Shown here: positions 1-64,000 of the stretch, piece after piece
How the letters are laid out: each line of letters begins with the position of its first letter
Numbering within the stretch: the first letter of the stretch is position 1
Source of the DNA: an uncultured Eubacteriales bacterium
Lineage (GTDB): Bacteria > Bacillota > Clostridia > Peptostreptococcales > Anaerovoracaceae
Length of the DNA stretch: 64,000 bases
Assembly (NCBI GenBank): GCA_900318105.1
Contig: ONJG01000001.1
Span: 18,309-82,308, forward strand
Direction: 5' to 3'
The notes under the pieces: generated by a model
Database searches by the model: none
Told to the model about the DNA's origin: nothing
What the model saw: the letters and a program-made list of their open reading frames with translations, nothing else
Translations under genes and position numbers: made by a program

Positions 1-647
1 TCGACAGAGGCATCAATGCAAGTGTTGCCAGCTGCCTTACCCAGGTCGAGGTAGATCCGCTGGATCCGGCATTTCAGAATCCGACCAAGCCTATCGGACC
101 TTTCCTCACAAAGGAGGAGGCCGATGCCAAGGCCAGGGAGAGAGGACACATATTCAAGGAAGATTCCGGCAGAGGATACCGCAGGGTCGTTGCAAGCCCC
201 AAGCCAAAGGCCATCGTTGAAATCGACACGATTAAAGCGCTGGCAGATTCCGGATATATCGTGATAGCATCCGGCGGCGGCGGAATCCCGGTATTCAGAA
301 CAGAAAACAATCACCTTAAAGGTGCCCCGGCTGTAATAGACAAGGACCTCGCATCCGAGCTGCTCGCCGAGCAGATTGATGCCGACATACTTATCATACT
401 TACTGCAGTCGAGAAGGTAGCCGTTAACTTCGGAAAGCCCGATGAGAAGGGACTTGACGACATAAATGTAGAGGAAGCAAAGAAACTGATGGAGGAGGGC
501 CATTTTGCACCCGGCTCCATGCTTCCAAAGGTTGAAGCAGCAGTTAAGTTTGCCGAATCCAAAAAGGGCAGGATGGCTCTGATTACCTTGCTCGAAAAAG
601 CAAAGGACGGAATAGAAGGAAAAACCGGCACGAGAATCCACGAATAA
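1..647 (+). CDS. arcC: Carbamate kinase, 5'-truncated by the window edge
   Basis: Reads open from base 3 to TAA at 645-647, about 214 residues of a family usually near 310, so the N-terminal third lies upstream. The kinase makes ATP from carbamoyl phosphate and ADP at the end of carbamoyl-yielding catabolism. Diagnostic stretches are NPTKPIGPF, the glycine-rich SGGGGIPV nucleotide-site segment, the DKDLASELLAEQIDAD helix and GSMLPKVEAA near the end. A terminator follows directly. The neighbouring YgeY hydrolase suggests a purine- or amino-acid-catabolic setting rather than a classical arginine deiminase operon; that part is inference. Confidence 0.95.
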   Translation, partial: DRGINASVASCLTQVEVDPLDPAFQNPTKPIGPFLTKEEADAKARERGHIFKEDSGRGYRRVVASPKPKAIVEIDTIKALADSGYIVIASGGGGIPVFRTENNHLKGAPAVIDKDLASELLAEQIDADILIILTAVEKVAVNFGKPDEKGLDDINVEEAKKLMEEGHFAPGSMLPKVEAAVKFAESKKGRMALITLLEKAKDGIEGKTGTRIHE

Positions 648-648
648 C

Positions 649-675
649 AAAAGGCGCTTTTAAAGCGCCTTTTGG
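649..675. terminator. Intrinsic terminator, probably bidirectional
   Basis: Nine-base arms AAAAGGCGC (649-657) and GCGCCTTTT (665-673) flank a 7-nt loop. The A-run and T-run allow function for arcC on plus and for the convergent regulator gene on minus. Confidence 0.85.
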
Positions 676-693
676 ATAATACATTTTTCTCAT

Positions 694-1338
694 CTACTTG
701 GAGTCCTGCGATGATTTGATCTCATCCAGATAACTGTAGAGAGTGTAGGTGGATATGCCGTAAAATTCGCAGACTTTCGGGCCCGACTTGGTGACCAGGA
801 AGGCACCGTTATCATTCAGATATCTGATGGCGCGGACCTTTTCTTCCTTGCTCATAAGTGCAGGGGGCTTACCGATTAACTTCTCGCTCTGCATAAGAAG
901 CTCATCGAGAAGATCGGCAACGTTTCGCGATATCGACTCGGGCTCTGAGCCTTCATCGAACTGAGTGAATGTCTTAAGAATGTTTTCGGCGGAAATCAGC
1001 TTACTGATGTCGAAGTTAATACCCATGAGTCCTATGACTTTACCATCTTCATCATGAATGTAGACGGTGGTGGACCTGAGGACCTTACCATCGGCGGTCC
1101 TGGTGAGATAGGAAACGCGGTCTTCGTGCTCCTCATCTCTCAGTGATTCAAGCACGATGCGCGATGGACCGTCTCCGACCGAGCGGCCGCTGACATGTCC
1201 GTTCTCTATGGACACGATGGAATGTTCGATGTCCTTGTCCCTGAGGTCATGTATTACAACCTCGCAGTTTTCGCCGAACTGACCCGCCAGGGCTTTGGCC
1301 ACGCGGGCAGCAAATTTGAAATCGTTGTTCTGCTTCAT
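694..1338 (-). CDS. YheO-like PAS/helix-turn-helix transcriptional regulator
   Basis: A 214-residue predicted DNA-binding regulator. Residues about 1-115 match the YheO-type PAS-like sensor (CEVVIHDLRD, the GLMGINFDIS end), and residues about 150-210 form the C-terminal helix-turn-helix found with it (VCEFYGISTYTLYSYLDEI). The ATG at 1338-1336 is chosen because GGGAGA lies 5 nt upstream; a start ten codons earlier is possible. It is divergent from the YgeY gene across about 115 bp, so control of ygeY and perhaps arcC is likely. The ligand is unknown. Confidence 0.8.
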   Translation of the reverse strand: MKQNNDFKFAARVAKALAGQFGENCEVVIHDLRDKDIEHSIVSIENGHVSGRSVGDGPSRIVLESLRDEEHEDRVSYLTRTADGKVLRSTTVYIHDEDGKVIGLMGINFDISKLISAENILKTFTQFDEGSEPESISRNVADLLDELLMQSEKLIGKPPALMSKEEKVRAIRYLNDNGAFLVTKSGPKVCEFYGISTYTLYSYLDEIKSSQDSK

Positions 1339-1452
1339 ATGATTCTCCCGAATGTTAGGCGGCGACAACTATATATCTAATTTTATCAATAATATAATTT
1401 TTACACAATAAAAAAAATTAAGCACATCGATATTTTTCAAGGAGGAAGACAG
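1339..1452. promoter_or_regulatory. Divergent AT-rich promoter region, regulator/ygeY
   Basis: About 115 bp with no coding potential, rich in A/T tracts, holding the minus-strand ribosome site of the regulator and AAGGAGGA at about 1438-1446 for ygeY. No convincing -35/-10 pair or clear operator stood out. Confidence 0.5.
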
Positions 1453-2853
1453 ATGGCACCTGATTATGTAGCAATCAAGAAAGCAGCAGAGCAGTACGGA
1501 CCGGAAATCAGCAGATTTCTGAGAGACATGATCTCTCATCCGAGCGAGAGCTGCGAAGAAGGAGACGTAGTAGCCTGCATCAAGGCTGAGATGGAAAAGC
1601 TCGGCTATGACAAGGTAGAGGTCGACGGACTCGGCAACGTTATCGGATGGATGGGAGAAGGAGACAAGATCATCGCTCTTGATTCTCACATCGATACGGT
1701 AGGTATTGGAAATATCAATAACTGGGAGAAGGACCCGTACGAAGGATATGAGACGGACGACATCATCTACGGACGCGGCGGATCCGACCAGGAGGGCGGA
1801 ATGGCAGCTGCCACATACGGTGCCAAAATCATGAAAGACCTCGGACTCATTCCTGAAGGATATAAAATCATGGTGGTAGGTTCCGTTCAGGAAGAGGACT
1901 GTGACGGAATGTGCTGGCAGTATATCGTAAACAAGTACTTTAACGGACCGGAAGATGCAAGATCAAAAGTTGACTTCGTAATCTCCACAGAGCCGACAGA
2001 CGGCGGCGTATACAGAGGCCACCGCGGACGTATGGAAATCCGTGTGGATGTAAAGGGAATCTCCTGCCACGGCAGTGCTCCGGAAAGAGGAGACAACGCT
2101 ATCTACAAGATGGCAGACATCGTTCAGGATATAAGAGCACTCAATGAGAACGGTTGCGGTCCGGATGACGAGATCAAGGGCCTCGTAAAGATGCTCGAGC
2201 CTGAGTTCAACCCGGATCACTACGAAGATGCAAGATTCCTCGGAAGAGGTACCTGCACTGTATCGCAGATATTCTTTACATCACCGTCAAGATGCGCTGT
2301 TGCTGACTCCTGCGCTGTATCAATCGACAGACGTATGACTGCAGGCGAGACCTGGGACAGCTGCCTCGAAGAGGTAAGACAGCTTCCGAGCGTAAAGAAA
2401 TACGGAGATGATGTAAAAGTTTCGATGTATATGTATGACCGTCCGTCCTGGACAGGTGAAGTATATGAGACAGAGTGCTACTTCCCGACATGGATCAACA
2501 AGGAAAGCTCCGCTCATGTCAAGGCTCTCGTGGAGGCGCACAAGGCGCTCTTCGGAGAAAAGAGAATCGGATCTGACAGCGCAATGCATCTGAGAGACGG
2601 AAGACCTCTCTGCGACAAATGGACTTTCTCCACAAACGGAGTATCCATCCAGGGCCGCTATGGAATTCCTTGCGTTGGATTCGGTCCGGGTGCCGAGAGC
2701 CAGGCACACGCTCCTAACGAGATTACCTGGAAACAGGACCTCGTCACATGTGCAGCTCTCTATGCAGCAGCAATTCCGCTGTATCCCGAGCAGGAAAAGA
2801 CTGACGATGTAAGCCAGTTCCGCCAGGGCAGCACAGACAACGACATAAAATAA
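1453..2853 (+). CDS. ygeY: YgeY-type selenium-metabolism-linked M20 hydrolase
   Basis: A 466-residue metal-dependent amidohydrolase of the peptidase M20 fold. Visible metal and catalytic motifs are DSHIDT at residues 77-82, [10 protein letters not shown] from about 107 with Asp112, and QEED with Glu147/Glu148. Late motifs [11 protein letters not shown] and [15 protein letters not shown] are typical of the family. Members named YgeY sit in selenium/molybdenum hydroxylase and urate-degradation clusters beside carbamate kinase, diaminopropionate ammonia-lyase and YgeW. Here it follows carbamate kinase after a divergent regulator, which fits; the exact substrate cannot be read from sequence. AAGGAGGA precedes the ATG, and a terminator follows. 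Confidence 0.9.
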
Positions 2854-2864
2854 ATGAAATCCGG

Positions 2865-2893
2865 GAGAGGCTGTTGAAAGCCTCTCTCTTTTT
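2865..2893 (+). terminator. Intrinsic terminator after ygeY
   Basis: GAGAGGC (2865-2871) pairs with GCCTCTC (2880-2886), followed by a T-rich run. It separates ygeY from xpt. Confidence 0.85.
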
Positions 2894-3008
2894 CATGCAA
2901 TGTCTCTTAATAAGTTCACAAAAAACGCAGAAAACCGGGCGTTGTTTGTGGTATTCTCAAGTAAGCAGGTTTTAACGGATGCAGACACGGAAAGGATGGA
3001 GCGGACCA

Positions 3009-3581
3009 TTGAAAAAGATGGAAGAAAAAATACTGAAGGAAGGTAAAATTCTCCCGGGCGGAGTGCTCAAGGTAGGCAACTTCCTCAATCAGCAGATTGA
3101 CACACCTTTTATGAAAGAAATAGGTGAGGAAATCGCTAAAATGTACAAGGACGATGAAGTAACAAAGATACTGACCATAGAAGCATCAGGCATTCCGATT
3201 GCGGTATCGGCGGGATTTGCCATGAATCTCCCGGTGGTATATGCCAAAAAGAACAAAAGCTCCAATATATCGGGAGATGTATATTCCGTAATGGTGCATT
3301 CGTTTACACACGGTAACAACAATAACGTCATGGTCGGAAAGGAATACATCTCTCCGGATGATAAGATCCTGATAGTCGATGATTTCCTCGCACACGGCAG
3401 TGCACTGTACGGACTGATAGACATAGTCGAGCAGGCCGGAGCGAAGGTCGCCGGATGCGTTGCGGCTGTCGAAAAGGGTTTCCAGCTCGGCGGAGATAAA
3501 CTGAGAAAAGAAGGATACAGAATCGACTCGCTTGCCATCATAGAGGAGATGACCGACTCTGAGATAAGATTCCGTAAATAA
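3009..3581 (+). CDS. xpt: Xanthine phosphoribosyltransferase
   Basis: A 190-residue type I phosphoribosyltransferase that converts xanthine and PRPP to XMP. The PRPP loop is [13 protein letters not shown] at residues 120-132, and the N-terminal [11 protein letters not shown] and TIEASGI stretches follow the Bacillus Xpt pattern. I choose TTG at 3009 because GGATGGAG sits 7 nt upstream and the length then equals the usual 190; ATG 3018 is the alternative, and a start at 2979 would add an unsupported tail. It leads an xpt-pyrB-pyrI run, mixing purine salvage with pyrimidine synthesis. No purine riboswitch was seen upstream. Confidence 0.9.
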
Positions 3582-3601
3582 AAAGGGAAGGGAGATTTAA
3601 C

Positions 3602-4522
3602 ATGAAGGAACTTCGTCATCTGATCAACATAACGGATCTTTCGGTGGACGAGATAGACCACCTGATAGATGTTGCAGACGACATAATAGAAAATCCGGAA
3701 AGTTACCAGGATATATGCGCTCACAAGAAGCTCGCGACGCTGTTCTTTGAGCCGAGCACCAGGACGAGGCTGAGCTTTACGGCTGCCATGATGGAGCTCG
3801 GAGGCAATGTCCTCGGATTCGACCAGGCAGCATCGAGCTCGACGGCCAAAGGTGAGAGCGTATCGGATACCATAGTCATGGCCAGTTGCTACTCGGATAT
3901 CATCGCGATGAGACATCCTAAGGAAGGAGCTCCTTTCGTGGCGGCAAACCACGCAGCCGTTCCCGTTATCAACGCAGGTGACGGCGGACACTTCCATCCG
4001 ACTCAGACCCTGACAGACCTCATGACCATACACAGGAAGAAGGGCAGACTCGGAGGCCTGACCATAGGGCTTTGCGGCGACCTCAAGTTCGGCCGCACGG
4101 TTCATTCTCTCATAGAGGCTATGGTGAGATATGATGATGTGAAATTCGTCATGATTTCACCCGAGGAACTGGACCTTCCGGGATATATGAAAGAATCGCT
4201 CGACGAAAAGGGCGTGGAGTGGAAAGAGATGAGCAGCCTAGAGGAGGCCATGCCGGAGCTTGATGTGCTGTATATGACCAGAGTCCAGAAGGAAAGATTC
4301 TTCAATGAAGAGGACTACATCCGACTGAAAGACAGCTTTATCCTCAGGCGTAAGATGCTGGATGATGCCAAGGAAGACATGATAGTCATGCATCCACTCC
4401 CGAGAGTAAATGAGATTTCGGTCGACGTGGATGACGACCCGAGAGCAACTTACTTCTTCCAGGCCCTGATGGGCAAATACATAAGAATGGCCCTGATACT
4501 GTTTATGCTGGGTATGAAATAG
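3602..4522 (+). CDS. pyrB: Aspartate carbamoyltransferase catalytic chain
   Basis: A 306-residue catalytic subunit joining carbamoyl phosphate and aspartate in the first committed pyrimidine step. The carbamoyl-phosphate loop STRTR lies at residues 52-56, HPTQ at 132-135 and the aspartate-binding HPLPR at 264-268. The length is normal. The gene sits 20 bp after xpt with GGGAAGGGAG as ribosome site, and 10 bp before pyrI, so one transcript is likely. The HPLPR form and the pyrI partner exclude ornithine carbamoyltransferase and YgeW. Confidence 0.97.
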
Positions 4523-4532
4523 GGGGATAAGA

Positions 4533-4958
4533 ATGAATATAGACGGAGTAAACACCGGAGTGGTACTGGATCATATCGAAGCAGGCAAAGGCTGGGAGAT
4601 CTACAATCTCCTGGGCCTCGACAATGTGGACTGCACGGTTGCCATAATACAGAGGGTGGACAGCACCAAATATGTAAAAAAAGACATCATAAAAGTGGAC
4701 GGAGATGTCGACCTGGACCTCGACATACTCGGATATTTCGATACCAAGATGACGGTCAACATAGTCAGGGACCAGAAACTGGTAGAGAAGGTCAAGCTCA
4801 AACTCCCCGAGACCCTCGAAGGCGTGATAGAGTGCAAGAACCCAAGGTGCATCACATCACAGGAACAGGAGATAGTCCACAAATTCAGGCTGTCAGACCC
4901 TGAGAATAAAAAATACCGCTGCATATACTGCGATGTGGTATACAAAGAGAATAAATAG
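4533..4958 (+). CDS. pyrI: Aspartate carbamoyltransferase regulatory chain
   Basis: A 141-residue PyrI. The N-terminal allosteric domain binds nucleotides, and the C-terminal zinc domain contacts PyrB. The four zinc cysteines are visible as CKNPRC (101, 106) and CIYC (130, 133). Its presence predicts the dodecameric, nucleotide-regulated enzyme class. It is the last gene of the xpt-pyrBI run. No strong terminator follows; instead the palindromic 75-bp repeat array begins 29 bp downstream, and its first hairpin might end transcription. Confidence 0.96.
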   Translation: MNIDGVNTGVVLDHIEAGKGWEIYNLLGLDNVDCTVAIIQRVDSTKYVKKDIIKVDGDVDLDLDILGYFDTKMTVNIVRDQKLVEKVKLKLPETLEGVIECKNPRCITSQEQEIVHKFRLSDPENKKYRCIYCDVVYKENK

Positions 4959-4986
4959 GTACAATACAAACAATACGAACAATAAA

Positions 4987-5252
4987 GTTAGTACATGATG
5001 CCTCAAAACAGACATCAATGTACTAACTTTTTCATTTGCGCAAGCCCCGGAACTCGTGGAAGATAGTACATAACGTCTTAAAACAGGCATCAATGTACTA
5101 ACTATTTCATTTTCGCAAACCTCGGAACACGTGAAAGTTAGTACATAACGTCTTAAAACAGGCATCGATGTACTAACTTTTTCATTTGCCAAAGTCCCGG
5201 AACACGTGAAAGATAGTACATGAGATGCCGAATAGTACCGCTATGTACGAAC
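4987..5252. repeat. Tandem array of 75-bp units, each carrying a long hairpin
   Basis: Units start at 4987, 5062, 5137 and a degenerate fourth at 5212, so the period is exactly 75 bp. The first 41 bp of each form an inverted repeat with outer arms GTTAGTACAT (or GATAGTACAT) and ATGTACTAAC. In unit 1 the stem extends to about 17 bp with one bulge and one mismatch around a CAAAAC loop. The other 34 bp are a spacer ending near GGAACACGTGAAAG. In the fourth unit the outer arms are kept while the interior has diverged. The array lies in the non-coding gap pyrI-modE. Minus-strand reading frames through it are only repeat artefacts. Confidence 0.92.
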
Positions 5253-5288
5253 ATGTTGCTTTTGCAGAAAAATTATCGGCTAAGAGCA

Positions 5289-5314
5289 TCGAATTGTTTT
5301 ACAAAACAATTCGA
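5289..5314. promoter_or_regulatory. Palindromic operator of the modE-led molybdenum operon
   Basis: A perfect inverted repeat, core 5290-5313: arms CGAATTGTTTT and AAAACAATTCG around a 2-bp centre. It covers the -35 box at 5298-5303, so a bound protein should repress. The same geometry recurs at 9938-9961 before modA, pointing to a shared molybdate regulator. The first gene downstream is a ModE-type protein, the obvious candidate ligand; that assignment is inference. Confidence 0.8.
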
Positions 5315-5326
5315 TTGATATACAAT
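5298..5326 (+). promoter_or_regulatory. Probable housekeeping-type promoter for modE-moeA-xdhC-moaA
   Basis: TTTACA (5298-5303), a 17-bp spacer and TACAAT (5321-5326). The -35 box sits inside the palindromic operator. Confidence 0.65.
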
Positions 5327-5355
5327 ATCTATGAAGGAATGCAATTGTATTGTCA

Positions 5356-5436
5356 GGACTAATAGAAAGAGATCTTATCGATGGACTAATTGAAAGAGAT
5401 GATATCGATAGACTAATGGAAAGAGATGATACAAAT
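5356..5436 (+). repeat. Three 27-bp tandem repeats across the modE translation start
   Basis: Units 5356-5382, 5383-5409 and 5410-5436 share the pattern GGACTAATNGAAAGAGATNNTATCGAT with a few changes. Both candidate modE ATG codons lie in the third unit. In another frame the repeats encode a short peptide with 9-residue periodicity (TTG 5350 to TAA at about 5482), possibly an uncharacterised leader; no function can be assigned. Confidence 0.75.
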
Positions 5437-5803
5437 GGGGAAAGAGGATATCAGATCAGAGGTAAGAATAAAGTTCTCGCGGGATAAATCCTATTTCGGA
5501 AAAGGCACCGTGATGCTGCTCGAAGAAATAGAAAAGTGCGGCAATGTCAGGACTGCCTGCGAAAACTGCGGCTTCTCCTACAGCAAGGGCTGGACCATAC
5601 TCAGAAGGTGTGAGGGCGGCCTCGGCTACAAAGTCGTTGAAAGGCAGCAGGGAGGAAAGGAAGGCGGAAAAGCCGAGGTTACCGAAGCCGGCAGAAAACT
5701 GATGAATATATATAAGGAATTGCTGGATGAGACAAGCGATTATGCTGAGCGGAGATTTCGCGAGATGATGGAGGATAACGGGCTCAGCCTGAAGGGCGAA
5801 TAA
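5426..5803 (+). CDS. modE: ModE-type winged-helix regulator lacking a molybdate-binding domain
   Basis: A 125-residue protein matching the N-terminal DNA-binding domain of ModE: FGKGTVMLLEEIEKCGNVRTACENCGFSYSKGW is the winged-helix core, and AEVTEAGRKLMNIY its end. The C-terminal TOBE/MOP molybdate-binding domains of classical ModE are absent, so how molybdate is sensed is unclear. Start is ATG 5426 or 5435; both sit in a 27-bp repeat and neither has a textbook ribosome site. It heads the molybdopterin genes and lies just downstream of a palindromic operator also found before modA. Confidence 0.82.
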   Translation: MIQMGKEDIRSEVRIKFSRDKSYFGKGTVMLLEEIEKCGNVRTACENCGFSYSKGWTILRRCEGGLGYKVVERQQGGKEGGKAEVTEAGRKLMNIYKELLDETSDYAERRFREMMEDNGLSLKGE

Positions 5804-5844
5804 ATACATAAATAAACAAACACATACATTGAGGGAAAAAGTAT

Positions 5845-6879
5845 ATGAAGCTTATTAAGACTGAAGATGCGGTCGGACAGGTGCTCTGCCACGACATCAC
5901 ACAGATAATAAAGGGAGTGACCAAGGATGCGAGGTTCAGAAAGGGTCACATAATAACAGAGGAGGATATCCCCGTCCTGCTTTCTCTGGGAAAGGACAAT
6001 ATCTACGTCTGGGAGAATGACGACTCCATGATGCACGAAAATGACGCGGCGGAAGTTCTCTGTGCAATCTGCAAGGGAGAGAACATGAGCCGCGGAGATG
6101 TAAAGGAAGGAAAGATAGAGCTTTCTGCCGAATGCGACGGCGTTCTGAAGATTGACAGAGAAAAGCTCAGAGCAGTGAACTCCTTCGGTCAGATGATGAT
6201 AGCGGCCCGCCACGGGGACTTCCCCGTAAAAAAGGGCGACAAGCTCGCAGGGACCAGGATTATACCGCTGGTGATTGAAAAAGAAAAGATGGACGAAGTC
6301 AGGGAGCTCGCAGGTGATGAGCCGATTATGAAGGTGGTGCCATATAAAGCACATAAAGTCGGTATAGTCACCACGGGTAATGAAGTTTATTACAGGCGTA
6401 TAGAGGATACATTCACGCCTGTGGTAAAGAGCAAAGTTGAGGAGTTCGGAGCCGTGGTAGCAGGTCACAAAATCTGCAACGACGATAATGACTTCATTGA
6501 AAGGAGCATCAGAGAGCTCCTGGATGATGGCTGCGATATGGTGCTCTGCACAGGCGGCATGAGCGTGGACCCTGACGACAAGACGCCTCTGGCCATAAGA
6601 AACGTGTGCGGCAGCGTGGTCACATACGGAGCGCCGGTGCTGCCGGGTGCGATGTTCCTGCTCGCATACTACGGAGAGAACAAAATACCTGTGATGGGAC
6701 TTCCGGGATGCGTGATGTATTCAAAGCGCACGATATTCGATATCGTGCTCCCGAGGATAATGACCGGAGAGGTACTTACAAAAGAGGACTTCGACAGGCT
6801 CGGAGAGGGCGGGCTCTGTCTTAATTGCGAGATCTGCACGTATCCGAACTGCGGATTCGGAAAAGGGGGAATCTGTTAG
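5845..6879 (+). CDS. MoeA-like molybdopterin-binding protein with C-terminal Cys cluster
   Basis: A 344-residue protein of the MoCF_biosynth (MoeA/MogA) fold. Residues about 170-310 carry KVGIVTTGNEV, CTGGMSVDPDDKTP and VMGLPGCVMY, the molybdopterin-binding core that in MoeA inserts molybdate into adenylylated molybdopterin. The N-terminal part is shorter than canonical MoeA (about 400 residues). The last 22 residues hold CLNC, CEIC and CTYPNC, a Cys cluster that could bind a metal or Fe-S centre; I infer this only from spacing. It lies between modE and xdhC, and the xdhC ATG follows its stop directly, indicating coupled translation. Confidence 0.85.
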   Translation: MKLIKTEDAVGQVLCHDITQIIKGVTKDARFRKGHIITEEDIPVLLSLGKDNIYVWENDDSMMHENDAAEVLCAICKGENMSRGDVKEGKIELSAECDGVLKIDREKLRAVNSFGQMMIAARHGDFPVKKGDKLAGTRIIPLVIEKEKMDEVRELAGDEPIMKVVPYKAHKVGIVTTGNEVYYRRIEDTFTPVVKSKVEEFGAVVAGHKICNDDNDFIERSIRELLDDGCDMVLCTGGMSVDPDDKTPLAIRNVCGSVVTYGAPVLPGAMFLLAYYGENKIPVMGLPGCVMYSKRTIFDIVLPRIMTGEVLTKEDFDRLGEGGLCLNCEICTYPNCGFGKGGIC

Positions 6880-7923
6880 ATGTGCATAAATGATAATTCC
6901 GTTGCTGAGAACATATACGAGGCGATAGCCGCTGCCGATGTGAATTCGGAGCTCTATGCCGCAACCGTCATAAGGGGCGAAGGCATGGGCGACAAAGCTC
7001 TGATTGCAGGCGGCAGGATTGTCATGACCAAAGCAGGCTCAAATTTCTTTTCAAGAAATGAAGGCAAAATCTCGGGGCTCAAGGATACGGGAATCTTCAG
7101 TCTGGACGGACGCGATGTGTACATGGAGCTGCAAGGAAGCGAGCCGAATGTGGTCATCTGCGGCGCGGGCCACGTATCCATGCCGATTATCAGCATAGCC
7201 CGCATGATGAATCTCAATGTGACCGTCATCGATGACAGACGGGAGTTCACTGACAATGCTTTAAGGCACGGCGCAAACCGTGTTATCTGCAAATCCTTTG
7301 ATGAGGGCATGCAGGAGATAGAAGGAAATGACGATACTTATTTTGTGGTCGTGACCCGGGGCCATAATTACGATACTGCCTGCGTGGGCGGGGCTCTCAG
7401 GAAGAGACATGCATATGTCGGCATGATAGGGAGCAAGAGACATGCGGAAATCGTAAGGGAAGCGCTCGCCAGGGACGGACTGTCCGCTGAGCAGATATCC
7501 AGCATTTATACGCCGATCGGGCTCGACATCGGGGCGGAAACGCCTGAGGAAATCGCGGTTGCGATAATAGCCGAAATCATAGCTCTTAAAAATAAAAAGA
7601 GAAGGAACATCGGATTTCCGAAAAACGTGATGAAAGCGATACTCGAAAAGGACAGAGAGCCCATGATGCTGACGACCATAGTGTCAAAGTCGGGTTCCGG
7701 TCCGAGAACCGTCGGGACCAAGATGCTGGTCAGAAAGGACGGCTCCATTATCGGTACAATAGGCGGCGGGGTTGCCGAAAACGAAATCATAGAGAGAGCC
7801 AAGAGCATGCTTTCGGACGGATTTGAAGGCGCCGATCTTGTGAGAACGAATATGATAGCAAGGCCGGATGAGGATGGCATGGTCTGCGGGGGCTCCGTGG
7901 AGGTGCTGTTTGAAACGGTATAG
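6880..7923 (+). CDS. xdhC: XdhC-family molybdoenzyme maturation factor, permuted domain order
   Basis: A 347-residue homologue of XdhC, which delivers sulfurated molybdenum cofactor to xanthine-dehydrogenase-type enzymes. The Rossmann-like XdhC_C part lies first (VVICGAGHVS from residue about 90, GMIGSKRH, PIGLDIGAETPEEIAVAI to about 230), and the CoxI part last (TTIVSKSGSGPRTVGTKML from about 265, IGGGVAEN, MVCGGSVEVLFE). This is the reverse of E. coli-type XdhC. ATG follows the moeA-like stop with no gap. In this setting with SelD, maturation of a selenium-dependent molybdenum hydroxylase is the likely role (inference). Confidence 0.9.
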   Translation: MCINDNSVAENIYEAIAAADVNSELYAATVIRGEGMGDKALIAGGRIVMTKAGSNFFSRNEGKISGLKDTGIFSLDGRDVYMELQGSEPNVVICGAGHVSMPIISIARMMNLNVTVIDDRREFTDNALRHGANRVICKSFDEGMQEIEGNDDTYFVVVTRGHNYDTACVGGALRKRHAYVGMIGSKRHAEIVREALARDGLSAEQISSIYTPIGLDIGAETPEEIAVAIIAEIIALKNKKRRNIGFPKNVMKAILEKDREPMMLTTIVSKSGSGPRTVGTKMLVRKDGSIIGTIGGGVAENEIIERAKSMLSDGFEGADLVRTNMIARPDEDGMVCGGSVEVLFETV

Positions 7924-7925
7924 AT

Positions 7926-7980
7926 GGAAATAAACTGAGAAAAGCTAAAGTGTGGGAATAAACTGAGAAAAGGCAAAGTG
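7926..7980 (+). repeat. Direct duplication of the moaA start region
   Basis: About 27 bp at 7926-7952 (GGAAATAAACTGAGAAAAGC, then TAAAGTG) recur at 7955-7980 with GGAATAAACTGAGAAAAGGC then AAAGTG. Only the second GTG opens moaA; the first is followed by an in-frame stop. Confidence 0.75.
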
Positions 7981-8940
7981 AAAGATAGATTCGGCAGGGA
8001 AATTGAATATATGAGGATCTCGATCACCGACAGATGCAATCTGAGGTGCACTTACTGCATGCCGGAAGAAGGCATCGAAAAGGTGGACAGAAGCGAGATT
8101 TTAAGAGAAGACGAAATCCTGCGCATATGCCGGATTGCGACGGGACTCGGAATTAAGAAATTCAAGATAACGGGCGGAGAGCCCCTGGTCAGAGGTTGCT
8201 GCAAGGGGCTCGTCAGAAAGATAAAAGAGCTCCCGGGCTGTGAGCAGGTCACAATGACTACCAACGGTCAGCTTCTGGCTGAAAACCTGGACGAGCTGGC
8301 AGATGCAGGGATTGATGGAATCAATATCAGCATGGATACACTAAGAGAAGACAGGTACAGGCAGATTACAAGAACAGGGGATTTGAAGAGGCCCCTCGAT
8401 GCCATAGACGCATGCATGAAAAGAGGCATAAAGACAAAGATAAACTGCCTTCTTCAGCGGGGAGTTAACGACGACGAGATAACGGATCTTGCGGAGTTTG
8501 CCCTGGGAAGAGGAATAGATATCAGGTTTATAGAGCTGATGCCCATAGGATTTGCCGATGAGGATAAGTGCGTCGGGTCGGATGAGGTTATGGATGTGCT
8601 CAGAAGGGCATATCCGGAAATAGAGCCGGACAGCAGCACGCATGGAAACGGACCCGCGGTTTATTACAGAGTGCCCGGCAGGAGCGGAGGCATAGGGCTC
8701 ATCAGCTCAATCCACGGAAGATTTTGCTCAGGCTGCAACAGGATAAGGCTCACATCCATGGGATTTGTAAAGCCATGTCTTTGCTACGATGACGGCATCA
8801 ATCTGAAACCATATCTGGCAGGAACTGATAATGAACTGGCCGAAGAGCTTTCGAAGGCAGTGCAGAATAAACCAAAACAGCATTGCTTTGAGAACGTATC
8901 TGCGGTTGACCATCACGCGATGGCGGAAATCGGAGGATAG
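7978..8940 (+). CDS. moaA: GTP 3',8-cyclase, first step of molybdopterin synthesis
   Basis: A 320-residue radical-SAM enzyme that, with MoaC, converts GTP to cyclic pyranopterin monophosphate. The N-terminal cluster motif CNLRCTYC has Cys20, Cys24 and Cys27; the C-terminal second cluster uses Cys250, Cys253 and Cys267; and the catalytic GG tail is the last two residues. The start is GTG 7978, supported by AAAAGG about 5-8 nt upstream and by the DRFGREIEYMRIS alignment. Its partner moaC lies 6 kb away at 14936. Confidence 0.96.
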   Translation: MKDRFGREIEYMRISITDRCNLRCTYCMPEEGIEKVDRSEILREDEILRICRIATGLGIKKFKITGGEPLVRGCCKGLVRKIKELPGCEQVTMTTNGQLLAENLDELADAGIDGINISMDTLREDRYRQITRTGDLKRPLDAIDACMKRGIKTKINCLLQRGVNDDEITDLAEFALGRGIDIRFIELMPIGFADEDKCVGSDEVMDVLRRAYPEIEPDSSTHGNGPAVYYRVPGRSGGIGLISSIHGRFCSGCNRIRLTSMGFVKPCLCYDDGINLKPYLAGTDNELAEELSKAVQNKPKQHCFENVSAVDHHAMAEIGG

Positions 8941-8943
8941 ATT

Positions 8944-9885
8944 ATGAAGACGAGCGGCAAAGTAGTGGCCGTATGCACCAGTGAAAAAAAGGGAACGCTG
9001 AAAGAGAAGCGGGATTCTGTCAGGCTTGTAAAAGACCACGGAATCGATGGCGATGCCCACGCGGGAAGCTGGCACAGACAGGTCAGTCTGCTTTCGGCTG
9101 AGAGCATAGATGCTTTTCGTGCAAAGGGTGCCGATGTGTCCTATGGGGCATTCGGAGAAAATATCATAACAGAGGGACTGGACCTTAGCTCTCTTCCTGT
9201 AGGCACGAGGCTCAGAACAGGAGACGCAGTTCTGGAGCTGACACAGATAGGAAAGGAATGCCATACAAGCTGCGCCATACGTGAGCAGACAGGAGATTGC
9301 ATCATGCCGAGAGAAGGCGTATTCACCAGGGTCCTGGAAGGCGGCACCGTAAAGCCGGGTGATGTGATTGAAGTGACGGAAGCCGGTCCGGGCAGCGCCT
9401 TTACGGCAGCATGGATAACGCTCTCGGACAAGGGAGCCGCGGGAGAAAGAGAGGACAAAAGCGGACCTCTTATCGGAGAGATTCTGTCCGAAGCCGGATA
9501 CAATGTCGTTGATGGCATTTTGATACCTGACGATCCTGAGCGCCTCAAGGCAGAACTCATAAATCTCGCAGACAGGAGGCAGGTGAATGTCGTATTTACA
9601 ACGGGAGGCACAGGATTTTCGCCGAGGGATCTGACGCCTGAGGCCACTGAAGAGGTCTGCGACAGGATGACGCCGGGAATATCGGAGGCCATAAGAGCAT
9701 ATTCGATGACCAAGACACCGAAGGCCATGCTCTCAAGAGCGGCAGCCGGAATGAGAGGAAAGACTCTGATCGTCAATCTCCCGGGGAGCCCCAAGGCAGT
9801 AAGGGAATGCCTTGAATTTGTACTTCCGCCGCTCGAGCACGGACTTGAGATAATGCTCGAAAGGACAGGAGATTGTGCATGCTGA
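8944..9885 (+). CDS. MOSC domain fused to MogA-type molybdopterin adenylyltransferase
   Basis: A 313-residue fusion. Residues about 1-145 are a MOSC domain (DGDAHAGSWHRQVSLLS, GAFGENI, and IGKECHTSCAI with its conserved Cys), a sulfur-carrier fold linked to cofactor sulfuration. Residues about 150-310 are MogA/MoaB-like (ITLSDKGAAGEREDKSGP, TTGGTGFSPRD, NLPGSPKAV), which adenylylates molybdopterin before MoeA. The fusion links adenylylation and cofactor sulfur handling in one polypeptide. It starts 3 nt after moaA and ends the first molybdenum operon; a terminator follows. Confidence 0.92.
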   Translation: MKTSGKVVAVCTSEKKGTLKEKRDSVRLVKDHGIDGDAHAGSWHRQVSLLSAESIDAFRAKGADVSYGAFGENIITEGLDLSSLPVGTRLRTGDAVLELTQIGKECHTSCAIREQTGDCIMPREGVFTRVLEGGTVKPGDVIEVTEAGPGSAFTAAWITLSDKGAAGEREDKSGPLIGEILSEAGYNVVDGILIPDDPERLKAELINLADRRQVNVVFTTGGTGFSPRDLTPEATEEVCDRMTPGISEAIRAYSMTKTPKAMLSRAAAGMRGKTLIVNLPGSPKAVRECLEFVLPPLEHGLEIMLERTGDCAC

Positions 9886-9903
9886 TTAAATGCAGATAAT
9901 AAT

Positions 9904-9926
9904 GCCCTCTGCATAAGAGGGCTTAT
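9904..9926 (+). terminator. Intrinsic terminator after the MOSC-MogA gene
   Basis: GCCCTCT (9904-9910) pairs with AGAGGGC (9916-9922), with TTATTAT after it. Only 12 bp separate it from the modA operator. Confidence 0.75.
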
Positions 9927-9937
9927 TATACACAAAG

Positions 9938-9961
9938 CGAATCGTTTTTAAAAACAATTCG
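9938..9961. promoter_or_regulatory. Palindromic operator upstream of modABC
   Basis: Arms CGAATCGTTTT and AAAACAATTCG around a 2-bp centre, 24 bp in all, with one arm mismatch. Length, centre and arms equal those at 5290-5313 before modE. Paired placement before regulator/cofactor genes and before the molybdate transporter is what a molybdate-responsive repressor site would show. Confidence 0.8.
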
Positions 9962-10010
9962 ATGCATGTTATTTCAATTTTCTCCCGACGGAGAACAGAA
10001 AGGAAAACAA

Positions 10011-10880
10011 ATGATGAAAAAGAAACTACTGGCTATTGCAATGATGATTATGACTGTGTTTGCTCTTACGGCATGCGGGGGCGGTTCTTCCGAACCTGCT
10101 GAGACGGAAGAGCCGGCAGAGACAGAAAGTGTAAGTGTAAACGTGTTTGCCGCGGCATCACTTACCGCTGTAATGGAGGAGTTCGAGGCTTCATTTGAGG
10201 AAGCGAATCCGGGAGTGGATATCGTAATAAATGCTGACAGCTCAGGAGCACTTCTTACTCAGATTCAGGAAGGAGCTCCCTGCGATGTATTCTTCAGCGC
10301 AGCACAGAAACAGATGGATGAACTTGAGACTGCCGGTATGGTTGTCGACGGAACAAGGACCAATGTAGTAAACAACCAACTTGTTGTAGTTACGCAGCCT
10401 GATTCCGATACCGCCGTAACAGGCCTTGCAAACATCGGAAGCGCAAAGAGCATCGCTCTTGCAGACGGAAGCGTACCTGTAGGCAAGTACACAAGGCAGG
10501 CCATGATCAAGCTCGGTCTTCTCAATGAAGTTGAGGATCCTGCGACAATCACGACTGCTGAGGTGTCTGAGCAGCTCGGAGGAGTTGAGATCAGCGAGCA
10601 GGGCAATGTAAGCAAGGTTCTCTCCGCTGTTGAGGAGGGTTCCTGCGAAGTAGGAACAACATATCTCTCCGATACAATCGGACACGAAGATAACATCAAG
10701 ATTATTGAGACTGTCGGCTATGATGTGACAGGCGATATCATCTATCCTGTGGCTCAGATTACAAACCAGGATGCAGATGATGCTGAGTCTCAGGCTGCGG
10801 CTGACTTCATATCATTCATCACAAATGATGATGCCAAGGCCGTATATCAGAAGTTCGGATTTGATACAGACGTGGAGTAG
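10011..10880 (+). CDS. modA: Molybdate ABC transporter substrate-binding lipoprotein
   Basis: A 289-residue extracellular molybdate-binding protein. The signal peptide ends in lipobox LTAC with lipidated Cys22, then an acidic Glu/Pro/Thr linker to about residue 40. ModA motifs follow: VNVFAAASLTAVMEE, NADSSGALLTQI and GAPCDVFFSA. ATG 10011 (or 10014) is chosen because AAAGGA lies 6-7 nt upstream and the lipoprotein signal then begins cleanly; the upstream frame from 9966 lies over the operator. modB and modC follow. Confidence 0.95.
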   Translation: MMKKKLLAIAMMIMTVFALTACGGGSSEPAETEEPAETESVSVNVFAAASLTAVMEEFEASFEEANPGVDIVINADSSGALLTQIQEGAPCDVFFSAAQKQMDELETAGMVVDGTRTNVVNNQLVVVTQPDSDTAVTGLANIGSAKSIALADGSVPVGKYTRQAMIKLGLLNEVEDPATITTAEVSEQLGGVEISEQGNVSKVLSAVEEGSCEVGTTYLSDTIGHEDNIKIIETVGYDVTGDIIYPVAQITNQDADDAESQAAADFISFITNDDAKAVYQKFGFDTDVE

Positions 10881-10905
10881 CTCTTAATGCTAAAATAAAT
10901 ACGCT

Positions 10906-11610
10906 ATGGGCAGCATGATTGAACTGGCGGCAAAACTTGACTGGAGTCCGCTCTGGATATCCCTGAAGACCGGGGTTGTAGCGACGATAATATCGTTCTT
11001 CCTCGGCCTTTGGGCTGCCCGGAAAGTGATAAAGAGGGATTACAGGGCCAAATCCGTTATTGACGGCATACTGACGCTTCCGATGGTGCTGCCGCCCACG
11101 GTCGCAGGATTTTTCCTCCTCCTCATATTCAGCAGGCGAAGGACCTTCGGAATCTTTTTAAACGACACATTCAATATTCAGGTGGTCCACACATGGCTCG
11201 GCTGCATACTGGCTGCCACGGTCATAGCATTTCCTCTCATGTACAGAAATGCGAGAGCGGCGTTTGAACAGATCGATGCGAATCTCGTATATGCCGGGAG
11301 GACTCTCGGCATGTCTGAACTTGCCATCTTCTGGCGTATCGTCGTACCCACGGCGGGGCCCGGAATTGCAAGCGGCACCATACTCACATTTGCAAGGGCG
11401 ATGGGTGAGTACGGAGCGACATCCATGCTTGCGGGCAATATCCCGGGCAAGACCGGGACGGTATCACAAAGAATTGCCATGGTGATTCAAGACGGCGACT
11501 ACATGACGGCCGGGTTCTGGGTCATTGTGGTGCTTTTAATTGCATTTGCCATGGTGTTTGCCATCAACATAATCACCGGCAGACATATGAAGAATATAAA
11601 GAAATGGTAG
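10906..11610 (+). CDS. modB: Molybdate ABC transporter permease
   Basis: A 234-residue inner-membrane permease with about five to six hydrophobic spans. The cytoplasmic EAA-type loop is visible as GRTLGMSELAIFWRIVVPTAGPGI, followed by ARAMGEYGATSML, the gate-region signature of ModB. LPMVLPPTVAGFFLL is also typical of the family. The start ATG 10906 has a poor ribosome site; ATG 10915 is an alternative. modC begins 4 nt after the stop. Confidence 0.94.
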   Translation: MGSMIELAAKLDWSPLWISLKTGVVATIISFFLGLWAARKVIKRDYRAKSVIDGILTLPMVLPPTVAGFFLLLIFSRRRTFGIFLNDTFNIQVVHTWLGCILAATVIAFPLMYRNARAAFEQIDANLVYAGRTLGMSELAIFWRIVVPTAGPGIASGTILTFARAMGEYGATSMLAGNIPGKTGTVSQRIAMVIQDGDYMTAGFWVIVVLLIAFAMVFAINIITGRHMKNIKKW

Positions 11611-11614
11611 GCGG

Positions 11615-12664
11615 ATGAGCAGACTGTATGCTGATATCCACAAAAGAATAGCGGATTTTGAACTTGATGTCCTGATAGAGTCAGATGCAAGTCGCATCGG
11701 GATTTTGGGTGCGTCGGGCTCGGGAAAGAGCATGACTCTCAGGAGCATAGCAGGCATTGAGGACGGCGTGAGCGGCCGAATCGAGGTAAACGGACGGAGG
11801 CTTCTGGATGCGGCTGAAAAGCTGAACCTCAGGCCGCAGAAGAGAAACGTGGGCTATATGTTTCAGAATTATGCTCTTTTTCCGACCATGAGCGTGCTGG
11901 AAAATGTGATGGCGGGGCTTAAGGGCAGCAGGGAAGAAAACAGGAGCAAGGCCCTTGAGATGCTTTCAAGGTTTGATATGGATGCTTATGCAGAGAGGAT
12001 ACCGGGAGAACTCTCCGGCGGGCAGCAGCAGAGAGTTGCGCTTGCGCGCATAATGGTGACGGAGCCGGAGCTTATACTGCTCGATGAGCCGTTCGCCGCG
12101 CTTGACGGACACCTGAGAGATCATATGCAGGTGGAGATGCTGGAGATGCTGGAGGATTACCCGGGGCAGGTCATCATGGTCTCGCACTCAAGGGATGAAC
12201 TGTACAGGTTCAGCGAGGAGCTCTTTGTGCTGTCGGGAGGAAAGATCCTCAAGCACGGAGAGACAAAGGATGTTTTCGGAAATCCGGAGCATGAAGAGGT
12301 GGCCCGCCTGACAGGATGCAAGAACTTTGCAGAGGTAACAGTGAAGGACAAACACACACTTGAGATTCCTGACTGGGGTGTGACGCTTGCCCTGAAGAGA
12401 GAAATACCGGAGGGCACGAAGAGCATAGGCTACCGCGCCCATTATTTCGAGCCGGTCTGGGGTGATAAACAGGAGGGCTGCATAAAGTTCGATCTAGCGA
12501 GAGTGGACGATCTGCCGTTTGAGAAGAATTACTACATAAGACCAGAGGGAGCCGGTGATCTCATATGCTGGTTTGTGCAGTCCGATCAGCAGAGAAATAT
12601 AGATGAGAGAGGGCACCCGGACTATCTCAGGCTGAGCGAAAGTGCTATACTGTTTTTAAGATAA
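11615..12664 (+). CDS. modC: Molybdate ABC transporter ATP-binding protein
   Basis: A 349-residue ATPase energising ModAB. It shows Walker A GASGSGKS at about residues 30-37, the ABC signature LSGGQQQRVALARI and Walker B LILLDEPFAALD. The C-terminal ~120 residues, in the position of the ModC regulatory TOBE domain, look diverged, so cytoplasmic molybdate sensing here is uncertain. It is the last gene of modABC; a 40-bp gap separates it from the AIM24-like gene. Confidence 0.93.
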   Translation: MSRLYADIHKRIADFELDVLIESDASRIGILGASGSGKSMTLRSIAGIEDGVSGRIEVNGRRLLDAAEKLNLRPQKRNVGYMFQNYALFPTMSVLENVMAGLKGSREENRSKALEMLSRFDMDAYAERIPGELSGGQQQRVALARIMVTEPELILLDEPFAALDGHLRDHMQVEMLEMLEDYPGQVIMVSHSRDELYRFSEELFVLSGGKILKHGETKDVFGNPEHEEVARLTGCKNFAEVTVKDKHTLEIPDWGVTLALKREIPEGTKSIGYRAHYFEPVWGDKQEGCIKFDLARVDDLPFEKNYYIRPEGAGDLICWFVQSDQQRNIDERGHPDYLRLSESAILFLR

Positions 12665-12704
12665 CAACTCATTTATAAGCGTCGCATTATGAAAGGAGTA
12701 TGTC

Positions 12705-13391
12705 ATGAAGTATGAAATAGTCGGTGAGAATTTTCCTGCCGTAAGATGCCATCTCGTTCAGGGAGAGTCCATGAAATGTGAAGGCGGAAGCATGGCATGG
12801 ATGGATGACGAAATATCAATGAAGACCGAAGGCGGAGGCGGAATAGGAAAAGCATTTGGCCGCATGTTTTCGGGAGAGAGCATATTCTTTAATCACTACA
12901 CCTGCGAAGGCAGTGAGGGTGAGGTAGTATTCTCATCTTCGTATCCCGGAAAGATAGTTCCGATTGAACTTCATGCAGGGCAGTCGATTATCGCTCAGAA
13001 GCATGCTTTCCTTGCTGCCACAGAGGGCGTGAATGTGGAGGTTCACTTCAAAAAGAGCCTCGGAAAAGGCCTGTTCGGCGGACTTGGATTCATCATGCAG
13101 AAGTTCAGCGGAGAGGGAGTGGTATTCCTCGAAATAGACGGAGCAGCGGTGGAATATAAGCTGGAGGCAGGAGACGTTAAATTGATAGACGCACCTCATC
13201 TGGCTATTATGGACAGCACATGCACCATGGACCTTGAGAAAATCAGCGGAGCCAAGAATGTTCTCCTCGGAGGCGAAGGGCTCTTCAACACCAAGGTGAC
13301 CGGACCGGGAAGAATCTGGGTTCAGACCATGCCTGTTGCGAACCTCGCCATGAATCTCTACCAGTACATGCCTCAGGGCGGAGGAGATTGA
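12705..13391 (+). CDS. AIM24/TIGR00266-family protein
   Basis: A 228-residue soluble beta-rich protein of the AIM24 family. Recognisable segments are GGSMAWMDDEI near residue 28, a GGGGIGKAFGRMFSGES glycine patch, PGKIVPIEL, and a C-terminal GPGRIWVQTMP. Biochemical function is not established in bacteria; the yeast namesake is mitochondrial. AAAGGAG precedes the ATG. It sits between modC and a PP2C phosphatase gene (13 bp gap), so it may share a transcript; a link to molybdenum is not shown by sequence. Confidence 0.88.
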   Translation: MKYEIVGENFPAVRCHLVQGESMKCEGGSMAWMDDEISMKTEGGGGIGKAFGRMFSGESIFFNHYTCEGSEGEVVFSSSYPGKIVPIELHAGQSIIAQKHAFLAATEGVNVEVHFKKSLGKGLFGGLGFIMQKFSGEGVVFLEIDGAAVEYKLEAGDVKLIDAPHLAIMDSTCTMDLEKISGAKNVLLGGEGLFNTKVTGPGRIWVQTMPVANLAMNLYQYMPQGGGD

Positions 13392-13404
13392 TAAAAGGGG
13401 AAAT

Positions 13405-14943
13405 ATGATAAAGAAGTATAAAGATTACAGTCTTAAAATAGGGCTGATATTTACAGTTGCATCCGCTGTGTTTTCGTTTGTGATGACATGGCTGATATAT
13501 GCTGATGCAGCAACGATCGGAAGGATTGCGGATAATTTGTATGACTGCGGTGTGGATGCGATTGGAACATTTATCTGCGCGGCGCTGTTTTACGGAACGA
13601 TGAGGCAGGACGGGGAAGGAACCATGGAGTTCAGGTCACTGAATGTCATGGTAAGTGCCAATTTTGTTCTGAACTTTCTGATGTATTACACAGTAAGGAT
13701 ACCGGAATATAACGGATTCACTTTTACATTTATCCTGCTGAACAAACTGCTCGATCTGGGTATTATATATTATTTTTATCAATATGTTAAAAAAACGCTA
13801 GGCTTTGAAGGCAGACTCGCCAGGTGGGCGGATAAGTTAATACCGGTTCTGCTTGTATTTGAAAACCTGGTGGTTTTATCCAATATCATAGGACCGACAA
13901 CGTTTTTTGTTAATGACAGCGGATCGTATCAGAACACAGGGGTTCCTCTGGCGGAGGATGTATTTCTCATCGTGACATCGCTCCTTACAACCATATTGAT
14001 TATCAGGAGCGAGAGCCCGCGCAGCCAGAAAATTGCCGCGCTGACATTCATCTTCCTGCCGCTTATTATCTTCCTGACAACCATGGGAGAGTACGGCAAC
14101 GCATCACAGTACGGAATGACACTGATGTCGCTTGTAATAATGTATTGCATCATCTTCAATTACAACAGCGGCAAACTCCAGGCCACACAGACAGAGCTCA
14201 ATATGGCTACGGAGATTCAGGCATCCATGCTTCCTTCAATCTTTCCGGCATTTCCGAACAGAGAAGAGTTCGACCTATATGCCAGCATGGATCCTGCGAA
14301 GGAAGTCGGCGGAGATTTCTATGACTTCTTCATGGTCGATGAAGATCATCTCGGAATTGTAATTGCAGACGTAAGCGGAAAGGGCGTGCCGGCAGCACTC
14401 TTTATGATGATATCCAAAACCGTGGTTCAGAACTATGCGATGCTCGGATTTGGTGCGGCCGAGACACTTAATAAGGCCAATGAAGCACTTTGCGCTCAGA
14501 ACAAGATGCAGATGTTCGTAACGACCTGGATAGGAATCCTGGAGCTTTCGACAGGTAAGATGACATGTGCGAGTGCCGGACATGAGTATCCTGCCGTTTA
14601 CCATGAAGGCAAATTTGAACTATTAAAGGATAAACACGGACTCGTGCTCGGAGGCATGGATGGTGCAAGATACAAGGAATATGATATCCGGCTTGATAAA
14701 GGCGACAAGATTTTCGTATATACCGATGGCGTGCCCGAGGCAACGAGTGCAAATACGGAGCTCTTTGGTACTGACAGGATGATCGATGCTCTTAACAAAA
14801 ACGCAGAGGCAAACCCGTATGATATTCTGAAAAATGTACGCGCAGCAGTTGATGATTTCGTGGGAGCAGCAGAGCAGTTTGACGACCTGACCATGCTCTG
14901 CCTCGAATACAGAGGACGCAAGGAGAAGCAGCGGCATGACTGA
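13405..14943 (+). CDS. Membrane-anchored SpoIIE-type PP2C phosphatase
   Basis: A 512-residue protein. Residues about 10-250 hold some seven hydrophobic spans, and residues about 285-505 a PP2C/SpoIIE serine phosphatase domain. Metal-binding acidic motifs are VGGDFYDFF, IADVSGKGVPAALF, YTDGVPEA and DDLTMLCL. The short linker motif EIQASMLPSIFP matches RsbU-like proteins that dephosphorylate anti-sigma-antagonists. No cognate STAS or anti-sigma gene is in the window. The last 8 bp overlap moaC, so the two are translationally coupled. A paralogue with a different sensor lies at 50273-52069. Confidence 0.9.
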   Translation: MIKKYKDYSLKIGLIFTVASAVFSFVMTWLIYADAATIGRIADNLYDCGVDAIGTFICAALFYGTMRQDGEGTMEFRSLNVMVSANFVLNFLMYYTVRIPEYNGFTFTFILLNKLLDLGIIYYFYQYVKKTLGFEGRLARWADKLIPVLLVFENLVVLSNIIGPTTFFVNDSGSYQNTGVPLAEDVFLIVTSLLTTILIIRSESPRSQKIAALTFIFLPLIIFLTTMGEYGNASQYGMTLMSLVIMYCIIFNYNSGKLQATQTELNMATEIQASMLPSIFPAFPNREEFDLYASMDPAKEVGGDFYDFFMVDEDHLGIVIADVSGKGVPAALFMMISKTVVQNYAMLGFGAAETLNKANEALCAQNKMQMFVTTWIGILELSTGKMTCASAGHEYPAVYHEGKFELLKDKHGLVLGGMDGARYKEYDIRLDKGDKIFVYTDGVPEATSANTELFGTDRMIDALNKNAEANPYDILKNVRAAVDDFVGAAEQFDDLTMLCLEYRGRKEKQRHD

Positions 14944-15409
14944 ATTCACTCATTTTGATGACAAGGGTAATGCGCATATGGTGGATGTGTCAGATAAGGA
15001 CGTGACGCGGAGGACTGCGGTGGCTGAGGGGACGATTACTCTGAGCCGCGAGGCCATGGATGCCGTTTTCGGAAGGAAGATTAAGAAAGGCGATGTGTTC
15101 ACGGTGGCACAGGTTGCCGGAATCATGGGAACCAAGCGCACATCGGATTTAATTCCCATGTGTCATCCCGTAGGACTTGAAAATGCATCGGTGGAATTTG
15201 ATGTCGATGAGAAAGCCTGCACGATAAAGGCTGTATGCACGGCTGTTTGCGACGGAAAGACCGGTGTTGAGATGGAGGCCCTTACCGGCGTATCTGTTGC
15301 TCTTCTTACCATCTATGACATGTGCAAGGCGCTGGATAAAAGAATGGTGATAAGTGATATCCATCTCGCCACTAAGGCAGGTGGAAAGAGCGGAGATTTT
15401 CAATTCTGA
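14936..15409 (+). CDS. moaC: Cyclic pyranopterin monophosphate synthase
   Basis: A 157-residue MoaC that completes the MoaA reaction. Signatures are MVDVSDKDVTRRTAVAEG near the start, the active-site LIPMCHPVGLE and VEMEALTGVSVALLTIYDMCKA. The length is normal. ATG 14936 lies inside the 3' end of the phosphatase gene (8-bp overlap), away from the moaA operon but in the same molybdenum block. moaD, moaE and mobA are not in the window. Confidence 0.96.
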   Translation: MTEFTHFDDKGNAHMVDVSDKDVTRRTAVAEGTITLSREAMDAVFGRKIKKGDVFTVAQVAGIMGTKRTSDLIPMCHPVGLENASVEFDVDEKACTIKAVCTAVCDGKTGVEMEALTGVSVALLTIYDMCKALDKRMVISDIHLATKAGGKSGDFQF

Positions 15410-15424
15410 AAAGGAGGGTGTTGC

Positions 15425-16003
15425 ATGAAGAAGAGTAGTAAGATTTTAAGCATGCTTATGATGCTTATGCTGATGCTGGCTCTTGCAGCATGCGTCAGCT
15501 GCAATTCTGCGGAAGAGCCTGCAGAAGAGCCTGCAGCTGAGGAGGAAGAACAGCAAGTCGGAATGCCCAACCCATGGAGTGATGTGGAAAGTGCCGAAGC
15601 AGCAGCAGAAGGCGCGGGAATCGACGGCTTTGAAGCTGCCGAGGGAACCACGATCAGCCTGGGAGAGGTTAAGGTCGAGCAGTACAGGTGCATGGACGGA
15701 ATGGCAGAGGCCAGGATTCCGATCGCCGCAGTGGATATGACCATCCGCAAGGGAAGACCCGATACGGCTCCCGAAGGAGACGGAGATATCTCCGGTGATT
15801 ATGGTGAATACAAGAATGAGTGGACACAGAACATCAAGGGACTCGAAGTGAAGTGCTACGGTAACAGGGAAGGTGAGTCCACAAAGACCATCTGGACATC
15901 CGGTGACTATGCATACTGCATAGTCGCGTACGGCGCAGGAGGAGATGAAGATTACGGCCTTAAGGCAGACGATCTGGATACTCTTGTAAATTCCATTCAG
16001 TAA
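15425..16003 (+). CDS. Predicted lipoprotein of unknown function
   Basis: A 192-residue protein with an N-terminal hydrophobic signal rich in Met/Leu and a lipobox ending ALAAC, then an acidic low-complexity Glu/Pro/Ala linker to about residue 45. The remainder is a globular domain (PWSDVESAEAAAEGAG, YGEYKNEWTQNIKGLEVKCYGN, YAYCIVAYGAG) that I do not recognise beyond a general resemblance to clostridial lipoproteins. It starts 16 nt after moaC behind AAGGAGG and ends before a terminator. Confidence 0.8.
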   Translation: MKKSSKILSMLMMLMLMLALAACVSCNSAEEPAEEPAAEEEEQQVGMPNPWSDVESAEAAAEGAGIDGFEAAEGTTISLGEVKVEQYRCMDGMAEARIPIAAVDMTIRKGRPDTAPEGDGDISGDYGEYKNEWTQNIKGLEVKCYGNREGESTKTIWTSGDYAYCIVAYGAGGDEDYGLKADDLDTLVNSIQ

Positions 16004-16042
16004 ACAATTATACGGAGTGCATTAAAGTATTAATATTGCAAG

Positions 16043-16072
16043 AAACACAGCTCACGGAGGGCTGTGTTTTTT
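16043..16072 (+). terminator. Intrinsic terminator after the lipoprotein gene
   Basis: AAACACAGC and GCTGTGTTT arms (about 16043-16069) with a following T-run. Confidence 0.85.
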
Positions 16073-16087
16073 ATGTTTCGATAAAAG

Positions 16088-16105
16088 AACAATAACGTTA
16101 TTGTT
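16088..16105. promoter_or_regulatory. Perfect 18-bp palindrome upstream of the alcohol dehydrogenase
   Basis: AACAATAACGTTATTGTT is fully self-complementary and lies 110 bp before the adh ATG. A second weaker inverted repeat, CTTGTT and AACAAG (16140-16159), follows. A promoter-like pair TTAACA (16152-16157) with TATTCT (16175-16180) at 17-bp spacing is plausible. The binding protein is unknown. Confidence 0.6.
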
Positions 16106-16214
16106 TTAACAATACCAAATTAGTACAATATAACCAGAACTTGTTATTTATTTAACAAGCGGACTATTTCTCTATATTCTCAATATAAACTGTAGCGATG
16201 AAAGGAGAACAATC

Positions 16215-17315
16215 ATGGCTGACAAAATGAAAGGTTTCGCGATGCTCAAGATCGGCGAAGTAGGCTGGATTGAAAAAGAAGTTCCGAAGTGCGGACCGCT
16301 CGATGCAATCTGCAAGCCGCTTGCCATCGCAATCTGCACATCCGATGTGCACACAGTATGGGAAGGCGCTGTAGGCGACAGACACAACATGATACTCGGA
16401 CACGAGGGCTGCGCTGAGGTTGTTGAAGTAGGCGAACTCGTCAAGGACTTTAAACCGGGCGACAGAGTGCTCGTTCCCGCCATCACACCGGACTGGAGCT
16501 CAGTTGAGGCTCAGAGCGGATATTCCACTCACTCCGGCGGTATGCTTGCAGGCTGGAAGTTCTCAAACTTCAAGGACGGACTTGATTCTGAATACTTCCA
16601 TGTAAATGATGCCGATGGCAACCTTGCACATCTGCCTGAGAGTATCAACATAGTTGATGCTTGCATGCTCTCAGACATGGTTCCGACAGGTTTCCACGGA
16701 GTCGAGCTCGCCGACGTGCAGTTCGGTGACAGCGTGCTGGTTATCGGTATCGGCCCTGTAGGTCTGATGTCGGTTGCAGGATGTGCACTCAGAGGAGCAT
16801 CCAGAATCATCGCCGTAGGAACCCGCCCCAACTGCGTTGAGGCAGCCAAGTTCTATGGAGCCGATGAGTTTATAAGCTATAAAGACGGCACGATTGAGGA
16901 TCAGGTGCTCGCCATGACGGACGGCAAGGGCGTGGATAAAGTTATCATCGCCGGCGGAGATGTCGATACATTCAAGTCCGCAGTTGCCGCAGTCAAGCCG
17001 GGCGGAAAGATCGGAAACGTAAACTACCTCGGATCCGGAGATATGATCTCCATACCGAGAGTTGAGTGGGGCGTCGGAATGGGTCACAAGCAGATCAACG
17101 GCGGACTGATGCCGGGCGGAAGACTCCGCATGGAAAAGCTCGGATCCCTCGTGGCTTCAGGCAAACTCGATGTGAGCAAGCTCGCTTCTCACGTTTATGA
17201 AGGATGGAATCACATCCCTGAGGCACTTCAGATCATGAAGGACAAGCCAAAGGATCTCATCAAGCCTGTGGTTGTGCTTGAAAATCACGATGTAAACAAA
17301 GAGGTTCAGTTCTAA
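16215..17315 (+). CDS. Zinc-dependent NADP(H)-type secondary alcohol dehydrogenase
   Basis: A 366-residue medium-chain dehydrogenase close to the isopropanol dehydrogenases of Clostridium beijerinckii and Thermoanaerobacter. Catalytic zinc ligands are visible as Cys41 (CTSDVHT) and His63-Glu64 (GHEG), with the Asp of LSDMVPTGFHG as third ligand. The structural-zinc Cys4 loop is missing, as in those enzymes. VIGIGPVGLM is the Rossmann turn, and the following GTRP resembles the NADP-selective GSRP. AAAGGAG precedes ATG 16215. A CobW-type GTPase gene follows by 24 bp, possibly for metal supply. Confidence 0.92.
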   Translation: MADKMKGFAMLKIGEVGWIEKEVPKCGPLDAICKPLAIAICTSDVHTVWEGAVGDRHNMILGHEGCAEVVEVGELVKDFKPGDRVLVPAITPDWSSVEAQSGYSTHSGGMLAGWKFSNFKDGLDSEYFHVNDADGNLAHLPESINIVDACMLSDMVPTGFHGVELADVQFGDSVLVIGIGPVGLMSVAGCALRGASRIIAVGTRPNCVEAAKFYGADEFISYKDGTIEDQVLAMTDGKGVDKVIIAGGDVDTFKSAVAAVKPGGKIGNVNYLGSGDMISIPRVEWGVGMGHKQINGGLMPGGRLRMEKLGSLVASGKLDVSKLASHVYEGWNHIPEALQIMKDKPKDLIKPVVVLENHDVNKEVQF

Positions 17316-17339
17316 AAAGGGGCTTAAAGTACAGGTGAA

Positions 17340-18305
17340 ATGAAGATACTCGTGGTGTCAGGGTTTCTCGGCGCCGGCAAGACAACTTTTATTAAAGAAC
17401 TTATTAAAAGGACGGGCAGGGAAATCGCGGTTCTCGAAAATGAATACGGAGATACGAATCTCGATTCACAGGACATACAGGAGTCCGGGGAGCTTAAGGT
17501 GTGGGAATTTGCCGAGGGCTGCGTCTGCTGCAGCAAAAAGGATTCCTTTGCCAACACGATAATAGCGGTCTCCGCAAGCCTTGACCCTGAGTATCTCGTG
17601 GTGGAGCCTACGGGTGTCGGCAAACTCAGCAATATAATGGCTAATATTCAGAAGGTAAGCTATGAGAAGATAGTGCCTCTGAAACCGCTCGTTGTGCTCG
17701 CGCCTGTGTCATATTACGAGAATATGGCAGAGTACGAAGAGCTGTATAAAGATCAGATTGCCGCTGCGGATAAAGTCATATACTCGAAGATAGAAAATGA
17801 AGATGATGAGTATATAGACAGGATCAATGCTGAAATCAGAAAGATCAATCCGGACGCGGCAATCTCGGATATTCCGTATGTGACGCACGGGGACTCATGG
17901 TGGGATGAGATATTGTCAGATACCTGCGATGAGGCTGACGTGGCAGAAAGCGGAGTGACAGATGAACAGGACATAATTCCTTTATCTGCAAAAACTGAGC
18001 AGGTATCGTTCAGGGACGTGAGCCTCGGCTCCGTCTCTGAACTGATACTCCTGCTCGAGGATGTGCTGAGGCATGAACTTGGAGGCATCACAAGAGCCAA
18101 AGGCGTTGTGAAAGCAGGAGGAGACTATGTGAGGTTTGACCTCGCCGACAGGCTATATGCCATAAGCGGAGCGGATGAGGCTATAGACAATCAGGCTGTG
18201 TTTATCGGAACCGGCCCCGACATGTCAAAGCTGGAGAAGCGGCTTAACAAAGCGGCCGCAAATAATACCATGAGAGATGCATCTCTCATGCGGAGAAAGA
18301 TATAG
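17340..18305 (+). CDS. CobW/COG0523-family metallochaperone GTPase
   Basis: A 321-residue G3E GTPase. Walker A GFLGAGKT lies at residues 8-15, the metal-binding CxCC motif GCVCC at 60-64, and EPTGVGKL marks switch/Walker B. The C-terminal part is diverged and lacks the His-rich tail of some zinc members. Family members insert or deliver metals such as Zn, Co or Fe. Its position 24 bp after a zinc alcohol dehydrogenase suggests metal delivery to that enzyme; this is inference. The start is ATG 17340. Confidence 0.88.
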   Translation: MKILVVSGFLGAGKTTFIKELIKRTGREIAVLENEYGDTNLDSQDIQESGELKVWEFAEGCVCCSKKDSFANTIIAVSASLDPEYLVVEPTGVGKLSNIMANIQKVSYEKIVPLKPLVVLAPVSYYENMAEYEELYKDQIAAADKVIYSKIENEDDEYIDRINAEIRKINPDAAISDIPYVTHGDSWWDEILSDTCDEADVAESGVTDEQDIIPLSAKTEQVSFRDVSLGSVSELILLLEDVLRHELGGITRAKGVVKAGGDYVRFDLADRLYAISGADEAIDNQAVFIGTGPDMSKLEKRLNKAAANNTMRDASLMRRKI

Positions 18306-18373
18306 CAGTGTGGTATAATAACCGCAGTGTCTATTTATTTAACAACTGAGAAACTAAACGGAGGAGGGACAAA

Positions 18374-19249
18374 ATGTACAAAGTTGTCAGAAGGAGATCT
18401 CTCAAGCCAACGGTCACACAGATCGAGGTCGAAGCTCCTTTGGTGGCGCGCAAGGCCAGAGCCGGCCAGTTCATAATACTGCGCGTAGACGAGGACGGAG
18501 AAAGAATACCTCTGACCGTGGCAGGTACCAACCCGGATGATGGGACTGTAAAGGTCATATTCCAGGTTGTGGGAGCCACCACGGAGAAACTCAATCATGT
18601 AAAAGAAGGCGAGTGCATTCAGGACTTCGTCGGACCTCTCGGAAGGCCGACCGAAACCGAGGGCATTAAAAAAGTATGCATAGTCGGCGGCGGAGTGGGC
18701 TGCGCTATAGCGATGCCTGTGGCTCAGGAATTCCACAGACTCGGTGCTGAAGTAACAAGCATCATAGGTTTCAGAAGCGAGGACCTGGTTATTCTCGAGG
18801 ATGAGTTCGATGCATGCTCAGACCGTCTTATAGTAATGACAGATGACGGTTCATATAAAAGAGAGGGTAACGTGACAGTGCCGCTCAAGGAGATGCTGGC
18901 TTCAGGTGAGAAGTTCGATATGATCATCACCATAGGACCTCTCATCATGATGAAGTTCGTCACTCTGACCGCAAAGGAGTTTAATGCTCCGATTACCGTT
19001 TCCATGAGCCCGATAATGGTGGACGGAACCGGTATGTGCGGATGCTGCAGACTCACGCTCCATACGGATGAGGGCAGCGTAATGAAGTTCGCCTGCGTGG
19101 ACGGACCTGACTTCAACGGCTACGAAGTGGACTTCGACGAGGCCATAGCCAGGGGACGCACATATTTTGACTTTGAAAGAAAGGCGCACGACCACGTGTG
19201 CAATATGTATAAAGCCGCCGATGAACTTGCGGGCGGTGCGAACGCATAG
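18374..19249 (+). CDS. nfnA: NfnA-like FAD/[2Fe-2S] subunit of NADH-dependent ferredoxin:NADP oxidoreductase
   Basis: A 291-residue subunit of the dihydroorotate dehydrogenase electron-transfer type. The N-terminal FAD barrel contains RAGQFIILRVDEDGERIPLT, the NAD part VCIVGGGVGCAIAMP, and the C-terminal [2Fe-2S] motif is GTGMCGCCRLT followed by FACVDGPDF. Paired with the next gene it forms the bifurcating transhydrogenase that balances NADPH, NADH and reduced ferredoxin in anaerobes. GGAGGAGGG precedes the ATG. nfnB follows by 16 bp. Confidence 0.93.
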   Translation: MYKVVRRRSLKPTVTQIEVEAPLVARKARAGQFIILRVDEDGERIPLTVAGTNPDDGTVKVIFQVVGATTEKLNHVKEGECIQDFVGPLGRPTETEGIKKVCIVGGGVGCAIAMPVAQEFHRLGAEVTSIIGFRSEDLVILEDEFDACSDRLIVMTDDGSYKREGNVTVPLKEMLASGEKFDMIITIGPLIMMKFVTLTAKEFNAPITVSMSPIMVDGTGMCGCCRLTLHTDEGSVMKFACVDGPDFNGYEVDFDEAIARGRTYFDFERKAHDHVCNMYKAADELAGGANA

Positions 19250-19265
19250 GAAGGGAGGAAGAGCA

Positions 19266-20678
19266 ATGGCAATTAATCCTAAAAAACATGAAATGCCTGC
19301 ACAGGATCCCAAAGTGCGTGCGCATAATTTCGATGAGGTAGCTCTGGGATATGAAGAAGCAACAGCACTGGCTGAGGCGGAGCGTTGCCTGAACTGCAAG
19401 AACCGCCCGTGCGTGGAGGGTTGCCCGGTAAACGTGCAGATTCCGGAGTTCATTCAGAAAGTAAAGGAAGGGGACTTTGAGGGTGCTTATCAGATAATAA
19501 GCGAGACTTCATCTCTGCCTGCTGTCTGCGGACGAGTTTGCCCGCAGGAGACGCAGTGCGAGGAGAAGTGCACTCTCGGTATCAAGTTCGATCCTGTCGG
19601 CATAGGACGTCTCGAGAGATTTGTGGCGGACTGGCATAACGAGCATTCCAAGGAAGCACCGGTAGCGCCTGAGTTAAACGGACATAAAGTCGCCATAGTA
19701 GGTGCAGGTCCTGCCGGACTTACATGCGCGGGAGACCTCGCAAAGAAAGGATACAAAGTGTCCATATTCGAGGCCTTGCATACTCCGGGCGGAGTGCTTG
19801 TATACGGTATTCCGGAGTTCCGTCTGCCCAAGGCTATAGTGGCCAGGGAGGTCGAAGGACTCAAGGAGCTCGGAGTTGAGGTGGTCACAAATGCCGTAAT
19901 AGGAAAGACCCTCACCATAGATGAACTTTTCGATGAAATGGGATTTGAGGCTGTATTTGTGGGTTCGGGAGCCGGACTTCCGAGCTTTATGAACATACCG
20001 GGAGAGTCCCTGAGAGGTGTGTACTCCGCAAACGAGTACCTGACCCGTTCAAACCTCATGAAGGCTTACAGGGATAATCCCGATACACCTATCATGAAGG
20101 GCGGCAAGGTCGCAGTCGTAGGCGGCGGAAATGTCGCGATGGACGCTGCGAGGACTGCTCTCAGACTCGGAGCCGAAAAGGTATATATAATCTACAGAAG
20201 GTCGATGGAAGAGCTTCCTGCCCGTGCCGAGGAAGTCGAGCACGCAGAGGAGGAAGGAATCGACTTCCGTCTTCTCAACAATCCCGTAGAGATTCTGGGA
20301 TATGAAAATCCGGATGATCCGAGGGATCCGAAGAACGGAACGGTCAGAGCCATACGCTGCATCAAGATGGAGCTCGGAGAGCCGGATGACTCCGGCAGGA
20401 GAAGACCTGTTCCGATCAAGGGAAGTGAATTTGAGCTCGAGGTCGATGCTGTAATCATGTCGATAGGCACAAGCCCGAATCCGCTGATTAAGGATACGAC
20501 TGAGGGCCTTGAGGTCAACCGCCGCGGCGGCATCGTCGTGGACGAGGGCGGCCTCACGTCCCGCAAGGCCGTCTATGCCGGCGGAGACGCCGTCACGGGA
20601 GCAGCGACTGTAATTTCGGCCATGGGCGCCGGCAAAGTCGCCGCGGCCTCCATAGACGAAGCCCTTTCAGGTAAATAA
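19266..20678 (+). CDS. nfnB: NfnB-like large subunit (glutamate synthase small-chain type)
   Basis: A 470-residue FAD/[4Fe-4S] protein. The N-terminal cluster ligands are in CLNCKNRPCVEGCPV and CGRVCPQETQCEEKC, then FAD site VAIVGAGPAGLTCAG, VYGIPEFRLPK, and NADPH site VAVVGGGNVAMDAART. It is annotated as homotetrameric glutamate synthase in many genomes, but pairing with NfnA points to the bifurcating transhydrogenase. ATG 19266 follows GGAAGGGAGG; an earlier in-frame ATG lies inside nfnA and is rejected. A terminator follows. Confidence 0.94.
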   Translation: MAINPKKHEMPAQDPKVRAHNFDEVALGYEEATALAEAERCLNCKNRPCVEGCPVNVQIPEFIQKVKEGDFEGAYQIISETSSLPAVCGRVCPQETQCEEKCTLGIKFDPVGIGRLERFVADWHNEHSKEAPVAPELNGHKVAIVGAGPAGLTCAGDLAKKGYKVSIFEALHTPGGVLVYGIPEFRLPKAIVAREVEGLKELGVEVVTNAVIGKTLTIDELFDEMGFEAVFVGSGAGLPSFMNIPGESLRGVYSANEYLTRSNLMKAYRDNPDTPIMKGGKVAVVGGGNVAMDAARTALRLGAEKVYIIYRRSMEELPARAEEVEHAEEEGIDFRLLNNPVEILGYENPDDPRDPKNGTVRAIRCIKMELGEPDDSGRRRPVPIKGSEFELEVDAVIMSIGTSPNPLIKDTTEGLEVNRRGGIVVDEGGLTSRKAVYAGGDAVTGAATVISAMGAGKVAAASIDEALSGK

Positions 20679-20686
20679 GGCATCAT

Positions 20687-20709
20687 AAAAGCGCCGGTCA
20701 GGCGCTTTT
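20687..20709. terminator. Bidirectional intrinsic terminator
   Basis: AAAAGCGCC (20687-20695) and GGCGCTTTT (20701-20709) with a 5-nt loop, between convergent nfnB and the nitroreductase gene. Confidence 0.88.
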
Positions 20710-20716
20710 AGATTGC

Positions 20717-21523
20717 TTAGATTCTGCACTGGGCTACGTATTCCACATCATCCGGGAGCTTGAGGTCTCTGTCCGGAGCCTCAAAGCTCCATCTCGGGGC
20801 CTCAGGTCTTACTGCCCACATTACGGAATAGAAGTTGAACATGGCGATTCCGTAATTGAGGTAAGTGTCGTATTTGTTAGTCATCTCGCTCGGAAGTCCG
20901 ACGAGAAATACGCGGTCGTTGTCCACAAGCATCCTGTATGGCTGGAGGTTCTGGAATGACTGCGCACTTGCTACAGCTCTCAGACTGTCCTCAAGCTCAG
21001 GGTAGAAGTAGTCTGTATCAACTTCCGTCTTGAAGTCTTTGCCGAGGCAGAGCTTATCAAGAGTGATCTTGGGAGCGTCCTTTTCTTTGTTATCCGCAGC
21101 TCTGTAGCCGAATGCGAGCACACATGAGAGAACAAGACCCGTATCCGAATCAAGTGCGGCCTTGGCAGCGTGCTGATCGTTAATGGTAAGCCAGCATGCA
21201 GAGAGACCGAGCTCGGTCAGTTTGAGAGTAATACCCTGAATAATATATCCTGCATTTTCCAGATAGTGATCCTTGTGCTCGGAAAACAGAACGGCGTAGT
21301 GAGGAGCTTTGATGCAGATGCCGTTGTATCCTACGGTATCCTTGAGCTTGTCATATGCGGAGCTGTCGTAAAACCTCAGCTCTGTCACGATATCATCCAC
21401 CAGACGACTTTCCTCATCGTTATGGTATGCGACAACCTCGCTAATCATCTCCTCAGACACACGTCTTACGTCGAACTTTCTGCATGAATGTCTGTTTTTA
21501 ACTATTTCATCGTAATACTTCAT
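20717..21523 (-). CDS. Nitroreductase-family FMN protein
   Basis: A 268-residue protein with nitroreductase marks: RHSCRKFD near residue 11, NAGYIIQGITLKLTELGLSACWLTI mid-protein, LAFGYRA, and a second half (QSFQNLQPYRML, YLNYGIAMFNFYSVMWA) as in the larger clostridial putative TM-nitroreductases. It likely binds FMN and reduces an unidentified acceptor. ATG at 21523 is chosen with GAGGT about 9 nt upstream; a start ten codons earlier lacks support. A promoter-like pair lies upstream at 21610-21638. Confidence 0.85.
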   Translation of the reverse strand: MKYYDEIVKNRHSCRKFDVRRVSEEMISEVVAYHNDEESRLVDDIVTELRFYDSSAYDKLKDTVGYNGICIKAPHYAVLFSEHKDHYLENAGYIIQGITLKLTELGLSACWLTINDQHAAKAALDSDTGLVLSCVLAFGYRAADNKEKDAPKITLDKLCLGKDFKTEVDTDYFYPELEDSLRAVASAQSFQNLQPYRMLVDNDRVFLVGLPSEMTNKYDTYLNYGIAMFNFYSVMWAVRPEAPRWSFEAPDRDLKLPDDVEYVAQCRI

Positions 21524-21575
21524 TTCTCTAATACCTCGTGATACCGGTCCCATATTTCTTTTGAAAGGACCAAAA

Positions 21576-21803
21576 TTAACTGAATCTTGCGATTATTACT
21601 GACCTAAAAATTCTATCACTAAGAAACATGCAATTCAATCTTTTCCGGTCGGGCAGCCATGTCGTGGCAACGCTCGGATATGCGGCAATCGTAAGACTCC
21701 AGACAGAGAGCCCCTGTATCTCTGAGGCCAGCTCATACATTTCCTTTTCCCTGGGCAGATAAGAATTTACAATAGGAACAGGACGTTCACCGGAATTCTG
21801 CAT
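21576..21803 (-). other. 75-codon reading frame, possibly a gene remnant
   Basis: Open from ATG 21803 to a stop at 21576, with plausible codon use in the first ~55 codons (MYELASEIQGLSVWSLTIAAYPS) but an AT-rich end that overlaps the nitroreductase promoter. I do not recognise the product. It may be the head of a decayed gene rather than a functional protein. Confidence 0.25.
21610..21638 (-). promoter_or_regulatory. Probable promoter of the nitroreductase gene
   Basis: On the minus strand TTGAAT, a 17-bp spacer and TAGAAT, about 90 bp before the start codon. Confidence 0.55.
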
Positions 21804-21857
21804 TATGGTAATTGAAAATATTACTGCACTGATGTATAAATTATTTCGGATAATCCA

Positions 21858-22799
21858 ATGGGATTAAAGACTAAAATCTGGGAAGGTTTGAGCTATATGT
21901 GGAAAGTGCCTGAAAGCAAAGCGATGAGATTTCTGAGAAATGCGCTGATAGTGATAGTGTCGGCATTCTTTGGCTCGTCTGTACAGATATTTGTCATGAT
22001 ACCAAACGGCATGACTTCAGGAGGCATGCCGGGAATCGCCAGGCTGATTACTCATGCATTCCCGCAGATAAGCTATTCTCTTGTTTATTATTCGCTTTCC
22101 ATGATTATTCTTATCATCGCATTTGTGACGATGGGTAAGAAGGAAGTAGGCAGGATAATAGCTCTGGCCTTTGCTTATCCGATTATGCTGTTCATATTTG
22201 AGCATATCGACTATGTTATGCTCGACAGCCCGGACCCTCTGCTCGCATCGCTTATCATAGGCGTGGGATACGGACTTGCAACCGGCATAGGATACATAGG
22301 AGGTTTTTCGTCAGGCGGCACTGATACACTGGCCAGGGTGCTGAAGTTTAAGGTCTTCAACTACCTGAGAGTCGGAGACATACAGATGGTGATGGACGTA
22401 ATCATCATCCTTGTGTCGGCGTTTGTGTTCAATATGAATGTTGCTCTTTACGCAGTGGTGACTGCCGTGGTGTCTGCAAAGATCATATCCATGGTGATGA
22501 CGGGCTTCAGCGGCAAATATGTCCAGTTTGATATTATAACCAGCCACAACGACATGACGGACGTTATATCCGAATATATAATGAACGAAGTGCACCGTGC
22601 CGTGACTTCTCACGTAAACAGGGGCGAATACAGCCATGAGGAGCGCAGGACCCTCACCGTTATCTGCACGCCGGCCGAAAGCGTAAAGATAAAGAAGTTT
22701 GTCGCAGATACTGACCCCGATGCCTTTGCAACAATAATGCCGATCACAAGCGTATGGGGCAAACGATTCAGCGATATAAGAGAAGTGGACAACGTCTGA
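21858..22799 (+). CDS. YitT-family membrane protein
   Basis: A 313-residue protein with five to six hydrophobic spans (residues about 25-215) and a C-terminal cytoplasmic DUF2179 domain (FDIITSHNDMTDVISEYI to PITSVWGKRF). The conserved GMTSGGMPGIARL and GGFSSGGTDTLARVL segments define YitT. Transport function is suspected for the family but substrates are not established. It is a stand-alone gene; a hairpin with a T-run follows about 115 bp downstream. Confidence 0.88.
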   Translation: MGLKTKIWEGLSYMWKVPESKAMRFLRNALIVIVSAFFGSSVQIFVMIPNGMTSGGMPGIARLITHAFPQISYSLVYYSLSMIILIIAFVTMGKKEVGRIIALAFAYPIMLFIFEHIDYVMLDSPDPLLASLIIGVGYGLATGIGYIGGFSSGGTDTLARVLKFKVFNYLRVGDIQMVMDVIIILVSAFVFNMNVALYAVVTAVVSAKIISMVMTGFSGKYVQFDIITSHNDMTDVISEYIMNEVHRAVTSHVNRGEYSHEERRTLTVICTPAESVKIKKFVADTDPDAFATIMPITSVWGKRFSDIREVDNV

Positions 22800-22912
22800 T
22801 ATTATCCTGAGCCGCGAAGCTGCGGCGTCACTGCAAGTATTTACTAAACTGATAATTGTCTGCTTTTGTATATACAAAGCCAATTGCTCATATAGGGCGG
22901 TGGTCATAAAAT

Positions 22913-22940
22913 AATATCGGAGAAACACTCCGATATTTTT
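22913..22940 (+). terminator. Hairpin with T-run before the PrdA-like gene
   Basis: AATATCGGA (22913-22921) and TCCGATATT (22929-22937) then Ts. It probably ends the yitT transcript; an imperfect hairpin GCTTTTGTA/TACAAAGC lies at about 22862-22880. Confidence 0.7.
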
Positions 22941-22965
22941 GTGAAATAAAAGGGGAGGAAAAGAA

Positions 22966-23379
22966 ATGTCAATTGAACTGGAATATGCATTGGAACATAA
23001 GAACGATCCGGCAGTGCTGTGCTGCAGAATGGAGCCGGGTGAGATTTCTCACCACAACCTCGAAGATCCGGCTATTTTCCCTGACCTGATCGATACGGGA
23101 CTTCTCAACACAGACGGCTGCCTCACAATAGGACAGTGCATCGGAGCAACCCTCAAGGAGACCTGCGATTCGCTCACACCGCTTACACCGGCTCTGGTTG
23201 ATAATATTCAGGATCCTGGTGCTACAGATGAAGGTGCGGCAGAGACCGAAACAGCAGTTGCAGATGCTGCTGCTCCTGCCATGGCAGTTCCTGCAGGAAC
23301 TCAGATGACAATTGCAGGCGGCGTGGTCAAGCTCTACATCGCAGAGGGCAAGGACATTGCGATCGAGTTCCCTGTATAG
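22966..23379 (+). CDS. Small protein resembling the N-terminal part of D-proline reductase proprotein PrdA
   Basis: A 137-residue protein. The opening SIELEYALEHKNDPAVLCCRMEPGEI and HNLEDPAIFPDLIDTGLL recall, from memory, the start of PrdA/PrdD-type proline reductase proproteins; residues about 75-105 are an Ala/Glu/Pro-rich linker and the end (AGGVVKLYIAEGKDIAIEFP) is compact. The reductase-forming C-terminal half is absent and a terminator follows the stop, so this is a stand-alone gene, not a visible truncation. AAGGGGAGGAAAAG precedes ATG. Function is unknown; family assignment needs a profile search. Confidence 0.6.
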   Translation: MSIELEYALEHKNDPAVLCCRMEPGEISHHNLEDPAIFPDLIDTGLLNTDGCLTIGQCIGATLKETCDSLTPLTPALVDNIQDPGATDEGAAETETAVADAAAPAMAVPAGTQMTIAGGVVKLYIAEGKDIAIEFPV

Positions 23380-23405
23380 GCGGATACACAAACAATAATC
23401 ATAAG

Positions 23406-23437
23406 AAACAGCGGAGCAATCCGCTGTTTTTCTTTTT
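23406..23437 (+). terminator. Intrinsic terminator after the PrdA-like gene
   Basis: AAACAGCGGA (23406-23415) and TCCGCTGTTT (23420-23429), loop GCAA, then TTCTTTTTT. Confidence 0.92.
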
Positions 23438-23460
23438 TAAAAAAATTACCTAACCGGCTA

Positions 23461-23513
23461 TTGACAAAGAAAATATTTTGTATTATTGTACTAAGTACCT
23501 AATACAATAATAC
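23461..23513 (+). promoter_or_regulatory. Promoter and operator of the GntR-ABC operon
   Basis: TTGACA (23461-23466), 17 bp, TATTGT (23484-23489). A perfect 11-bp inverted repeat GTATTATTGTA (23480-23490) and TACAATAATAC (23503-23513) overlaps the -10 box and the expected start. This is the pattern of an autorepressed YtrA-type operon. Confidence 0.82.
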
Positions 23514-23570
23514 AAACATGGTTGTAATGTTGAATTATGTATCTAAAAGACACTTATGAAAGGAAAGGCA

Positions 23571-23939
23571 ATGGACTGGAACTTCAAAACCGGCATTCCA
23601 ATCTACACTCAGATAGTTGATGAGCTTACCATGCGCATCGCCAGCGGTGCCTATGCACCCGGCGCAAAACTGGCTTCGGTAAGGGATCTCGCCATGGATG
23701 CAGGAGTCAATCCGAACACAATGCAAAAGGCCCTGGCCGAAATTGAGCGCAGGGGACTTGTGTATTCAGAGCGTACAAGCGGGAGGTTCGTCACGAAGGA
23801 TGAGGATATACTGAAGGGTCTGCATAAAGAACTCGCAGAGAAGTATCTCGGTGAGTTTACGGAGAAACTTCAGAAGATTGGAATGGACGAAAAAGAAATA
23901 AGAGAATTTATAAAGGAGGCGGGCAATGGCAAGAATTGA
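23571..23939 (+). CDS. YtrA-subfamily GntR transcriptional regulator
   Basis: A 122-residue short GntR repressor. The winged helix occupies residues about 5-70 (GIPIYTQIVDELTMRIASGAY, LASVRDLAMDAGVNPNTMQKALAEIERRGLV) with the short YtrA-type tail and no ligand domain. ATG 23571 is chosen since GAAAGGAAAGG directly precedes it; the ATG 15 nt earlier overlaps that site. The final 14 bp overlap the ATPase gene, a sign of coupling. It should act on the inverted repeat over its own promoter. Confidence 0.92.
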   Translation: MDWNFKTGIPIYTQIVDELTMRIASGAYAPGAKLASVRDLAMDAGVNPNTMQKALAEIERRGLVYSERTSGRFVTKDEDILKGLHKELAEKYLGEFTEKLQKIGMDEKEIREFIKEAGNGKN

Positions 23940-24621
23940 TATCAGCGAATTGTCCAAGGATTTTGGAAATGTGAGGGCCCTCGACGGAGTTACACTATCT
24001 CTCGACAAAGGGCGTATAGTGGGCCTGCTCGGACCTAACGGCAGCGGCAAGACCACGCTTATCAAGATACTGAATGGGCTTCTGGTGCCGACATCGGGCA
24101 GCGTGGAGATAAACGGGATTGCACCGGGCGTTGAGACCAAGAAAAAAGTCGCATATCTTCCGGACAGAAACGCTCTTCCGGCTTACATGACAAGCGATCA
24201 GCTTGTTGAACTGTACAGCGACTTCTTCTACGACTTTGATGCCGCCAAGGCAGATGCGATGATAGATGACCTCGGTATAAACCGCAGTCAGACTATGCAA
24301 AAGATGTCCAAGGGTACAAAGGAAAAGCTCCAGCTTTGCCTCGTAATGGCCAGGCAGGCAGATGTGTATCTGCTCGATGAGCCCATAGGCGGAGTGGACC
24401 CTGCGACCCGCGATTACATACTGAGGACGATTATCTCAAACTACAACGAGGACGGAATAGTCATTATATCCACGCATCTTATCTCGGACATAGAATCCGT
24501 GCTGGATAATGTCGTATTCCTCAAGGAAGGCAGGGTAGTGCTCGAAGGACCTGCAGACGATATCAGAGAAAAAGAAGGGAAGAGCATAGACGAGCTCTTC
24601 AGGGAGGTGTTCAGATGTTAG
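23926..24621 (+). CDS. ABC transporter ATP-binding protein, GntR-linked
   Basis: A 231-residue ATPase: Walker A GPNGSGKT at about residues 36-43, signature MSKGTKEKLQLCLVMA (a diverged LSGGQ), Walker B VYLLDEPIGGVDP and the switch His in IISTHLI. It overlaps the GntR gene by 14 bp and the permease gene by 7 bp. Such GntR-ATPase-permease sets in Firmicutes are linked to cell-envelope stress or antibiotic-peptide export; the substrate is not readable. Confidence 0.9.
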   Translation: MARIDISELSKDFGNVRALDGVTLSLDKGRIVGLLGPNGSGKTTLIKILNGLLVPTSGSVEINGIAPGVETKKKVAYLPDRNALPAYMTSDQLVELYSDFFYDFDAAKADAMIDDLGINRSQTMQKMSKGTKEKLQLCLVMARQADVYLLDEPIGGVDPATRDYILRTIISNYNEDGIVIISTHLISDIESVLDNVVFLKEGRVVLEGPADDIREKEGKSIDELFREVFRC

Positions 24622-25415
24622 GCAAACTACTCAAATATGAGCTCCCGGCGATGGGACGCAAACTGCTCCCTCTGTACGTTGCATGGCTTGCAGCCTCCAT
24701 ACTTCTCGGATTCGGAGTGCGCGGTTTCGAAAGCGAATCGGATCTGCTGCCCGTCCTGACCATACTGCTCTATGTGGCAGTCACCGTGGCGGTATTCGTA
24801 ATGTCCATCATATTGATAATACAGAGATACAGAACCAGCATGCTGGGAGACGAGGCATATTTCAACATGGTGCTTCCTGTAAGCATGAATGAGCATATAG
24901 CCAACAAAGGGCTTTCCGCTCTCATATGGATGAGTATATCGGCAGTGGCGTCGTTTATATCCATATTCCTGATACTGCTGTGCAGCGGGGCGTTGTTCGA
25001 TGTTTTACCTGACTTCCTGGCAGGCATAAGGGAGATGATAGCAGAACTCGGACCTGAATGGGTTCTGGTAATTGTGGAAATATTCCTGCTCGGTATACTG
25101 AGCTCAGCCAAGAGCATACTGGCCATATATGCCGCAATTACGATAGGACATCAGGCCAAGGATCACACTACTCTGGCTTCGATAGGAGCATATATCGGAC
25201 TTTCCATGGCAGAAACAGCAGTGGGTAACATACTCGTACAAATCGGAATGATCGTCAATCTCGGGTTTGATGATTTCATTACTTATATGATGGCCCATAA
25301 TTTTCTGTCGGCGCAGCTGATATTCCTGATATTATTCATCGTAGCCGCCGCTCTTGTAACAGCATACTTCTTCATCTGCAAATACTTCATGGAGAGGAAG
25401 CTCAATCTTAACTAA
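24615..25415 (+). CDS. ABC transporter permease, GntR-linked
   Basis: A 266-residue integral membrane protein with about six hydrophobic spans (first at 18-36, last at about 235-257) and no extracellular binding domain, typical of the ABC-2-like partners of YtrA operons. The motif region RYRTSMLGDEAYFNMVLPVS is characteristic of these permeases. Third and last gene of the operon; a long perfect hairpin follows. Confidence 0.85.
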   Translation: MLGKLLKYELPAMGRKLLPLYVAWLAASILLGFGVRGFESESDLLPVLTILLYVAVTVAVFVMSIILIIQRYRTSMLGDEAYFNMVLPVSMNEHIANKGLSALIWMSISAVASFISIFLILLCSGALFDVLPDFLAGIREMIAELGPEWVLVIVEIFLLGILSSAKSILAIYAAITIGHQAKDHTTLASIGAYIGLSMAETAVGNILVQIGMIVNLGFDDFITYMMAHNFLSAQLIFLILFIVAAALVTAYFFICKYFMERKLNLN

Positions 25416-25422
25416 ATACAAA

Positions 25423-25456
25423 AAGAGGGTTCAGACGGATATGTCTGAACCCTCTT
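25423..25456. terminator. Bidirectional terminator, 14-bp perfect stem
   Basis: AAGAGGGTTCAGAC and GTCTGAACCCTCTT flank a 6-nt loop, between the ABC operon and the minus-strand SDR remnant. Confidence 0.9.
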
Positions 25457-25467
25457 AAATTGCTACT

Positions 25468-25665
25468 TTACATACAAGTATATCCTCCATCGACCGGCAC
25501 CATTATTCCTGTCACATATGAAGTCTTAGGTGATGCCAGGAATACTGCAGCTGTATCGAGTTCTCCTTCGTTGCCATATCTCTCCATTGGGATCATGGTC
25601 TTGGCATTTGCCTGGAAGAAATCGCTGTCCAGGGTCTCTTCTGCAGGGTAAGCGGAGTTCCGGAT
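25468..25665 (-). pseudogene. Short-chain dehydrogenase remnant (C-terminus only)
   Basis: Reading the minus strand to the TAA at 25470-25468 gives FFQANAKTMIPMERYGNEG, then ELDTAAVFLASPKTSYVTG and IMVPVDGGYTCM: the conserved tail of FabG-type SDRs (PMERYG, FLASP, SYVTG, VDGGYT). Upstream of about 25665 the homology fades into AT-rich sequence with no Rossmann or YxxxK region, so roughly the first three quarters are gone. It still sits directly beside a bidirectional terminator that would once have served it. Confidence 0.85.
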
Positions 25666-25905
25666 GAGAATTTGTAAATATATAAGATGCCCTATTTAAT
25701 ACAAGCCAGAAGAGCGCGAATAAGAAGTGTGCAAAATGAATAATTATACAATTAACAGAGAATAAGAAGCTCGAGAAATTGATAATTCATTAACGAAGAA
25801 TGCCCGCCTTTTACAATTTCTTAAAGCAGCTTAATGCTCGAAAAGCTTGAAATTCCGTGACTTATACCCGAAATTAGAGCACCGTAACAGCTCGATTCAG
25901 TGTGA
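25666..25905. other. AT-rich non-coding stretch
   Basis: No credible gene or RNA seen; probably decayed remains of the SDR gene plus upstream DNA of putP. Confidence 0.5.
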
Positions 25906-25924
25906 AGTATTTGTCAACACTACG

Positions 25925-25953
25925 TTGACTTATACTTAAAAAAGGCGGATAAT
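25925..25953 (+). promoter_or_regulatory. Probable promoter of the proline symporter gene
   Basis: TTGACT (25925-25930), 17 bp, GATAAT (25948-25953). A near-palindrome AAGTATTTGTCAAC and GTTGACTTATACTT (about 25906-25938) overlaps the -35 box and could be an operator. A further inverted pair ATCGTTGCC (25971-25979) and GGCAACGAT (26024-26032) lies in the leader. Confidence 0.65.
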
Positions 25954-26049
25954 ATCTACATCAAATTGAAATCGTTGCCACACAAGATTATTAAGAAAAA
26001 GGTATTGATTTAAAGAAAGATTAGGCAACGATGGAAAAGGAGTTTTTTT

Positions 26050-27564
26050 ATGAGTTCTGAAATGATTACTTTTATTCTCTACTTTGTGGCCTTGATGGGC
26101 GTAGTAATCTACTTCTATATCAAGGATAAACAAAGAAGCCAGGAGGATTACTTCCTCGGCGGACGTGCAATGGGACCTTGGGTAACAGCACTCTCCGCAC
26201 AGGCATCCGACATGTCGGCATGGCTGCTGATGGGACTTCCGGGATCAATTCTTGCATTTGGTTTCGGACAGATGTGGATCGGTATCGGCCTTGCGGCAGG
26301 TACTGCAGCCAACTGGATACTCTGCGCAAGAAGGCTGAGAGTATTCTCGGAAGAGGCTGATGATTCCATCACCATCCCGCAGTTCCTCGCAAACAGATTC
26401 GATGCAGACACAAAGACGCTGCAGGTCATCTGCGCGCTTATCTTCCTGTTTGCATACACCATCTATGTAGCATCCGCATTTGTTGCAGGTACCACTGTGT
26501 TCAGCACACTGTTCCCGGGTATCTCCACAACACTTGCAATGGTGATTTTCGCTCTGCTGATCGTGTTCTACACAATCTTCGGAGGATTCACAGCTGTATG
26601 CTGGACTGACTTCTTCCAGGGCATGCTGATGATGATCGCTCTCATGGCAGTTCCTATCGCAGTAATTGCCACAGGCACAGAGCTTGATACAGCACTTCTC
26701 AGCAAGGTATATGAGTACACAGATGCAAGCGGAGCCGTGACTACATGCGACTTCGGAGGCGGATTATTCAGTGCAAGCTGGCAGGATATCGCAACGGGTC
26801 TTGCATGGGGCCTCGGTTACTTCGGTATGCCGCACATCATCGTAAGATTCATGTCGATCGAGAAGCCTTCAGAGATAAAGAAATCATCGACAATCGCCAT
26901 CGTATGGGTGCTTATTTCCCTCGGCTGTGCATGTCTCATCGCATACATGGGCAGAATGCTGGTAGCAGACGAGCTGCTCCCGACCGGAATGCAGAAACTG
27001 GTATTCATCACAATGGCAAGGAAATTCTTCCCGCCGGCACTTTCGGGACTGCTGCTCGCAGCTATAATCGCGGCTTCCGTATCGACAGCCGACTCACAGC
27101 TGCTCGTAGCATCCAGTTCATTCACTGCTGACCTCTACACAAACTTCAAGAAGGACGTAAGTGAGAAGGAAGGCGTACTGGTAGGACGTATCGTTGTAGT
27201 TGTAATTGCAGTTATCGCTTATCTGATTGCATCTTCGAAGGGATCCGGAGCGCAGGCCATCATGAATCTGGTAGAGAACGCATGGGGCGCATTCGGTGCT
27301 TCGTTCGGACCGGTTATTATCCTGTCGCTCTTCTGGAGAGAGTTCAACTACAAGGGCGCTATTGCAGGAATCATCGCAGGTTTCGTAGTCGACCTCGGCT
27401 GGCTCTTCGGCGGACTTTCTGCATCGACAGGTGTTTATGAGCTCCTGCCCGGATTCATCTGCGGCATGATCGTTGCTTTCCTCGTAGCCAAGTTCACACC
27501 GACTCTTGACAAGGAAAGAGCAGTGTTCGACAAGTCCAGAGAAAGAGATGCAAAAGCTGCATAG
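26050..27564 (+). CDS. putP: Sodium/proline symporter
   Basis: A 504-residue sodium:solute symporter with about thirteen membrane spans. PutP-type signatures: RSQEDYFLGGRAMGPWVTALSAQASDMSAWLLMGLPG near the N-terminus (substrate/sodium site), VAGTTVFSTLFP, YTIFGGFTAVCWTDFFQG and ASVSTADSQLLVASSSF. AAAAGGAG precedes ATG. It imports proline with sodium, relevant to Stickland-type fermentation and osmoprotection. It is a single-gene unit with its own promoter and terminator. Confidence 0.94.
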   Translation: MSSEMITFILYFVALMGVVIYFYIKDKQRSQEDYFLGGRAMGPWVTALSAQASDMSAWLLMGLPGSILAFGFGQMWIGIGLAAGTAANWILCARRLRVFSEEADDSITIPQFLANRFDADTKTLQVICALIFLFAYTIYVASAFVAGTTVFSTLFPGISTTLAMVIFALLIVFYTIFGGFTAVCWTDFFQGMLMMIALMAVPIAVIATGTELDTALLSKVYEYTDASGAVTTCDFGGGLFSASWQDIATGLAWGLGYFGMPHIIVRFMSIEKPSEIKKSSTIAIVWVLISLGCACLIAYMGRMLVADELLPTGMQKLVFITMARKFFPPALSGLLLAAIIAASVSTADSQLLVASSSFTADLYTNFKKDVSEKEGVLVGRIVVVVIAVIAYLIASSKGSGAQAIMNLVENAWGAFGASFGPVIILSLFWREFNYKGAIAGIIAGFVVDLGWLFGGLSASTGVYELLPGFICGMIVAFLVAKFTPTLDKERAVFDKSRERDAKAA

Positions 27565-27604
27565 GCCGGCGCATCTTTGAGGGACAAAATTAAATAAGAC
27601 ACTT

Positions 27605-27634
27605 AAGAGCGGACTGAAAGGTCCGCTCTTTCTT
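27605..27634 (+). terminator. Intrinsic terminator after putP
   Basis: AAGAGCGGAC (27605-27614) and GTCCGCTCTT (27621-27630), then TCTTT. Confidence 0.9.
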
Positions 27635-27737
27635 TAAGAATTGTTCAGATTTGTTTACGCGCGATCTCTAACAGCGTATTCTCTGAACTACAAAACAGTA
27701 TCTATAAAACAGCTGACGACAGAAAGAAGTTACAGTG

Positions 27738-29033
27738 ATGAAAAAGAGAATACTAACATTGTTTATTGCGATTGCAGTGGTGTTTACGGCTGTTCCGTAC
27801 ACTTCATTTGCTGCATCGAAAATAAGCATTAATGACAAGGCGGTTGTCTACACACCGTCAAGTGATTACAGGAGCGGAGACTGCATTCTGACGTCCAGCA
27901 GGAACATGATCAGAAGGGCAGCGATACTGAGGGGGTCCAAGGCGTGGTCCAAGATCACGAATGCGACACTCAGAAAGGATGCTACTATCTTCGGTCTGCT
28001 CTGGCACAATTTCTCTCATACGACAGACGGACTCTGCTACTCTGTTTCAATGAAGAAGTTCACGGGCAAGACAGAAAAGGAGAGAATCAGGGAGTTCGAG
28101 AGACTGATAAAAGAGCATCCGGAAGGCATAGTCGTCTGGGGCGCAAGATCATCCATCTTCGGTCAGCACGGTGTACTGCTGACGGGCGTTAAGAACGGAG
28201 TCCCGTATGTGGCAGACTCTGCGAACAATCTCGGAAGATACAATCACGGCATAGAGCCGTGGAGCAAGAGCACCATGTACAGCCCGCTCAGATGCACGCA
28301 GTACTGGTACATCAAATCCGTAAGCCTGGGCAAGGGCAGAAAGGCTCCTGCAAAAGGCAAACCGCTGGCGCCTACATCAGCCGGCAACGTAAACACAGCT
28401 TCAACGCTCAAGATAAGCGATGCGAGCAAACCTTCAAGCGTGACGGTAGGGAACGGATTTGTCCTGACCGGCGTGATTGAATCCAACTACAGAATTAAGG
28501 CCGTAACTGCCTCAATAGTCAACAGCAAGGGCAAGGCGGTAATTCAACAGTATGTAAAGCCGAACTCATGGAATTACAACTTGTCGGGAGTGGATCCGAA
28601 AATCAGATTCGGTACGCTGTCCGCCGGCACATACAGATACAAGGTGGTCGCATCGGATGAGAAAAAGACAGCGACGCTTATCGACAAGACATTCAAGGTA
28701 GTTCCAAAGAAAGCTGCCGCAAAGTCGACTCTTGCGATTAAATCGTACAATGTACCGACAAAGGTTAAAAAAGGATCACCTTTCTACATGAAAGGCATAA
28801 TCACATCCAACAAGACCATAACAATGGGTACCTGCCAGATACTTAACTCAAAGGGAAAGGTAGTGCTCAGTGCAGGGACAAGCAACAATTCAAAGAAGTA
28901 TGATATCTACAAAAAGCTTGATACCAAGATTAAGTTCGGCAAGCTTGCAAAGGGAACATATACGTACAAGATAATTGCGAGGGACAGTTCTCAGACGAAG
29001 ACCCTTGTAAGCAGGAAGTTTACAGTAGTGTAA
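27738..29033 (+). CDS. Secreted papain/C39-like protein with two C-terminal repeat domains
   Basis: A 431-residue exported protein. Signal peptide at residues 1-26 (AVPYTSFAA cleavage area). The N-terminal domain has Cys49 (SGDCILTSSRNM), His144 (FGQHGVLLTG) and Asp160 (VADSANN), an order and spacing fitting a cysteine peptidase of the C39-like fold; this is inference. After a Pro/Ala/Lys linker come two related ~100-residue beta domains (about 215-315 and 325-430), both ending in KIRFGTLSAGTYRYKVVASD-like strands, as in wall-associated hydrolases. It is a single gene between terminators. Confidence 0.75.
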   Translation: MKKRILTLFIAIAVVFTAVPYTSFAASKISINDKAVVYTPSSDYRSGDCILTSSRNMIRRAAILRGSKAWSKITNATLRKDATIFGLLWHNFSHTTDGLCYSVSMKKFTGKTEKERIREFERLIKEHPEGIVVWGARSSIFGQHGVLLTGVKNGVPYVADSANNLGRYNHGIEPWSKSTMYSPLRCTQYWYIKSVSLGKGRKAPAKGKPLAPTSAGNVNTASTLKISDASKPSSVTVGNGFVLTGVIESNYRIKAVTASIVNSKGKAVIQQYVKPNSWNYNLSGVDPKIRFGTLSAGTYRYKVVASDEKKTATLIDKTFKVVPKKAAAKSTLAIKSYNVPTKVKKGSPFYMKGIITSNKTITMGTCQILNSKGKVVLSAGTSNNSKKYDIYKKLDTKIKFGKLAKGTYTYKIIARDSSQTKTLVSRKFTVV

Positions 29034-29075
29034 AGCAAAATCATTTTCTCAAAACTCACATAAACGGGAAACCGG

Positions 29076-29110
29076 TCAAAAGGCCCGCTGATTATCAGCA
29101 GGCCTTTTGA
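29076..29110. terminator. Bidirectional terminator
   Basis: TCAAAAGGCC (29076-29085) and GGCCTTTTGA (29101-29110) with an inner GCTGAT/ATCAGC stem, between convergent genes. Confidence 0.9.
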
Positions 29111-29152
29111 TTTGAATTGATTATTACATTCAGATTTGCTTACGCACAAAAC

Positions 29153-30469
29153 CTATTTGTTTTTTGCGATATAGCGGGATTCGATATAGTATCTCTTTTC
29201 GTTTGCCTCTCCCATGGAGAATGTCTTCCTAGGAAGTGCGCCATCGGCTGCAACTGCAGGGAAGAGCATGAACTTGTCCATTGCAGGAAGCAGGAATCCG
29301 GCATTGCCTTCCTTGGCGGAGAGTCTCTCAACCACGTCTGCACCGTGGATATAGTCGATCTCACAGCATTTTTCTTCCTTTACCATGATATCGAGTGCCT
29401 GCTGCAGGCATCCGACTTCGAGTTTGTTCTCAGGACCCTCAACTATGATTTTGCCTTTGCCGCTTGCTGTCATGCATGGAATCTCAAATGCGCCTGCCGG
29501 TGCGGCAGCATCCGCTGCTGCGAGATAGGCCTTTCCGTTGTTCTTATCGAGGAGCTCAACAGTGTGGGCCACGAGCTCGTCTCCGGACTGGCCGTTGCTT
29601 GCGAAGATTACTCTGTGAATCGGCTCGAATACTATGCCGTCATCGTGGATGTTTTCGATTTCGCAGAGTGCGTATCTTGCAGGGTGATTTTCAATCTCTT
29701 CAGGCGAGAGATCCTTTTTGATATTCTCCCAGGCAGTCTTTGCGGTTGCCAGTGAGTGGTTGCCGTCTCCCATGGCCTGGAAGATGACATTTCCTGCGCC
29801 GTATTTGGCTTCGGCCTTATCGTAGAGAACGGAAAGTGCATCCTGCATGCCCTTGAGATCGGCCTCCTTGATGAACGTGCCTGTGATATGGCCGCCATTC
29901 ATCATGAGGTCTGTGTCGTATATGACTTCTCCCGGCTGATTGACCAGCGGCTCGATGACTGTCTTATCCGGATCATCGATGAGAATGAGAATGTGAGGCA
30001 TCTCGATGGGAGCGTCTCCTCTGATTCTCAGGCGAGGCGGTATACGTTCAACCACGGTACCTTCGGTTGCCCTTGTGAGGGATGTGGATCCTTTGTTGAA
30101 GTCATATGCCTCGAGGTCTGTTGCGATTACAAGACCGAGCCTTGTGCGTCCCTCAGCGGTTCTCTTTATGAGCATGCAACCGGGCGCCATCGTTCTGAGT
30201 GTGCCGTCAGCAAGGTATTTGTCCATTGTTGCGCGGACGTCCTTAATCCTCTCGGCTTCACCCGGTTTTTCGAGATAAAGCTCGGGAAGCATGAGACGAA
30301 GCGTGGATGGTGAATCGCCGACTATGCTTTCTACCTCTTCCCAATACTCAGGTTCAGATGTGAACTGGTCGCAGGCGACTACAGCCCATTTGTAATAATC
30401 GGTTCCTTCTTTCGGAAGCATAATTTCAGGAATATGCAGACCGAATTTGCTCCAATCGTAAGTTGCCAT
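29153..30469 (-). CDS. DUF1015 family protein
   Basis: A 438-residue protein of the DUF1015 family, common in anaerobes and near serine/phosphonate metabolism in some genomes; its biochemical role is not established. Recognisable stretches are LHIPEIMLP near the start, WAVVACDQFTSEPEYW, YLEKPGEAERI, the MGDGNHSLATAK box and HRVIF. GGAGGAC on the minus strand precedes the ATG. No partner gene overlaps; the divergent neighbour is an aminotransferase, with about 200 bp between. Confidence 0.88.
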   Translation of the reverse strand: MATYDWSKFGLHIPEIMLPKEGTDYYKWAVVACDQFTSEPEYWEEVESIVGDSPSTLRLMLPELYLEKPGEAERIKDVRATMDKYLADGTLRTMAPGCMLIKRTAEGRTRLGLVIATDLEAYDFNKGSTSLTRATEGTVVERIPPRLRIRGDAPIEMPHILILIDDPDKTVIEPLVNQPGEVIYDTDLMMNGGHITGTFIKEADLKGMQDALSVLYDKAEAKYGAGNVIFQAMGDGNHSLATAKTAWENIKKDLSPEEIENHPARYALCEIENIHDDGIVFEPIHRVIFASNGQSGDELVAHTVELLDKNNGKAYLAAADAAAPAGAFEIPCMTASGKGKIIVEGPENKLEVGCLQQALDIMVKEEKCCEIDYIHGADVVERLSAKEGNAGFLLPAMDKFMLFPAVAADGALPRKTFSMGEANEKRYYIESRYIAKNK

Positions 30470-30666
30470 TTGATGTCCTCCGTTTTCATTTATTTATGTA
30501 ATCTGCAGACCTAAAAAATTGTGTGGTTTGCAATACAATTATCTGATAAAAAACGAGTAAATGCAAGATTGAAGTGGTACAATAACAATAGAAAAGGGCA
30601 ATATCGCCTTGTTATTGGGACAAGTATCAGACAAACTAAATTCCCTTTTTATAGGAGGTAATACCT

Positions 30667-31857
30667 ATGATCGCAAAAAGCATGAAGCCTTTTGTTGAAG
30701 GTGGTTCCGCCATCAGAAAGATGTTTGAGGAAGGCAAGCTAATGGCCAAGGAACGCGGCGCAGAAAACGTTTATGACTACAGTGTCGGCAATCCTTCACC
30801 GCATCCGCCCATGGAGGTCTATCAGGCACTTGAGTACCTCAGCACCAAAATGGATCCGCATTATGTGTTCGCCTATCCATCCAATGCAGGATATGAATCT
30901 ACCAGGCAGGCGGTTGCCGATGATCTGAACGAGAGATTCGGGGATCACTTCGATATGGAGAGCATAATCATGACGGCCGGTGCCGGCTATGCCATCAATA
31001 TCATAATGAAATGTCTGCTCGATCCCGGAGATAAAATCGCTGTATTTGCCCCTTATTTTGTGGAATATGCAAACTGGGCCAGGAACTTTTTTGCAGATAC
31101 AGTTGTAGTCCCGCCTAATGAAAAGAAAGGCTTTGAGCCGGATGCCGCAGAACTTAAAAAGGTCCTCGATCCGAGTGTCAAAGCGGTCATTATAAACAAT
31201 CCGAACAACCCGACCGGAGCAATCTATTCCAGAGAATCCCTCGAGGCAGTAGCAGATGTCCTCAGAGAGGCCGAAAAGGAATTCGGCCATCCTATATATA
31301 TCATTTCCGACGAACCGTACAGAGAACTCGTATACGTGGATAAAAAGGTAGAATTCCTGCCTGATATTTACGATGACACGATCATCGCATATTCGTGGTC
31401 AAAGTCTCTGTCCATGCCGGGCGCACGTATAGGATATGCGGCCGTTCCGAGAAAGGCATCGGGCTCCGAAGAGCTTCGCGAAGCTCTTGTGGCCTCCTGC
31501 AGAGTGCTCGGCGCCAACAACGCATCGACGCTGGCGGAGATAATCGTTGAAAGATCTCTTAAATCCACGATAGATCTCAGCTTCTACTACAGAAATGCAA
31601 AGGACCTGTACAGGATAGTGACAGAGGCCGGATTTGAAGCCATACTTCCGCAGGGCGCATTCTATCTCTGGTTTAAATCACCTGTGGAAAATGAGATGGA
31701 ATTTATCGAGGCTGCCAAGGAAGAAGGGCTGCTGCTCGTTCCGGGCAGGTCGTTCTGCTCACCGGGCTGGGTAAGAGCGTCCTTCTGCGGATCTCACAAG
31801 ATGATACTGAGATCCGAAGAGGCATTTAAGAAAGTCGGAAAGAAATATTTCGGCTAA
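30667..31857 (+). CDS. Class I/II PLP-dependent aminotransferase
   Basis: A 396-residue aspartate-aminotransferase-fold enzyme. NNPNNPTGAIYS is the PLP/substrate loop, SDEPYRELVY follows, Lys246 in SYSWSKSLSMPGARIGYAA is the Schiff-base lysine, and an arginine near the end (GWVRASFCG) binds the carboxylate. Clostridial homologues are annotated only as pyridoxal phosphate-dependent aminotransferases; the donor/acceptor pair is not readable. TAGGAGG precedes the ATG. The ~70-bp leader contains AAAAGGG and CCCTTTT that could pair, a possible attenuator. Confidence 0.9.
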   Translation: MIAKSMKPFVEGGSAIRKMFEEGKLMAKERGAENVYDYSVGNPSPHPPMEVYQALEYLSTKMDPHYVFAYPSNAGYESTRQAVADDLNERFGDHFDMESIIMTAGAGYAINIIMKCLLDPGDKIAVFAPYFVEYANWARNFFADTVVVPPNEKKGFEPDAAELKKVLDPSVKAVIINNPNNPTGAIYSRESLEAVADVLREAEKEFGHPIYIISDEPYRELVYVDKKVEFLPDIYDDTIIAYSWSKSLSMPGARIGYAAVPRKASGSEELREALVASCRVLGANNASTLAEIIVERSLKSTIDLSFYYRNAKDLYRIVTEAGFEAILPQGAFYLWFKSPVENEMEFIEAAKEEGLLLVPGRSFCSPGWVRASFCGSHKMILRSEEAFKKVGKKYFG

Positions 31858-31890
31858 ATTAAATGACAGATAAATAACTTATTCATATAA

Positions 31891-31923
31891 AAAGAACCGG
31901 AGTGTAACAGCTTCGGTTCTTTT
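31891..31923 (+). terminator. Intrinsic terminator after the aminotransferase
   Basis: AAAGAACCG (31891-31899) pairs with CGGTTCTTT (31914-31922), then more Ts. Confidence 0.85.
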
Positions 31924-31931
31924 TTATAAAG

Positions 31932-32106
31932 TCACGTATCAGACCTATATCATGGTTTCGATACGTGATGTATTTCTGCAATTCTATTACATTTGTAAAG
32001 CATACTTTACATATAGAACACGAAATGTAAAGCTGACTTTACATATAAGCCATTCTTCCAACAAAAACATCACGTACCCGGCATGAAACAGTGCTTAGAT
32101 ACGTGA
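31932..32106. repeat. Palindrome-rich element in the convergent aminotransferase/buk gap
   Basis: About 175 bp bounded by TCACGTATC (31932-31940) and its complement GATACGTGA (32098-32106). Each end is itself a hairpin (TCACGTATC with GATACGTGA at 31960-31968; CATCACGTA with TACGTGATG at 32069-32107). The centre holds two similar 22-bp motifs, TGTAAAG-N4-CTTTACATATA, beginning at about 31994 and 32026, each palindromic. It may be a small MITE-like element or a regulatory array; no gene is inside. Confidence 0.7.
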
Positions 32107-32117
32107 TGCTTTGCGTC

Positions 32118-33230
32118 TTAGAAAATGCGGAGGCGTTCTTCGGCAGAAGCGGCGATCTCTCCGAAGTCCTGGAGCTTTTCTTCTCCTCTGAGGACTCTGA
32201 GGCAGCCGGCCGCGAGGGCTTCCATTTCGAATTCTCCCGGCATAATCTCGACAGGGCAGATGAATTCGACATGCTCTTTGATGTAGTTTGAGACATAGTC
32301 TGAATAGGCAATTCCGCCAGTGAGTATGATGCGGTCGACCTTTCCCGATACCGTGGCAGCGAGCTTTGATATGTCCTTGGCCACGCTGAGCGCCATGGCT
32401 TCATAAACTATTGAGGCGTGTTTGTCGCCGTTTTTCATGCGCTCTTCAACTTCCTGTGCACTGGCGGTTCCGAGATGGGCTTTAAGTCCGCCGTTGCCGT
32501 GGAAGAGTTTCATGGCTTCCTTATATGTGTATTTGCCGCTGTAGCAAAGATCCACAAGTCTCTTGGCGCTGACTCCGCCTCCGCGCTCCGGAGTGAAGTT
32601 GCCTTCGTCGTCATTGACGCTGTCTATGTTTACTCCGTCCTTATAGAGCCTGACAGAGCTTCCGCCTCCGAGGTGAGCTACGATGAATGTGCATTCTTCG
32701 AAGCTGCGGCCGAGTTTTTCTTCGGCGCATTTAATGGCCATCGCCCTGGTGTTTAGGGTATGTCCGACGGTGAAGTGGGGGAGCTCCGGAACTCCGCTTA
32801 CCCTGCAGAGCGGAATCTTCTCATCCGTTCCTATAGCATCATAGATGCATACCGGAATGCCTTTTGTATTATGGAGCTCGTAAGCTATCATGCTTCCGAT
32901 AAGTGATGGGTGTTTTGCGAGGTCCTCGGGCCTGGTCAGAAAATCTATCATGGCCTGATCGATTCCTATGGCGCCATGAGGGCAGGGCACGATGTTTCCG
33001 CCCCTGGATACGGCGGCGGTCAGAGTATCCACGCCTATGCCGTTGTTTTCGAGTGATTCGAAAATCTTATCCCTTCTGAAATCAAACTGTTCGGTTACGT
33101 CACCAAATGGAGCGAGCTCTTCTGTGCTGTGTCTGATAGTATCGTTAAAAACTTCTTTATCGTCGTCATATACTGCTATCTTGCTGGAAGTTGAACCAAG
33201 GTTCATTACAAGAATTCTTTCTGTCCCCAT
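32118..33230 (-). CDS. buk: Butyrate kinase
   Basis: A 370-residue acetokinase-family enzyme making ATP and butyrate from butyryl phosphate. Motifs: ILVMNLGSTSSKIAVY at the N-terminus, AVSRGGNIVPCPHGAI, the phosphate loop AHLGGGSSVRL and LTGGIAYS. The length fits Buk rather than acetate kinase (about 400). The usual partner ptb is not adjacent, so this is an orphan copy; branched-chain acid kinase activity is equally possible. AAAGGA on the minus strand precedes ATG. Confidence 0.92.
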   Translation of the reverse strand: MGTERILVMNLGSTSSKIAVYDDDKEVFNDTIRHSTEELAPFGDVTEQFDFRRDKIFESLENNGIGVDTLTAAVSRGGNIVPCPHGAIGIDQAMIDFLTRPEDLAKHPSLIGSMIAYELHNTKGIPVCIYDAIGTDEKIPLCRVSGVPELPHFTVGHTLNTRAMAIKCAEEKLGRSFEECTFIVAHLGGGSSVRLYKDGVNIDSVNDDEGNFTPERGGGVSAKRLVDLCYSGKYTYKEAMKLFHGNGGLKAHLGTASAQEVEERMKNGDKHASIVYEAMALSVAKDISKLAATVSGKVDRIILTGGIAYSDYVSNYIKEHVEFICPVEIMPGEFEMEALAAGCLRVLRGEEKLQDFGEIAASAEERLRIF

Positions 33231-33295
33231 CTGAAATCCTTTCTTTTAATTATCTGACATTAATAATTACGCATGTATTCTATCATAAATCGGTA

Positions 33296-33331
33296 TAAAA
33301 AGAGTGAGTTGCATCGGGGCAACTCACTCAG
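33296..33331 (-). terminator. Intrinsic terminator of the uraA transcript
   Basis: GAGTGAGTTGC (33302-33312) and GCAACTCACTC (33319-33329); on the minus strand the stem is followed by a T-run. Confidence 0.9.
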
Positions 33332-33363
33332 TCCGGTATTACTCTTTTGCTTTATAATACGCA

Positions 33364-34704
33364 TTATTTGGTGAAGGTCCTGGTCTCTGAGGCAATTCCT
33401 TCGCTTTCAATAATATCTGCGTCCTCATATTCGTTTGTGAGATGATTCTTATCGAGTATGTGCATGATGAGCCCGAGCAGCATGCCGACTACGGCGGCCA
33501 GGCTCATACCTTTGAGCTGAACCTGTCCGAGGTTGATCGCAATGCCGGAGAGGCCGACAACGAACACCACGGAAGTAAGTGCGAGATTACGGGCTTTTGA
33601 GTAGTCAATCTTAGAGTCTACCATGAGCCTGATTCCAGAAGCTCCTATCATTCCGTAGAGCAGGAAGCTCACACCGCCCATTACAGGGCCCGGAATGGTC
33701 TGGATAAGGGCCGAAGCTTTACCTATGAATGAAAGGGCAATTGAGAAGAGGGCGGCGCCTCCGATTACCCATACGCTGTATACTTTTGTGATGGCCATTA
33801 CGCCGATATTCTCGCCGTATGTGGTGGTCGGACAGGATCCGAAGCATCCGGAAAGTGCTGTTGAGAATCCGTCTGCGAACATGGATCTGTGAAGACCGGG
33901 GTCTTTGAGCAGGTCCTTACCTACAACCTCAGATGTTACAACCTGGTGGCCTATGTGCTCAGATACTACAACCAGTGTGGCGGGCACGATGATCAGAATG
34001 GCCTGCATGTTGAACTTAGGTCCCTGGAATGCAGGGAGTTCAAATATATGCGCCGATCCTATTGATGAGAAGTCCACAAGCCCGAGCACAAGCGCCAGGA
34101 CGTAGCCGACTACTATTGAGATCAGAATGGCTATGGCGCTTGCAAAGCCTCTGTAAAGAACTCCGCCGAATATGGCGAGGAGCAGTGTGACGAGGAATAC
34201 AAGCAGGACTTTGGGGTCGATGTTCTGGGCCATCTGCATGTTTTCATCAAGAAGGCCCGCTGTCTGAGCTGCAGAGCCTGCGAGTTCAAGTCCGATAAGT
34301 GCCACTACGGGACCCATGGCTGCAGGAGGCAGGATGGCATCTATCCATTTGGTGCCGACCATCTTTATGATTCCTGCCACGAGACACATCAGAAGTCCCG
34401 TTACTATGAAGCCTCCGAGCGCATACTGGTATCCGAGGCCCGGCGTATTTATTACGATAAGGGCAGGGGATATGAATGCAAATGATGATCCGAGGTAAGC
34501 GGGAGCGCCTCCCTTGGTGACAAAAATAAAGATAAGTGTTCCGATGCCGTTCATGAGTAAGGCGATGGAAGGACTTATCCCGAGAATGTAAGGTACCAGT
34601 ACCGAAGCACTGAACATTGCGAATGTGTGCTGGATGGAGAGCGGAATTCCCTTTGCGAGGGGGAGCCTCTCCTGAATCTGAATGATTTGCCTCTTGGTGG
34701 ACAT
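33364..34704 (-). CDS. uraA: Uracil/xanthine permease (NCS2 family)
   Basis: A 446-residue nucleobase transporter with about fourteen spans. UraA-like signatures: QHTFAMFSASVLVPYILG near residue 25, the APAYLGSSFAFISPA segment, SEHIGHQVVTSEVVGKDL and CPTTTYGENIGVMAITKV, the substrate-site stretch. Uracil is the most likely substrate; xanthine is possible. It transcribes away from selD with its own terminator. A TTGACA on the minus strand near 34760-34770 may be a -35 box, but no good -10 was found at usual spacing. Confidence 0.9.
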   Translation of the reverse strand: MSTKRQIIQIQERLPLAKGIPLSIQHTFAMFSASVLVPYILGISPSIALLMNGIGTLIFIFVTKGGAPAYLGSSFAFISPALIVINTPGLGYQYALGGFIVTGLLMCLVAGIIKMVGTKWIDAILPPAAMGPVVALIGLELAGSAAQTAGLLDENMQMAQNIDPKVLLVFLVTLLLAIFGGVLYRGFASAIAILISIVVGYVLALVLGLVDFSSIGSAHIFELPAFQGPKFNMQAILIIVPATLVVVSEHIGHQVVTSEVVGKDLLKDPGLHRSMFADGFSTALSGCFGSCPTTTYGENIGVMAITKVYSVWVIGGAALFSIALSFIGKASALIQTIPGPVMGGVSFLLYGMIGASGIRLMVDSKIDYSKARNLALTSVVFVVGLSGIAINLGQVQLKGMSLAAVVGMLLGLIMHILDKNHLTNEYEDADIIESEGIASETRTFTK

Positions 34705-34915
34705 ACGACCTCTCTTTCTTGTTCAGAAGATGTTTGTATATTTAACTATCGTTACTATTTTACACAGACATGTCAAAAAGACAATAGAAATAACACAATA
34801 TATTGTATAGAAAAAGATAATTAGGCAGGCTAAAACACTATATGGTGTTGGCTGGCGACCCTCAAATCCTTCAAAATGCTTGGATATATGGGTCCCCGGT
34901 GTTATTATTATCGTG

Positions 34916-36109
34916 ATGGGTAAAGATAATTCATATGAAAAAAGAATAGAGGAAGCAAAGGAGAAGCTCGCCTGTCACATCGAGCCGCCGGGAAGCCATG
35001 CACATACTCCGGTCAATGAACGGAAAACTGCAGCAGCTGCGGCTGACACTGATGGCAGGGTGAGGCTGACTCAGCTTACTGATGCCGGTGGTTGAGGCGC
35101 CAAATTAGGGCCGGGTGTCCTTTCGGATATTTTGTCAGCTCTTCCCAAGATAAGCGACCCTCGCATCGAAGTCGGCTTTGAAAGCAGCGATGATGCCTGC
35201 GTTTACAGGGTGAGTGATGACCTTTGCATGATTAATACAATCGACTTCTTTCCGCCTATCGTGGATGATCCGTACACCTTCGGGCAGATTGCCGCGGCCA
35301 ATTCCCTGAGCGACGTATATGCCATGGGAGGAGAACCAAAACTCGCGATGAACCTGCTCGCCATACCGGGAGACCTCCCGAGAGATGCCATCAAGGCCAT
35401 ACTCGAGGGCGGCAATGACAAGGTAAACGAAGCGGGTGCGACCATAGTCGGAGGCCACAGCATAGAGGATAAGGAGCCGAAGTACGGACTTTCCGTCACG
35501 GGCTTTGCGCATCCGGACAGGGTGCTGAGCAACAGCGCGGTTGAGGGAGACCTGCTTGTGGTGACCAAAAAAATCGGAACAGGCATACTGACCACAGCCG
35601 CAAAGGTGGATCTTCTGACTGATGAAGAGAACGCCGAGATGGAGCGCACCATGTCTACGCTCAACAAATATGCATATGAGTCGCTGGATGGGGTAAAGGC
35701 TGACGGCTGCACCGACATAACAGGATTTGGTCTGATCGGTCACGGAGCCGAAATGGCCAGGGCAGGAGATGTGACTCTCGAGATTTATTCATCCAAGGTT
35801 CCGGTCTTCGATAAGGCAGTTGAAATGGCCACGATGGGCATAATACCTGCCGGAGCATACAGAAACAGGGAATATACAAAGGAAGATGTAATGGAATATC
35901 TCTCGAAGTCTCCGGATAAAGACGCAAACCTAAGGGCCAGGGTGGACTGCCTGTACGACCCTCAGACATCGGGTGGTCTTCTGATAGCCGTTAAAGAAAA
36001 TCAGCTGGACAGACTGCTGACTCAGCTGAAAGAAAAGGGCTGTGAATCATCCGTGATAGGGATGTTCAAAGCCCGCAAAGGTAAATATTATGTAGAAATA
36101 CATGACTAA
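34916..36109 (+). CDS. selD: Selenide, water dikinase with in-frame UGA (selenocysteine)
   Basis: SelD makes selenophosphate from selenide and ATP. The frame from ATG 34916 runs VRLTQLTDAGG, then TGA at 35093-35095, then GAKLGPGVLSDILSAL and the whole conserved remainder (TIDFFPPIVDDP, VGGHSIEDKEPKYGL, DITGFGLIGH, YDPQTSGGLLIAV). The UGA falls where E. coli SelD has catalytic Cys17, and Lys63 matches Lys20, so residue 60 is Sec; the product is 397 residues. An automatic call would split the gene into a 71-codon piece and a 5'-truncated SelD. A hairpin 35095-35121 (AGGCGCC with GGTGTCCT, one bulge) could be the SECIS. The ~50-residue N-terminal extension is unusual, so a later start cannot be excluded. 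The 3' end overlaps the convergent lysR by 4 bp. Confidence 0.95.
35095..35121 (+). promoter_or_regulatory. Candidate bacterial SECIS hairpin in selD
   Basis: AGGCGCC (35095-35101) can pair with GGTGTCCT (35114-35121) with one bulged U, closing a 12-nt loop that contains GGG. It lies immediately 3' of the Sec UGA, where bacterial SECIS elements act. The fold was drawn by eye. Confidence 0.4.
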
Positions 36110-36987
36110 ATTGATTTGTTTTCCACGAATTTGACGAATGCATCGGCAGCAGGGGACAGAGATCCGCTTTTAAGCGTAATCATGTAGAAGGAACGGTTCT
36201 CATCAAAATCCGATATTTCCGATATGCTGACGCGCCCATGCAGCCTGTCTGCAACCTTTTCCGAAATGATGGATACTCCGAGCCCCGACTCAACGCTGCG
36301 AATTATGCTGTTAAGGTCATCAATAAGAGCAGCGAATTTCATTTCCCCGTAATCAAGACCGCGTTCGGCTGCCGCAATCTCGAAGTTCTTTCTCGTGGCA
36401 GACCCGGTCTCACGCCATATGAACGGGTATTCAAAGGCCTCTCTCAGGCTTATTTTTTTATCCATATTATACGAAAGCGGTGCAATGAGCACTGACTTGT
36501 CCGTGCTGACAAGCGTGCTTCTTATGGATGTGTGCTTGACCTGGTCTCCGACGAAGCCGATCTCTCCGCGCCTGTCGAGGATATTGTCTATCACGCTTTG
36601 CGTGTCTGAAAGAGATACATAGAATTGAACGGAATCGTACTTGTCTCTGAACTTCGCAAGAATCTCCGGAAGGAATGTGACTCCGGGGATTGATGATGAC
36701 TGAATCTCCAGTACGCCGTCTATGCTTTCGTAGGAGCTTTTTATGGCATCGACTGCCTGAGCCCTGGCGTTGATCATCTCAATTGCATATTTGTAGAACT
36801 TCTCTCCCTGGAGAGTCATCTCAACCGAGCGGCTCTTTCTGTCGAGGAGCTTGACACCGAGCTCCTTTTCGAGATTCTGAATATGCGTACTGATGGTGGG
36901 CTGCGTAAAGAAAGACGCATCAGCAGCTTTGCTGAAACTCTTGTATCTTACTACGTTTACAAAGGCTTCGATTTGTTTGAAATCCAT
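36106..36987 (-). CDS. LysR-type regulator, probably selenium-metabolism associated
   Basis: A 293-residue LysR protein: N-terminal winged helix (FKQIEAFVNVVRYKSFSKAADASFFTQPTISTHIQNLEKELG, residues 3-46) and periplasmic-binding-like effector domain (about 90-290). Adjacency to selD matches the clostridial LysR group named for selenium metabolism. GGAGGT precedes the ATG. It lies 27 bp after thrC on the same strand, so it may be read from the thrC transcript; its stop overlaps that of selD by 4 bp. Confidence 0.88.
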   Translation of the reverse strand: MDFKQIEAFVNVVRYKSFSKAADASFFTQPTISTHIQNLEKELGVKLLDRKSRSVEMTLQGEKFYKYAIEMINARAQAVDAIKSSYESIDGVLEIQSSSIPGVTFLPEILAKFRDKYDSVQFYVSLSDTQSVIDNILDRRGEIGFVGDQVKHTSIRSTLVSTDKSVLIAPLSYNMDKKISLREAFEYPFIWRETGSATRKNFEIAAAERGLDYGEMKFAALIDDLNSIIRSVESGLGVSIISEKVADRLHGRVSISEISDFDENRSFYMITLKSGSLSPAADAFVKFVENKSI

Positions 36988-37014
36988 GTGACCTCCACTG
37001 CTTAAGACAACCGC

Positions 37015-38472
37015 TTATCTGTGCGATTTGCCAGTTACATATTCCTTCATCTCGGAAGGGTCGATGATGTCTTTGTGATATACGGTTTTATCGAAGATTC
37101 CGGAAAGTCCCGCAGGAATGGCTGCCCCGGTGTACTCGTGGCAGACTTCCATATTCTTTCTGTCGCTTTCGGACACTTCAAGTCCGAGTGCCGATAGTAC
37201 CGATGCGCAGAACTTGTAAGGCGATGCCGTAGAGAGCACTACCTTTGGAACCTCATCTTTTACATACTTATCCAGGCAAGCCCAGGCTATGGATGTATGC
37301 GTATCCATGAGGTAGGACTCCTGTTCAAAAGTATCTTTGATGGCAGCAGCGCCCTCATCATCCGATGCGCAAAATCCCGTGAACACGGACTGAATCTCTG
37401 CAAGCTCATCCTTTGTGATCGTGTATTCGCCGCTCTGTTCGAGCTGCTTCATATATGAAACCGTATGCTCTTCTCCGCAGATGTAATAGAGCAGGCGCTC
37501 GAGGTTGCTGGATACGAGTATGTCCATTGATGGGGATGAGGTCTTGTAGAAGTCTCTTTTCCTGTTGTAGTGTCCTGTATTTATGAAATCCGTCAGGACG
37601 TCGTTTTTGTTTGAGGCACATACAAGACGACGGACCGGAAGACCGATGGCGCGTGCAAAGTAGCCTGCCATGATATCTCCGAAGTTGCCGGTGGGAACCA
37701 CAAAGTCCACCGCATCACCATCCTTGATGCTGCCCATATCGAGAAGCTGCCTGTAAGCGGAGAAGTAGTAGACTATCTGCGGTACCAGGCGGCCTATGTT
37801 GATTGAATTTGCGCTTGAAAGCGACACGCCTTCGGATGGCTTTGGAATCTCGCGGAAGATCTTCTTTACTCCGGCCTGTGCGTCGTCGAAGTTGCCTCGG
37901 ATCGCGCAGGCTGCAGTATTGCTTCCTGAATTTGTGACCATCTGAAGTCTCTGTGTCTCGGAGATACCGCCGTCAGGATAGAATACGACGATGCTCGTGC
38001 CGGGCACATCGCTGAATCCGGCAAGTGCCGCACTTCCGGTATCTCCCGATGTAGCCGTGAGAATCATGATCTCATCGGTCTCTCCATTCATGCTCCTGGC
38101 ACATGTGAGGAGATTTGGGAGAGCCTGAAGGGCCACATCCTTAAATGCGGATGTAGGTCCGTGGTAGAGCTCGAGCACATATGAATCTCCGACCTTTGCG
38201 AGAGGTGTGATAAGCTCTGACGAGAATTTGCCGTTGTAGCTTTTCTCAACCAGATCATCGATAACATCGCTTCCGTAATCGTCAAAGAACATATTCCAGA
38301 TACACGCGGCCATTCCCTTGAAGTCCTGCGATATTATCTCGTGATAATCCCTCTTAAAAGAGGCGAGATCTGCGGGGACGAAAAGGCCTCCGTCTTCGGC
38401 CTGACCGAGAAGAACGGCTCTGGATGCGCTTACGGATACGCCGCTGTTTCTTGTGCTTACATATTTGTTCAT
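37015..38472 (-). CDS. thrC: Threonine synthase
   Basis: A 485-residue PLP enzyme converting O-phosphohomoserine to threonine. The PLP lysine is Lys111 in HGPTSAFKDVALQALP, TATSGDTGSAALAGF binds phosphate, and the VPTGNFGDIMAGYFA segment is typical. The N-terminal MNKYVSTRNSGVSVSASRAVLLGQAEDGGLFVP defines the long (fungal/enterobacterial-like) class. It is divergent from lysC-asd-hom across a 186-bp control region. Confidence 0.95.
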   Translation of the reverse strand: MNKYVSTRNSGVSVSASRAVLLGQAEDGGLFVPADLASFKRDYHEIISQDFKGMAACIWNMFFDDYGSDVIDDLVEKSYNGKFSSELITPLAKVGDSYVLELYHGPTSAFKDVALQALPNLLTCARSMNGETDEIMILTATSGDTGSAALAGFSDVPGTSIVVFYPDGGISETQRLQMVTNSGSNTAACAIRGNFDDAQAGVKKIFREIPKPSEGVSLSSANSINIGRLVPQIVYYFSAYRQLLDMGSIKDGDAVDFVVPTGNFGDIMAGYFARAIGLPVRRLVCASNKNDVLTDFINTGHYNRKRDFYKTSSPSMDILVSSNLERLLYYICGEEHTVSYMKQLEQSGEYTITKDELAEIQSVFTGFCASDDEGAAAIKDTFEQESYLMDTHTSIAWACLDKYVKDEVPKVVLSTASPYKFCASVLSALGLEVSESDRKNMEVCHEYTGAAIPAGLSGIFDKTVYHKDIIDPSEMKEYVTGKSHR

Positions 38473-38658
38473 TAAAATCTCCGGTATCTCCGATTTGTTA
38501 TTTATGTATTTATCTTAAAAATATGCGAATAATCTGCTATATTTATAGGATAGTGCACATATTGCACTGTGATGATTTGTTATCAGCATTATCTATTATA
38601 GATTATTTGGAGACAGATAGCAAAAAAATCAATAATACTTTTTGAAGGGAATACAGGA
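38473..38658. promoter_or_regulatory. Divergent thrC / lysC-asd-hom control region
   Basis: 186 bp of AT-rich DNA between divergent operons of one pathway. A clear inverted repeat AGTGCA-CATAT-TGCACT lies at 38552-38568. GAAGGGAA serves lysC. No T-box or lysine riboswitch features were recognised. Confidence 0.6.
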
Positions 38659-39984
38659 ATGTTGAAAGTACTTAAATTTGGGGGATCCAGCCTCGCATCG
38701 AGCGAGCAGTTCGCCAAGGTCAAAGGCATTGTCAGCAGCGATGAGACGAGAGAATTCGTTGTTGTTTCGGCGCCGGGCAAGAGAAATTCCGACGATAACA
38801 AGATAACGGATCTGCTCTACCTGCTGCATGCACATATCAGATACGGTGTTTCATATGAGCCGGTTCTTGAAATGATTACGGAGCGCTACGAGGAGATCAA
38901 GGCAGGCTGCGGACTTAAGACCGATATCAAAGGCATAATCAAAGAGACATTTGATAAGGTTAATAAAAAGACTTCTGCCGATTATATAGCATCAAGGGGC
39001 GAGTACTTCTGTGCGCTTCTGATGGCGGAGTACCTCGGATACAAATTCGTGGATGCCTCAGACTGGGTGGTCTTTGACTACGACGGAAAAGTAAACAACG
39101 CGGCATCCGAGGAAAAGCTGAAAGAATATAAGAAAGTATACGGAAGAATAGTAACACCGGGCTTTTACGGGGCATATACGAGCGGGGACATCAAGGTATT
39201 CCCAAGAGGAGGCTCGGATATAACGGGAGCCCTGGCCGCCGCTTATCTGAATGCGGATGTGTATGAAAACTGGACGGACGTATCGGGAATTCTCATGGTC
39301 GATCCGAGAATCGTTCCGGATTCAAAGATAATCGCCAGAGTAACATATGATGAGCTCAGAGAGCTCAGCTACATGGGAGCATCAGTGCTGCATGAGGATA
39401 CGGTATTTCCGGTCAGGCTCAAGGACATTCCGGTCAATATCAGAAATACCAACGAACCCGATGCGCCGGGCACCATTATAGGTGAGAAGTTCGAGGACGA
39501 GCTTACGGAGGAGCACGAGAGATTCATAACCGGAATTGCCGGTAAGAAAAACTTCTCGATTATCAACATTTACAAGAGCCGCATAGGCGAGGAAAAGATA
39601 AAGCTGCTCAGGGAAGTGCTCGAGATATTCGACAGATACGAAATACCGGTTGAGCAGGTGCCGAGCGGCGTGGATTCTTTCTCGGTCGTATTTCCAAGCG
39701 AGAGCCTGGGATCCAGGCAGCACGACCTGATGCACGAGCTCGGATCAAACGAGAGCATAGATGACTGCGAGCTGACCGAAGGCGTGAGCCTGATAGCGAT
39801 AGTAGGTCGCCAGATGGCATACAGAACGGGTATATCGGGTAAGATATTCAAGACGCTCGGAGACAATAAGATAAACATCAGAACCATAGAACAGGGCTCT
39901 GATGAGATCAACATAATGGTCGGAGTATATAACGAAGACTTCGACAGAGCGATAAAAGTTCTTTACGACAGCTTTGCAAGATAA
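38659..39984 (+). CDS. lysC: Aspartate kinase
   Basis: A 441-residue aspartokinase, first step to threonine, lysine and methionine. KFGGSS lies at residues 6-11, FPRGGSDITGALAAAYLNAD is the aspartate/ATP region, and the C-terminal third (from about 300) holds paired ACT domains (GIAGKKNFSIINIY, SLIAIVGRQMAYRTGISGKIFKTLGDNKINI) for feedback inhibition. With asd and hom close behind, threonine is the probable main product, but effector specificity cannot be read. asd follows by 21 bp. Confidence 0.95.
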   Translation: MLKVLKFGGSSLASSEQFAKVKGIVSSDETREFVVVSAPGKRNSDDNKITDLLYLLHAHIRYGVSYEPVLEMITERYEEIKAGCGLKTDIKGIIKETFDKVNKKTSADYIASRGEYFCALLMAEYLGYKFVDASDWVVFDYDGKVNNAASEEKLKEYKKVYGRIVTPGFYGAYTSGDIKVFPRGGSDITGALAAAYLNADVYENWTDVSGILMVDPRIVPDSKIIARVTYDELRELSYMGASVLHEDTVFPVRLKDIPVNIRNTNEPDAPGTIIGEKFEDELTEEHERFITGIAGKKNFSIINIYKSRIGEEKIKLLREVLEIFDRYEIPVEQVPSGVDSFSVVFPSESLGSRQHDLMHELGSNESIDDCELTEGVSLIAIVGRQMAYRTGISGKIFKTLGDNKINIRTIEQGSDEINIMVGVYNEDFDRAIKVLYDSFAR

Positions 39985-40005
39985 TACAGGAAAATGGAGG
40001 ATAAT

Positions 40006-41043
40006 ATGAAAAAGTACAGAGTAGGAGTTATGGGCGCTACGGGTGCCGTAGGCCAGGAGATGATAAAGGTTCTCGGAGAGAGGAACTTTCCGATTGAGGA
40101 GCTCAGATGTCTTGCAAGCTCGAGATCTGCAGGTAAGGTGCTGAGCACACCTTTTGGTGATGCGACGGTTGTTGAGACAGCTCCTTCGGCATTCGAGGGC
40201 CTGGACATCGTGCTCGGAGCCTCCGAAAATGATATAGCAGAGGCTATGGCTCCGCATATCAAGGCTGCAGGAGCGGTATTTGTGGACAACTCATCCGCTT
40301 TCAGAATGAACGATGATGTTCCTCTGGTGGTTCCTGAAATCAACGCCGAGGATGCATACAAGCACAACGGAATCATAAGCAATCCGAACTGCACAACGAT
40401 AGTCACGCTGGTTGCAATCAACGCAATCAACAAGCTTTCGAAGATCAAGGGAATCTACGCATCTTCATATCAGGCCACAAGCGGCGCGGGTGCGGCAGGC
40501 CCGATTGAGATGTATGAGCAGTCCGAGGCTGTGCTCAAGGCCAGGGAAGCCGGCGGCGAGGGAAATTCCTATGGCGCGGACATTAATCCTCAGGTTTTCC
40601 AGTATCAGATTGCATACAACCTGATACCGCAGATCGGAGGCTTTGGAGACAATCTCTACACAAGCGAGGAGATGAAGCTTCAGAACGAAGGTCGCAAGAT
40701 CATGCATCTGCCTGAGCTGAAAGTTTCATGCACCTGCGTAAGGGTTCCGGTTGAGAGATCGCACGCTATTTCGGCATGCGTAATTACAGAGGACAAGGTC
40801 GAACTCGACGATGTGAGAAAGGTGATTTCGGAAGCTCCGGGCGCAAAGCTCTATGACGATCCGAACGAAAAGAAATATCCGATGCCGCTCCTCACATCTA
40901 ACCAGGACATCGTATATGTAGGCAGAATCAGACGTGACCTCGTAAACGAAAACGGCGTCAATCTCTGGTGCTGCGGCGACCAGGTCAGAAAGGGCGCTGC
41001 AACAAATGCGGTCCAGATTGCGGAACTTCTTATAAAAGAGTAA
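40006..41043 (+). CDS. asd: Aspartate-semialdehyde dehydrogenase
   Basis: A 345-residue NADP enzyme reducing aspartyl phosphate. The nucleotide site is VGVMGATGAVGQEMIKVL at the N-terminus; catalytic Cys129 lies in SNPNCTTI; RVPVERSHA and GGFGDNLYTSEEMKLQNEG are family stretches. ATG 40006 is selected because ATGGAGGATAAT provides the ribosome site, ruling out the in-frame ATG 12 nt earlier. It is the middle gene of lysC-asd-hom. Confidence 0.96.
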   Translation: MKKYRVGVMGATGAVGQEMIKVLGERNFPIEELRCLASSRSAGKVLSTPFGDATVVETAPSAFEGLDIVLGASENDIAEAMAPHIKAAGAVFVDNSSAFRMNDDVPLVVPEINAEDAYKHNGIISNPNCTTIVTLVAINAINKLSKIKGIYASSYQATSGAGAAGPIEMYEQSEAVLKAREAGGEGNSYGADINPQVFQYQIAYNLIPQIGGFGDNLYTSEEMKLQNEGRKIMHLPELKVSCTCVRVPVERSHAISACVITEDKVELDDVRKVISEAPGAKLYDDPNEKKYPMPLLTSNQDIVYVGRIRRDLVNENGVNLWCCGDQVRKGAATNAVQIAELLIKE

Positions 41044-41086
41044 ACGAAGCGCGATTGTTGATAATCAGGTGACAAAGGACAGAAGT

Positions 41087-42388
41087 ATGAGTAAGAAGAT
41101 AAAAGTTGGAATGCTCGGAATAGGTAATGTAGGCACCGGAACCTACCGGGCGCTTGAGATGAACCACGATCTCATAGCCGCCAGGACCGGGCTTGACATA
41201 GAGATAGTAAAAATCCTGAACCGGAGCCCCGAAAAGGACAGGGGAATTTCGGTCCCTGCAGAAAAGTATACTGCTGATGTGAACGAGATACTGAATGATC
41301 CGGAAATAGACATCATCGCAGAACTCATAGGAGGAATAGAACCTGCAACGAGCTATATGGCAGAGGCTCTTTCAAAAGGAAAGCATGTCGTTACCGCAAA
41401 CAAGGCTGCGATAGCCGCAAACGGCCCGATGCTCGCATCTCTTGCACAGGATAATAAAGTGATGCTGAGGTTTGAAGCGGCGGTTGCCGGCGGTATTCCG
41501 ATTCTTACTTCAATAACAACGGCTCTGCTGTCCAATGAGCTTACGCAAGTTCACGGCATACTTAACGGCACCACAAATTACATACTCAGCCAGATGAGCA
41601 TGTACGGCAAGAGCTATGAAGAGGTGCTTAAAGACGCACAGGAAAAGGGCTTTGCAGAGGCGGATCCGACTGCCGATGTCGAGGGCCTCGATGCAGCAAA
41701 CAAGCTGTCCATTCTCATATCCCTCATATTCGGGATTTCCGCATCTCCGGATGCAATCCCGACACGCGGAATTACATCGGTCAGCAATGTCGATATAGCA
41801 TTTGCCGAGGAGGCGGGATACAAGATCAAACTGCTCGGAAGCGCAGAGAGAAAGGGAGACAAGGTATATGGAAATGTCGAGCCCGTGCTGCTTCCGGTTT
41901 CGCATCCGCTGGCATCGGTGAATAACGAGTTCAATGCGGTATTCGTAAACGGAAATGCAGTGGATGAGCTGATGTTCTACGGAAGGGGCGCAGGTCCTCT
42001 CCCGACGGGGAGCGCTGTGCTCGGTGACATAATCGGCATATCCAAAAGGATCGACAAGGAATCGGCATATGATAATCTGCCGCAGCTGAGATATGATTCG
42101 CCGCTTACATTTGCCGGCGAGGGAAGCAGCAAATATTATGTCAGAATGGCGGTTCCCGAAAAGTCAGGCATCCTGGGTAAGATCACCACCATATTCGGTG
42201 AATACGACATCAGCATTGAAGTCATCAGACAGGAAGCCGACAAGGTGGAAGGAGATGAGCAGCTCGTATCCCTGATCGTGATCCTGTTTGATACGGAAAA
42301 GAAAAAGCTCCTTGAAGCACTGGACAAGATCCTTAAGACTGACGCGGTCCATTCAATTGAGAACATAATGAGAGTAGAGACCAGATAG
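41087..42388 (+). CDS. hom: Homoserine dehydrogenase
   Basis: A 433-residue enzyme reducing aspartate semialdehyde to homoserine. GMLGIGNVGTGTYRAL is the nucleotide turn, VTANKAAIA and GILNGTTNYILSQM the substrate site, FAEADPTADVEGLDAANKL the catalytic helix, and residues about 350-430 an ACT domain (PEKSGILGKITTIFGEYDISI). ATG 41087 follows AAAGGA by 7 nt; the GTG 18 nt upstream is less likely. It is the last gene of the threonine operon, followed by a terminator at 42451. Confidence 0.95.
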   Translation: MSKKIKVGMLGIGNVGTGTYRALEMNHDLIAARTGLDIEIVKILNRSPEKDRGISVPAEKYTADVNEILNDPEIDIIAELIGGIEPATSYMAEALSKGKHVVTANKAAIAANGPMLASLAQDNKVMLRFEAAVAGGIPILTSITTALLSNELTQVHGILNGTTNYILSQMSMYGKSYEEVLKDAQEKGFAEADPTADVEGLDAANKLSILISLIFGISASPDAIPTRGITSVSNVDIAFAEEAGYKIKLLGSAERKGDKVYGNVEPVLLPVSHPLASVNNEFNAVFVNGNAVDELMFYGRGAGPLPTGSAVLGDIIGISKRIDKESAYDNLPQLRYDSPLTFAGEGSSKYYVRMAVPEKSGILGKITTIFGEYDISIEVIRQEADKVEGDEQLVSLIVILFDTEKKKLLEALDKILKTDAVHSIENIMRVETR

Positions 42389-42449
42389 GGCTTATTACAC
42401 GTGGCCTGCGAAATGGTCCTGCAAGTCAAAAGGTTCTGAACGTACAAAA

Positions 42450-42836
42450 TCGGACGGGCATTTGCCCGTCCGTTTACTTCCATATATTCTGTTGTCCGGC
42501 TTACTTGCACTCCGTATCCTTGTGCTACCGGTTTGCCGGGACCCTGTTACCATTTGCAACAGGACGGTGGTCCCTGCGGGTACTGCTAGTCTGTCTTAAG
42601 GCTGTCCTACCAAACTACTGCGGTATACTGGTGCTCCGTCTTGCGCACTTTATGTTGCCTCTATAGCAGGCGAGCCTTGCAGTGCATCTTAGCGGAACAG
42701 CCTCCTCTTAAATATTCCCATTGGTCTGTCCTCACATTTCTGCGCCATCCGGCGCGTATTTTGTATATACCGGCCCCTCTTCGTCCTCCGCAACACCTCT
42801 TCCGCTGCGGTGCCGGTTGCTTATTTCTTCTTGATG
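42450..42836 (-). ncRNA. Candidate structured non-coding RNA of about 385 nt, family not identified
   Basis: No protein-like frame occupies this gap. On the minus strand a consensus promoter (42842-42870) faces a strong terminator (42451-42472). Between them lie many complementary segments: GGCTGTCC (42600-42607) with GGAACAGCC (42694-42702); GGGACC (42538-42543) with GGTCCC (42569-42574) enclosing CCTGTT/AACAGG; CCGGC with GCCGG (42496-42539) enclosing GCAC/GTGC; GCACT (42645) with AGTGC (42681) enclosing GCCT/AGGC; and an outer GCAACACC/GGTG-GTTGC hairpin near 42790-42820. GC content is raised against flanks. I could not match RNase P, tmRNA, SRP or 6S signatures. Confidence 0.65.
42451..42475. 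terminator. Strong bidirectional terminator
   Basis: CGGACGGGC (42451-42459) and GCCCGTCCG (42464-42472), loop ATTT, T-runs on both sides. It serves hom on plus and the candidate non-coding RNA on minus. Confidence 0.92.
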
Positions 42837-42841
42837 TCTAT

Positions 42842-42870
42842 ATTGTACACTCATCAATACATTTGTGCAA
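42842..42870 (-). promoter_or_regulatory. Consensus-like promoter of the candidate RNA
   Basis: On the minus strand TTGCAC (42870-42865), exactly 17 bp, TACAAT (42847-42842). It points into the structured region and away from larE. Confidence 0.75.
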
Positions 42871-42992
42871 TAGCAATAATGTTTTTGTATGTTTTTTATT
42901 GTGAACCCACAAAAATGTGATTGATATTGTTTGCTGCAGTTGCGCTCAAAAGGCTGGAAATATAATGGTTTAGGCAATATAATTGTAATGTT

Positions 42993-43736
42993 ATGGAATT
43001 GAAGGAATTTTTTGAACTGAATCCAAAGGCGGCCATTGCTTTTTCAGGCGGTGTGGACTCTGCATATCTGCTGTCCGAGGCGGTTAGGCTCGGAGCGGAT
43101 GTGACGGCTTACTGCGTGCACTCTGAGTTTCAGCCGGCGTTTGAGCTGGAGGATGCAAGGCGGACAGCTGCACAGGCTGGTGCCGATCTTAAGATTATAG
43201 AACTCAGCGTTCTAGGAGACGATGCGATTACATCGAATCCTGAGGACAGGTGCTACCATTGCAAGAGCCGCATAATGGGAGCGATCAGGGAGGCTGCGCT
43301 TGCCGACGGATACGAAGTGCTGCTGGACGGGACCAATGCATCGGATGATGCAGATGACAGGCCGGGCATGAGGGCGCTTTCTGAACTCGGGATAAAATCG
43401 CCACTCAGAGAGTGCGGCATCACTAAGGATATGGTGAGAGAAGCTGCGAGGGCTGCCGGGCTTGATGTGTGGGACAAACCCGCATATGCCTGCCTTGCTA
43501 CAAGGGTGCCGATGGGGGAGATAATAAGCGAAGCAAAGCTTCGCGCGACTGAGAAGGCCGAGTCGCTTATGATGGCGATGGGATTCAGGGATTTCAGAGT
43601 GAGGTGGAGAGGACATGACGGACTGGTGCAGGTTACGGCGGAACAGTACGATGAGGCGATTGCCAGGCAGCATGAAATCGAGACGGCACTCGGAAGATAT
43701 TATGATCATATAGAGATAGACGAAAACACGAGATAG
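42993..43736 (+). CDS. larE: Pyridinium-3,5-biscarboxylate sulfur transferase
   Basis: A 247-residue PP-loop ATPase that adds the sulfur atoms of the nickel-pincer nucleotide cofactor. The PP-loop SGGVDS is at residues 18-23, GTNASDDADDRPGMRAL forms the middle, and ACLATRVPMGE the C-terminal active segment. Cysteines 87, 90 (CYHC) and 167 (ACLATR) are present; Cys167 aligns with the sulfur-donor/cluster cysteine of LarE, so a catalytic Fe-S type rather than a sacrificial enzyme is possible. larB follows by 19 bp. Confidence 0.93.
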   Translation: MELKEFFELNPKAAIAFSGGVDSAYLLSEAVRLGADVTAYCVHSEFQPAFELEDARRTAAQAGADLKIIELSVLGDDAITSNPEDRCYHCKSRIMGAIREAALADGYEVLLDGTNASDDADDRPGMRALSELGIKSPLRECGITKDMVREAARAAGLDVWDKPAYACLATRVPMGEIISEAKLRATEKAESLMMAMGFRDFRVRWRGHDGLVQVTAEQYDEAIARQHEIETALGRYYDHIEIDENTR

Positions 43737-43755
43737 GACATAAAGAGGAAACAAG

Positions 43756-44553
43756 ATGAACGGACACCACATGCACGGAAATGAAGAGATAGATGTAAGG
43801 GCCATACTTGAAGCTGTCGAAAAAGGAGAGATGAGCGCGGATGAGGCTTTGACCAGGATAAAGATAAAGCCTTATGAAGATATAGGCTATGCCAAGGTTG
43901 ATCTTCACAGGCAGCTCAGGCAGGGCGTGGCCGAGGTGATATACGGAGCAGGAAAGACCGCGGAGCAGATTGTGGGGATAGTGTCTTCGATGGCAGATGC
44001 AGGTCAGAAGAGCGTCATGATCACAAGGCTCGATGCGGATAAATCGGATTTGGTGGCAGCTGCCGTCGGGGCAGCCGGCATAAAGTATGAGTATCATGAA
44101 GCTGCACGCATAGGTGTCGCGGGAGAAGTTCCCGGACCGTCAGGCCTCGGGAGGATAGTGATTGCAACAGGCGGCACGAGCGATATACCCGTGGCGGAGG
44201 AGGCCGCCGTGACAGCCGAGACTCTAGGCAACGAAGTCGTAAGGCTTTATGATGTCGGCGTGGCCGGTATTCACAGGCTCCTTGACAGCAAGGAGGAGAT
44301 AATGAGCGCGAGCGTTGTTATCGCAATCGCGGGGATGGAAGGCGCTCTTGCAAGCGTGGTCGGCGGCATGGCGGACTGCCCGGTGATAGCGGTTCCGACC
44401 AGCGTGGGGTACGGCGCTGCATTTGAGGGTCTTACCGCACTTCTTTCAATGCTCAACTCCTGCGCGAGCGGAGTGTCGGTAGTGAATATTGATAATGGAT
44501 TTGGCGCAGGATATATGGCGCATATGATAAATCACATGAGCGCCAGGAAATAA
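43756..44553 (+). CDS. larB: Pyridinium-3,5-biscarboxylate synthase
   Basis: A 265-residue LarB, which carboxylates and hydrolyses nicotinic acid adenine dinucleotide to start nickel-pincer synthesis. The C-terminal ~150 residues resemble AIR carboxylase PurE (ATGGTSDIPVAEEAAVTAETLGNEVVRLYDVGVAGIHRL, MEGALASVVGG, PTSVGYGA); the N-terminal ~100 are LarB-specific (ILEAVEKGEMSADEAL). This composition excludes PurE itself. It is the second gene of larE-larB-larC1. Confidence 0.94.
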   Translation: MNGHHMHGNEEIDVRAILEAVEKGEMSADEALTRIKIKPYEDIGYAKVDLHRQLRQGVAEVIYGAGKTAEQIVGIVSSMADAGQKSVMITRLDADKSDLVAAAVGAAGIKYEYHEAARIGVAGEVPGPSGLGRIVIATGGTSDIPVAEEAAVTAETLGNEVVRLYDVGVAGIHRLLDSKEEIMSASVVIAIAGMEGALASVVGGMADCPVIAVPTSVGYGAAFEGLTALLSMLNSCASGVSVVNIDNGFGAGYMAHMINHMSARK

Positions 44554-44573
44554 AAGGGAAAGGGAAAAGGAAA

Positions 44574-45449
44574 TTGAGAAAAATGTACATAGACTGCAGC
44601 ATGGGAGCTGCGGGAGACATGCTGACTGCGGCACTGATCGAGCTGATGCCGGACAGGGACGAAGCCGTGGCCTCGCTTAACGGAATGAATATACCGGGGA
44701 TCAGATATGAGGCTATGGACGCCGTTAAGTGCGGAGTAAAGGGCACGCATGTGAGCGTGACATATAACGGAGTGGAAGAAATAACCGAGGATGTGCATGA
44801 GCATGAGCATGCAAATTCTCCCGAGGCAGAGAGCATCGCGCACGATGCCCCCGTGGCCGAGGTACATTTTCATGAACACAAACATAATACTCTGGCTGAT
44901 ATAGAGGAAATTATATACTCAATCAATGTATCCGACAGCGTAAAGGAAGACATAATCGGGGTATACGAAATAATCGCCGAGGCAGAGAGCATCGCACACG
45001 ATGCACCCGTGGCCGAGGTGCATTTTCATGAGGTCGGCAGCATGGATGCCGTGGCTGATGCGGCGGCCGTCTGCTACCTGATGGATAAGATAAGGCCGGA
45101 CGCCGTTGCGGTGTCGGACATCCATGTCGGCGCAGGCCTTGTGAAATGCGCACATGGAATACTGCCTGTGCCGGCGCCCGCGACGGCGAACATACTCGCG
45201 GGCCTGCCGACCTACGGCGGAGAAATCGAAGGAGAACTCTGCACGCCCACAGGCGCCGCGCTTCTCAAGTATTTCGGCACGGAATTCGGTGCGAAGTTCA
45301 GTATAGAGCTGTCCGGAAATGACAGCTTTCTGACGGATGAAGGAAAAGCAGCTAAAGAGTTAGTGACCGCAGGGCGCGGCATGGGGCGCAAGGACTTTGA
45401 AAGGCCCAACTGCGTAACGGTCGCTCTTGGAGAATCGGACAATCAATAA
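44574..45449 (+). CDS. larC1: Nickel-pincer cofactor insertion protein, N-terminal part only, with internal duplication
   Basis: A 291-residue protein equal to the first two thirds of LarC (CTP-dependent nickel insertion): YIDCSMGAAGDMLTAALIEL, EVHFHEVGSMDAVADA, VGAGLVKCAHGILPVPAPAT, CTPTGAALLKYF and a normal LarC1 end (PNCVTVALGE). The C-terminal metal-binding part is encoded 6.6 kb away at 52075. A 17-residue segment AESIAHDAPVAEVHFHE occurs twice (from residues about 84 and 136), the first copy ahead of the His-rich loop. The start is TTG 44574 or ATG 44583. nnrD follows directly. Confidence 0.92.
   Translation: MRKMYIDCSMGAAGDMLTAALIELMPDRDEAVASLNGMNIPGIRYEAMDAVKCGVKGTHVSVTYNGVEEITEDVHEHEHANSPEAESIAHDAPVAEVHFHEHKHNTLADIEEIIYSINVSDSVKEDIIGVYEIIAEAESIAHDAPVAEVHFHEVGSMDAVADAAAVCYLMDKIRPDAVAVSDIHVGAGLVKCAHGILPVPAPATANILAGLPTYGGEIEGELCTPTGAALLKYFGTEFGAKFSIELSGNDSFLTDEGKAAKELVTAGRGMGRKDFERPNCVTVALGESDNQ
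44823..45031 (+). repeat. 53-bp direct duplication inside larC1
   Basis: 44823-44875 and 44979-45031 match at 50 of 53 positions; all three differences are silent third bases. The offset of 156 bp (52 codons) keeps frame. Confidence 0.9.
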
Positions 45450-45450
45450 G

Positions 45451-46347
45451 ATGATAAGAAAGATAAGTGAAGAAGATATACGAAAGATGTTTCCGGCTAG
45501 GCCAAAGGACTGCCACAAAGGAAGTTTCGGCTATGTAGCCCTGATCGGGGGCTCTTTGGAATACAGCGGCGCGATAAGGCTGGCAGCCATGGCAAACAGC
45601 TCCATGAGAGCCGGAGCCGGCGTTGCGAGCATAGCGGCTCCGCGGAGCATATGCGATATAATAGCAGGACAAATTCTTGAAGCGACGATATTACCGCTTT
45701 CGGATGAGAACGGTAAGCTCAGGTTTTCCGAAGATGAGTTTTCCGAAATCTGCACCCGCTATGATGTGATAGCGTTCGGTATGGGAATCGGGCATACAGA
45801 AGAAACCGTAAAGGCCGTGGAATATCTTCTGAATAATTATGACAAGACTCTGATCGTGGATGCCGACGGCCTGAACGCGATGTCTGAGCTGGGCAGGGAC
45901 ACAATCTGCAGATCAAAAGCGAGGCTGGTTCTGACACCGCACGTAAAGGAATTCGCAAGACTGTCCGGGCTTGCTGTTGATGAGATAAAGGCGAAGCCTG
46001 ATGAGGCTGCCGCAGCACTTGCAGATGAGCTGAATGCGGTGGTGCTGCTCAAAGGAAGCACTACATATGTCGCAGCTCCTTCAGATGGAGAAGAGCAGCA
46101 GATTCTCTGCACAGACAGGGGCTGCCCGGGCATGGCAACGGCAGGAAGCGGGGATGTGCTGTCCGGCATACTGGCTGCGATATGCGTAAATGCGGACAAT
46201 CTGTGCACGGCAGCAGCTGCCGGAGCATATATAAACGGGCTTGCCGGAGAAATTGCTCAGAAAAAGAGAAGTGATGTTACTATGACCGCATCGGACACCG
46301 CACTCTGCATAGCCGAAGCAGTGGAATCTGTGGGAGACGGGTTTTGA
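45451..46347 (+). CDS. nnrD: ADP/ATP-dependent NAD(P)H-hydrate dehydratase
   Basis: A 298-residue ribokinase-like enzyme repairing hydrated NAD(P)H. KGSFGYVALIGGSLEYSGAIRLAAMA, IAFGMGIGHTEET, VDADGLNAM, LTPHVKEFARLSG and the PGMATAGSGDVLSGILAA anion hole identify the family. Only the dehydratase domain is present; the usual fused epimerase (NnrE) domain is absent. ATG 45451 lies 1 nt after the larC1 stop, so coupled translation is likely; a TTG 24 nt upstream is an alternative. Confidence 0.9.
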   Translation: MIRKISEEDIRKMFPARPKDCHKGSFGYVALIGGSLEYSGAIRLAAMANSSMRAGAGVASIAAPRSICDIIAGQILEATILPLSDENGKLRFSEDEFSEICTRYDVIAFGMGIGHTEETVKAVEYLLNNYDKTLIVDADGLNAMSELGRDTICRSKARLVLTPHVKEFARLSGLAVDEIKAKPDEAAAALADELNAVVLLKGSTTYVAAPSDGEEQQILCTDRGCPGMATAGSGDVLSGILAAICVNADNLCTAAAAGAYINGLAGEIAQKKRSDVTMTASDTALCIAEAVESVGDGF

Positions 46348-46382
46348 GAATACAGGAGGCCTGGTGATATACAGACGGGCTG

Positions 46383-46931
46383 ATGACAATGATTAAGAGC
46401 AGGATCAGAAAGAGGACATACAGGGCCATATACAGACTTCTGGACAGGGTGTCTCCTGTCCCTTTTGACTGCGGCACCATATGCGGCGCAGCATGCTGCA
46501 ATCCTGATGCAGGGGATGGTGAAGTAGGGATACTGCTTCTGCCGGGAGAAGACAAGGTGCACGATAAAAAGGACCCGTGGCTTTCCTGGGAGGAACTCCA
46601 TACAGATGAATACGAGCTGCCGAAGTCATGGAACGGCAAGGCATTTTTTGTGAAATGCCAGACTCCGCCGGTCTGCCCGAGGCATCTTCGGCCGATACAG
46701 TGCAGGAGCTTTCCTCTCCTGCCGCATATAAGCGAGAGCGGGGAACTGTCGCTGGTATACAATGATTACATACTCCCGTATGTTTGCCCCATGATAGAGG
46801 ATGAGACAGAGCTCGATGAGAGATTCGTAAAAGCCACGTTCACCGTATGGAAACATCTGATAAAGGATCCTCTGATATACGACTTCGTGTGGGAAGACTC
46901 CCGGGTAAGGGAAAGAAATACCGATAAATAA
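46383..46931 (+). CDS. YkgJ-like cysteine-cluster protein
   Basis: A 182-residue protein with a Cys pattern typical of YkgJ-related proteins: CGTICGAACC (from about residue 30), LLLPGE, then CQTPPVCPRHLRPIQCRSFPLLP and a late VCPM. Such clusters are thought to bind zinc or an Fe-S centre, but no function is established. It overlaps no neighbour; the Fe-S aldo/keto reductase starts 32 bp downstream on the same strand, so a joint transcript is likely. The ribosome site of ATG 46383 is weak. Confidence 0.75.
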   Translation: MTMIKSRIRKRTYRAIYRLLDRVSPVPFDCGTICGAACCNPDAGDGEVGILLLPGEDKVHDKKDPWLSWEELHTDEYELPKSWNGKAFFVKCQTPPVCPRHLRPIQCRSFPLLPHISESGELSLVYNDYILPYVCPMIEDETELDERFVKATFTVWKHLIKDPLIYDFVWEDSRVRERNTDK

Positions 46932-46963
46932 TCAATATGAGAAACGATAAGAAAGAGGGAGCT

Positions 46964-48145
46964 ATGGAGTATAAAAAACTTGGAAATACCGGACTTGAAG
47001 TGAGCGTTATCGCACTCGGGTGCGAGGCATTTGTCGAGGATAATAATAATGCGAAAGTCTTCCTGGATATGGCAGAGGAGGCGGGGATTAACTATTTCGA
47101 TCTGTTCTCGCCGGATCCCGGGGCCAGGAGCGCTCTCGGTGAGGCGCTGAAGGGAAGGCGCGAGAAATTCATCATACAGTCGCATATATCATCGGTATGG
47201 AAGAACGGTCAGTATGAGAGAAGTCGTAATCTGGATGATGTCAAGGCGGCTTTTGAGGATTCGCTTGAGAGGCTTCAGACAGACTATATCGATGTCGGCA
47301 TGATTCATTATTGTGATGCAGAGGCTGACTGGCAACAGATCAAGGATAACGGCATCGTGGATTATGCAAAGCAGCTCAAGGCTGAGGGTAAGATAAAGCA
47401 TATAGGACTTTCCTCACATAATCCGAAAGTTGCGATGAAGGCCATATCAGAGGGCGACATTGAAGTTCTGATGTTCAGTGACAATTATGTATATGACATG
47501 CTCCCGGGAACCGAAAACATAGATGACCTCTGGGCTGATGAGGTCTATGAGGGAGGCTTTAAGAACATGGATCCCGACAGGCAGAGGTTGTATGAGATGT
47601 GCGAGAGCATGGGCGTCGGTATCACTGTTATGAAGGCTTTTGCCGGCGGGGACATCCTGGATGAGAAACTCTCGCCTGCGGGTGCTGCTCTTACCGTGCC
47701 GCAGTGCATCAGCTATGCACTGTCGAGGCCGGCTGTTGCGACGGTATGCACGGGAGCCAGGAATGCGGAGCAACTAGCCGAGAGCATAAGATATCCGGAT
47801 GCGAGTGATGAAGAGAAGGACTACGCGGAGGCATTTGCGAATTTCCCGAGGGTCAGCTGGAGCGGGCACTGCATGTATTGCACGCACTGCCACCCGTGCC
47901 CTGCGGAGATAAATATCGCTGATGTGATGAAGTTTCTTAATCTCGCAGTTGCGCACAATGAGTCAAACGGGATAAAGGAAGGTTCGGCGGAGTTCAGAGT
48001 GCCGGACAGCGAGCGCGAGCACTACAGAGTACTCGCGCATCACGCGGGCGAATGCCTCGCGTGCGGTCTCTGCGAGACCCGCTGTCCGTTCGACGTAAAA
48101 ATCCGCGACAACATGAAGCGCGCGGAGGCGATTTTCGGACTTTGA
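46964..48145 (+). CDS. Aldo/keto reductase with C-terminal double [4Fe-4S] domain
   Basis: A 393-residue protein: an AKR barrel (residues about 1-290; YKKLGNTGLEVSVIALGC, DLFSPDPGARSALGEAL, HYCD, IGLSSHNP) fused to a ferredoxin-like tail with CMYCTHCHPCPAEI and CLACGLCETRCPF. This class transfers electrons between Fe-S partners and a carbonyl or similar substrate in anaerobes; the substrate is unknown. ATG 46964 follows GAGGGAG; the ATG 27 nt earlier lacks a ribosome site. GC-richer codons occur in the last ~50 residues. Confidence 0.9.
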   Translation: MEYKKLGNTGLEVSVIALGCEAFVEDNNNAKVFLDMAEEAGINYFDLFSPDPGARSALGEALKGRREKFIIQSHISSVWKNGQYERSRNLDDVKAAFEDSLERLQTDYIDVGMIHYCDAEADWQQIKDNGIVDYAKQLKAEGKIKHIGLSSHNPKVAMKAISEGDIEVLMFSDNYVYDMLPGTENIDDLWADEVYEGGFKNMDPDRQRLYEMCESMGVGITVMKAFAGGDILDEKLSPAGAALTVPQCISYALSRPAVATVCTGARNAEQLAESIRYPDASDEEKDYAEAFANFPRVSWSGHCMYCTHCHPCPAEINIADVMKFLNLAVAHNESNGIKEGSAEFRVPDSEREHYRVLAHHAGECLACGLCETRCPFDVKIRDNMKRAEAIFGL

Positions 48146-48164
48146 TTGTTAATTGGAGACATGC

Positions 48165-48980
48165 ATGAAAGTAACGGTTCTTGTGGACAATACAGACGGA
48201 ATCCGGGTCAAGGGTGAATGGGGCCTTTCGTTTTTCATTGAGTATGATGACAAAACAATTCTGCTTGACGCCGGACTTTCTGATTTGTTCGCGGAGAATG
48301 CAGAAAAACTCGGAGCAGATATTTCGTCTGTGGACATAGCAATGCTTTCGCACGCGCATGACGACCACGCAAACGGATTTGAGAAATTCTTTGAACTTAA
48401 TGACCGCGCAAAGTTGTACATAGCGGCAGACTGCTACGAAGACTGCTATGACAGGCACGGCCTGTTTTATAAATATGCAGGTATACCGAGAGGGATTCTG
48501 AAGAGACATAATGACAGAATTGTGAGAGCTGACGGAAAAATGCAAATCGCAGATGGCGTATGGCTGCTGGCACATTCAACTCCGGGCCTTGAAAGGGTCG
48601 GGGCTGATGCCCGCATGTTTCTCAGGCAGGGATTGTTTAAATTTGTTCCAGACGATTTCAGACATGAACAGAGCTTGATATTTGAATTGGATGACGGCCT
48701 CGGTGTATTCAACAGTTGCTCGCACGCAGGGGCGGATGTGATAATAAAAGAAGCGCAGGAGGCATTCCCGGGAAAGCCCGTAAAGGCCATGGCCGGAGGC
48801 TTCCATCTATTTAGAAAAGACGATGAATATGTAAAAGAATTCGCAAAGCGGCTCTCGTCAACGGGGGTTGAAAAAATATACACAGGCCACTGCACCGGAG
48901 CCAGAGCTCAGGCCATACTGAGAGAAGAGCTCGGAGACCGTATGCATGACCTCAGTGCAGGTCTGGAATTTGAATTATGA
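48165..48980 (+). CDS. MBL-fold metal-dependent hydrolase
   Basis: A 271-residue metallo-beta-lactamase-fold protein of the class related to 7,8-dihydropterin-6-methyl-4-(beta-D-ribofuranosyl)-aminobenzene-5'-phosphate synthase. The metal motif is SHAHDDHANG (HxHxDH); NSCSHAGAD and TGHCTGARAQ supply later ligands. ATG 48165 is placed by GGAG 7 nt upstream. Substrate unknown. It lies 19 bp after the AKR gene in the same direction. Confidence 0.88.
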   Translation: MKVTVLVDNTDGIRVKGEWGLSFFIEYDDKTILLDAGLSDLFAENAEKLGADISSVDIAMLSHAHDDHANGFEKFFELNDRAKLYIAADCYEDCYDRHGLFYKYAGIPRGILKRHNDRIVRADGKMQIADGVWLLAHSTPGLERVGADARMFLRQGLFKFVPDDFRHEQSLIFELDDGLGVFNSCSHAGADVIIKEAQEAFPGKPVKAMAGGFHLFRKDDEYVKEFAKRLSSTGVEKIYTGHCTGARAQAILREELGDRMHDLSAGLEFEL

Positions 48981-49010
48981 GGAATAAGGAAATCAGAATT
49001 AAGAATCAAG

Positions 49011-49276
49011 ATGAATCCAAGAGATAACAGCCGCAACAAAATGATAATCAAATATAATCTCATCGGTATAGGAATGAACCTGATACTGGCTGTGTTTAAG
49101 ATTACAGTCGGCATGCTGTCAAATGCACATGCCGTAATGCTCGACGGTATTAATTCGATATCGTTCCGGACTACTCCGTAACAAAGCGTGACGAAGATAT
49201 AGAGATATTTACCGACGAAGTGAGCAAGGTTTTTCCGGATGCACATCTTGGCATACACAGAGCCATAGATATGTGA
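49011..49276 (+). pseudogene. Remnant of a cation diffusion facilitator transporter
   Basis: From ATG 49011 the frame gives NKMIIKYNLIGIGMNLILAV and FKITVGMLSNAHAVMLDGINS, the first two membrane segments of a CDF protein, then loses homology and stops at TAA near 49184. Another frame from about 49169 gives DYSVTKRDEDIEIFTDEVSK and VFPDAHLGIHRAIDM before TGA at 49276, matching the cytoplasmic CDF tail. About 200 central residues are missing and the ends are out of frame, so a deletion killed the gene. Confidence 0.85.
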
Positions 49277-49328
49277 TTGCACCGGATTAAAAATACTGAG
49301 ACAGCAATGCCCGGAACAGAGGAAACAC

Positions 49329-50204
49329 ATGAATCTTAATGAGGCAATCAAATCGCAATACGGAAACGGCGTAACTGTTCTGAGCAGGAGGCCCGTTGCA
49401 GGAGGAGATATAAACAGAGCATATGCTCTGGAATTATCCGATGGCTCGAGGATTTTCATGAAGGCCAACAGCAGGGACAGGGAAAATCTCTTCATCTCGG
49501 AGGCGGACAGCCTCGAGGCCATCCGAAGCACAGCTGCCGTGAGAACGCCCCGCGTAATTGCACGCGGAACAGACGAGGATTTCTCATTTCTTTTGCTTGA
49601 ATATATTGAGACGGGATACGGGGACAGACGCTCGCATGAGATGCTCGGAAGAGAGCTCGCCGGAATGCACCGGGCGGACACGTCGCAGTTTGTTTCTGGA
49701 GGAAGATACGGTTTCAGAAACAACAATTATCTCGGATCCGGAGTTCAGATAAACACGGCCATGGACAGCTGGGTGGACTTCTTCAGGCAGTGCAGACTGG
49801 CGCCGCTTTTTGAACAGACAGCATCATATTTCAGCCAGGATGAGAGGAGGAAATCCGGGATTCTCCTGGACAGGCTGGACAGATATCTGCCGGAACCTGA
49901 AAGGCCGTCGCTCCTGCACGGAGACCTCTGGGGTGGAAATTATATGATAGACAGGGAAGGCAATCCCTGGCTTATAGACCCTGCGTCATATGTCGGGCAT
50001 GCCGAAGCCGACCTCGCAATGACGGAGCTGTTCGGTGGATTCAGCGATTCTTTCTACGCCGCATACAGGGAGGCTTTTGGCATCGATTCCGGATACAGTG
50101 ACAGAAAAGATCTGTATAATCTGTATCATCTGCTGAAACATCTGAAACTCTTCGGCACCGGATACCTGGGCCCTGCATTATCTGTATTATCCAGATACGC
50201 ATGA
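49329..50204 (+). CDS. Fructosamine kinase-family protein
   Basis: A 291-residue kinase-like protein of the fructosamine/ketosamine-3-kinase family, proposed to phosphorylate glycated amines for deglycation. PVAGGDINRAYAL and FMKANSR form the N-lobe, LHGDLWGGNYMID is the catalytic loop with its Asp and Asn, and LIDPASYVGHAEADLAMTELFGGF the metal segment. The length is normal. It is followed by 68 bp without coding and then a PP2C gene. Confidence 0.9.
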   Translation: MNLNEAIKSQYGNGVTVLSRRPVAGGDINRAYALELSDGSRIFMKANSRDRENLFISEADSLEAIRSTAAVRTPRVIARGTDEDFSFLLLEYIETGYGDRRSHEMLGRELAGMHRADTSQFVSGGRYGFRNNNYLGSGVQINTAMDSWVDFFRQCRLAPLFEQTASYFSQDERRKSGILLDRLDRYLPEPERPSLLHGDLWGGNYMIDREGNPWLIDPASYVGHAEADLAMTELFGGFSDSFYAAYREAFGIDSGYSDRKDLYNLYHLLKHLKLFGTGYLGPALSVLSRYA

Positions 50205-50272
50205 TGATATAATGTGAATCAGCGGATTGATGATCAATATATACCGATTGAAATAAATTGGAAGAAAAGAAA

Positions 50273-52069
50273 ATGCATAAGAAAAAAAGAGGCAGCATAA
50301 TTTTACAGGTTGCCATACTGATAATAATATGCGTGGTTCTTACTGAGGCAGTGTCCCTCATTGCACAGCTTATAAAAGCCAGCCAGGATGTATCCAATCA
50401 CGTGGAAGGACGTTCGTCTGAGATTGCCGATGAGGTGGTAAGCGCAATCAGGGAATATCCGGCACATGACTGGCTCCTTATTTATTGGAGAGATAATTAT
50501 GACAAGCTGGACATCGAGTATGACGTCAATTACATAAACGGGGCCGAAACCAGGGAGAAATGCCGGATACTGAGCGAGCATCAACCGAAGCTGCAGATCA
50601 GGTATGCACTGGAGCCTGAGATAGCAGCCCTGCCCGAGGAAGATCAGAAACTTTATGCAGAGATAACATATTCATGGCTCATCACAAGGGTAAATGAGAT
50701 AAAAAAATCGTATAACATAACACATCTTTTCTGTGTTGAAGCCCGCAATGATTATACTGAGCAGTTCTTTTTATTCAGCGGCGGATCAAAGGGAGAAGAG
50801 CGAGGAACCGGAACAGACCAGGTATTTCCGCTCGGAACTGTCCTGAGCCTCAATGAGAGACAGCAAAAGGCGATGAAATCCGCAGAGGAGAATCTGACGG
50901 ATCTGGCGGATGTAGACGGCTACGTTGATTACTATTCTTTCCTGACCACCATAGACGGCAATCCATGCTTCGTAGGTCTTACATTCAGCAATGAGTATAT
51001 TACGCAGACTGTTTACAATCAGCTGATCCGCGACTCGGCGTTTACGATAGCTCAGCAGATATTTCTGGCAGTTGCCATATTGCTGGGGATCCTGCTTCTG
51101 GTGCTGAGACCGCTCAAGATGGTGCAGGGCAGCATACGAAAATACAAGGATACCAAAGACAGCAAATCCGTGGCGGAGGATCTGAACGGCATAACGATGA
51201 ACAACGAAATCGGAGAGCTGTCCGGGGACGTGGCAGATATGACGCGCGAAATAGATAATTATCTTGAAGAGATTAAAAAGATAACATCGGAAAGAGAGCG
51301 CATAGCCACGGAGCTCGCACTTGCAGAGGAGATACAGTCATCGATGCTCCCGCAGATTTTCCCGCCTTTCCCTGACAGGCCCGAGTTTGAGCTCTATGCA
51401 AGCATGGACCCGGCGCGCGAGGTGGGCGGAGATTTCTACGATTACTACTTTATTGATGAGGATCATCTCTGCCTGGTAATGGCTGATGTATCCGGCAAGG
51501 GCATACCCGCTGCGCTCTTTATGATGATGTCCAAAATCATCATAAAGAATTCCGCCATGCTCGGAAAATCCGCAGCGGAGATTCTCAAGACAGCCAATGA
51601 GGTGCTTTGCTCCAACAACACCACGGAGATGTTTGTCACCGTCTGGCTTGGAATTCTCGAGATATCAACCGGCCGCGTGGTAACTGCCAATGCGGGGCAC
51701 GAATATCCTACTGTGAAAAAGCCGGATGGGAAATATGAATTGTTCAAAGATAAACACGGATTCGTAATAGGCGGCATGAACGGCATGAAGTACACTGAGC
51801 AGGAGATTCAGCTGGAGCCGGGCAGTAGTCTGTTCGTATATACCGACGGAGTTCCCGAGGCCACGGATTCGCACGAAGAGCTGTTCGGAACAGACCGGAT
51901 GCTGGATGCGCTTAACCGTGAGCCCGGTGCAAATCCGGAGCAGATACTGCACAATGTCCGGGAGAACGTGGATGGATTTGTCAGTGATGCAGAGCAATTC
52001 GACGACATGACCATGCTCTGCCTGAAATACAAAGGGAAGCGGGACGCTGAGACCGATAACGGAGACTGA
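50273..52069 (+). CDS. Two-span sensor SpoIIE-type PP2C phosphatase with HAMP
   Basis: A 598-residue protein: membrane span at residues about 7-30, extracytoplasmic sensor about 35-250 (unclassified, Cache-like by position), second span about 258-280, HAMP about 282-340, short coiled coil, and PP2C/SpoIIE domain about 375-590 with VGGDFYDYYF, MADVSGKGIPAALFMMMS, YTDGVPEATD and DDMTMLCL. It likely dephosphorylates an anti-sigma antagonist in response to an external cue. Its catalytic domain is very like that of the paralogue at 13405. larC2 starts 5 nt downstream. ATG 50273 follows GGAAGAAAAG; a TTG 15 nt earlier is rejected. Confidence 0.9.
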   Translation: MHKKKRGSIILQVAILIIICVVLTEAVSLIAQLIKASQDVSNHVEGRSSEIADEVVSAIREYPAHDWLLIYWRDNYDKLDIEYDVNYINGAETREKCRILSEHQPKLQIRYALEPEIAALPEEDQKLYAEITYSWLITRVNEIKKSYNITHLFCVEARNDYTEQFFLFSGGSKGEERGTGTDQVFPLGTVLSLNERQQKAMKSAEENLTDLADVDGYVDYYSFLTTIDGNPCFVGLTFSNEYITQTVYNQLIRDSAFTIAQQIFLAVAILLGILLLVLRPLKMVQGSIRKYKDTKDSKSVAEDLNGITMNNEIGELSGDVADMTREIDNYLEEIKKITSERERIATELALAEEIQSSMLPQIFPPFPDRPEFELYASMDPAREVGGDFYDYYFIDEDHLCLVMADVSGKGIPAALFMMMSKIIIKNSAMLGKSAAEILKTANEVLCSNNTTEMFVTVWLGILEISTGRVVTANAGHEYPTVKKPDGKYELFKDKHGFVIGGMNGMKYTEQEIQLEPGSSLFVYTDGVPEATDSHEELFGTDRMLDALNREPGANPEQILHNVRENVDGFVSDAEQFDDMTMLCLKYKGKRDAETDNGD

Positions 52070-52074
52070 AAGCA

Positions 52075-52545
52075 ATGAAAGACAGGATATGCGAATTTGA
52101 ATGCAACATAGACGATATGACGGCGGAGGAACTGGCATATGCAGCAGAACGTCTGATGGCTGAGGGTGCAAAGGATGTTACTCTCACGCCGGTTCAGATG
52201 AAAAAAGGCAGGCCTGCCACGCTCCTGACTGTGATGTTTGCCGATGATGAAGAGGAAAAGGAGAAGTTCGCCAGGCTGCTCTTTCAATATACGACCACCA
52301 TCGGCATCAGGGAAGTCATATCCGAGCGATATGTCCTGGACAGAACAGAACACACAGTGGAAACCCCTCATGGCAGAGTAAGATGCAAGGTCGTTAAGGG
52401 ATACGGAGTCAAGAGGGTCAAGGCCGAGTATGATGATCTTGCGAAAATCGCGGGTAGGAAAAAGATAAGCATAGCGGCAGCGAGAGAGCTCGTTCAGCCG
52501 TATATATACAGACTCATAGACGAAGGGGAGATGCATTATGTCTGA
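52075..52545 (+). CDS. larC2: Nickel-pincer cofactor insertion protein, C-terminal part as a separate gene
   Basis: A 156-residue protein matching only the LarC C-terminal domain (ECNIDDMTAEELAYAAERLMAEGAKDVTLTPVQMKKGRP, TTIGIREVISERYVLDR, VKAEYDDLAKIA). In many genomes LarC is one fused or frameshifted product; here it starts with its own ATG, 6.6 kb from larC1 and in another operon. It lies 5 nt after the PP2C gene and overlaps the PNP gene by 8 bp, so it is cotranslated with unrelated genes. It should pair with LarC1 to insert nickel. Confidence 0.93.
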   Translation: MKDRICEFECNIDDMTAEELAYAAERLMAEGAKDVTLTPVQMKKGRPATLLTVMFADDEEEKEKFARLLFQYTTTIGIREVISERYVLDRTEHTVETPHGRVRCKVVKGYGVKRVKAEYDDLAKIAGRKKISIAAARELVQPYIYRLIDEGEMHYV

Positions 52546-53359
52546 TGAACTCAGAAATAAACTGAAAGAAACGACGGAGTTCCTGAAGGGAAAGGGAGTG
52601 GAAAAGCCTGAAATCGGAGTAATACTCGGATCCGGCCTGAACGATTATGCAGACAGGATGGATAATCCGCTCGTCATCCCGTACAACGACATCCCGAACA
52701 TGCAGGCAGGAAAGCTTTCGGATCACAGGGGACAACTCATATACGGAAGCATCGCAGGTAAAAAAGTCATACTGCTCGCAGGCAGATTTCATTACTATGA
52801 AAACGGTGACATGCAAAAGACCGCATATCCCGCAAGAGTGCTGGTGGCTCTCGGAGTCAGGAGGTTTATCATCACCAATGCCGCAGGCTGTATCAATGAA
52901 AACTACAGCGCGGGAGATCTCATGCTGATAAGCGACCACATAAACTATTCAGGAGCAAATCCGCTGATCGGGGACAATCTCGATGAATTTGGTCCGAGGT
53001 TCCCGGATATGACATACACCTATAACATTGAACTGAGAGAAGCTCTTAAAAAGCGCGCTCATGAAGAGGGAATCAATCTCAGAGAAGGCGTATATATGAT
53101 GTTCAGCGGGCCGACATTTGAGACACCTGCGGAAATCCGCTTTGCAAGAACAGCGGGAGCGGATGCCGTCGGCATGTCCACGGTGCCCGAGGCCATAATA
53201 GCCAACCACGCAGGCTGCGAGGTCATAGGCATATCATTTCTATCCAACATGGCGGCAGGCGTGCTCGATCAGCCGCTATCCGGTGAAGAAGTGACCGAAG
53301 CAGCGAAGTTGGTCAAAAGAACATTCGAAAAGGTCGTGGATATGGCCATAGAGATTTGA
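52538..53359 (+). CDS. punA: Purine-nucleoside phosphorylase
   Basis: A 273-residue PNP of the trimeric inosine/guanosine class. GVILGSGLNDYAD, HRGQLIYG and GRFHYYEN bind phosphate/ribose; NAAGCIN, MFSGPTFETPAEIR and GMSTVPEAIIANHAGCEVIGIS follow the family order. It splits purine nucleosides to bases, which Xpt (3009) and the purine-catabolic genes could take up. The start overlaps larC2. Confidence 0.95.
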   Translation: MSDELRNKLKETTEFLKGKGVEKPEIGVILGSGLNDYADRMDNPLVIPYNDIPNMQAGKLSDHRGQLIYGSIAGKKVILLAGRFHYYENGDMQKTAYPARVLVALGVRRFIITNAAGCINENYSAGDLMLISDHINYSGANPLIGDNLDEFGPRFPDMTYTYNIELREALKKRAHEEGINLREGVYMMFSGPTFETPAEIRFARTAGADAVGMSTVPEAIIANHAGCEVIGISFLSNMAAGVLDQPLSGEEVTEAAKLVKRTFEKVVDMAIEI

Positions 53360-53394
53360 ACCATAGTCTCATACATAGAAAAAACCGATACAAA

Positions 53395-53424
53395 ACGCCG
53401 CTGATATGTTATGATTAGCGGCGT
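53395..53424 (+). terminator. Hairpin between PNP and HD genes (weak terminator or attenuator)
   Basis: ACGCCGCT (53395-53402) and AGCGGCGT (53417-53424). No good T-run follows, so read-through into the HD gene is possible. Confidence 0.45.
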
Positions 53425-53454
53425 AAACAATATCTGTAATAAGGAGAAATAACA

Positions 53455-54030
53455 TTGGAAGCCAAACTCACAAGAGAGCAGGCCAACGACCTGCTGCATA
53501 AGTACGTAAAAGGAGAGAACTATATAGTTCACAGCTACGCTGTTGAAGCCATCATGAGAGGGCTGGCGAAGAAACTCGCACCGGATGATGTCGAATACTG
53601 GGGAATATGCGGGTTGCTGCACGACCTCGATGAGGAGACAGCACCGTGGAGAGACGATTTTGCAACTCACGGACCCGTATCATGCCAGATACTTCAGGAT
53701 GAAGGATTCGGAGATCCTGTGATGGAAAATGCTATCAAGTCCCACAATCCGGCCTGTGGTAAAAACCCCGAGACGACTCTCGAGTATGCTCTTATCGCGG
53801 CAGATCCGATGTCCGGTTTCATCAAGGCCATCGCGCAGATCTATCCGGATAAAAAGGTCGCCAGCGTTAAACATAAATCGGTAACAAAGAGGTTCAAGGA
53901 AGCGAGATTTGCCGCAGGTGCCAACAGGCAGTACATGAGCCTCATCGAAAAGACGGGCATGTCCATGGACGAATTCATAGATATCGCACTTGAATCAATG
54001 ACGGAAATTGCAGACGTACTCGGTCTGTAA
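53455..54030 (+). CDS. HD-domain phosphohydrolase
   Basis: A 191-residue HD-superfamily protein. H in IVHSYAVEAIMRGL, the HD pair in CGLLHDLDEE, HNPACG, and the later Asp in IAADPMSG give the metal-binding order. Such small HD hydrolases are often annotated HDIG and act on nucleotides or phosphoesters; substrate unknown. Start TTG 53455 with AAGGAG 8 nt upstream. The serine acetyltransferase gene follows by 15 bp, also with a TTG start. Confidence 0.88.
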   Translation: MEAKLTREQANDLLHKYVKGENYIVHSYAVEAIMRGLAKKLAPDDVEYWGICGLLHDLDEETAPWRDDFATHGPVSCQILQDEGFGDPVMENAIKSHNPACGKNPETTLEYALIAADPMSGFIKAIAQIYPDKKVASVKHKSVTKRFKEARFAAGANRQYMSLIEKTGMSMDEFIDIALESMTEIADVLGL

Positions 54031-54045
54031 TATAAGGAGCGACAA

Positions 54046-54930
54046 TTGACTATACAGCAGACAAAAGGAGCCGGAGTTGCATATCTTGAGGAGATTGCAA
54101 CCCGCATGACTGAGATAAATACGACACCTGACGACGGCAAATTCCTCGGAATCGAAGAGATCGTGGAGGAATCCATCGAGCATCTCATGACCTCGATGTT
54201 TCCGTATCACTACGGAAAGTGGCGCGGCAGATTTGTCGAGACAGAAAAGAGGACCTGGGAGCTGATGAGGGCATATGATGCTCTGAACCAGGCTCTCAAT
54301 CTCGTATATGAGGACATGGATGAAGCGGCAGATAAGGTCGATGAGCTAATCGAGGCTCTGCCGGACATACTTGAAGTTCTCAAGACCGACATTCAGGCCG
54401 GCTACGAAGGAGACCCTGCAGCCAAGAGCTGGGATGAGGTCATCATAACTTATCCTGCATTCAAGGCCATAGCCGTATTCAGGGTGGCCCACAAGCTGTA
54501 CGAGATGGGAGTTCCGATGATACCGCGTGTCATGACGGAGTATGCGCACAGGATAACGGGAATAGACATACACCCCGGTGCCACAATCGGCAGATATTTC
54601 TTCATCGACCACGGCACGGGTGTTGTAATAGGAGAGACCACCACGATTGGTGAGCATGTAAAGCTCTATCAGCACGTGACCCTCGGAGCCAAGAGCTTCG
54701 ACCTCGCCGAGGACGGAACGCCTGTCAAAGGCATAAAGAGACATCCTGACATCGGCGACAGAGTCATCGTTTACGCTGGAGCCACCATACTCGGCGGAGA
54801 CACCAGGATAGGAGACGACTGCGTCGTAGGAGGTAACGTCTGGCTCACGCACTCCCTGAACCCGGGAGAGACCATCACCACCAAGCCCTGCGGACAGGAA
54901 CTTATCGAAGGCCGCGCGGAAGTGGAATAA
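54046..54930 (+). CDS. cysE: Serine O-acetyltransferase (EpsC/CysE type)
   Basis: A 294-residue enzyme making O-acetylserine for cysteine synthesis. N-terminal helical domain to about residue 150, then left-handed beta-helix hexapeptides: GIDIHPGATIGRYFFIDHGTGVVIGETTTIGEHVKLYQHV, with the catalytic Asp-His in IDHGTG. The long N-terminus fits the serine acetyltransferase EpsC subgroup. TTG 54046 is backed by AAGGAG 7 nt upstream and no closer ATG. No cysK neighbour is present. Confidence 0.93.
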   Translation: MTIQQTKGAGVAYLEEIATRMTEINTTPDDGKFLGIEEIVEESIEHLMTSMFPYHYGKWRGRFVETEKRTWELMRAYDALNQALNLVYEDMDEAADKVDELIEALPDILEVLKTDIQAGYEGDPAAKSWDEVIITYPAFKAIAVFRVAHKLYEMGVPMIPRVMTEYAHRITGIDIHPGATIGRYFFIDHGTGVVIGETTTIGEHVKLYQHVTLGAKSFDLAEDGTPVKGIKRHPDIGDRVIVYAGATILGGDTRIGDDCVVGGNVWLTHSLNPGETITTKPCGQELIEGRAEVE

Positions 54931-54962
54931 TTGCTTATAAGTAGTGCTTTATAGTGTTTTTC

Positions 54963-54992
54963 AATAGCAGTCTTTATGGCTGCTATTTCTGT
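54963..54992 (+). terminator. Weak terminator after cysE
   Basis: AATAGCAG (54963-54970) and CTGCTATT (54980-54987) followed by TCTGTT. Confidence 0.6.
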
Positions 54993-55060
54993 TGCAATGA
55001 AAACTTAGGCTGATTACAATGGTAAAGGTTTCAAACCGCTTACAATCAGGAGGGTTTATC

Positions 55061-56029
55061 ATGAGTCAAAAAGATGCTTCCGCATGTGTACATTGTCACA
55101 AATGCAGGGACAACTGCAGTTTTCTGAAAAAATACGGTATTGATATAGGTGATATCGAAAGACTTAAAGAACTTGCATATCACTGTTTTCTGTGCGGAAA
55201 ATGTACAGAGGTATGTCCGATCAATATAGACGGAAGACAGACCGTGATAGATTTTAGACGTGAAAGAGTTCGCACAGAAGAGCGCACACAGATAGAAAAG
55301 ACATACAAAGGAGCACTCTCCGAAAAAAGAAACTATAAGTTCAGAAACTGGAAACACGCTAGTACCGGTTCTGTATTTTTTCCGGGATGCAACTTCCCGT
55401 CACTATTTCCGAAGACATGCAGCAAGGCTTCAGAAATCTTTGAAAAACACGGCATAGGAACGGTATTTGAGTGCTGTGGAAAACCCGTCGGAGAGCTTGG
55501 TTTTGCATCCGATGAAGAACGAATCTTTGATGAAATACGGAGCAGGCTCAGAGAAAACGGAATAGACGAAATCATCGTTGCATGTCCGAACTGCAGAGGT
55601 TTTTTCGGTGATAAACTCGGAGTTAAAGTAACGGGCGTATATGCCAAGCTGAAGGAGCTCGGAGAAGGCAGGGAACTTATGATGGATGCCAGGTTTTTTC
55701 TGCCATGTCCGGACAGACAGGGCAGTATCTGGATGGAAGAGATCAAAGAATTCATAAAAGGTGAAATCACATATGTCGAGGGAGTACAGTGCTGCGGCCT
55801 CGGCGGAAATGCCATAGTTAAAGAAAAAGAAATCTCTCAGGGCTTTACGGAAGAATTCAAACGGCAGAATCCGGGGGATGTCTATACATATTGTGCATCA
55901 TGTACAGGCAGGATAGTCAGGAATGGATTCAGATCCATCAATCACATTCTTCCTCTCATACTGGAAACCGGGGAGAAGCCTGATACCAGCAAATCCTATC
56001 TGAACAGGGTGTTCACGAAATTCAAGTAA
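55061..56029 (+). CDS. Fe-S/CCG-domain oxidoreductase subunit
   Basis: A 322-residue protein related to heterodisulfide-reductase D/GlpC-type subunits. Two ferredoxin-like clusters (CVHCHKCRDNC from about residue 9; CFLCGKCTEVCPI) precede two CCG domains: CNFPSLFPKTC with ECCGKPVGE, and CPNCRGFF, VQCCGLGG, CASCTGR. It likely carries electrons or handles a thiol/disulfide partner. ATG 55061 is chosen since AGGAGG precedes it; the ATG 42 nt earlier lacks a site. It opens a run with sugar-transferase-like genes. Confidence 0.88.
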   Translation: MSQKDASACVHCHKCRDNCSFLKKYGIDIGDIERLKELAYHCFLCGKCTEVCPINIDGRQTVIDFRRERVRTEERTQIEKTYKGALSEKRNYKFRNWKHASTGSVFFPGCNFPSLFPKTCSKASEIFEKHGIGTVFECCGKPVGELGFASDEERIFDEIRSRLRENGIDEIIVACPNCRGFFGDKLGVKVTGVYAKLKELGEGRELMMDARFFLPCPDRQGSIWMEEIKEFIKGEITYVEGVQCCGLGGNAIVKEKEISQGFTEEFKRQNPGDVYTYCASCTGRIVRNGFRSINHILPLILETGEKPDTSKSYLNRVFTKFK

Positions 56030-56035
56030 TCACAG

Positions 56036-57388
56036 ATGAAACGCAATGATATAAAGAGAAAAGAAAATGCCCTGATAGTTTTTACGCGGGAACCTGTGGC
56101 CGGAAAGACAAAGACCAGGATGATGCCGTACTACGAATCGGGACAGTGTGCAGATCTGCATCTGAGCTTTATAAGGGATATTTACAAAGAAGTCCGGAAG
56201 CTCGATGCGGATATTATAGTGTCTTTTACAGGGGGAGAACCAAATAAACTCAGATCTGTATTTGGCGATTCTGCAAAATACATTGAACAGAGGGGGGAAG
56301 ACCTGGGTCACCGCATGTACTGCGCTCTCGGTGATGCCTTCGACATGGGATATGAAAAGCTCATCCTCATAGGCACTGATATACCTGAACTGAGAGCTGA
56401 ATCCGTAGAAACGGCATTTGACAGGCTGGACGGAGACGATGTGGTGCTGGGTCCAACAGCAGACGGAGGCTATTACCTGGTGGGCATGAGCGCACTGCAC
56501 AGGGAGACCTTTGATGTGAAACACTACGGCGGAAGCAGCGTAATGGAAGACACCGTAAAATCACTCGAAAAGGCCGGTCTGACATTTGCTTTTACAGACA
56601 CATACCATGATATGGATGACAGGAGCGATCTGGCAGGATTTCTTCGCAGAATGAGAACGGACCGAAGGCTCAGGAACTCTGAGACGGGGAAGTTTATCAA
56701 GGCAAATGCCAAAATATCCATAATCGTGCCTATATTCAACGAAGCCACTACCATTCGCAGAATGTGCGATCAGCTGATGCAGTACCGGAGCAGCGCAGAG
56801 ATAATATTTGTGGATGGTGGAAGCAGCGACGACACATTAAGTATAATAGGAGACAGCTTTACCGTTATTTCAGGAGCCAAGGGAAGGGCGGCGCAGATGA
56901 ATCTCGGAGCTGAAAAGAGCAGCGGGGATGTTCTTTTCTTCCTGCACTGCGACAGCGTGCTTCCTCCCAATGCACTTAATGAGATACGTGAATGCATATC
57001 AGAAATGGAATACGGATGTTTTGGTGTGAAGTTTAATTCATCAAATTTCTTTATGTTCACAAACAGACTGATTTCCAATCACAGAGCGTGGAGGCGGGGA
57101 CTGCCGTTCGGTGATCAGGGCATTTTTATCGGGCGGGAGCTCTTCTTTGATATGGGGATGTTTCCGGAGCTGCCGATAATGGAGGACTATGAATTCTCGC
57201 GCAGACTTCTCTCTGCAGGCATTAAACCCGGAAGGACCAAGCACAGGATAAGCACATCCGCACGCCGATACGGAAGCAGCACGTTTTCCATCCTGAAGAC
57301 GGAGTACAGGATGTGGAGCCTCAGAAGAAAATACAGATCCGGAACAGATATAGAGGAAATATCCAGGATGTACAAGGATATAAGATAG
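56036..57388 (+). CDS. Fusion of DUF2064 (TIGR04282-like) and GT2 glycosyltransferase (TIGR04283-like)
   Basis: A 450-residue bifunctional protein. Residues about 1-220 are DUF2064, a nucleotidyl/glycosyltransferase-A fold (ALIVFTREPVAGKTKTRM, LIGTDIPELRAESVETAFDRL, LGPTADGGYYLVGM). Residues about 226-450 are a family-2 glycosyltransferase (ISIIVPIFNEATTIRRM, DGGSSDDTLSII, GAKGRAAQMNLGA, HCDSVLP). These two are usually separate adjacent genes. Acceptor and sugar are unknown; such pairs occur near arsenosugar ArsS genes, but no ArsS is here. Confidence 0.9.
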   Translation: MKRNDIKRKENALIVFTREPVAGKTKTRMMPYYESGQCADLHLSFIRDIYKEVRKLDADIIVSFTGGEPNKLRSVFGDSAKYIEQRGEDLGHRMYCALGDAFDMGYEKLILIGTDIPELRAESVETAFDRLDGDDVVLGPTADGGYYLVGMSALHRETFDVKHYGGSSVMEDTVKSLEKAGLTFAFTDTYHDMDDRSDLAGFLRRMRTDRRLRNSETGKFIKANAKISIIVPIFNEATTIRRMCDQLMQYRSSAEIIFVDGGSSDDTLSIIGDSFTVISGAKGRAAQMNLGAEKSSGDVLFFLHCDSVLPPNALNEIRECISEMEYGCFGVKFNSSNFFMFTNRLISNHRAWRRGLPFGDQGIFIGRELFFDMGMFPELPIMEDYEFSRRLLSAGIKPGRTKHRISTSARRYGSSTFSILKTEYRMWSLRRKYRSGTDIEEISRMYKDIR

Positions 57389-57399
57389 AAAACCAAATC

Positions 57400-58467
57400 A
57401 TGAATCAGACAGACAAGGAAATTAGAAACTATATATTAAATAAACAATACAGGAAAAGTATGGGCCTGCCGGAAGAGCCCGTGGAAGAGTATAAAGTCCT
57501 GGCGCAGGGAGAATATAACAGAAATTATTATTTTACTCATCCCATTGATGGCAGGGGACTGGTACTTCGCATTAATTACGGCAGCCAGATGCATCTCATC
57601 CATCAGATAGAATATGAGGCAAATGCTCTGAGACTTCTGGAGCAATCCGGCCGCACAGCTCACGTCCATTACGTCGATGGCTCTTCGGAAGCCCCGGGAG
57701 GGGGTGTTCTGGTAATGGATTACATCCCGGGAAGAGCACTGAATTACAATTCCGAAGAGGAGCTTAAGGGAGCAGCCGAATGTCTGGCGGACATCCATTC
57801 AGTGAAAATATCCGGACATGACACCATAAAGGCAGAGCCCGATGCACTGCCTACAGGCGCGGACAGACTGATTGCACCCGAGGCAGCAATCAAAGCCATT
57901 CTCAGTGAATGCGAGGATATGCTCTCCGTATATATTGACTCGGATCTGCCCTCAGCAGATAAAAAGAAACGGCTCAGGAGATTGCTGGATGCTGCGTGGG
58001 AGCTTTCAGAACACGAACAAGCACCTTCATACTGCTGCTGCATCAATACCGAGCTCAATTCCACAAATTTCCTGGTAGATACCCCAAAAGGATCGCATCC
58101 CAAAGTCAGCCTGGTGGACTGGGAGAAACCTCTGTACGGAGATCCCGCTCAGGATCTTGCACATTTTCTGGCACCGACCACGACATTCTGGAAGACAGAC
58201 GTGATATTCGATGACAGGACGGTGGAGAACTTCCTGAATTCTTATGAAAATGCTGTTTCAGACAGATTTGATGTGGGTGGCCTCAGGGAGAGGACCAAGC
58301 TTCTGATACCGGTCACATGTCTCAGAGGAATGAGCTGGTGCGCCATGGCGTGGGTGCAGTACAGGGACTCGGATAAAGATATCATGAATGAAAGTACATC
58401 AAAAAAACTTGATGAATACCTGAGCGACAGGTTTATAACACGTATAGAATCAGTTGTTAACGTATAA
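57400..58467 (+). CDS. APH-fold phosphotransferase
   Basis: A 355-residue aminoglycoside phosphotransferase/choline-kinase-fold protein. GEYNRNYYFTHP and LVLRINYGSQMHL form the N-lobe, GGVLVMDYIPGRAL the hinge, CCINTELNSTNFLVD the modified catalytic loop (the usual H-x-D is replaced by C-x-N-T-E-L), and VSLVDWEKPLYGDPAQDLAHFL the metal motif. Start ATG 57400 lies 12 nt after the previous stop, but its ribosome site is poor. The substrate is unknown, presumably a product of the neighbouring transferase. Confidence 0.85.
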   Translation: MNQTDKEIRNYILNKQYRKSMGLPEEPVEEYKVLAQGEYNRNYYFTHPIDGRGLVLRINYGSQMHLIHQIEYEANALRLLEQSGRTAHVHYVDGSSEAPGGGVLVMDYIPGRALNYNSEEELKGAAECLADIHSVKISGHDTIKAEPDALPTGADRLIAPEAAIKAILSECEDMLSVYIDSDLPSADKKKRLRRLLDAAWELSEHEQAPSYCCCINTELNSTNFLVDTPKGSHPKVSLVDWEKPLYGDPAQDLAHFLAPTTTFWKTDVIFDDRTVENFLNSYENAVSDRFDVGGLRERTKLLIPVTCLRGMSWCAMAWVQYRDSDKDIMNESTSKKLDEYLSDRFITRIESVVNV

Positions 58468-58469
58468 TG

Positions 58470-58498
58470 ATAGTCCATACTTATGTGGACTATTATTT
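58470..58498 (+). terminator. Intrinsic terminator after the phosphotransferase
   Basis: ATAGTCCA (58470-58477) and TGGACTAT (58486-58493), then TATTTGTTT. Confidence 0.75.
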
Positions 58499-58612
58499 GT
58501 TTCATCAATTTGTGTGACCGATTAAGCATTGATAGAATTAATTGTCAAAAAAATGCTTTTCCTTGAAGCGTTTTTGAAACAAGAGCAATTTCAATAGAAA
58601 GAAGGATTACAA

Positions 58613-59977
58613 ATGGCTAAAAAGACAGAGACTAAGGTAAAACCTGAGTCAGTTGATGCTGAAAAGAAAGCAACAGAAACAGAAGATGCAGTAAAAGAAG
58701 GCTTCGGAGAAAGGCACATAACAGATGAGGAAATCGAAGCCGCAATTAAAGAAGACAAAGAAAACGCAAAAAAGAAAAATCCCTGGGTAGGAAAGCTCAT
58801 AGTTATCGGCTTTTTCCTGGCATTGGTTGCAATTTACTTCATGGTGCCGAGCGTACATGAATGGGTAAACAGCGTGCTGGAGATGTTCAGAACCGGTAAC
58901 TTTTCGGCGATGAGACAGTTCATAGCCAAGTATGGCAAATGGGCTATGCTGATATCCTCACTTCTGATGATATTCCAGTCGCTCGCCGCACCGCTTCCTG
59001 CTTTTTTCATTACACTTACAAACGCCAACCTCTTCGGCTGGTGGCAGGGCTGCATCCTTTCATGGGCTTCATCCATGGCAGGTGCCGTTCTCTGCTTCTA
59101 TATCGCAAGAATACTCGGAAGAGACATCGTGGAGAAGATATGCACCAAAGGCGCACTGCTTTCCGTGGAACAGTTCTTCGAGAAATACGGCACCAAGTGC
59201 ATACTGATTGCAAGACTTCTTCCGTTTATCTCGTTTGACGTTGTATCGTATGCTGCCGGCCTCACTGCCATGGACTTCTGGAGCTTTTTCATAGCAACAG
59301 GAGTGGGACAGCTTCCGGCATGCGTCGTATACTCATATGTCGGCGGCATGCTTACCGGTGGTGCCCAGAAAATGTTCATCGGACTGCTTTGCCTCTTTGC
59401 ACTTGCTATACTGGTTGTCCTCATCAGACAGGTCTATCAGGCAAATGAAAAGAAAAAACAGGAAGCTGCTGAGGCAGCAGGCGAAGTATATGTGAAGCCC
59501 AAATTCAACTGGACACAGTGTGTCACAAAAACATATGCCGCAGCATTTATCGCCATGACACTCTCGATTATTCTCGGCAAATGGGCATGGCTCAACATGC
59601 GCATTAACATGGGCTGGATATTCATCGGACTCTGGCTGATTCTCGCAGTTGTACTGTACTTTATCAAGAGACTCAATGTCGGCATCAAGTTCAGTGTGAC
59701 CAATGTTGCAGTCAATGTGATACTGCAGGCGCTCCTGATCGGCACAAAGGGTCTCTTCATCACACCTGCATCCAGGATCCGTGAAGGATTCATGCTCAGC
59801 AGTGACGTTAGCTTCCACACCATAAATACGTTTATTCTTATCTTCGCAATTGTGGGAATGGCCCTGGTGGTATTTATGAATCTCCGCAAGAGCCCGGAAG
59901 AAGGAACCCTGCCTGCTGCAACAGAAGACAAGTGTGCCGATAATAGCAGCAAAGCTGAGGATACAAGCGCAGCATAG
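58613..59977 (+). CDS. VTT-domain (TVP38/DedA-like) membrane protein with extra C-terminal spans
   Basis: A 454-residue membrane protein. Residues 1-57 are a charged Lys/Glu cytoplasmic tail; a span lies at about 62-82; the VTT core at about 110-250 (LAAPLPAFFITLTNANLFG, GAVLCFYIARILGRDIV, RLLPFISFDVVSYAAGLTAMDF); and residues about 300-430 add three to four spans plus an acidic tail. VTT proteins are linked to lipid scrambling and flux of polar lipid carriers. GAAAGAAGG precedes ATG. A second VTT gene follows by 15 bp. Confidence 0.85.
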   Translation: MAKKTETKVKPESVDAEKKATETEDAVKEGFGERHITDEEIEAAIKEDKENAKKKNPWVGKLIVIGFFLALVAIYFMVPSVHEWVNSVLEMFRTGNFSAMRQFIAKYGKWAMLISSLLMIFQSLAAPLPAFFITLTNANLFGWWQGCILSWASSMAGAVLCFYIARILGRDIVEKICTKGALLSVEQFFEKYGTKCILIARLLPFISFDVVSYAAGLTAMDFWSFFIATGVGQLPACVVYSYVGGMLTGGAQKMFIGLLCLFALAILVVLIRQVYQANEKKKQEAAEAAGEVYVKPKFNWTQCVTKTYAAAFIAMTLSIILGKWAWLNMRINMGWIFIGLWLILAVVLYFIKRLNVGIKFSVTNVAVNVILQALLIGTKGLFITPASRIREGFMLSSDVSFHTINTFILIFAIVGMALVVFMNLRKSPEEGTLPAATEDKCADNSSKAEDTSAA

Positions 59978-59992
59978 GCGGATATAAGCGAG

Positions 59993-60682
59993 ATGGATTG
60001 GATCCGCAAGAATACAAAACTGATAATATTCTGCATCATCATTGCTGCCATACTCGTGCTCAATCACATATTCGGATGGTCAAAGTATCTGAGCAACTCA
60101 GAGAACCTGAAGTTTCTCTCATCCATGATACATGATCATTTCGCACTGGCTGCACTGATATACATGGGCATTACGATTGTTGCATGTGTTGTACTGGCGC
60201 TGCCCGGAGTGACATTTGCCATACTGGCAGGTGTGCTCTTCGGACCGTGGTGGGGGACACTGTTCTGCCTCATAGCCACCACGCTCGGCGCGATAATAGC
60301 ATTCATCGTCGGCAGGTTCTTTTTGCAGGACTCCATCAAACCGATGGTAGAGAAAAACAAAACTCTCAAAAAACTGCTTTTTGATGATGTCGGAAAAAGC
60401 GACATAGTGCTGCTCGCCATAACAAGGCTCGTTCCGATTTTTCCGTATAACATCCAGAATTTTGCTTATGGGATTACGGACATGAAGCTGGCACATTATT
60501 CGTTATATACATTCATGTTTATGATACCGGGAGTTGCCCTCTATACAATAGGGACCGCAGGCTTTACATCCGAAGGCAACAAAATGCTTTACTTCGGAAT
60601 TGCCGCGGGACTGCTGGTACTTGTACTGTTTCTCGGATGGTTTATCAGGAAGAAATATCTGGGAGACAGCGAAGAGAGATAA
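59993..60682 (+). CDS. VTT-domain (TVP38/TMEM64) membrane protein
   Basis: A 229-residue TVP38-type protein with spans at about 8-25, 45-65, 70-95, 155-180 and 200-222. Core motifs: LPGVTFAILAGVLFGPWWGTLFCLIATTLGAIIAFIVGRFF and TRLVPIFPYNIQNFAYGITDM. It is the standard compact form, in contrast to its 454-residue neighbour, and the two are probably cotranscribed. Two dissimilar VTT proteins in one operon suggest division of labour; inference only. Confidence 0.88.
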   Translation: MDWIRKNTKLIIFCIIIAAILVLNHIFGWSKYLSNSENLKFLSSMIHDHFALAALIYMGITIVACVVLALPGVTFAILAGVLFGPWWGTLFCLIATTLGAIIAFIVGRFFLQDSIKPMVEKNKTLKKLLFDDVGKSDIVLLAITRLVPIFPYNIQNFAYGITDMKLAHYSLYTFMFMIPGVALYTIGTAGFTSEGNKMLYFGIAAGLLVLVLFLGWFIRKKYLGDSEER

Positions 60683-60739
60683 TAAGGCGTGAGCTTTATT
60701 ATATAAAATAATTTTTATAAGTTGAAAGGAGCAATTTCA

Positions 60740-61435
60740 ATGAAAAAGAGGTTTTTTGCATTTGCGATCGCAGTAGCAATGATTTTTGCACTGACAGCCT
60801 GCGGCGGAAGCCAGACAGAGTCTTCAGAGCCGGCTGAATCCGAAACAGCTACTGAGGAGACTGCAGCAGAAGAGACAGATTACTCACAGATCATAACCGA
60901 TACTGCAAAGCAGACAGTAACTGTTTATGCTCAGGTTAATGGTAAGTACTTCACAGAGAACAGCAGACACGGTGTTGTATTCAAGGACGGATCCAATGGT
61001 GAGAAGTGCATCTTCAGAGGACTCTGCTCAGAGAAGGATTTCTACGGTCAGATGATCGCTGCCGGTTTTGAGCCGGGAGACAACCTGCCTGTACCTTGCG
61101 AAGATGATGCCATCATCGAGGGTCAGCCGCTTAGCGTTACTGTCACATGGGAAGGACAGGATGAGCCTGTACCTTTCGAAAAGTGCATCAAGACAGGTGA
61201 CGGAAAAGAATACATTGGCGACTGGAGATTCGGCGGAAACATCAAGAAGGCTTATGCTGCCAACACAGGATGCATCCTCTGCATCGAGTCCTGCCCGGTT
61301 GGTATCGTTTCCAATGCTGCATACGGCTATGGTGTAATCGAAAACACCAAAAAACAGCAGTTCTTCGGAAATGACGAAGTAGTTCCTGAAGACGGTACAA
61401 TCGTACAGATTACTTTTGCACCTAGGGCTGAGTAA
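60740..61435 (+). CDS. Lipoprotein with YdjY-like Cys-motif domain
   Basis: A 231-residue protein. The signal ends in lipobox LTAC, then an acidic Ser/Glu/Thr linker to about residue 45. The domain (VNGKYFTENSRHGVVFKDGSNGEKCIFRGLCSEKDFY, TVTWEGQDEPVPFEKCI, NTGCILCIESCPVGIVSNAAYG) resembles, from memory, the YdjY domain, where the CxxCxxxCP motif suggests an Fe-S or metal site on the outer face. AAAGGAG lies 9 nt before ATG 60740. Downstream sit an FtsX-like ABC transporter and DUF4418, likely its functional partners. Confidence 0.75.
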   Translation: MKKRFFAFAIAVAMIFALTACGGSQTESSEPAESETATEETAAEETDYSQIITDTAKQTVTVYAQVNGKYFTENSRHGVVFKDGSNGEKCIFRGLCSEKDFYGQMIAAGFEPGDNLPVPCEDDAIIEGQPLSVTVTWEGQDEPVPFEKCIKTGDGKEYIGDWRFGGNIKKAYAANTGCILCIESCPVGIVSNAAYGYGVIENTKKQQFFGNDEVVPEDGTIVQITFAPRAE

Positions 61436-61457
61436 TAATACTGTTTAACGGTTTAAA

Positions 61458-61485
61458 TGAGAGCCCTGAATAATCAGGGCTCTCA
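61458..61485 (+). terminator. Hairpin after the lipoprotein gene
   Basis: Twelve-base arms TGAGAGCCCTGA and TCAGGGCTCTCA with loop ATAA; the T-run is short, so partial read-through into the ABC genes is possible. Confidence 0.75.
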
Positions 61486-61536
61486 CTTATTAATTCAGGT
61501 AAAACACGAAATGTGATTGGGGTTCATAATATAAAA

Positions 61537-62736
61537 ATGATTCATCTGATATGGAATAACATAGCAAGACGCAAAAATCAGTCAATACTGACGATTGCGA
61601 TTACCGCGCTTACGGTCTTTACATTTGTACTTATTTTCGGTGTTTTCGTCACCACAAGGCAGGGGCTGAACAAGAGCAGCGAGAGGCTGGGCGCAGATGC
61701 GATAATCGTACCTACAGGAGCTGATATTGACGGATACAGCCTGCTGTTTACCTCAAATCCCGAAAGCGTATATATGGACATTGGGATAATGGATGAAGTA
61801 AAGAAGCTGGACGGAGTTGCTGAAGTAAGCCCGCAGTTCTTCTCTCAGACAGTGGACGGAGGTTGCTGTGATTTCGGCACATCCATGAGGCTGGTTGGAT
61901 TCGATCCGGAAAGCGACTTCATTTTAAAGGCCCTGATGAACAAGAGAGAGTATGACAAGTTAGGTGAAAACGATATTGTGCTCGGAGGTAATTTCACAGA
62001 TTATGTGGGTAAAGAAAGCAGGGTTCTGAATAAGCTTTTCCACGTTGCAGGTGAACTCTATCCCACGGGCACGGGTATGGATGATACAGTCTTTATGAGA
62101 ATCGACAGAGCCAGGACAATAACGGAAGAATCCGAAAACCTGGATGTTATTCCCGAAGGAAGCGATTCATCGAGGCTCATATCTGCAATCATGGTTAAGC
62201 TGGATGAGGGAGTCGAGCCGGCCGTATTCGCCAATGATTTTCTGTTCACCGACATAGATGCAGAATGCATAGCAACTTCAGATACTGTCGCTTCACTCCA
62301 GGAGCAGTTAAGTAATACATCTGCGGTTATGTTCGCTGTCTGGATAGCTCTTCTTGCTGTAGCTGTCTTATCGCTTGTCGGAAGATTCAGCGCGCTTGCA
62401 AAAGACAGGAAAAAGGAAACCGGTCTTATGAGGGCCATAGGCGTTCAGAAAAAGACCGTATTTGGTCTTATACTTGGCGAGGCCTGCACCATGGCTCTGA
62501 TAGGAGGAGCTATAGGAAGTATAGCAGCATGCCTCGTGTTAAACCCGGTAATGAGTCATATTCAGGAGACATTTAAACTGCCACCATCGGTGTGGAGTCC
62601 GGAAATGACTGTCCTTGCAGGGGTACTCGGAGTGGTGCTGGCTGTCGTTATATGTTTTGCAGCAGCTCTGAGACCGGCAGCTGAAAGTGCATCACTCGAG
62701 CCGCAGGCGGCCATAACACAGGGCGAGGTGAACTGA
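61537..62736 (+). CDS. FtsX/MacB-like ABC transporter permease
   Basis: A 399-residue permease with the MacB layout: one N-terminal span (about 18-42), a large extracellular domain (about 45-265, QFFSQTVDGGCCDFGTSMRLVGFDPES), and three C-terminal spans (about 270-390) with the FtsX motif KETGLMRAIGVQKKTVFGLILGEA. Such permeases move lipids or peptides or transmit mechanical signals instead of importing solutes. ATG 61537 starts the hydrophobic-preceding segment; a GTG 24 nt earlier is possible. The stop overlaps the ATPase start (TGATG). Confidence 0.88.
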   Translation: MIHLIWNNIARRKNQSILTIAITALTVFTFVLIFGVFVTTRQGLNKSSERLGADAIIVPTGADIDGYSLLFTSNPESVYMDIGIMDEVKKLDGVAEVSPQFFSQTVDGGCCDFGTSMRLVGFDPESDFILKALMNKREYDKLGENDIVLGGNFTDYVGKESRVLNKLFHVAGELYPTGTGMDDTVFMRIDRARTITEESENLDVIPEGSDSSRLISAIMVKLDEGVEPAVFANDFLFTDIDAECIATSDTVASLQEQLSNTSAVMFAVWIALLAVAVLSLVGRFSALAKDRKKETGLMRAIGVQKKTVFGLILGEACTMALIGGAIGSIAACLVLNPVMSHIQETFKLPPSVWSPEMTVLAGVLGVVLAVVICFAAALRPAAESASLEPQAAITQGEVN

Positions 62737-63398
62737 TGATTTGCGAACTGAAAAAAATAGAGAAGAAATACAACAAAGGGGAGGAGGTTATACCTCTCCG
62801 TGATATAAACCTTGAAGCACAATCCGGAGACTTCATCGTAATCGAAGGTCCGTCAGGCACGGGAAAGAGCACTCTCCTGTATGTCATCGGCAGCCTTCTT
62901 AAAAGCGATGCGGGGGATTTAATCATAAACGGAAGAAACACTGCTGAACTCAGCGAGGCTGAGCTGACAGACATGCGTGCTCGGGAGATAGGTTTTGTTT
63001 TCCAGGACAGCAATATGATACAGGCTCTTACTTTGAAGGAGAATCTTGAGTTTGCCGAGAGAACGGGAAAGGGCAGAAAAGGATACGAATCAAAAGCAGA
63101 AGAGTACCTCAGGAAGCTCGGACTCGATGACAGAGCAGACTACCTGCCTTATCAGCTGTCGGGCGGACAGAAGAGAAGAGCGATGGTCGCAAGAGCACTT
63201 ATCAATTCACCAAAACTGATACTGGCCGATGAGCCCACTAATGATCTGGATGAAAAGTGGGCACAGAAGGTCATAGATTTGCTGAAAGATGAGTGCAGAA
63301 AAGGTGCGGCAGTAATAATGGTGACTCATAATGACAAGTGGCTTGATGATGCCACAAAGAAATACAGTCTGTCGGATGGAATTCTGAAATCAATATAG
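62736..63398 (+). CDS. LolD/MacB-type ABC ATPase
   Basis: A 220-residue ATPase partnering the preceding permease. Walker A GPSGTGKS at about residues 37-44, signature LSGGQKRRAMVARAL, Walker B LILADEPTNDLD and switch His in VTHND. It overlaps the permease by 1 nt. DUF4418 follows by about 20 bp. Confidence 0.93.
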   Translation: MICELKKIEKKYNKGEEVIPLRDINLEAQSGDFIVIEGPSGTGKSTLLYVIGSLLKSDAGDLIINGRNTAELSEAELTDMRAREIGFVFQDSNMIQALTLKENLEFAERTGKGRKGYESKAEEYLRKLGLDDRADYLPYQLSGGQKRRAMVARALINSPKLILADEPTNDLDEKWAQKVIDLLKDECRKGAAVIMVTHNDKWLDDATKKYSLSDGILKSI

Positions 63399-63420
63399 TT
63401 AAAAGCGATCGGAGGTTATG

Positions 63421-63834
63421 ATGAGAGAGAAGATTATACCAATCATTCAGACAGTGCTTGCACTTGCAATAATAGGAGCAGAGAAGATATGGGCGCCGGT
63501 GTGCACCGGCCTGCTGGATCTTGCGAACGGGAATCAGACACACATGAAGTGCTGGTTTTCCTCGCAAGCGGTTCTTATGATTGCGCTTGTTCTGATTGCA
63601 ATTATTGTGACGATGTTTTTCGTTGAAGCATCTTCCCGTAAAAAAATACAGATTGCTGCCATAACAGCAGCCATAATTATGCCACTTACCTTTACGAAGG
63701 TAATAGGTATGTGCATGATGGAGGGAATGGCATGTCACAGCACTTCAATGTGGGTAATAGTCCTGTCAGCTGTTATAGCAGTACTCGGAATTACCGATAT
63801 CCTTAAAGGCGGAAGGAATCAGATTCCGAAATAA
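63421..63834 (+). CDS. DUF4418 membrane protein
   Basis: A 137-residue protein with four spans and conserved cysteines: VCTG after the first span, MKCWFSSQA, and GMCMMEGMACHST near the fourth. DUF4418 genes commonly sit with FtsX/LolD-like ABC pairs in Firmicutes; the role is unknown, with exposed Cys/Met suggestive of metal or thiol chemistry (inference). GGAGG precedes; ATG 63421 has better spacing than ATG 63418. Confidence 0.85.
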   Translation: MREKIIPIIQTVLALAIIGAEKIWAPVCTGLLDLANGNQTHMKCWFSSQAVLMIALVLIAIIVTMFFVEASSRKKIQIAAITAAIIMPLTFTKVIGMCMMEGMACHSTSMWVIVLSAVIAVLGITDILKGGRNQIPK

Positions 63835-63864
63835 AACGCATTCAGATTATCAAAGATGATAAAG

Positions 63865-64000
63865 GCCTGCCATCGCTGGCAGGCTCAGACTGTAGACAAA
63901 GTCTCGATCAAACGGTCGAGGCTTTTCTCTTGCGCGAGTCTGCTCAGAGAGACCCGCGCTGGCGGCGGGCACTACTAAGCCCAGCCGACAGCTATAGAGC
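63865..64000. other. Hairpin-rich non-coding end of the window
   Basis: GCCTGCCA (63865-63872) with TGGCAGGC (63877-63884) is a perfect hairpin, then AGACT/AGTCT near 63887-63904 and CTCGA/TCGAG near 63904-63922. No coding frame is evident. It may be a terminator followed by the end of a mobile element or a structured RNA cut by the window edge. Confidence 0.45.

Follow-up and report, generated by a model that had tools for sequence, protein, structure and literature searches.

A predicted selenocysteine-containing selenophosphate synthetase with a conserved cysteine-bearing N-terminal arm in a genus of Anaerovoracaceae

The selD gene, encoding selenophosphate synthetase (selenide, water dikinase), is located at positions 34916..36109 (+ strand) of the 64,000-nucleotide stretch of DNA analyzed here (referred to as the window), and its frame of 397 residues ends in TAA and contains a single in-frame TGA at codon 60 (35093-35095). 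The locus raises the question of whether this codon is read as selenocysteine (Sec) or is a defect, and of what the N-terminal extension ahead of it represents. The sequence-only reading had the SelD frame running open through the TGA, and the coordinates, the frame and the codon were all found to be exact.

The window SelD scored 369.2 bits against the TIGR00476 selD profile (cut-off 125), which places it in that family, and the Pfam AIRS and AIRS_C domains were both matched, giving the two-domain fold of the AIR-synthetase type. A model of the protein was obtained with AlphaFold2 (mean pLDDT 90), and the top Foldseek matches of the predicted fold were the SelD structures 2yye, 2zod and 3u0o. 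When the protein was aligned with Escherichia coli SelD (3u0o; E 1.5e-64), U60 fell over the catalytic Cys of the GCGCK motif and K63 over its Lys, residues which we take to be Cys17 and Lys20 in the E. coli numbering; the earlier placement of the TGA at the catalytic Cys, with the essential Lys three residues on, is thereby borne out. The glycine-rich loop of the window SelD reads GGUGAK, with the Lys three residues past Sec, and G59, position 60 (Cys or Sec) and K63 were invariant in an alignment of 37 sequences. In the list of table 11 open reading frames (80 aa or more), only 35132-36109 (TTG start, 325 aa) appears at selD, so that the gene is indeed split by standard calling, as had been predicted. 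Since this frame opens at 35132, a caller blind to Sec misses the front 72 codons along with the active-site loop. The Sec codon therefore matters for annotation, given that standard calling drops the active site.

Conservation of the TGA was analyzed in a genus sample of 47 genomes, in 43 of which SelD was found; the closest named records to the genus include Mogibacterium sp. and Candidatus Crickella caballi MAGs. The SelD search of the 47 genomes gave no match in G030 and G031, and weak matches alone in G032 and G039. The Sec60 codon was TGA in 41 of the 43 genus SelD genes, TGC in G019 and a Cys codon in G037, whose SelD is divergent (49% identity), lacks the arm, sits on a very long branch and was left out of the alignment. 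Outside the genus, TGA was present at this codon in 47 of 48 SelD loci, as well as in 18 of 20 family- and order-level genes, the latter chosen by hand from a longer match list. The locus thus has an in-frame UGA with conserved coding sequence on both sides, at the site where homologues have Cys, as is expected of a selenoprotein gene. When the window was scanned for other readthrough genes (frames of at least 90 aa that contain a single TGA and hardly overlap larger open reading frames), 13 candidates including selD were obtained, and selD alone showed a plausible Sec context when they were judged by eye.

The apical stem-loop of a putative bacterial SECIS is located at 35107..35121 (+ strand), 16 nt after the UGA, with a 5-bp stem and the loop CGGGU (35112-35116). 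The sequence-only reading had pointed to 35090-35140 for such an element, and the hairpin found there fits a published model, though it is not the minimum-energy fold. The bSECIS model, as given in excerpts of a 2026 review, comprises a loop of 3-9 nt, a stem of 4-16 bp, a G in the first two loop positions, a spacing of 16-37 nt and an MFE of at most -7.5 (PMC13188914). These constraints were applied by hand, and the window hairpin conformed to them, having a loop of 5 nt with G second, a stem of 5 bp, a spacing of 16 and an energy of -8.7 kcal/mol for 60 nt folded with the hairpin enforced. The hairpin alone has -4.5 kcal/mol, and when the 42-nt stretch from the UGA was folded without constraint, another structure was preferred (-13.4 kcal/mol). 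An Rfam search of the region returned a single match, to an unrelated family and below the cut-off.

The five pairs of the window stem can form in all 41 UGA genes, and the loop is CGGG followed by any base; one pair alternates between G-U (24 genes) and A-U (17 genes), and one G-C becomes G-U once. Two outer pairs, formed in 35-36 of the 41 genes, are T-T mismatches in the window. Codon choice within the hairpin was nearly fixed (CCG in 41/41 genes, GTC in 40/41, GGR in 41/41, and ATA for 38/38 Ile). At codon +9, 25 of 41 genes use CTA, a codon that accounts for 23 of the 1168 Leu codons at codon +20 and beyond. The A of this CTA pairs with the ATA codon in relatives; the window has TTA and CTT in place of ATA and CTA, and so is without that pair. 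The hairpin codons seem to be chosen for pairing, and the Fisher p values for this codon bias are overstated, as they treat related species as independent. Synonymous variation over the 8 codons after the UGA was the lowest of 381 intervals; with 9 codons the stretch ranked second of 380, and with 14 codons third of 375, the lower intervals overlapping the post-UGA stretch.

The presence of SelA, SelB and tRNA-Sec elsewhere in the genome had also been expected. The source genome of the window (G000) is a 1.48-Mb MAG of 92 contigs, 76.6% complete, and selA (556 bits, matched in two parts of a single frame) and selB (379 bits) were found in a row on its contig C13, both over the cut-off. No full tRNA-Sec over the cut-off was detected in this incomplete MAG, and its sub-cut-off matches proved to be tRNA-Pro and tRNA-Gly. 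Contig C13 opens inside a tRNA-Sec gene, of which the 3' 65 nt are present with the UCA anticodon intact at bases 3-5, and over its first 106 bases the contig matches the tRNA-Sec-selA region of G017 with 99% identity. The expected machinery was thus recovered, with tRNA-Sec as a 3' fragment that includes the anticodon. A second tRNA-Sec copy is present in some relatives and may be a reason for the assembly break at the start of C13. Such second copies are located at G043:C4:50743-50835 (L145) and G020:C3:5528-5620 (L142), just downstream of glycine/sarcosine/betaine reductase component C genes (NF040746, NF040747), and, by eye, beside other genes in G023 (L146) and G015 (L147).

Among the 41 genomes with a UGA-containing selD, selA and selB were each over the cut-off in 39 (neither in G013 or G020), and tRNA-Sec reached at least 57 bits in 39 (the exceptions being G000 and G028). 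The missing selA and selB of G013 and G020, and the missing convincing tRNA-Sec of G028, are probably gaps of draft assemblies. Matches to tRNA-Sec of 46-50 bits were ~85 nt long, many of them in genomes with a far better match; they were taken as not tRNA-Sec, so that the tally of 43/47 genomes over the cut-off is probably too high. A second, short SelB appeared to be encoded at contig ends in several genomes (SelB-like proteins of ~360-420 aa). The example from G005 was identified as elongation factor Tu (TIGR00485, 719 bits), and the remaining ones are taken to be elongation factor Tu too. Three genomes, G030, G032 and G039 (95%, 65% and 67% complete), have selA and selB over the cut-off and no clear SelD, probably owing to assembly gaps. 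The yqeB gene, a marker of selenium-dependent hydroxylase maturation, is on the same contig as selD in G000, outside the window (C48:11505-12269). GrdA was present in 19 of the 47 genus genomes and not found in G000; SelU was over the cut-off in none of the 47, with short weak matches in 30.

The relative G019 carries a natural Cys-SelD (TGC; G019:C24:14056-15252, L118) in which the N-terminal arm described below and its Cys are kept. No selA, selB or tRNA-Sec over the cut-off was found in this genome, which is 77% complete, and two matches to yqeB were obtained. In the tree, its selD is nested on a long branch among Sec-containing genes, and Cys appears to have been derived from Sec. In its hairpin, a weaker G-U replaces one inner pair and one outer pair is missing, as would be expected of a relic, in this one case. 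G019 is a compact example of apparent Sec loss with SelD kept, having a Cys-SelD and yqeB and no sel genes found.

In the window, a gene for a LysR-family regulator, whose family (NF040786) bears the name selenium metabolism-associated, lies at 36106..36987 (- strand), convergent with selD and overlapping it by 4 bases, and is a candidate selD regulator. The uracil permease gene uraA (33364..34704, - strand), divergent from selD, is context only and stands outside the Sec system. Around selD in 42 other genus genomes, the LysR gene (at least 50% identity) was found in 32, uraA in 35 and both in 28, some of the fetched flanks ending at contig ends. Farther away, 27735-29033 encodes a protein of 432 aa that weakly matches a T9SS sorting domain and a large-adhesin family, odd for the lineage; it is possibly a surface protein.

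The N-terminal extension noted in the sequence-only reading was divided into an arm of residues 1-25 (MGKDNSYEKRIEEAKEKLACHIEPP; 34916..34990, + strand), with a predicted helix at 5-18 and the conserved Cys20 (34973-34975), and a linker of residues 26-48 (34991..35059, + strand), whose length and sequence vary between species. The ATG at 34916 is preceded by 35 open codons and, at 14 nt, by a putative weak ribosome-binding site, GGTG (34898..34901, + strand); a GGTG-like sequence was also seen before selD in a number of relatives (by eye, uncounted). The arm Cys column was kept in 41 of the 42 aligned genus SelDs (41/43 in all) and is absent in G034. Between the arm Cys and the Sec position there are 22-64 residues in the 41 genes, and in 37 of these the nearest usable ATG, as chosen by a script, is 16-19 codons before the Cys, with a motif like IDEKKLKEAKEKLACHIEPP. 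The Cys is preceded by 24 residues in G023 and by 5-8 in G005, G013 and G036; the short-armed genes are scattered in the tree and do not form one group. The pN/pS ratio was 0.13 for the arm, 0.14 for the core and 0.63 for the linker, in 37 of the 42 aligned sequences (G034, G013, G005, G036 and G023, with arms absent, short or differently aligned, being left out). In the AlphaFold2 model the block with the helix at 5-18 has pLDDT 73-81 and residues 21-40 have pLDDT <50; the underlying alignment contained the arm in only 5 of 37 rows, and the genus rows L042 and L043 begin at a Met inside the linker.

Outside the genus, the arm was not seen by eye in 67 SelD genes, namely 47 of the 48 loci (L074, whose front end is unreadable, being left out) and the 20 family- and order-level genes. 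In a few of them a single Cys occurs close to the N-terminus, as in L050 and the same-family G054 (MTMSCSDQNGPRLTDM), and a simple N-terminal Cys may thus not be unique to the genus. An arm profile built from 21 of the 41 Cys-bearing arms matched SelD in 38 of the 47 genus genomes at E <1e-8 and did not pick up the short arms of G005, G013 and G036; the next match was at 0.039, and matches from there on were taken as chance. Nothing in Pfam matched the 47-residue N-terminal stretch at E values up to 1, and it thus contains no recognizable fused enzyme domain.

A sequencing error or nonsense mutation in a Cys-type selD could be argued from the single stop in an otherwise open frame, from the draft MAG as its source and from the TGC of the relative G019; recurrence of the TGA in the genus and at the outside loci, the synonymous constraint on the hairpin 3' of it, and selA, selB and part of selC in the genome leave this reading a negligible chance, and the first of these excludes both an error and a nonsense mutation. 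The frame, the position of the codon, its conservation, the machinery genes and the constrained hairpin, all read from the DNA, indicate that the TGA is a Sec codon, as originally proposed, and that the selenophosphate synthetase encoded by the window selD is almost certainly a selenoprotein in its own right, its residue 60 (35093..35095, + strand) being Sec. Translation might instead start at GTG 35060, with the frame upstream left untranslated: other SelDs begin at about that point, and by eye a strong Shine-Dalgarno sequence is missing before ATG 34916. This start is highly improbable in view of the pN/pS of the arm, which is as low as that of the core, and of the regular spacing of the ATG before the Cys in most Cys-bearing genes. 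The extension is thus real, with open codons ahead of its ATG and purifying selection on the arm, and the arm is best described as a translated, selected part of SelD, in which a short predicted helix with a conserved Cys at its end is carried on a disordered linker.

For the role of the arm, docking is our first guess and a thiol relay to Sec60 our second. A docking peptide for SelA-tRNA or for selenocysteine lyase, with the Cys structural, is a plausible reading that falls somewhat short of probable. It leads because formation of the SelA complex in E. coli and binding of the Sec lyase in T. brucei are both reported to require the SelD N-terminus (PMC7595633); a predicted helix on a flexible tether also agrees with it. 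However, SelDs outside the genus manage without an arm, and G019 keeps the arm with its Cys without selA, selB or tRNA-Sec over the cut-off, which counts against a role with SelA only, although that genome is incomplete and the loss of its sel genes may be recent. It is more doubtful that the arm is a tethered thiol which carries selenium (as perselenide) to Sec60 or resolves oxidized Sec60. In favor of a thiol, the Cys is retained while its spacing to Sec varies so widely, the arm persists in G019 where Sec has become Cys, and none of the 43 genus SelDs has a Cys at the equivalent of E. coli Cys19 or at Sec-3, the latter being Cys in 18 of the 48 outside loci. Nevertheless, G034 is without the arm Cys, and the Cys19 equivalent is also missing in 45/48 and 18/20 of the outside-genus SelDs, which were seen without an arm; no such helper is thus generally needed, and the arm Cys is not simply a general replacement. 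That the helix-Cys arm takes selenium from a donor protein and passes it to Sec60 is unlikely; if true, selenium could bypass free selenide.

Judged from what is known of the family, we infer that SelB with Sec-tRNA-Sec would bind the hairpin just past the UGA and deliver Sec to residue 60, within the flexible glycine-rich loop that bears the catalytic Cys of other SelDs, and that catalysis would proceed there. The selenophosphate formed would go to SelA for selenoproteins, SelD included, and, since yqeB is present in G000, probably also to selenium-dependent molybdenum hydroxylases. For the arm, the likeliest role seems to be either to dock a protein that donates or accepts selenium, or to present the arm Cys near Sec60. 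The selenium form used by SelD in the cell, and its donor, are incompletely elucidated according to the 2026 review, as excerpted (PMC13188914). With its Cys fixed and its linker free in length, an arm shared across the genus offers a handle on this question, as it lends itself to deletion or mutation in laboratory SelD assays.

Sec-containing SelD is a well-known type, and the Sec part of this locus is ordinary; the accessible part of a 2006 survey gives 38 SelD selenoproteins and three Sec-to-Cys events (PMC1794560). A literature search covering titles and the starts of abstracts found no description of such a SelD arm, which would be a modest new variation on Sec-SelD, seen in this genus alone among the genes compared. 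Like the bacterial Sec-SelDs of TIGR00476, the window SelD has Sec at the catalytic Cys position, a SECIS-type hairpin after the UGA and the AIRS fold; unlike them, it adds a 25-residue Cys arm and a linker before the Sec loop. Extensions of prokaryotic SelDs are described in the accessible text of a 2015 study as fused domains (NADH dehydrogenase-like-SelD and NifS-SelD), always on Cys-SelD except for one Geobacter NifS fusion (PMC4561486). The window protein shares with these fusions an additional N-terminal sequence on SelD, but its arm is short, is without a Pfam match and stands on a Sec-SelD. The N-terminal region of trypanosomatid SEPHS2 is likewise flexible and bears the catalytic loop, and in T. 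brucei the Sec lyase depends on it for binding (PMC7595633); SEPHS2, however, is a eukaryotic Cys enzyme, and its front end is likened to the arm by description.
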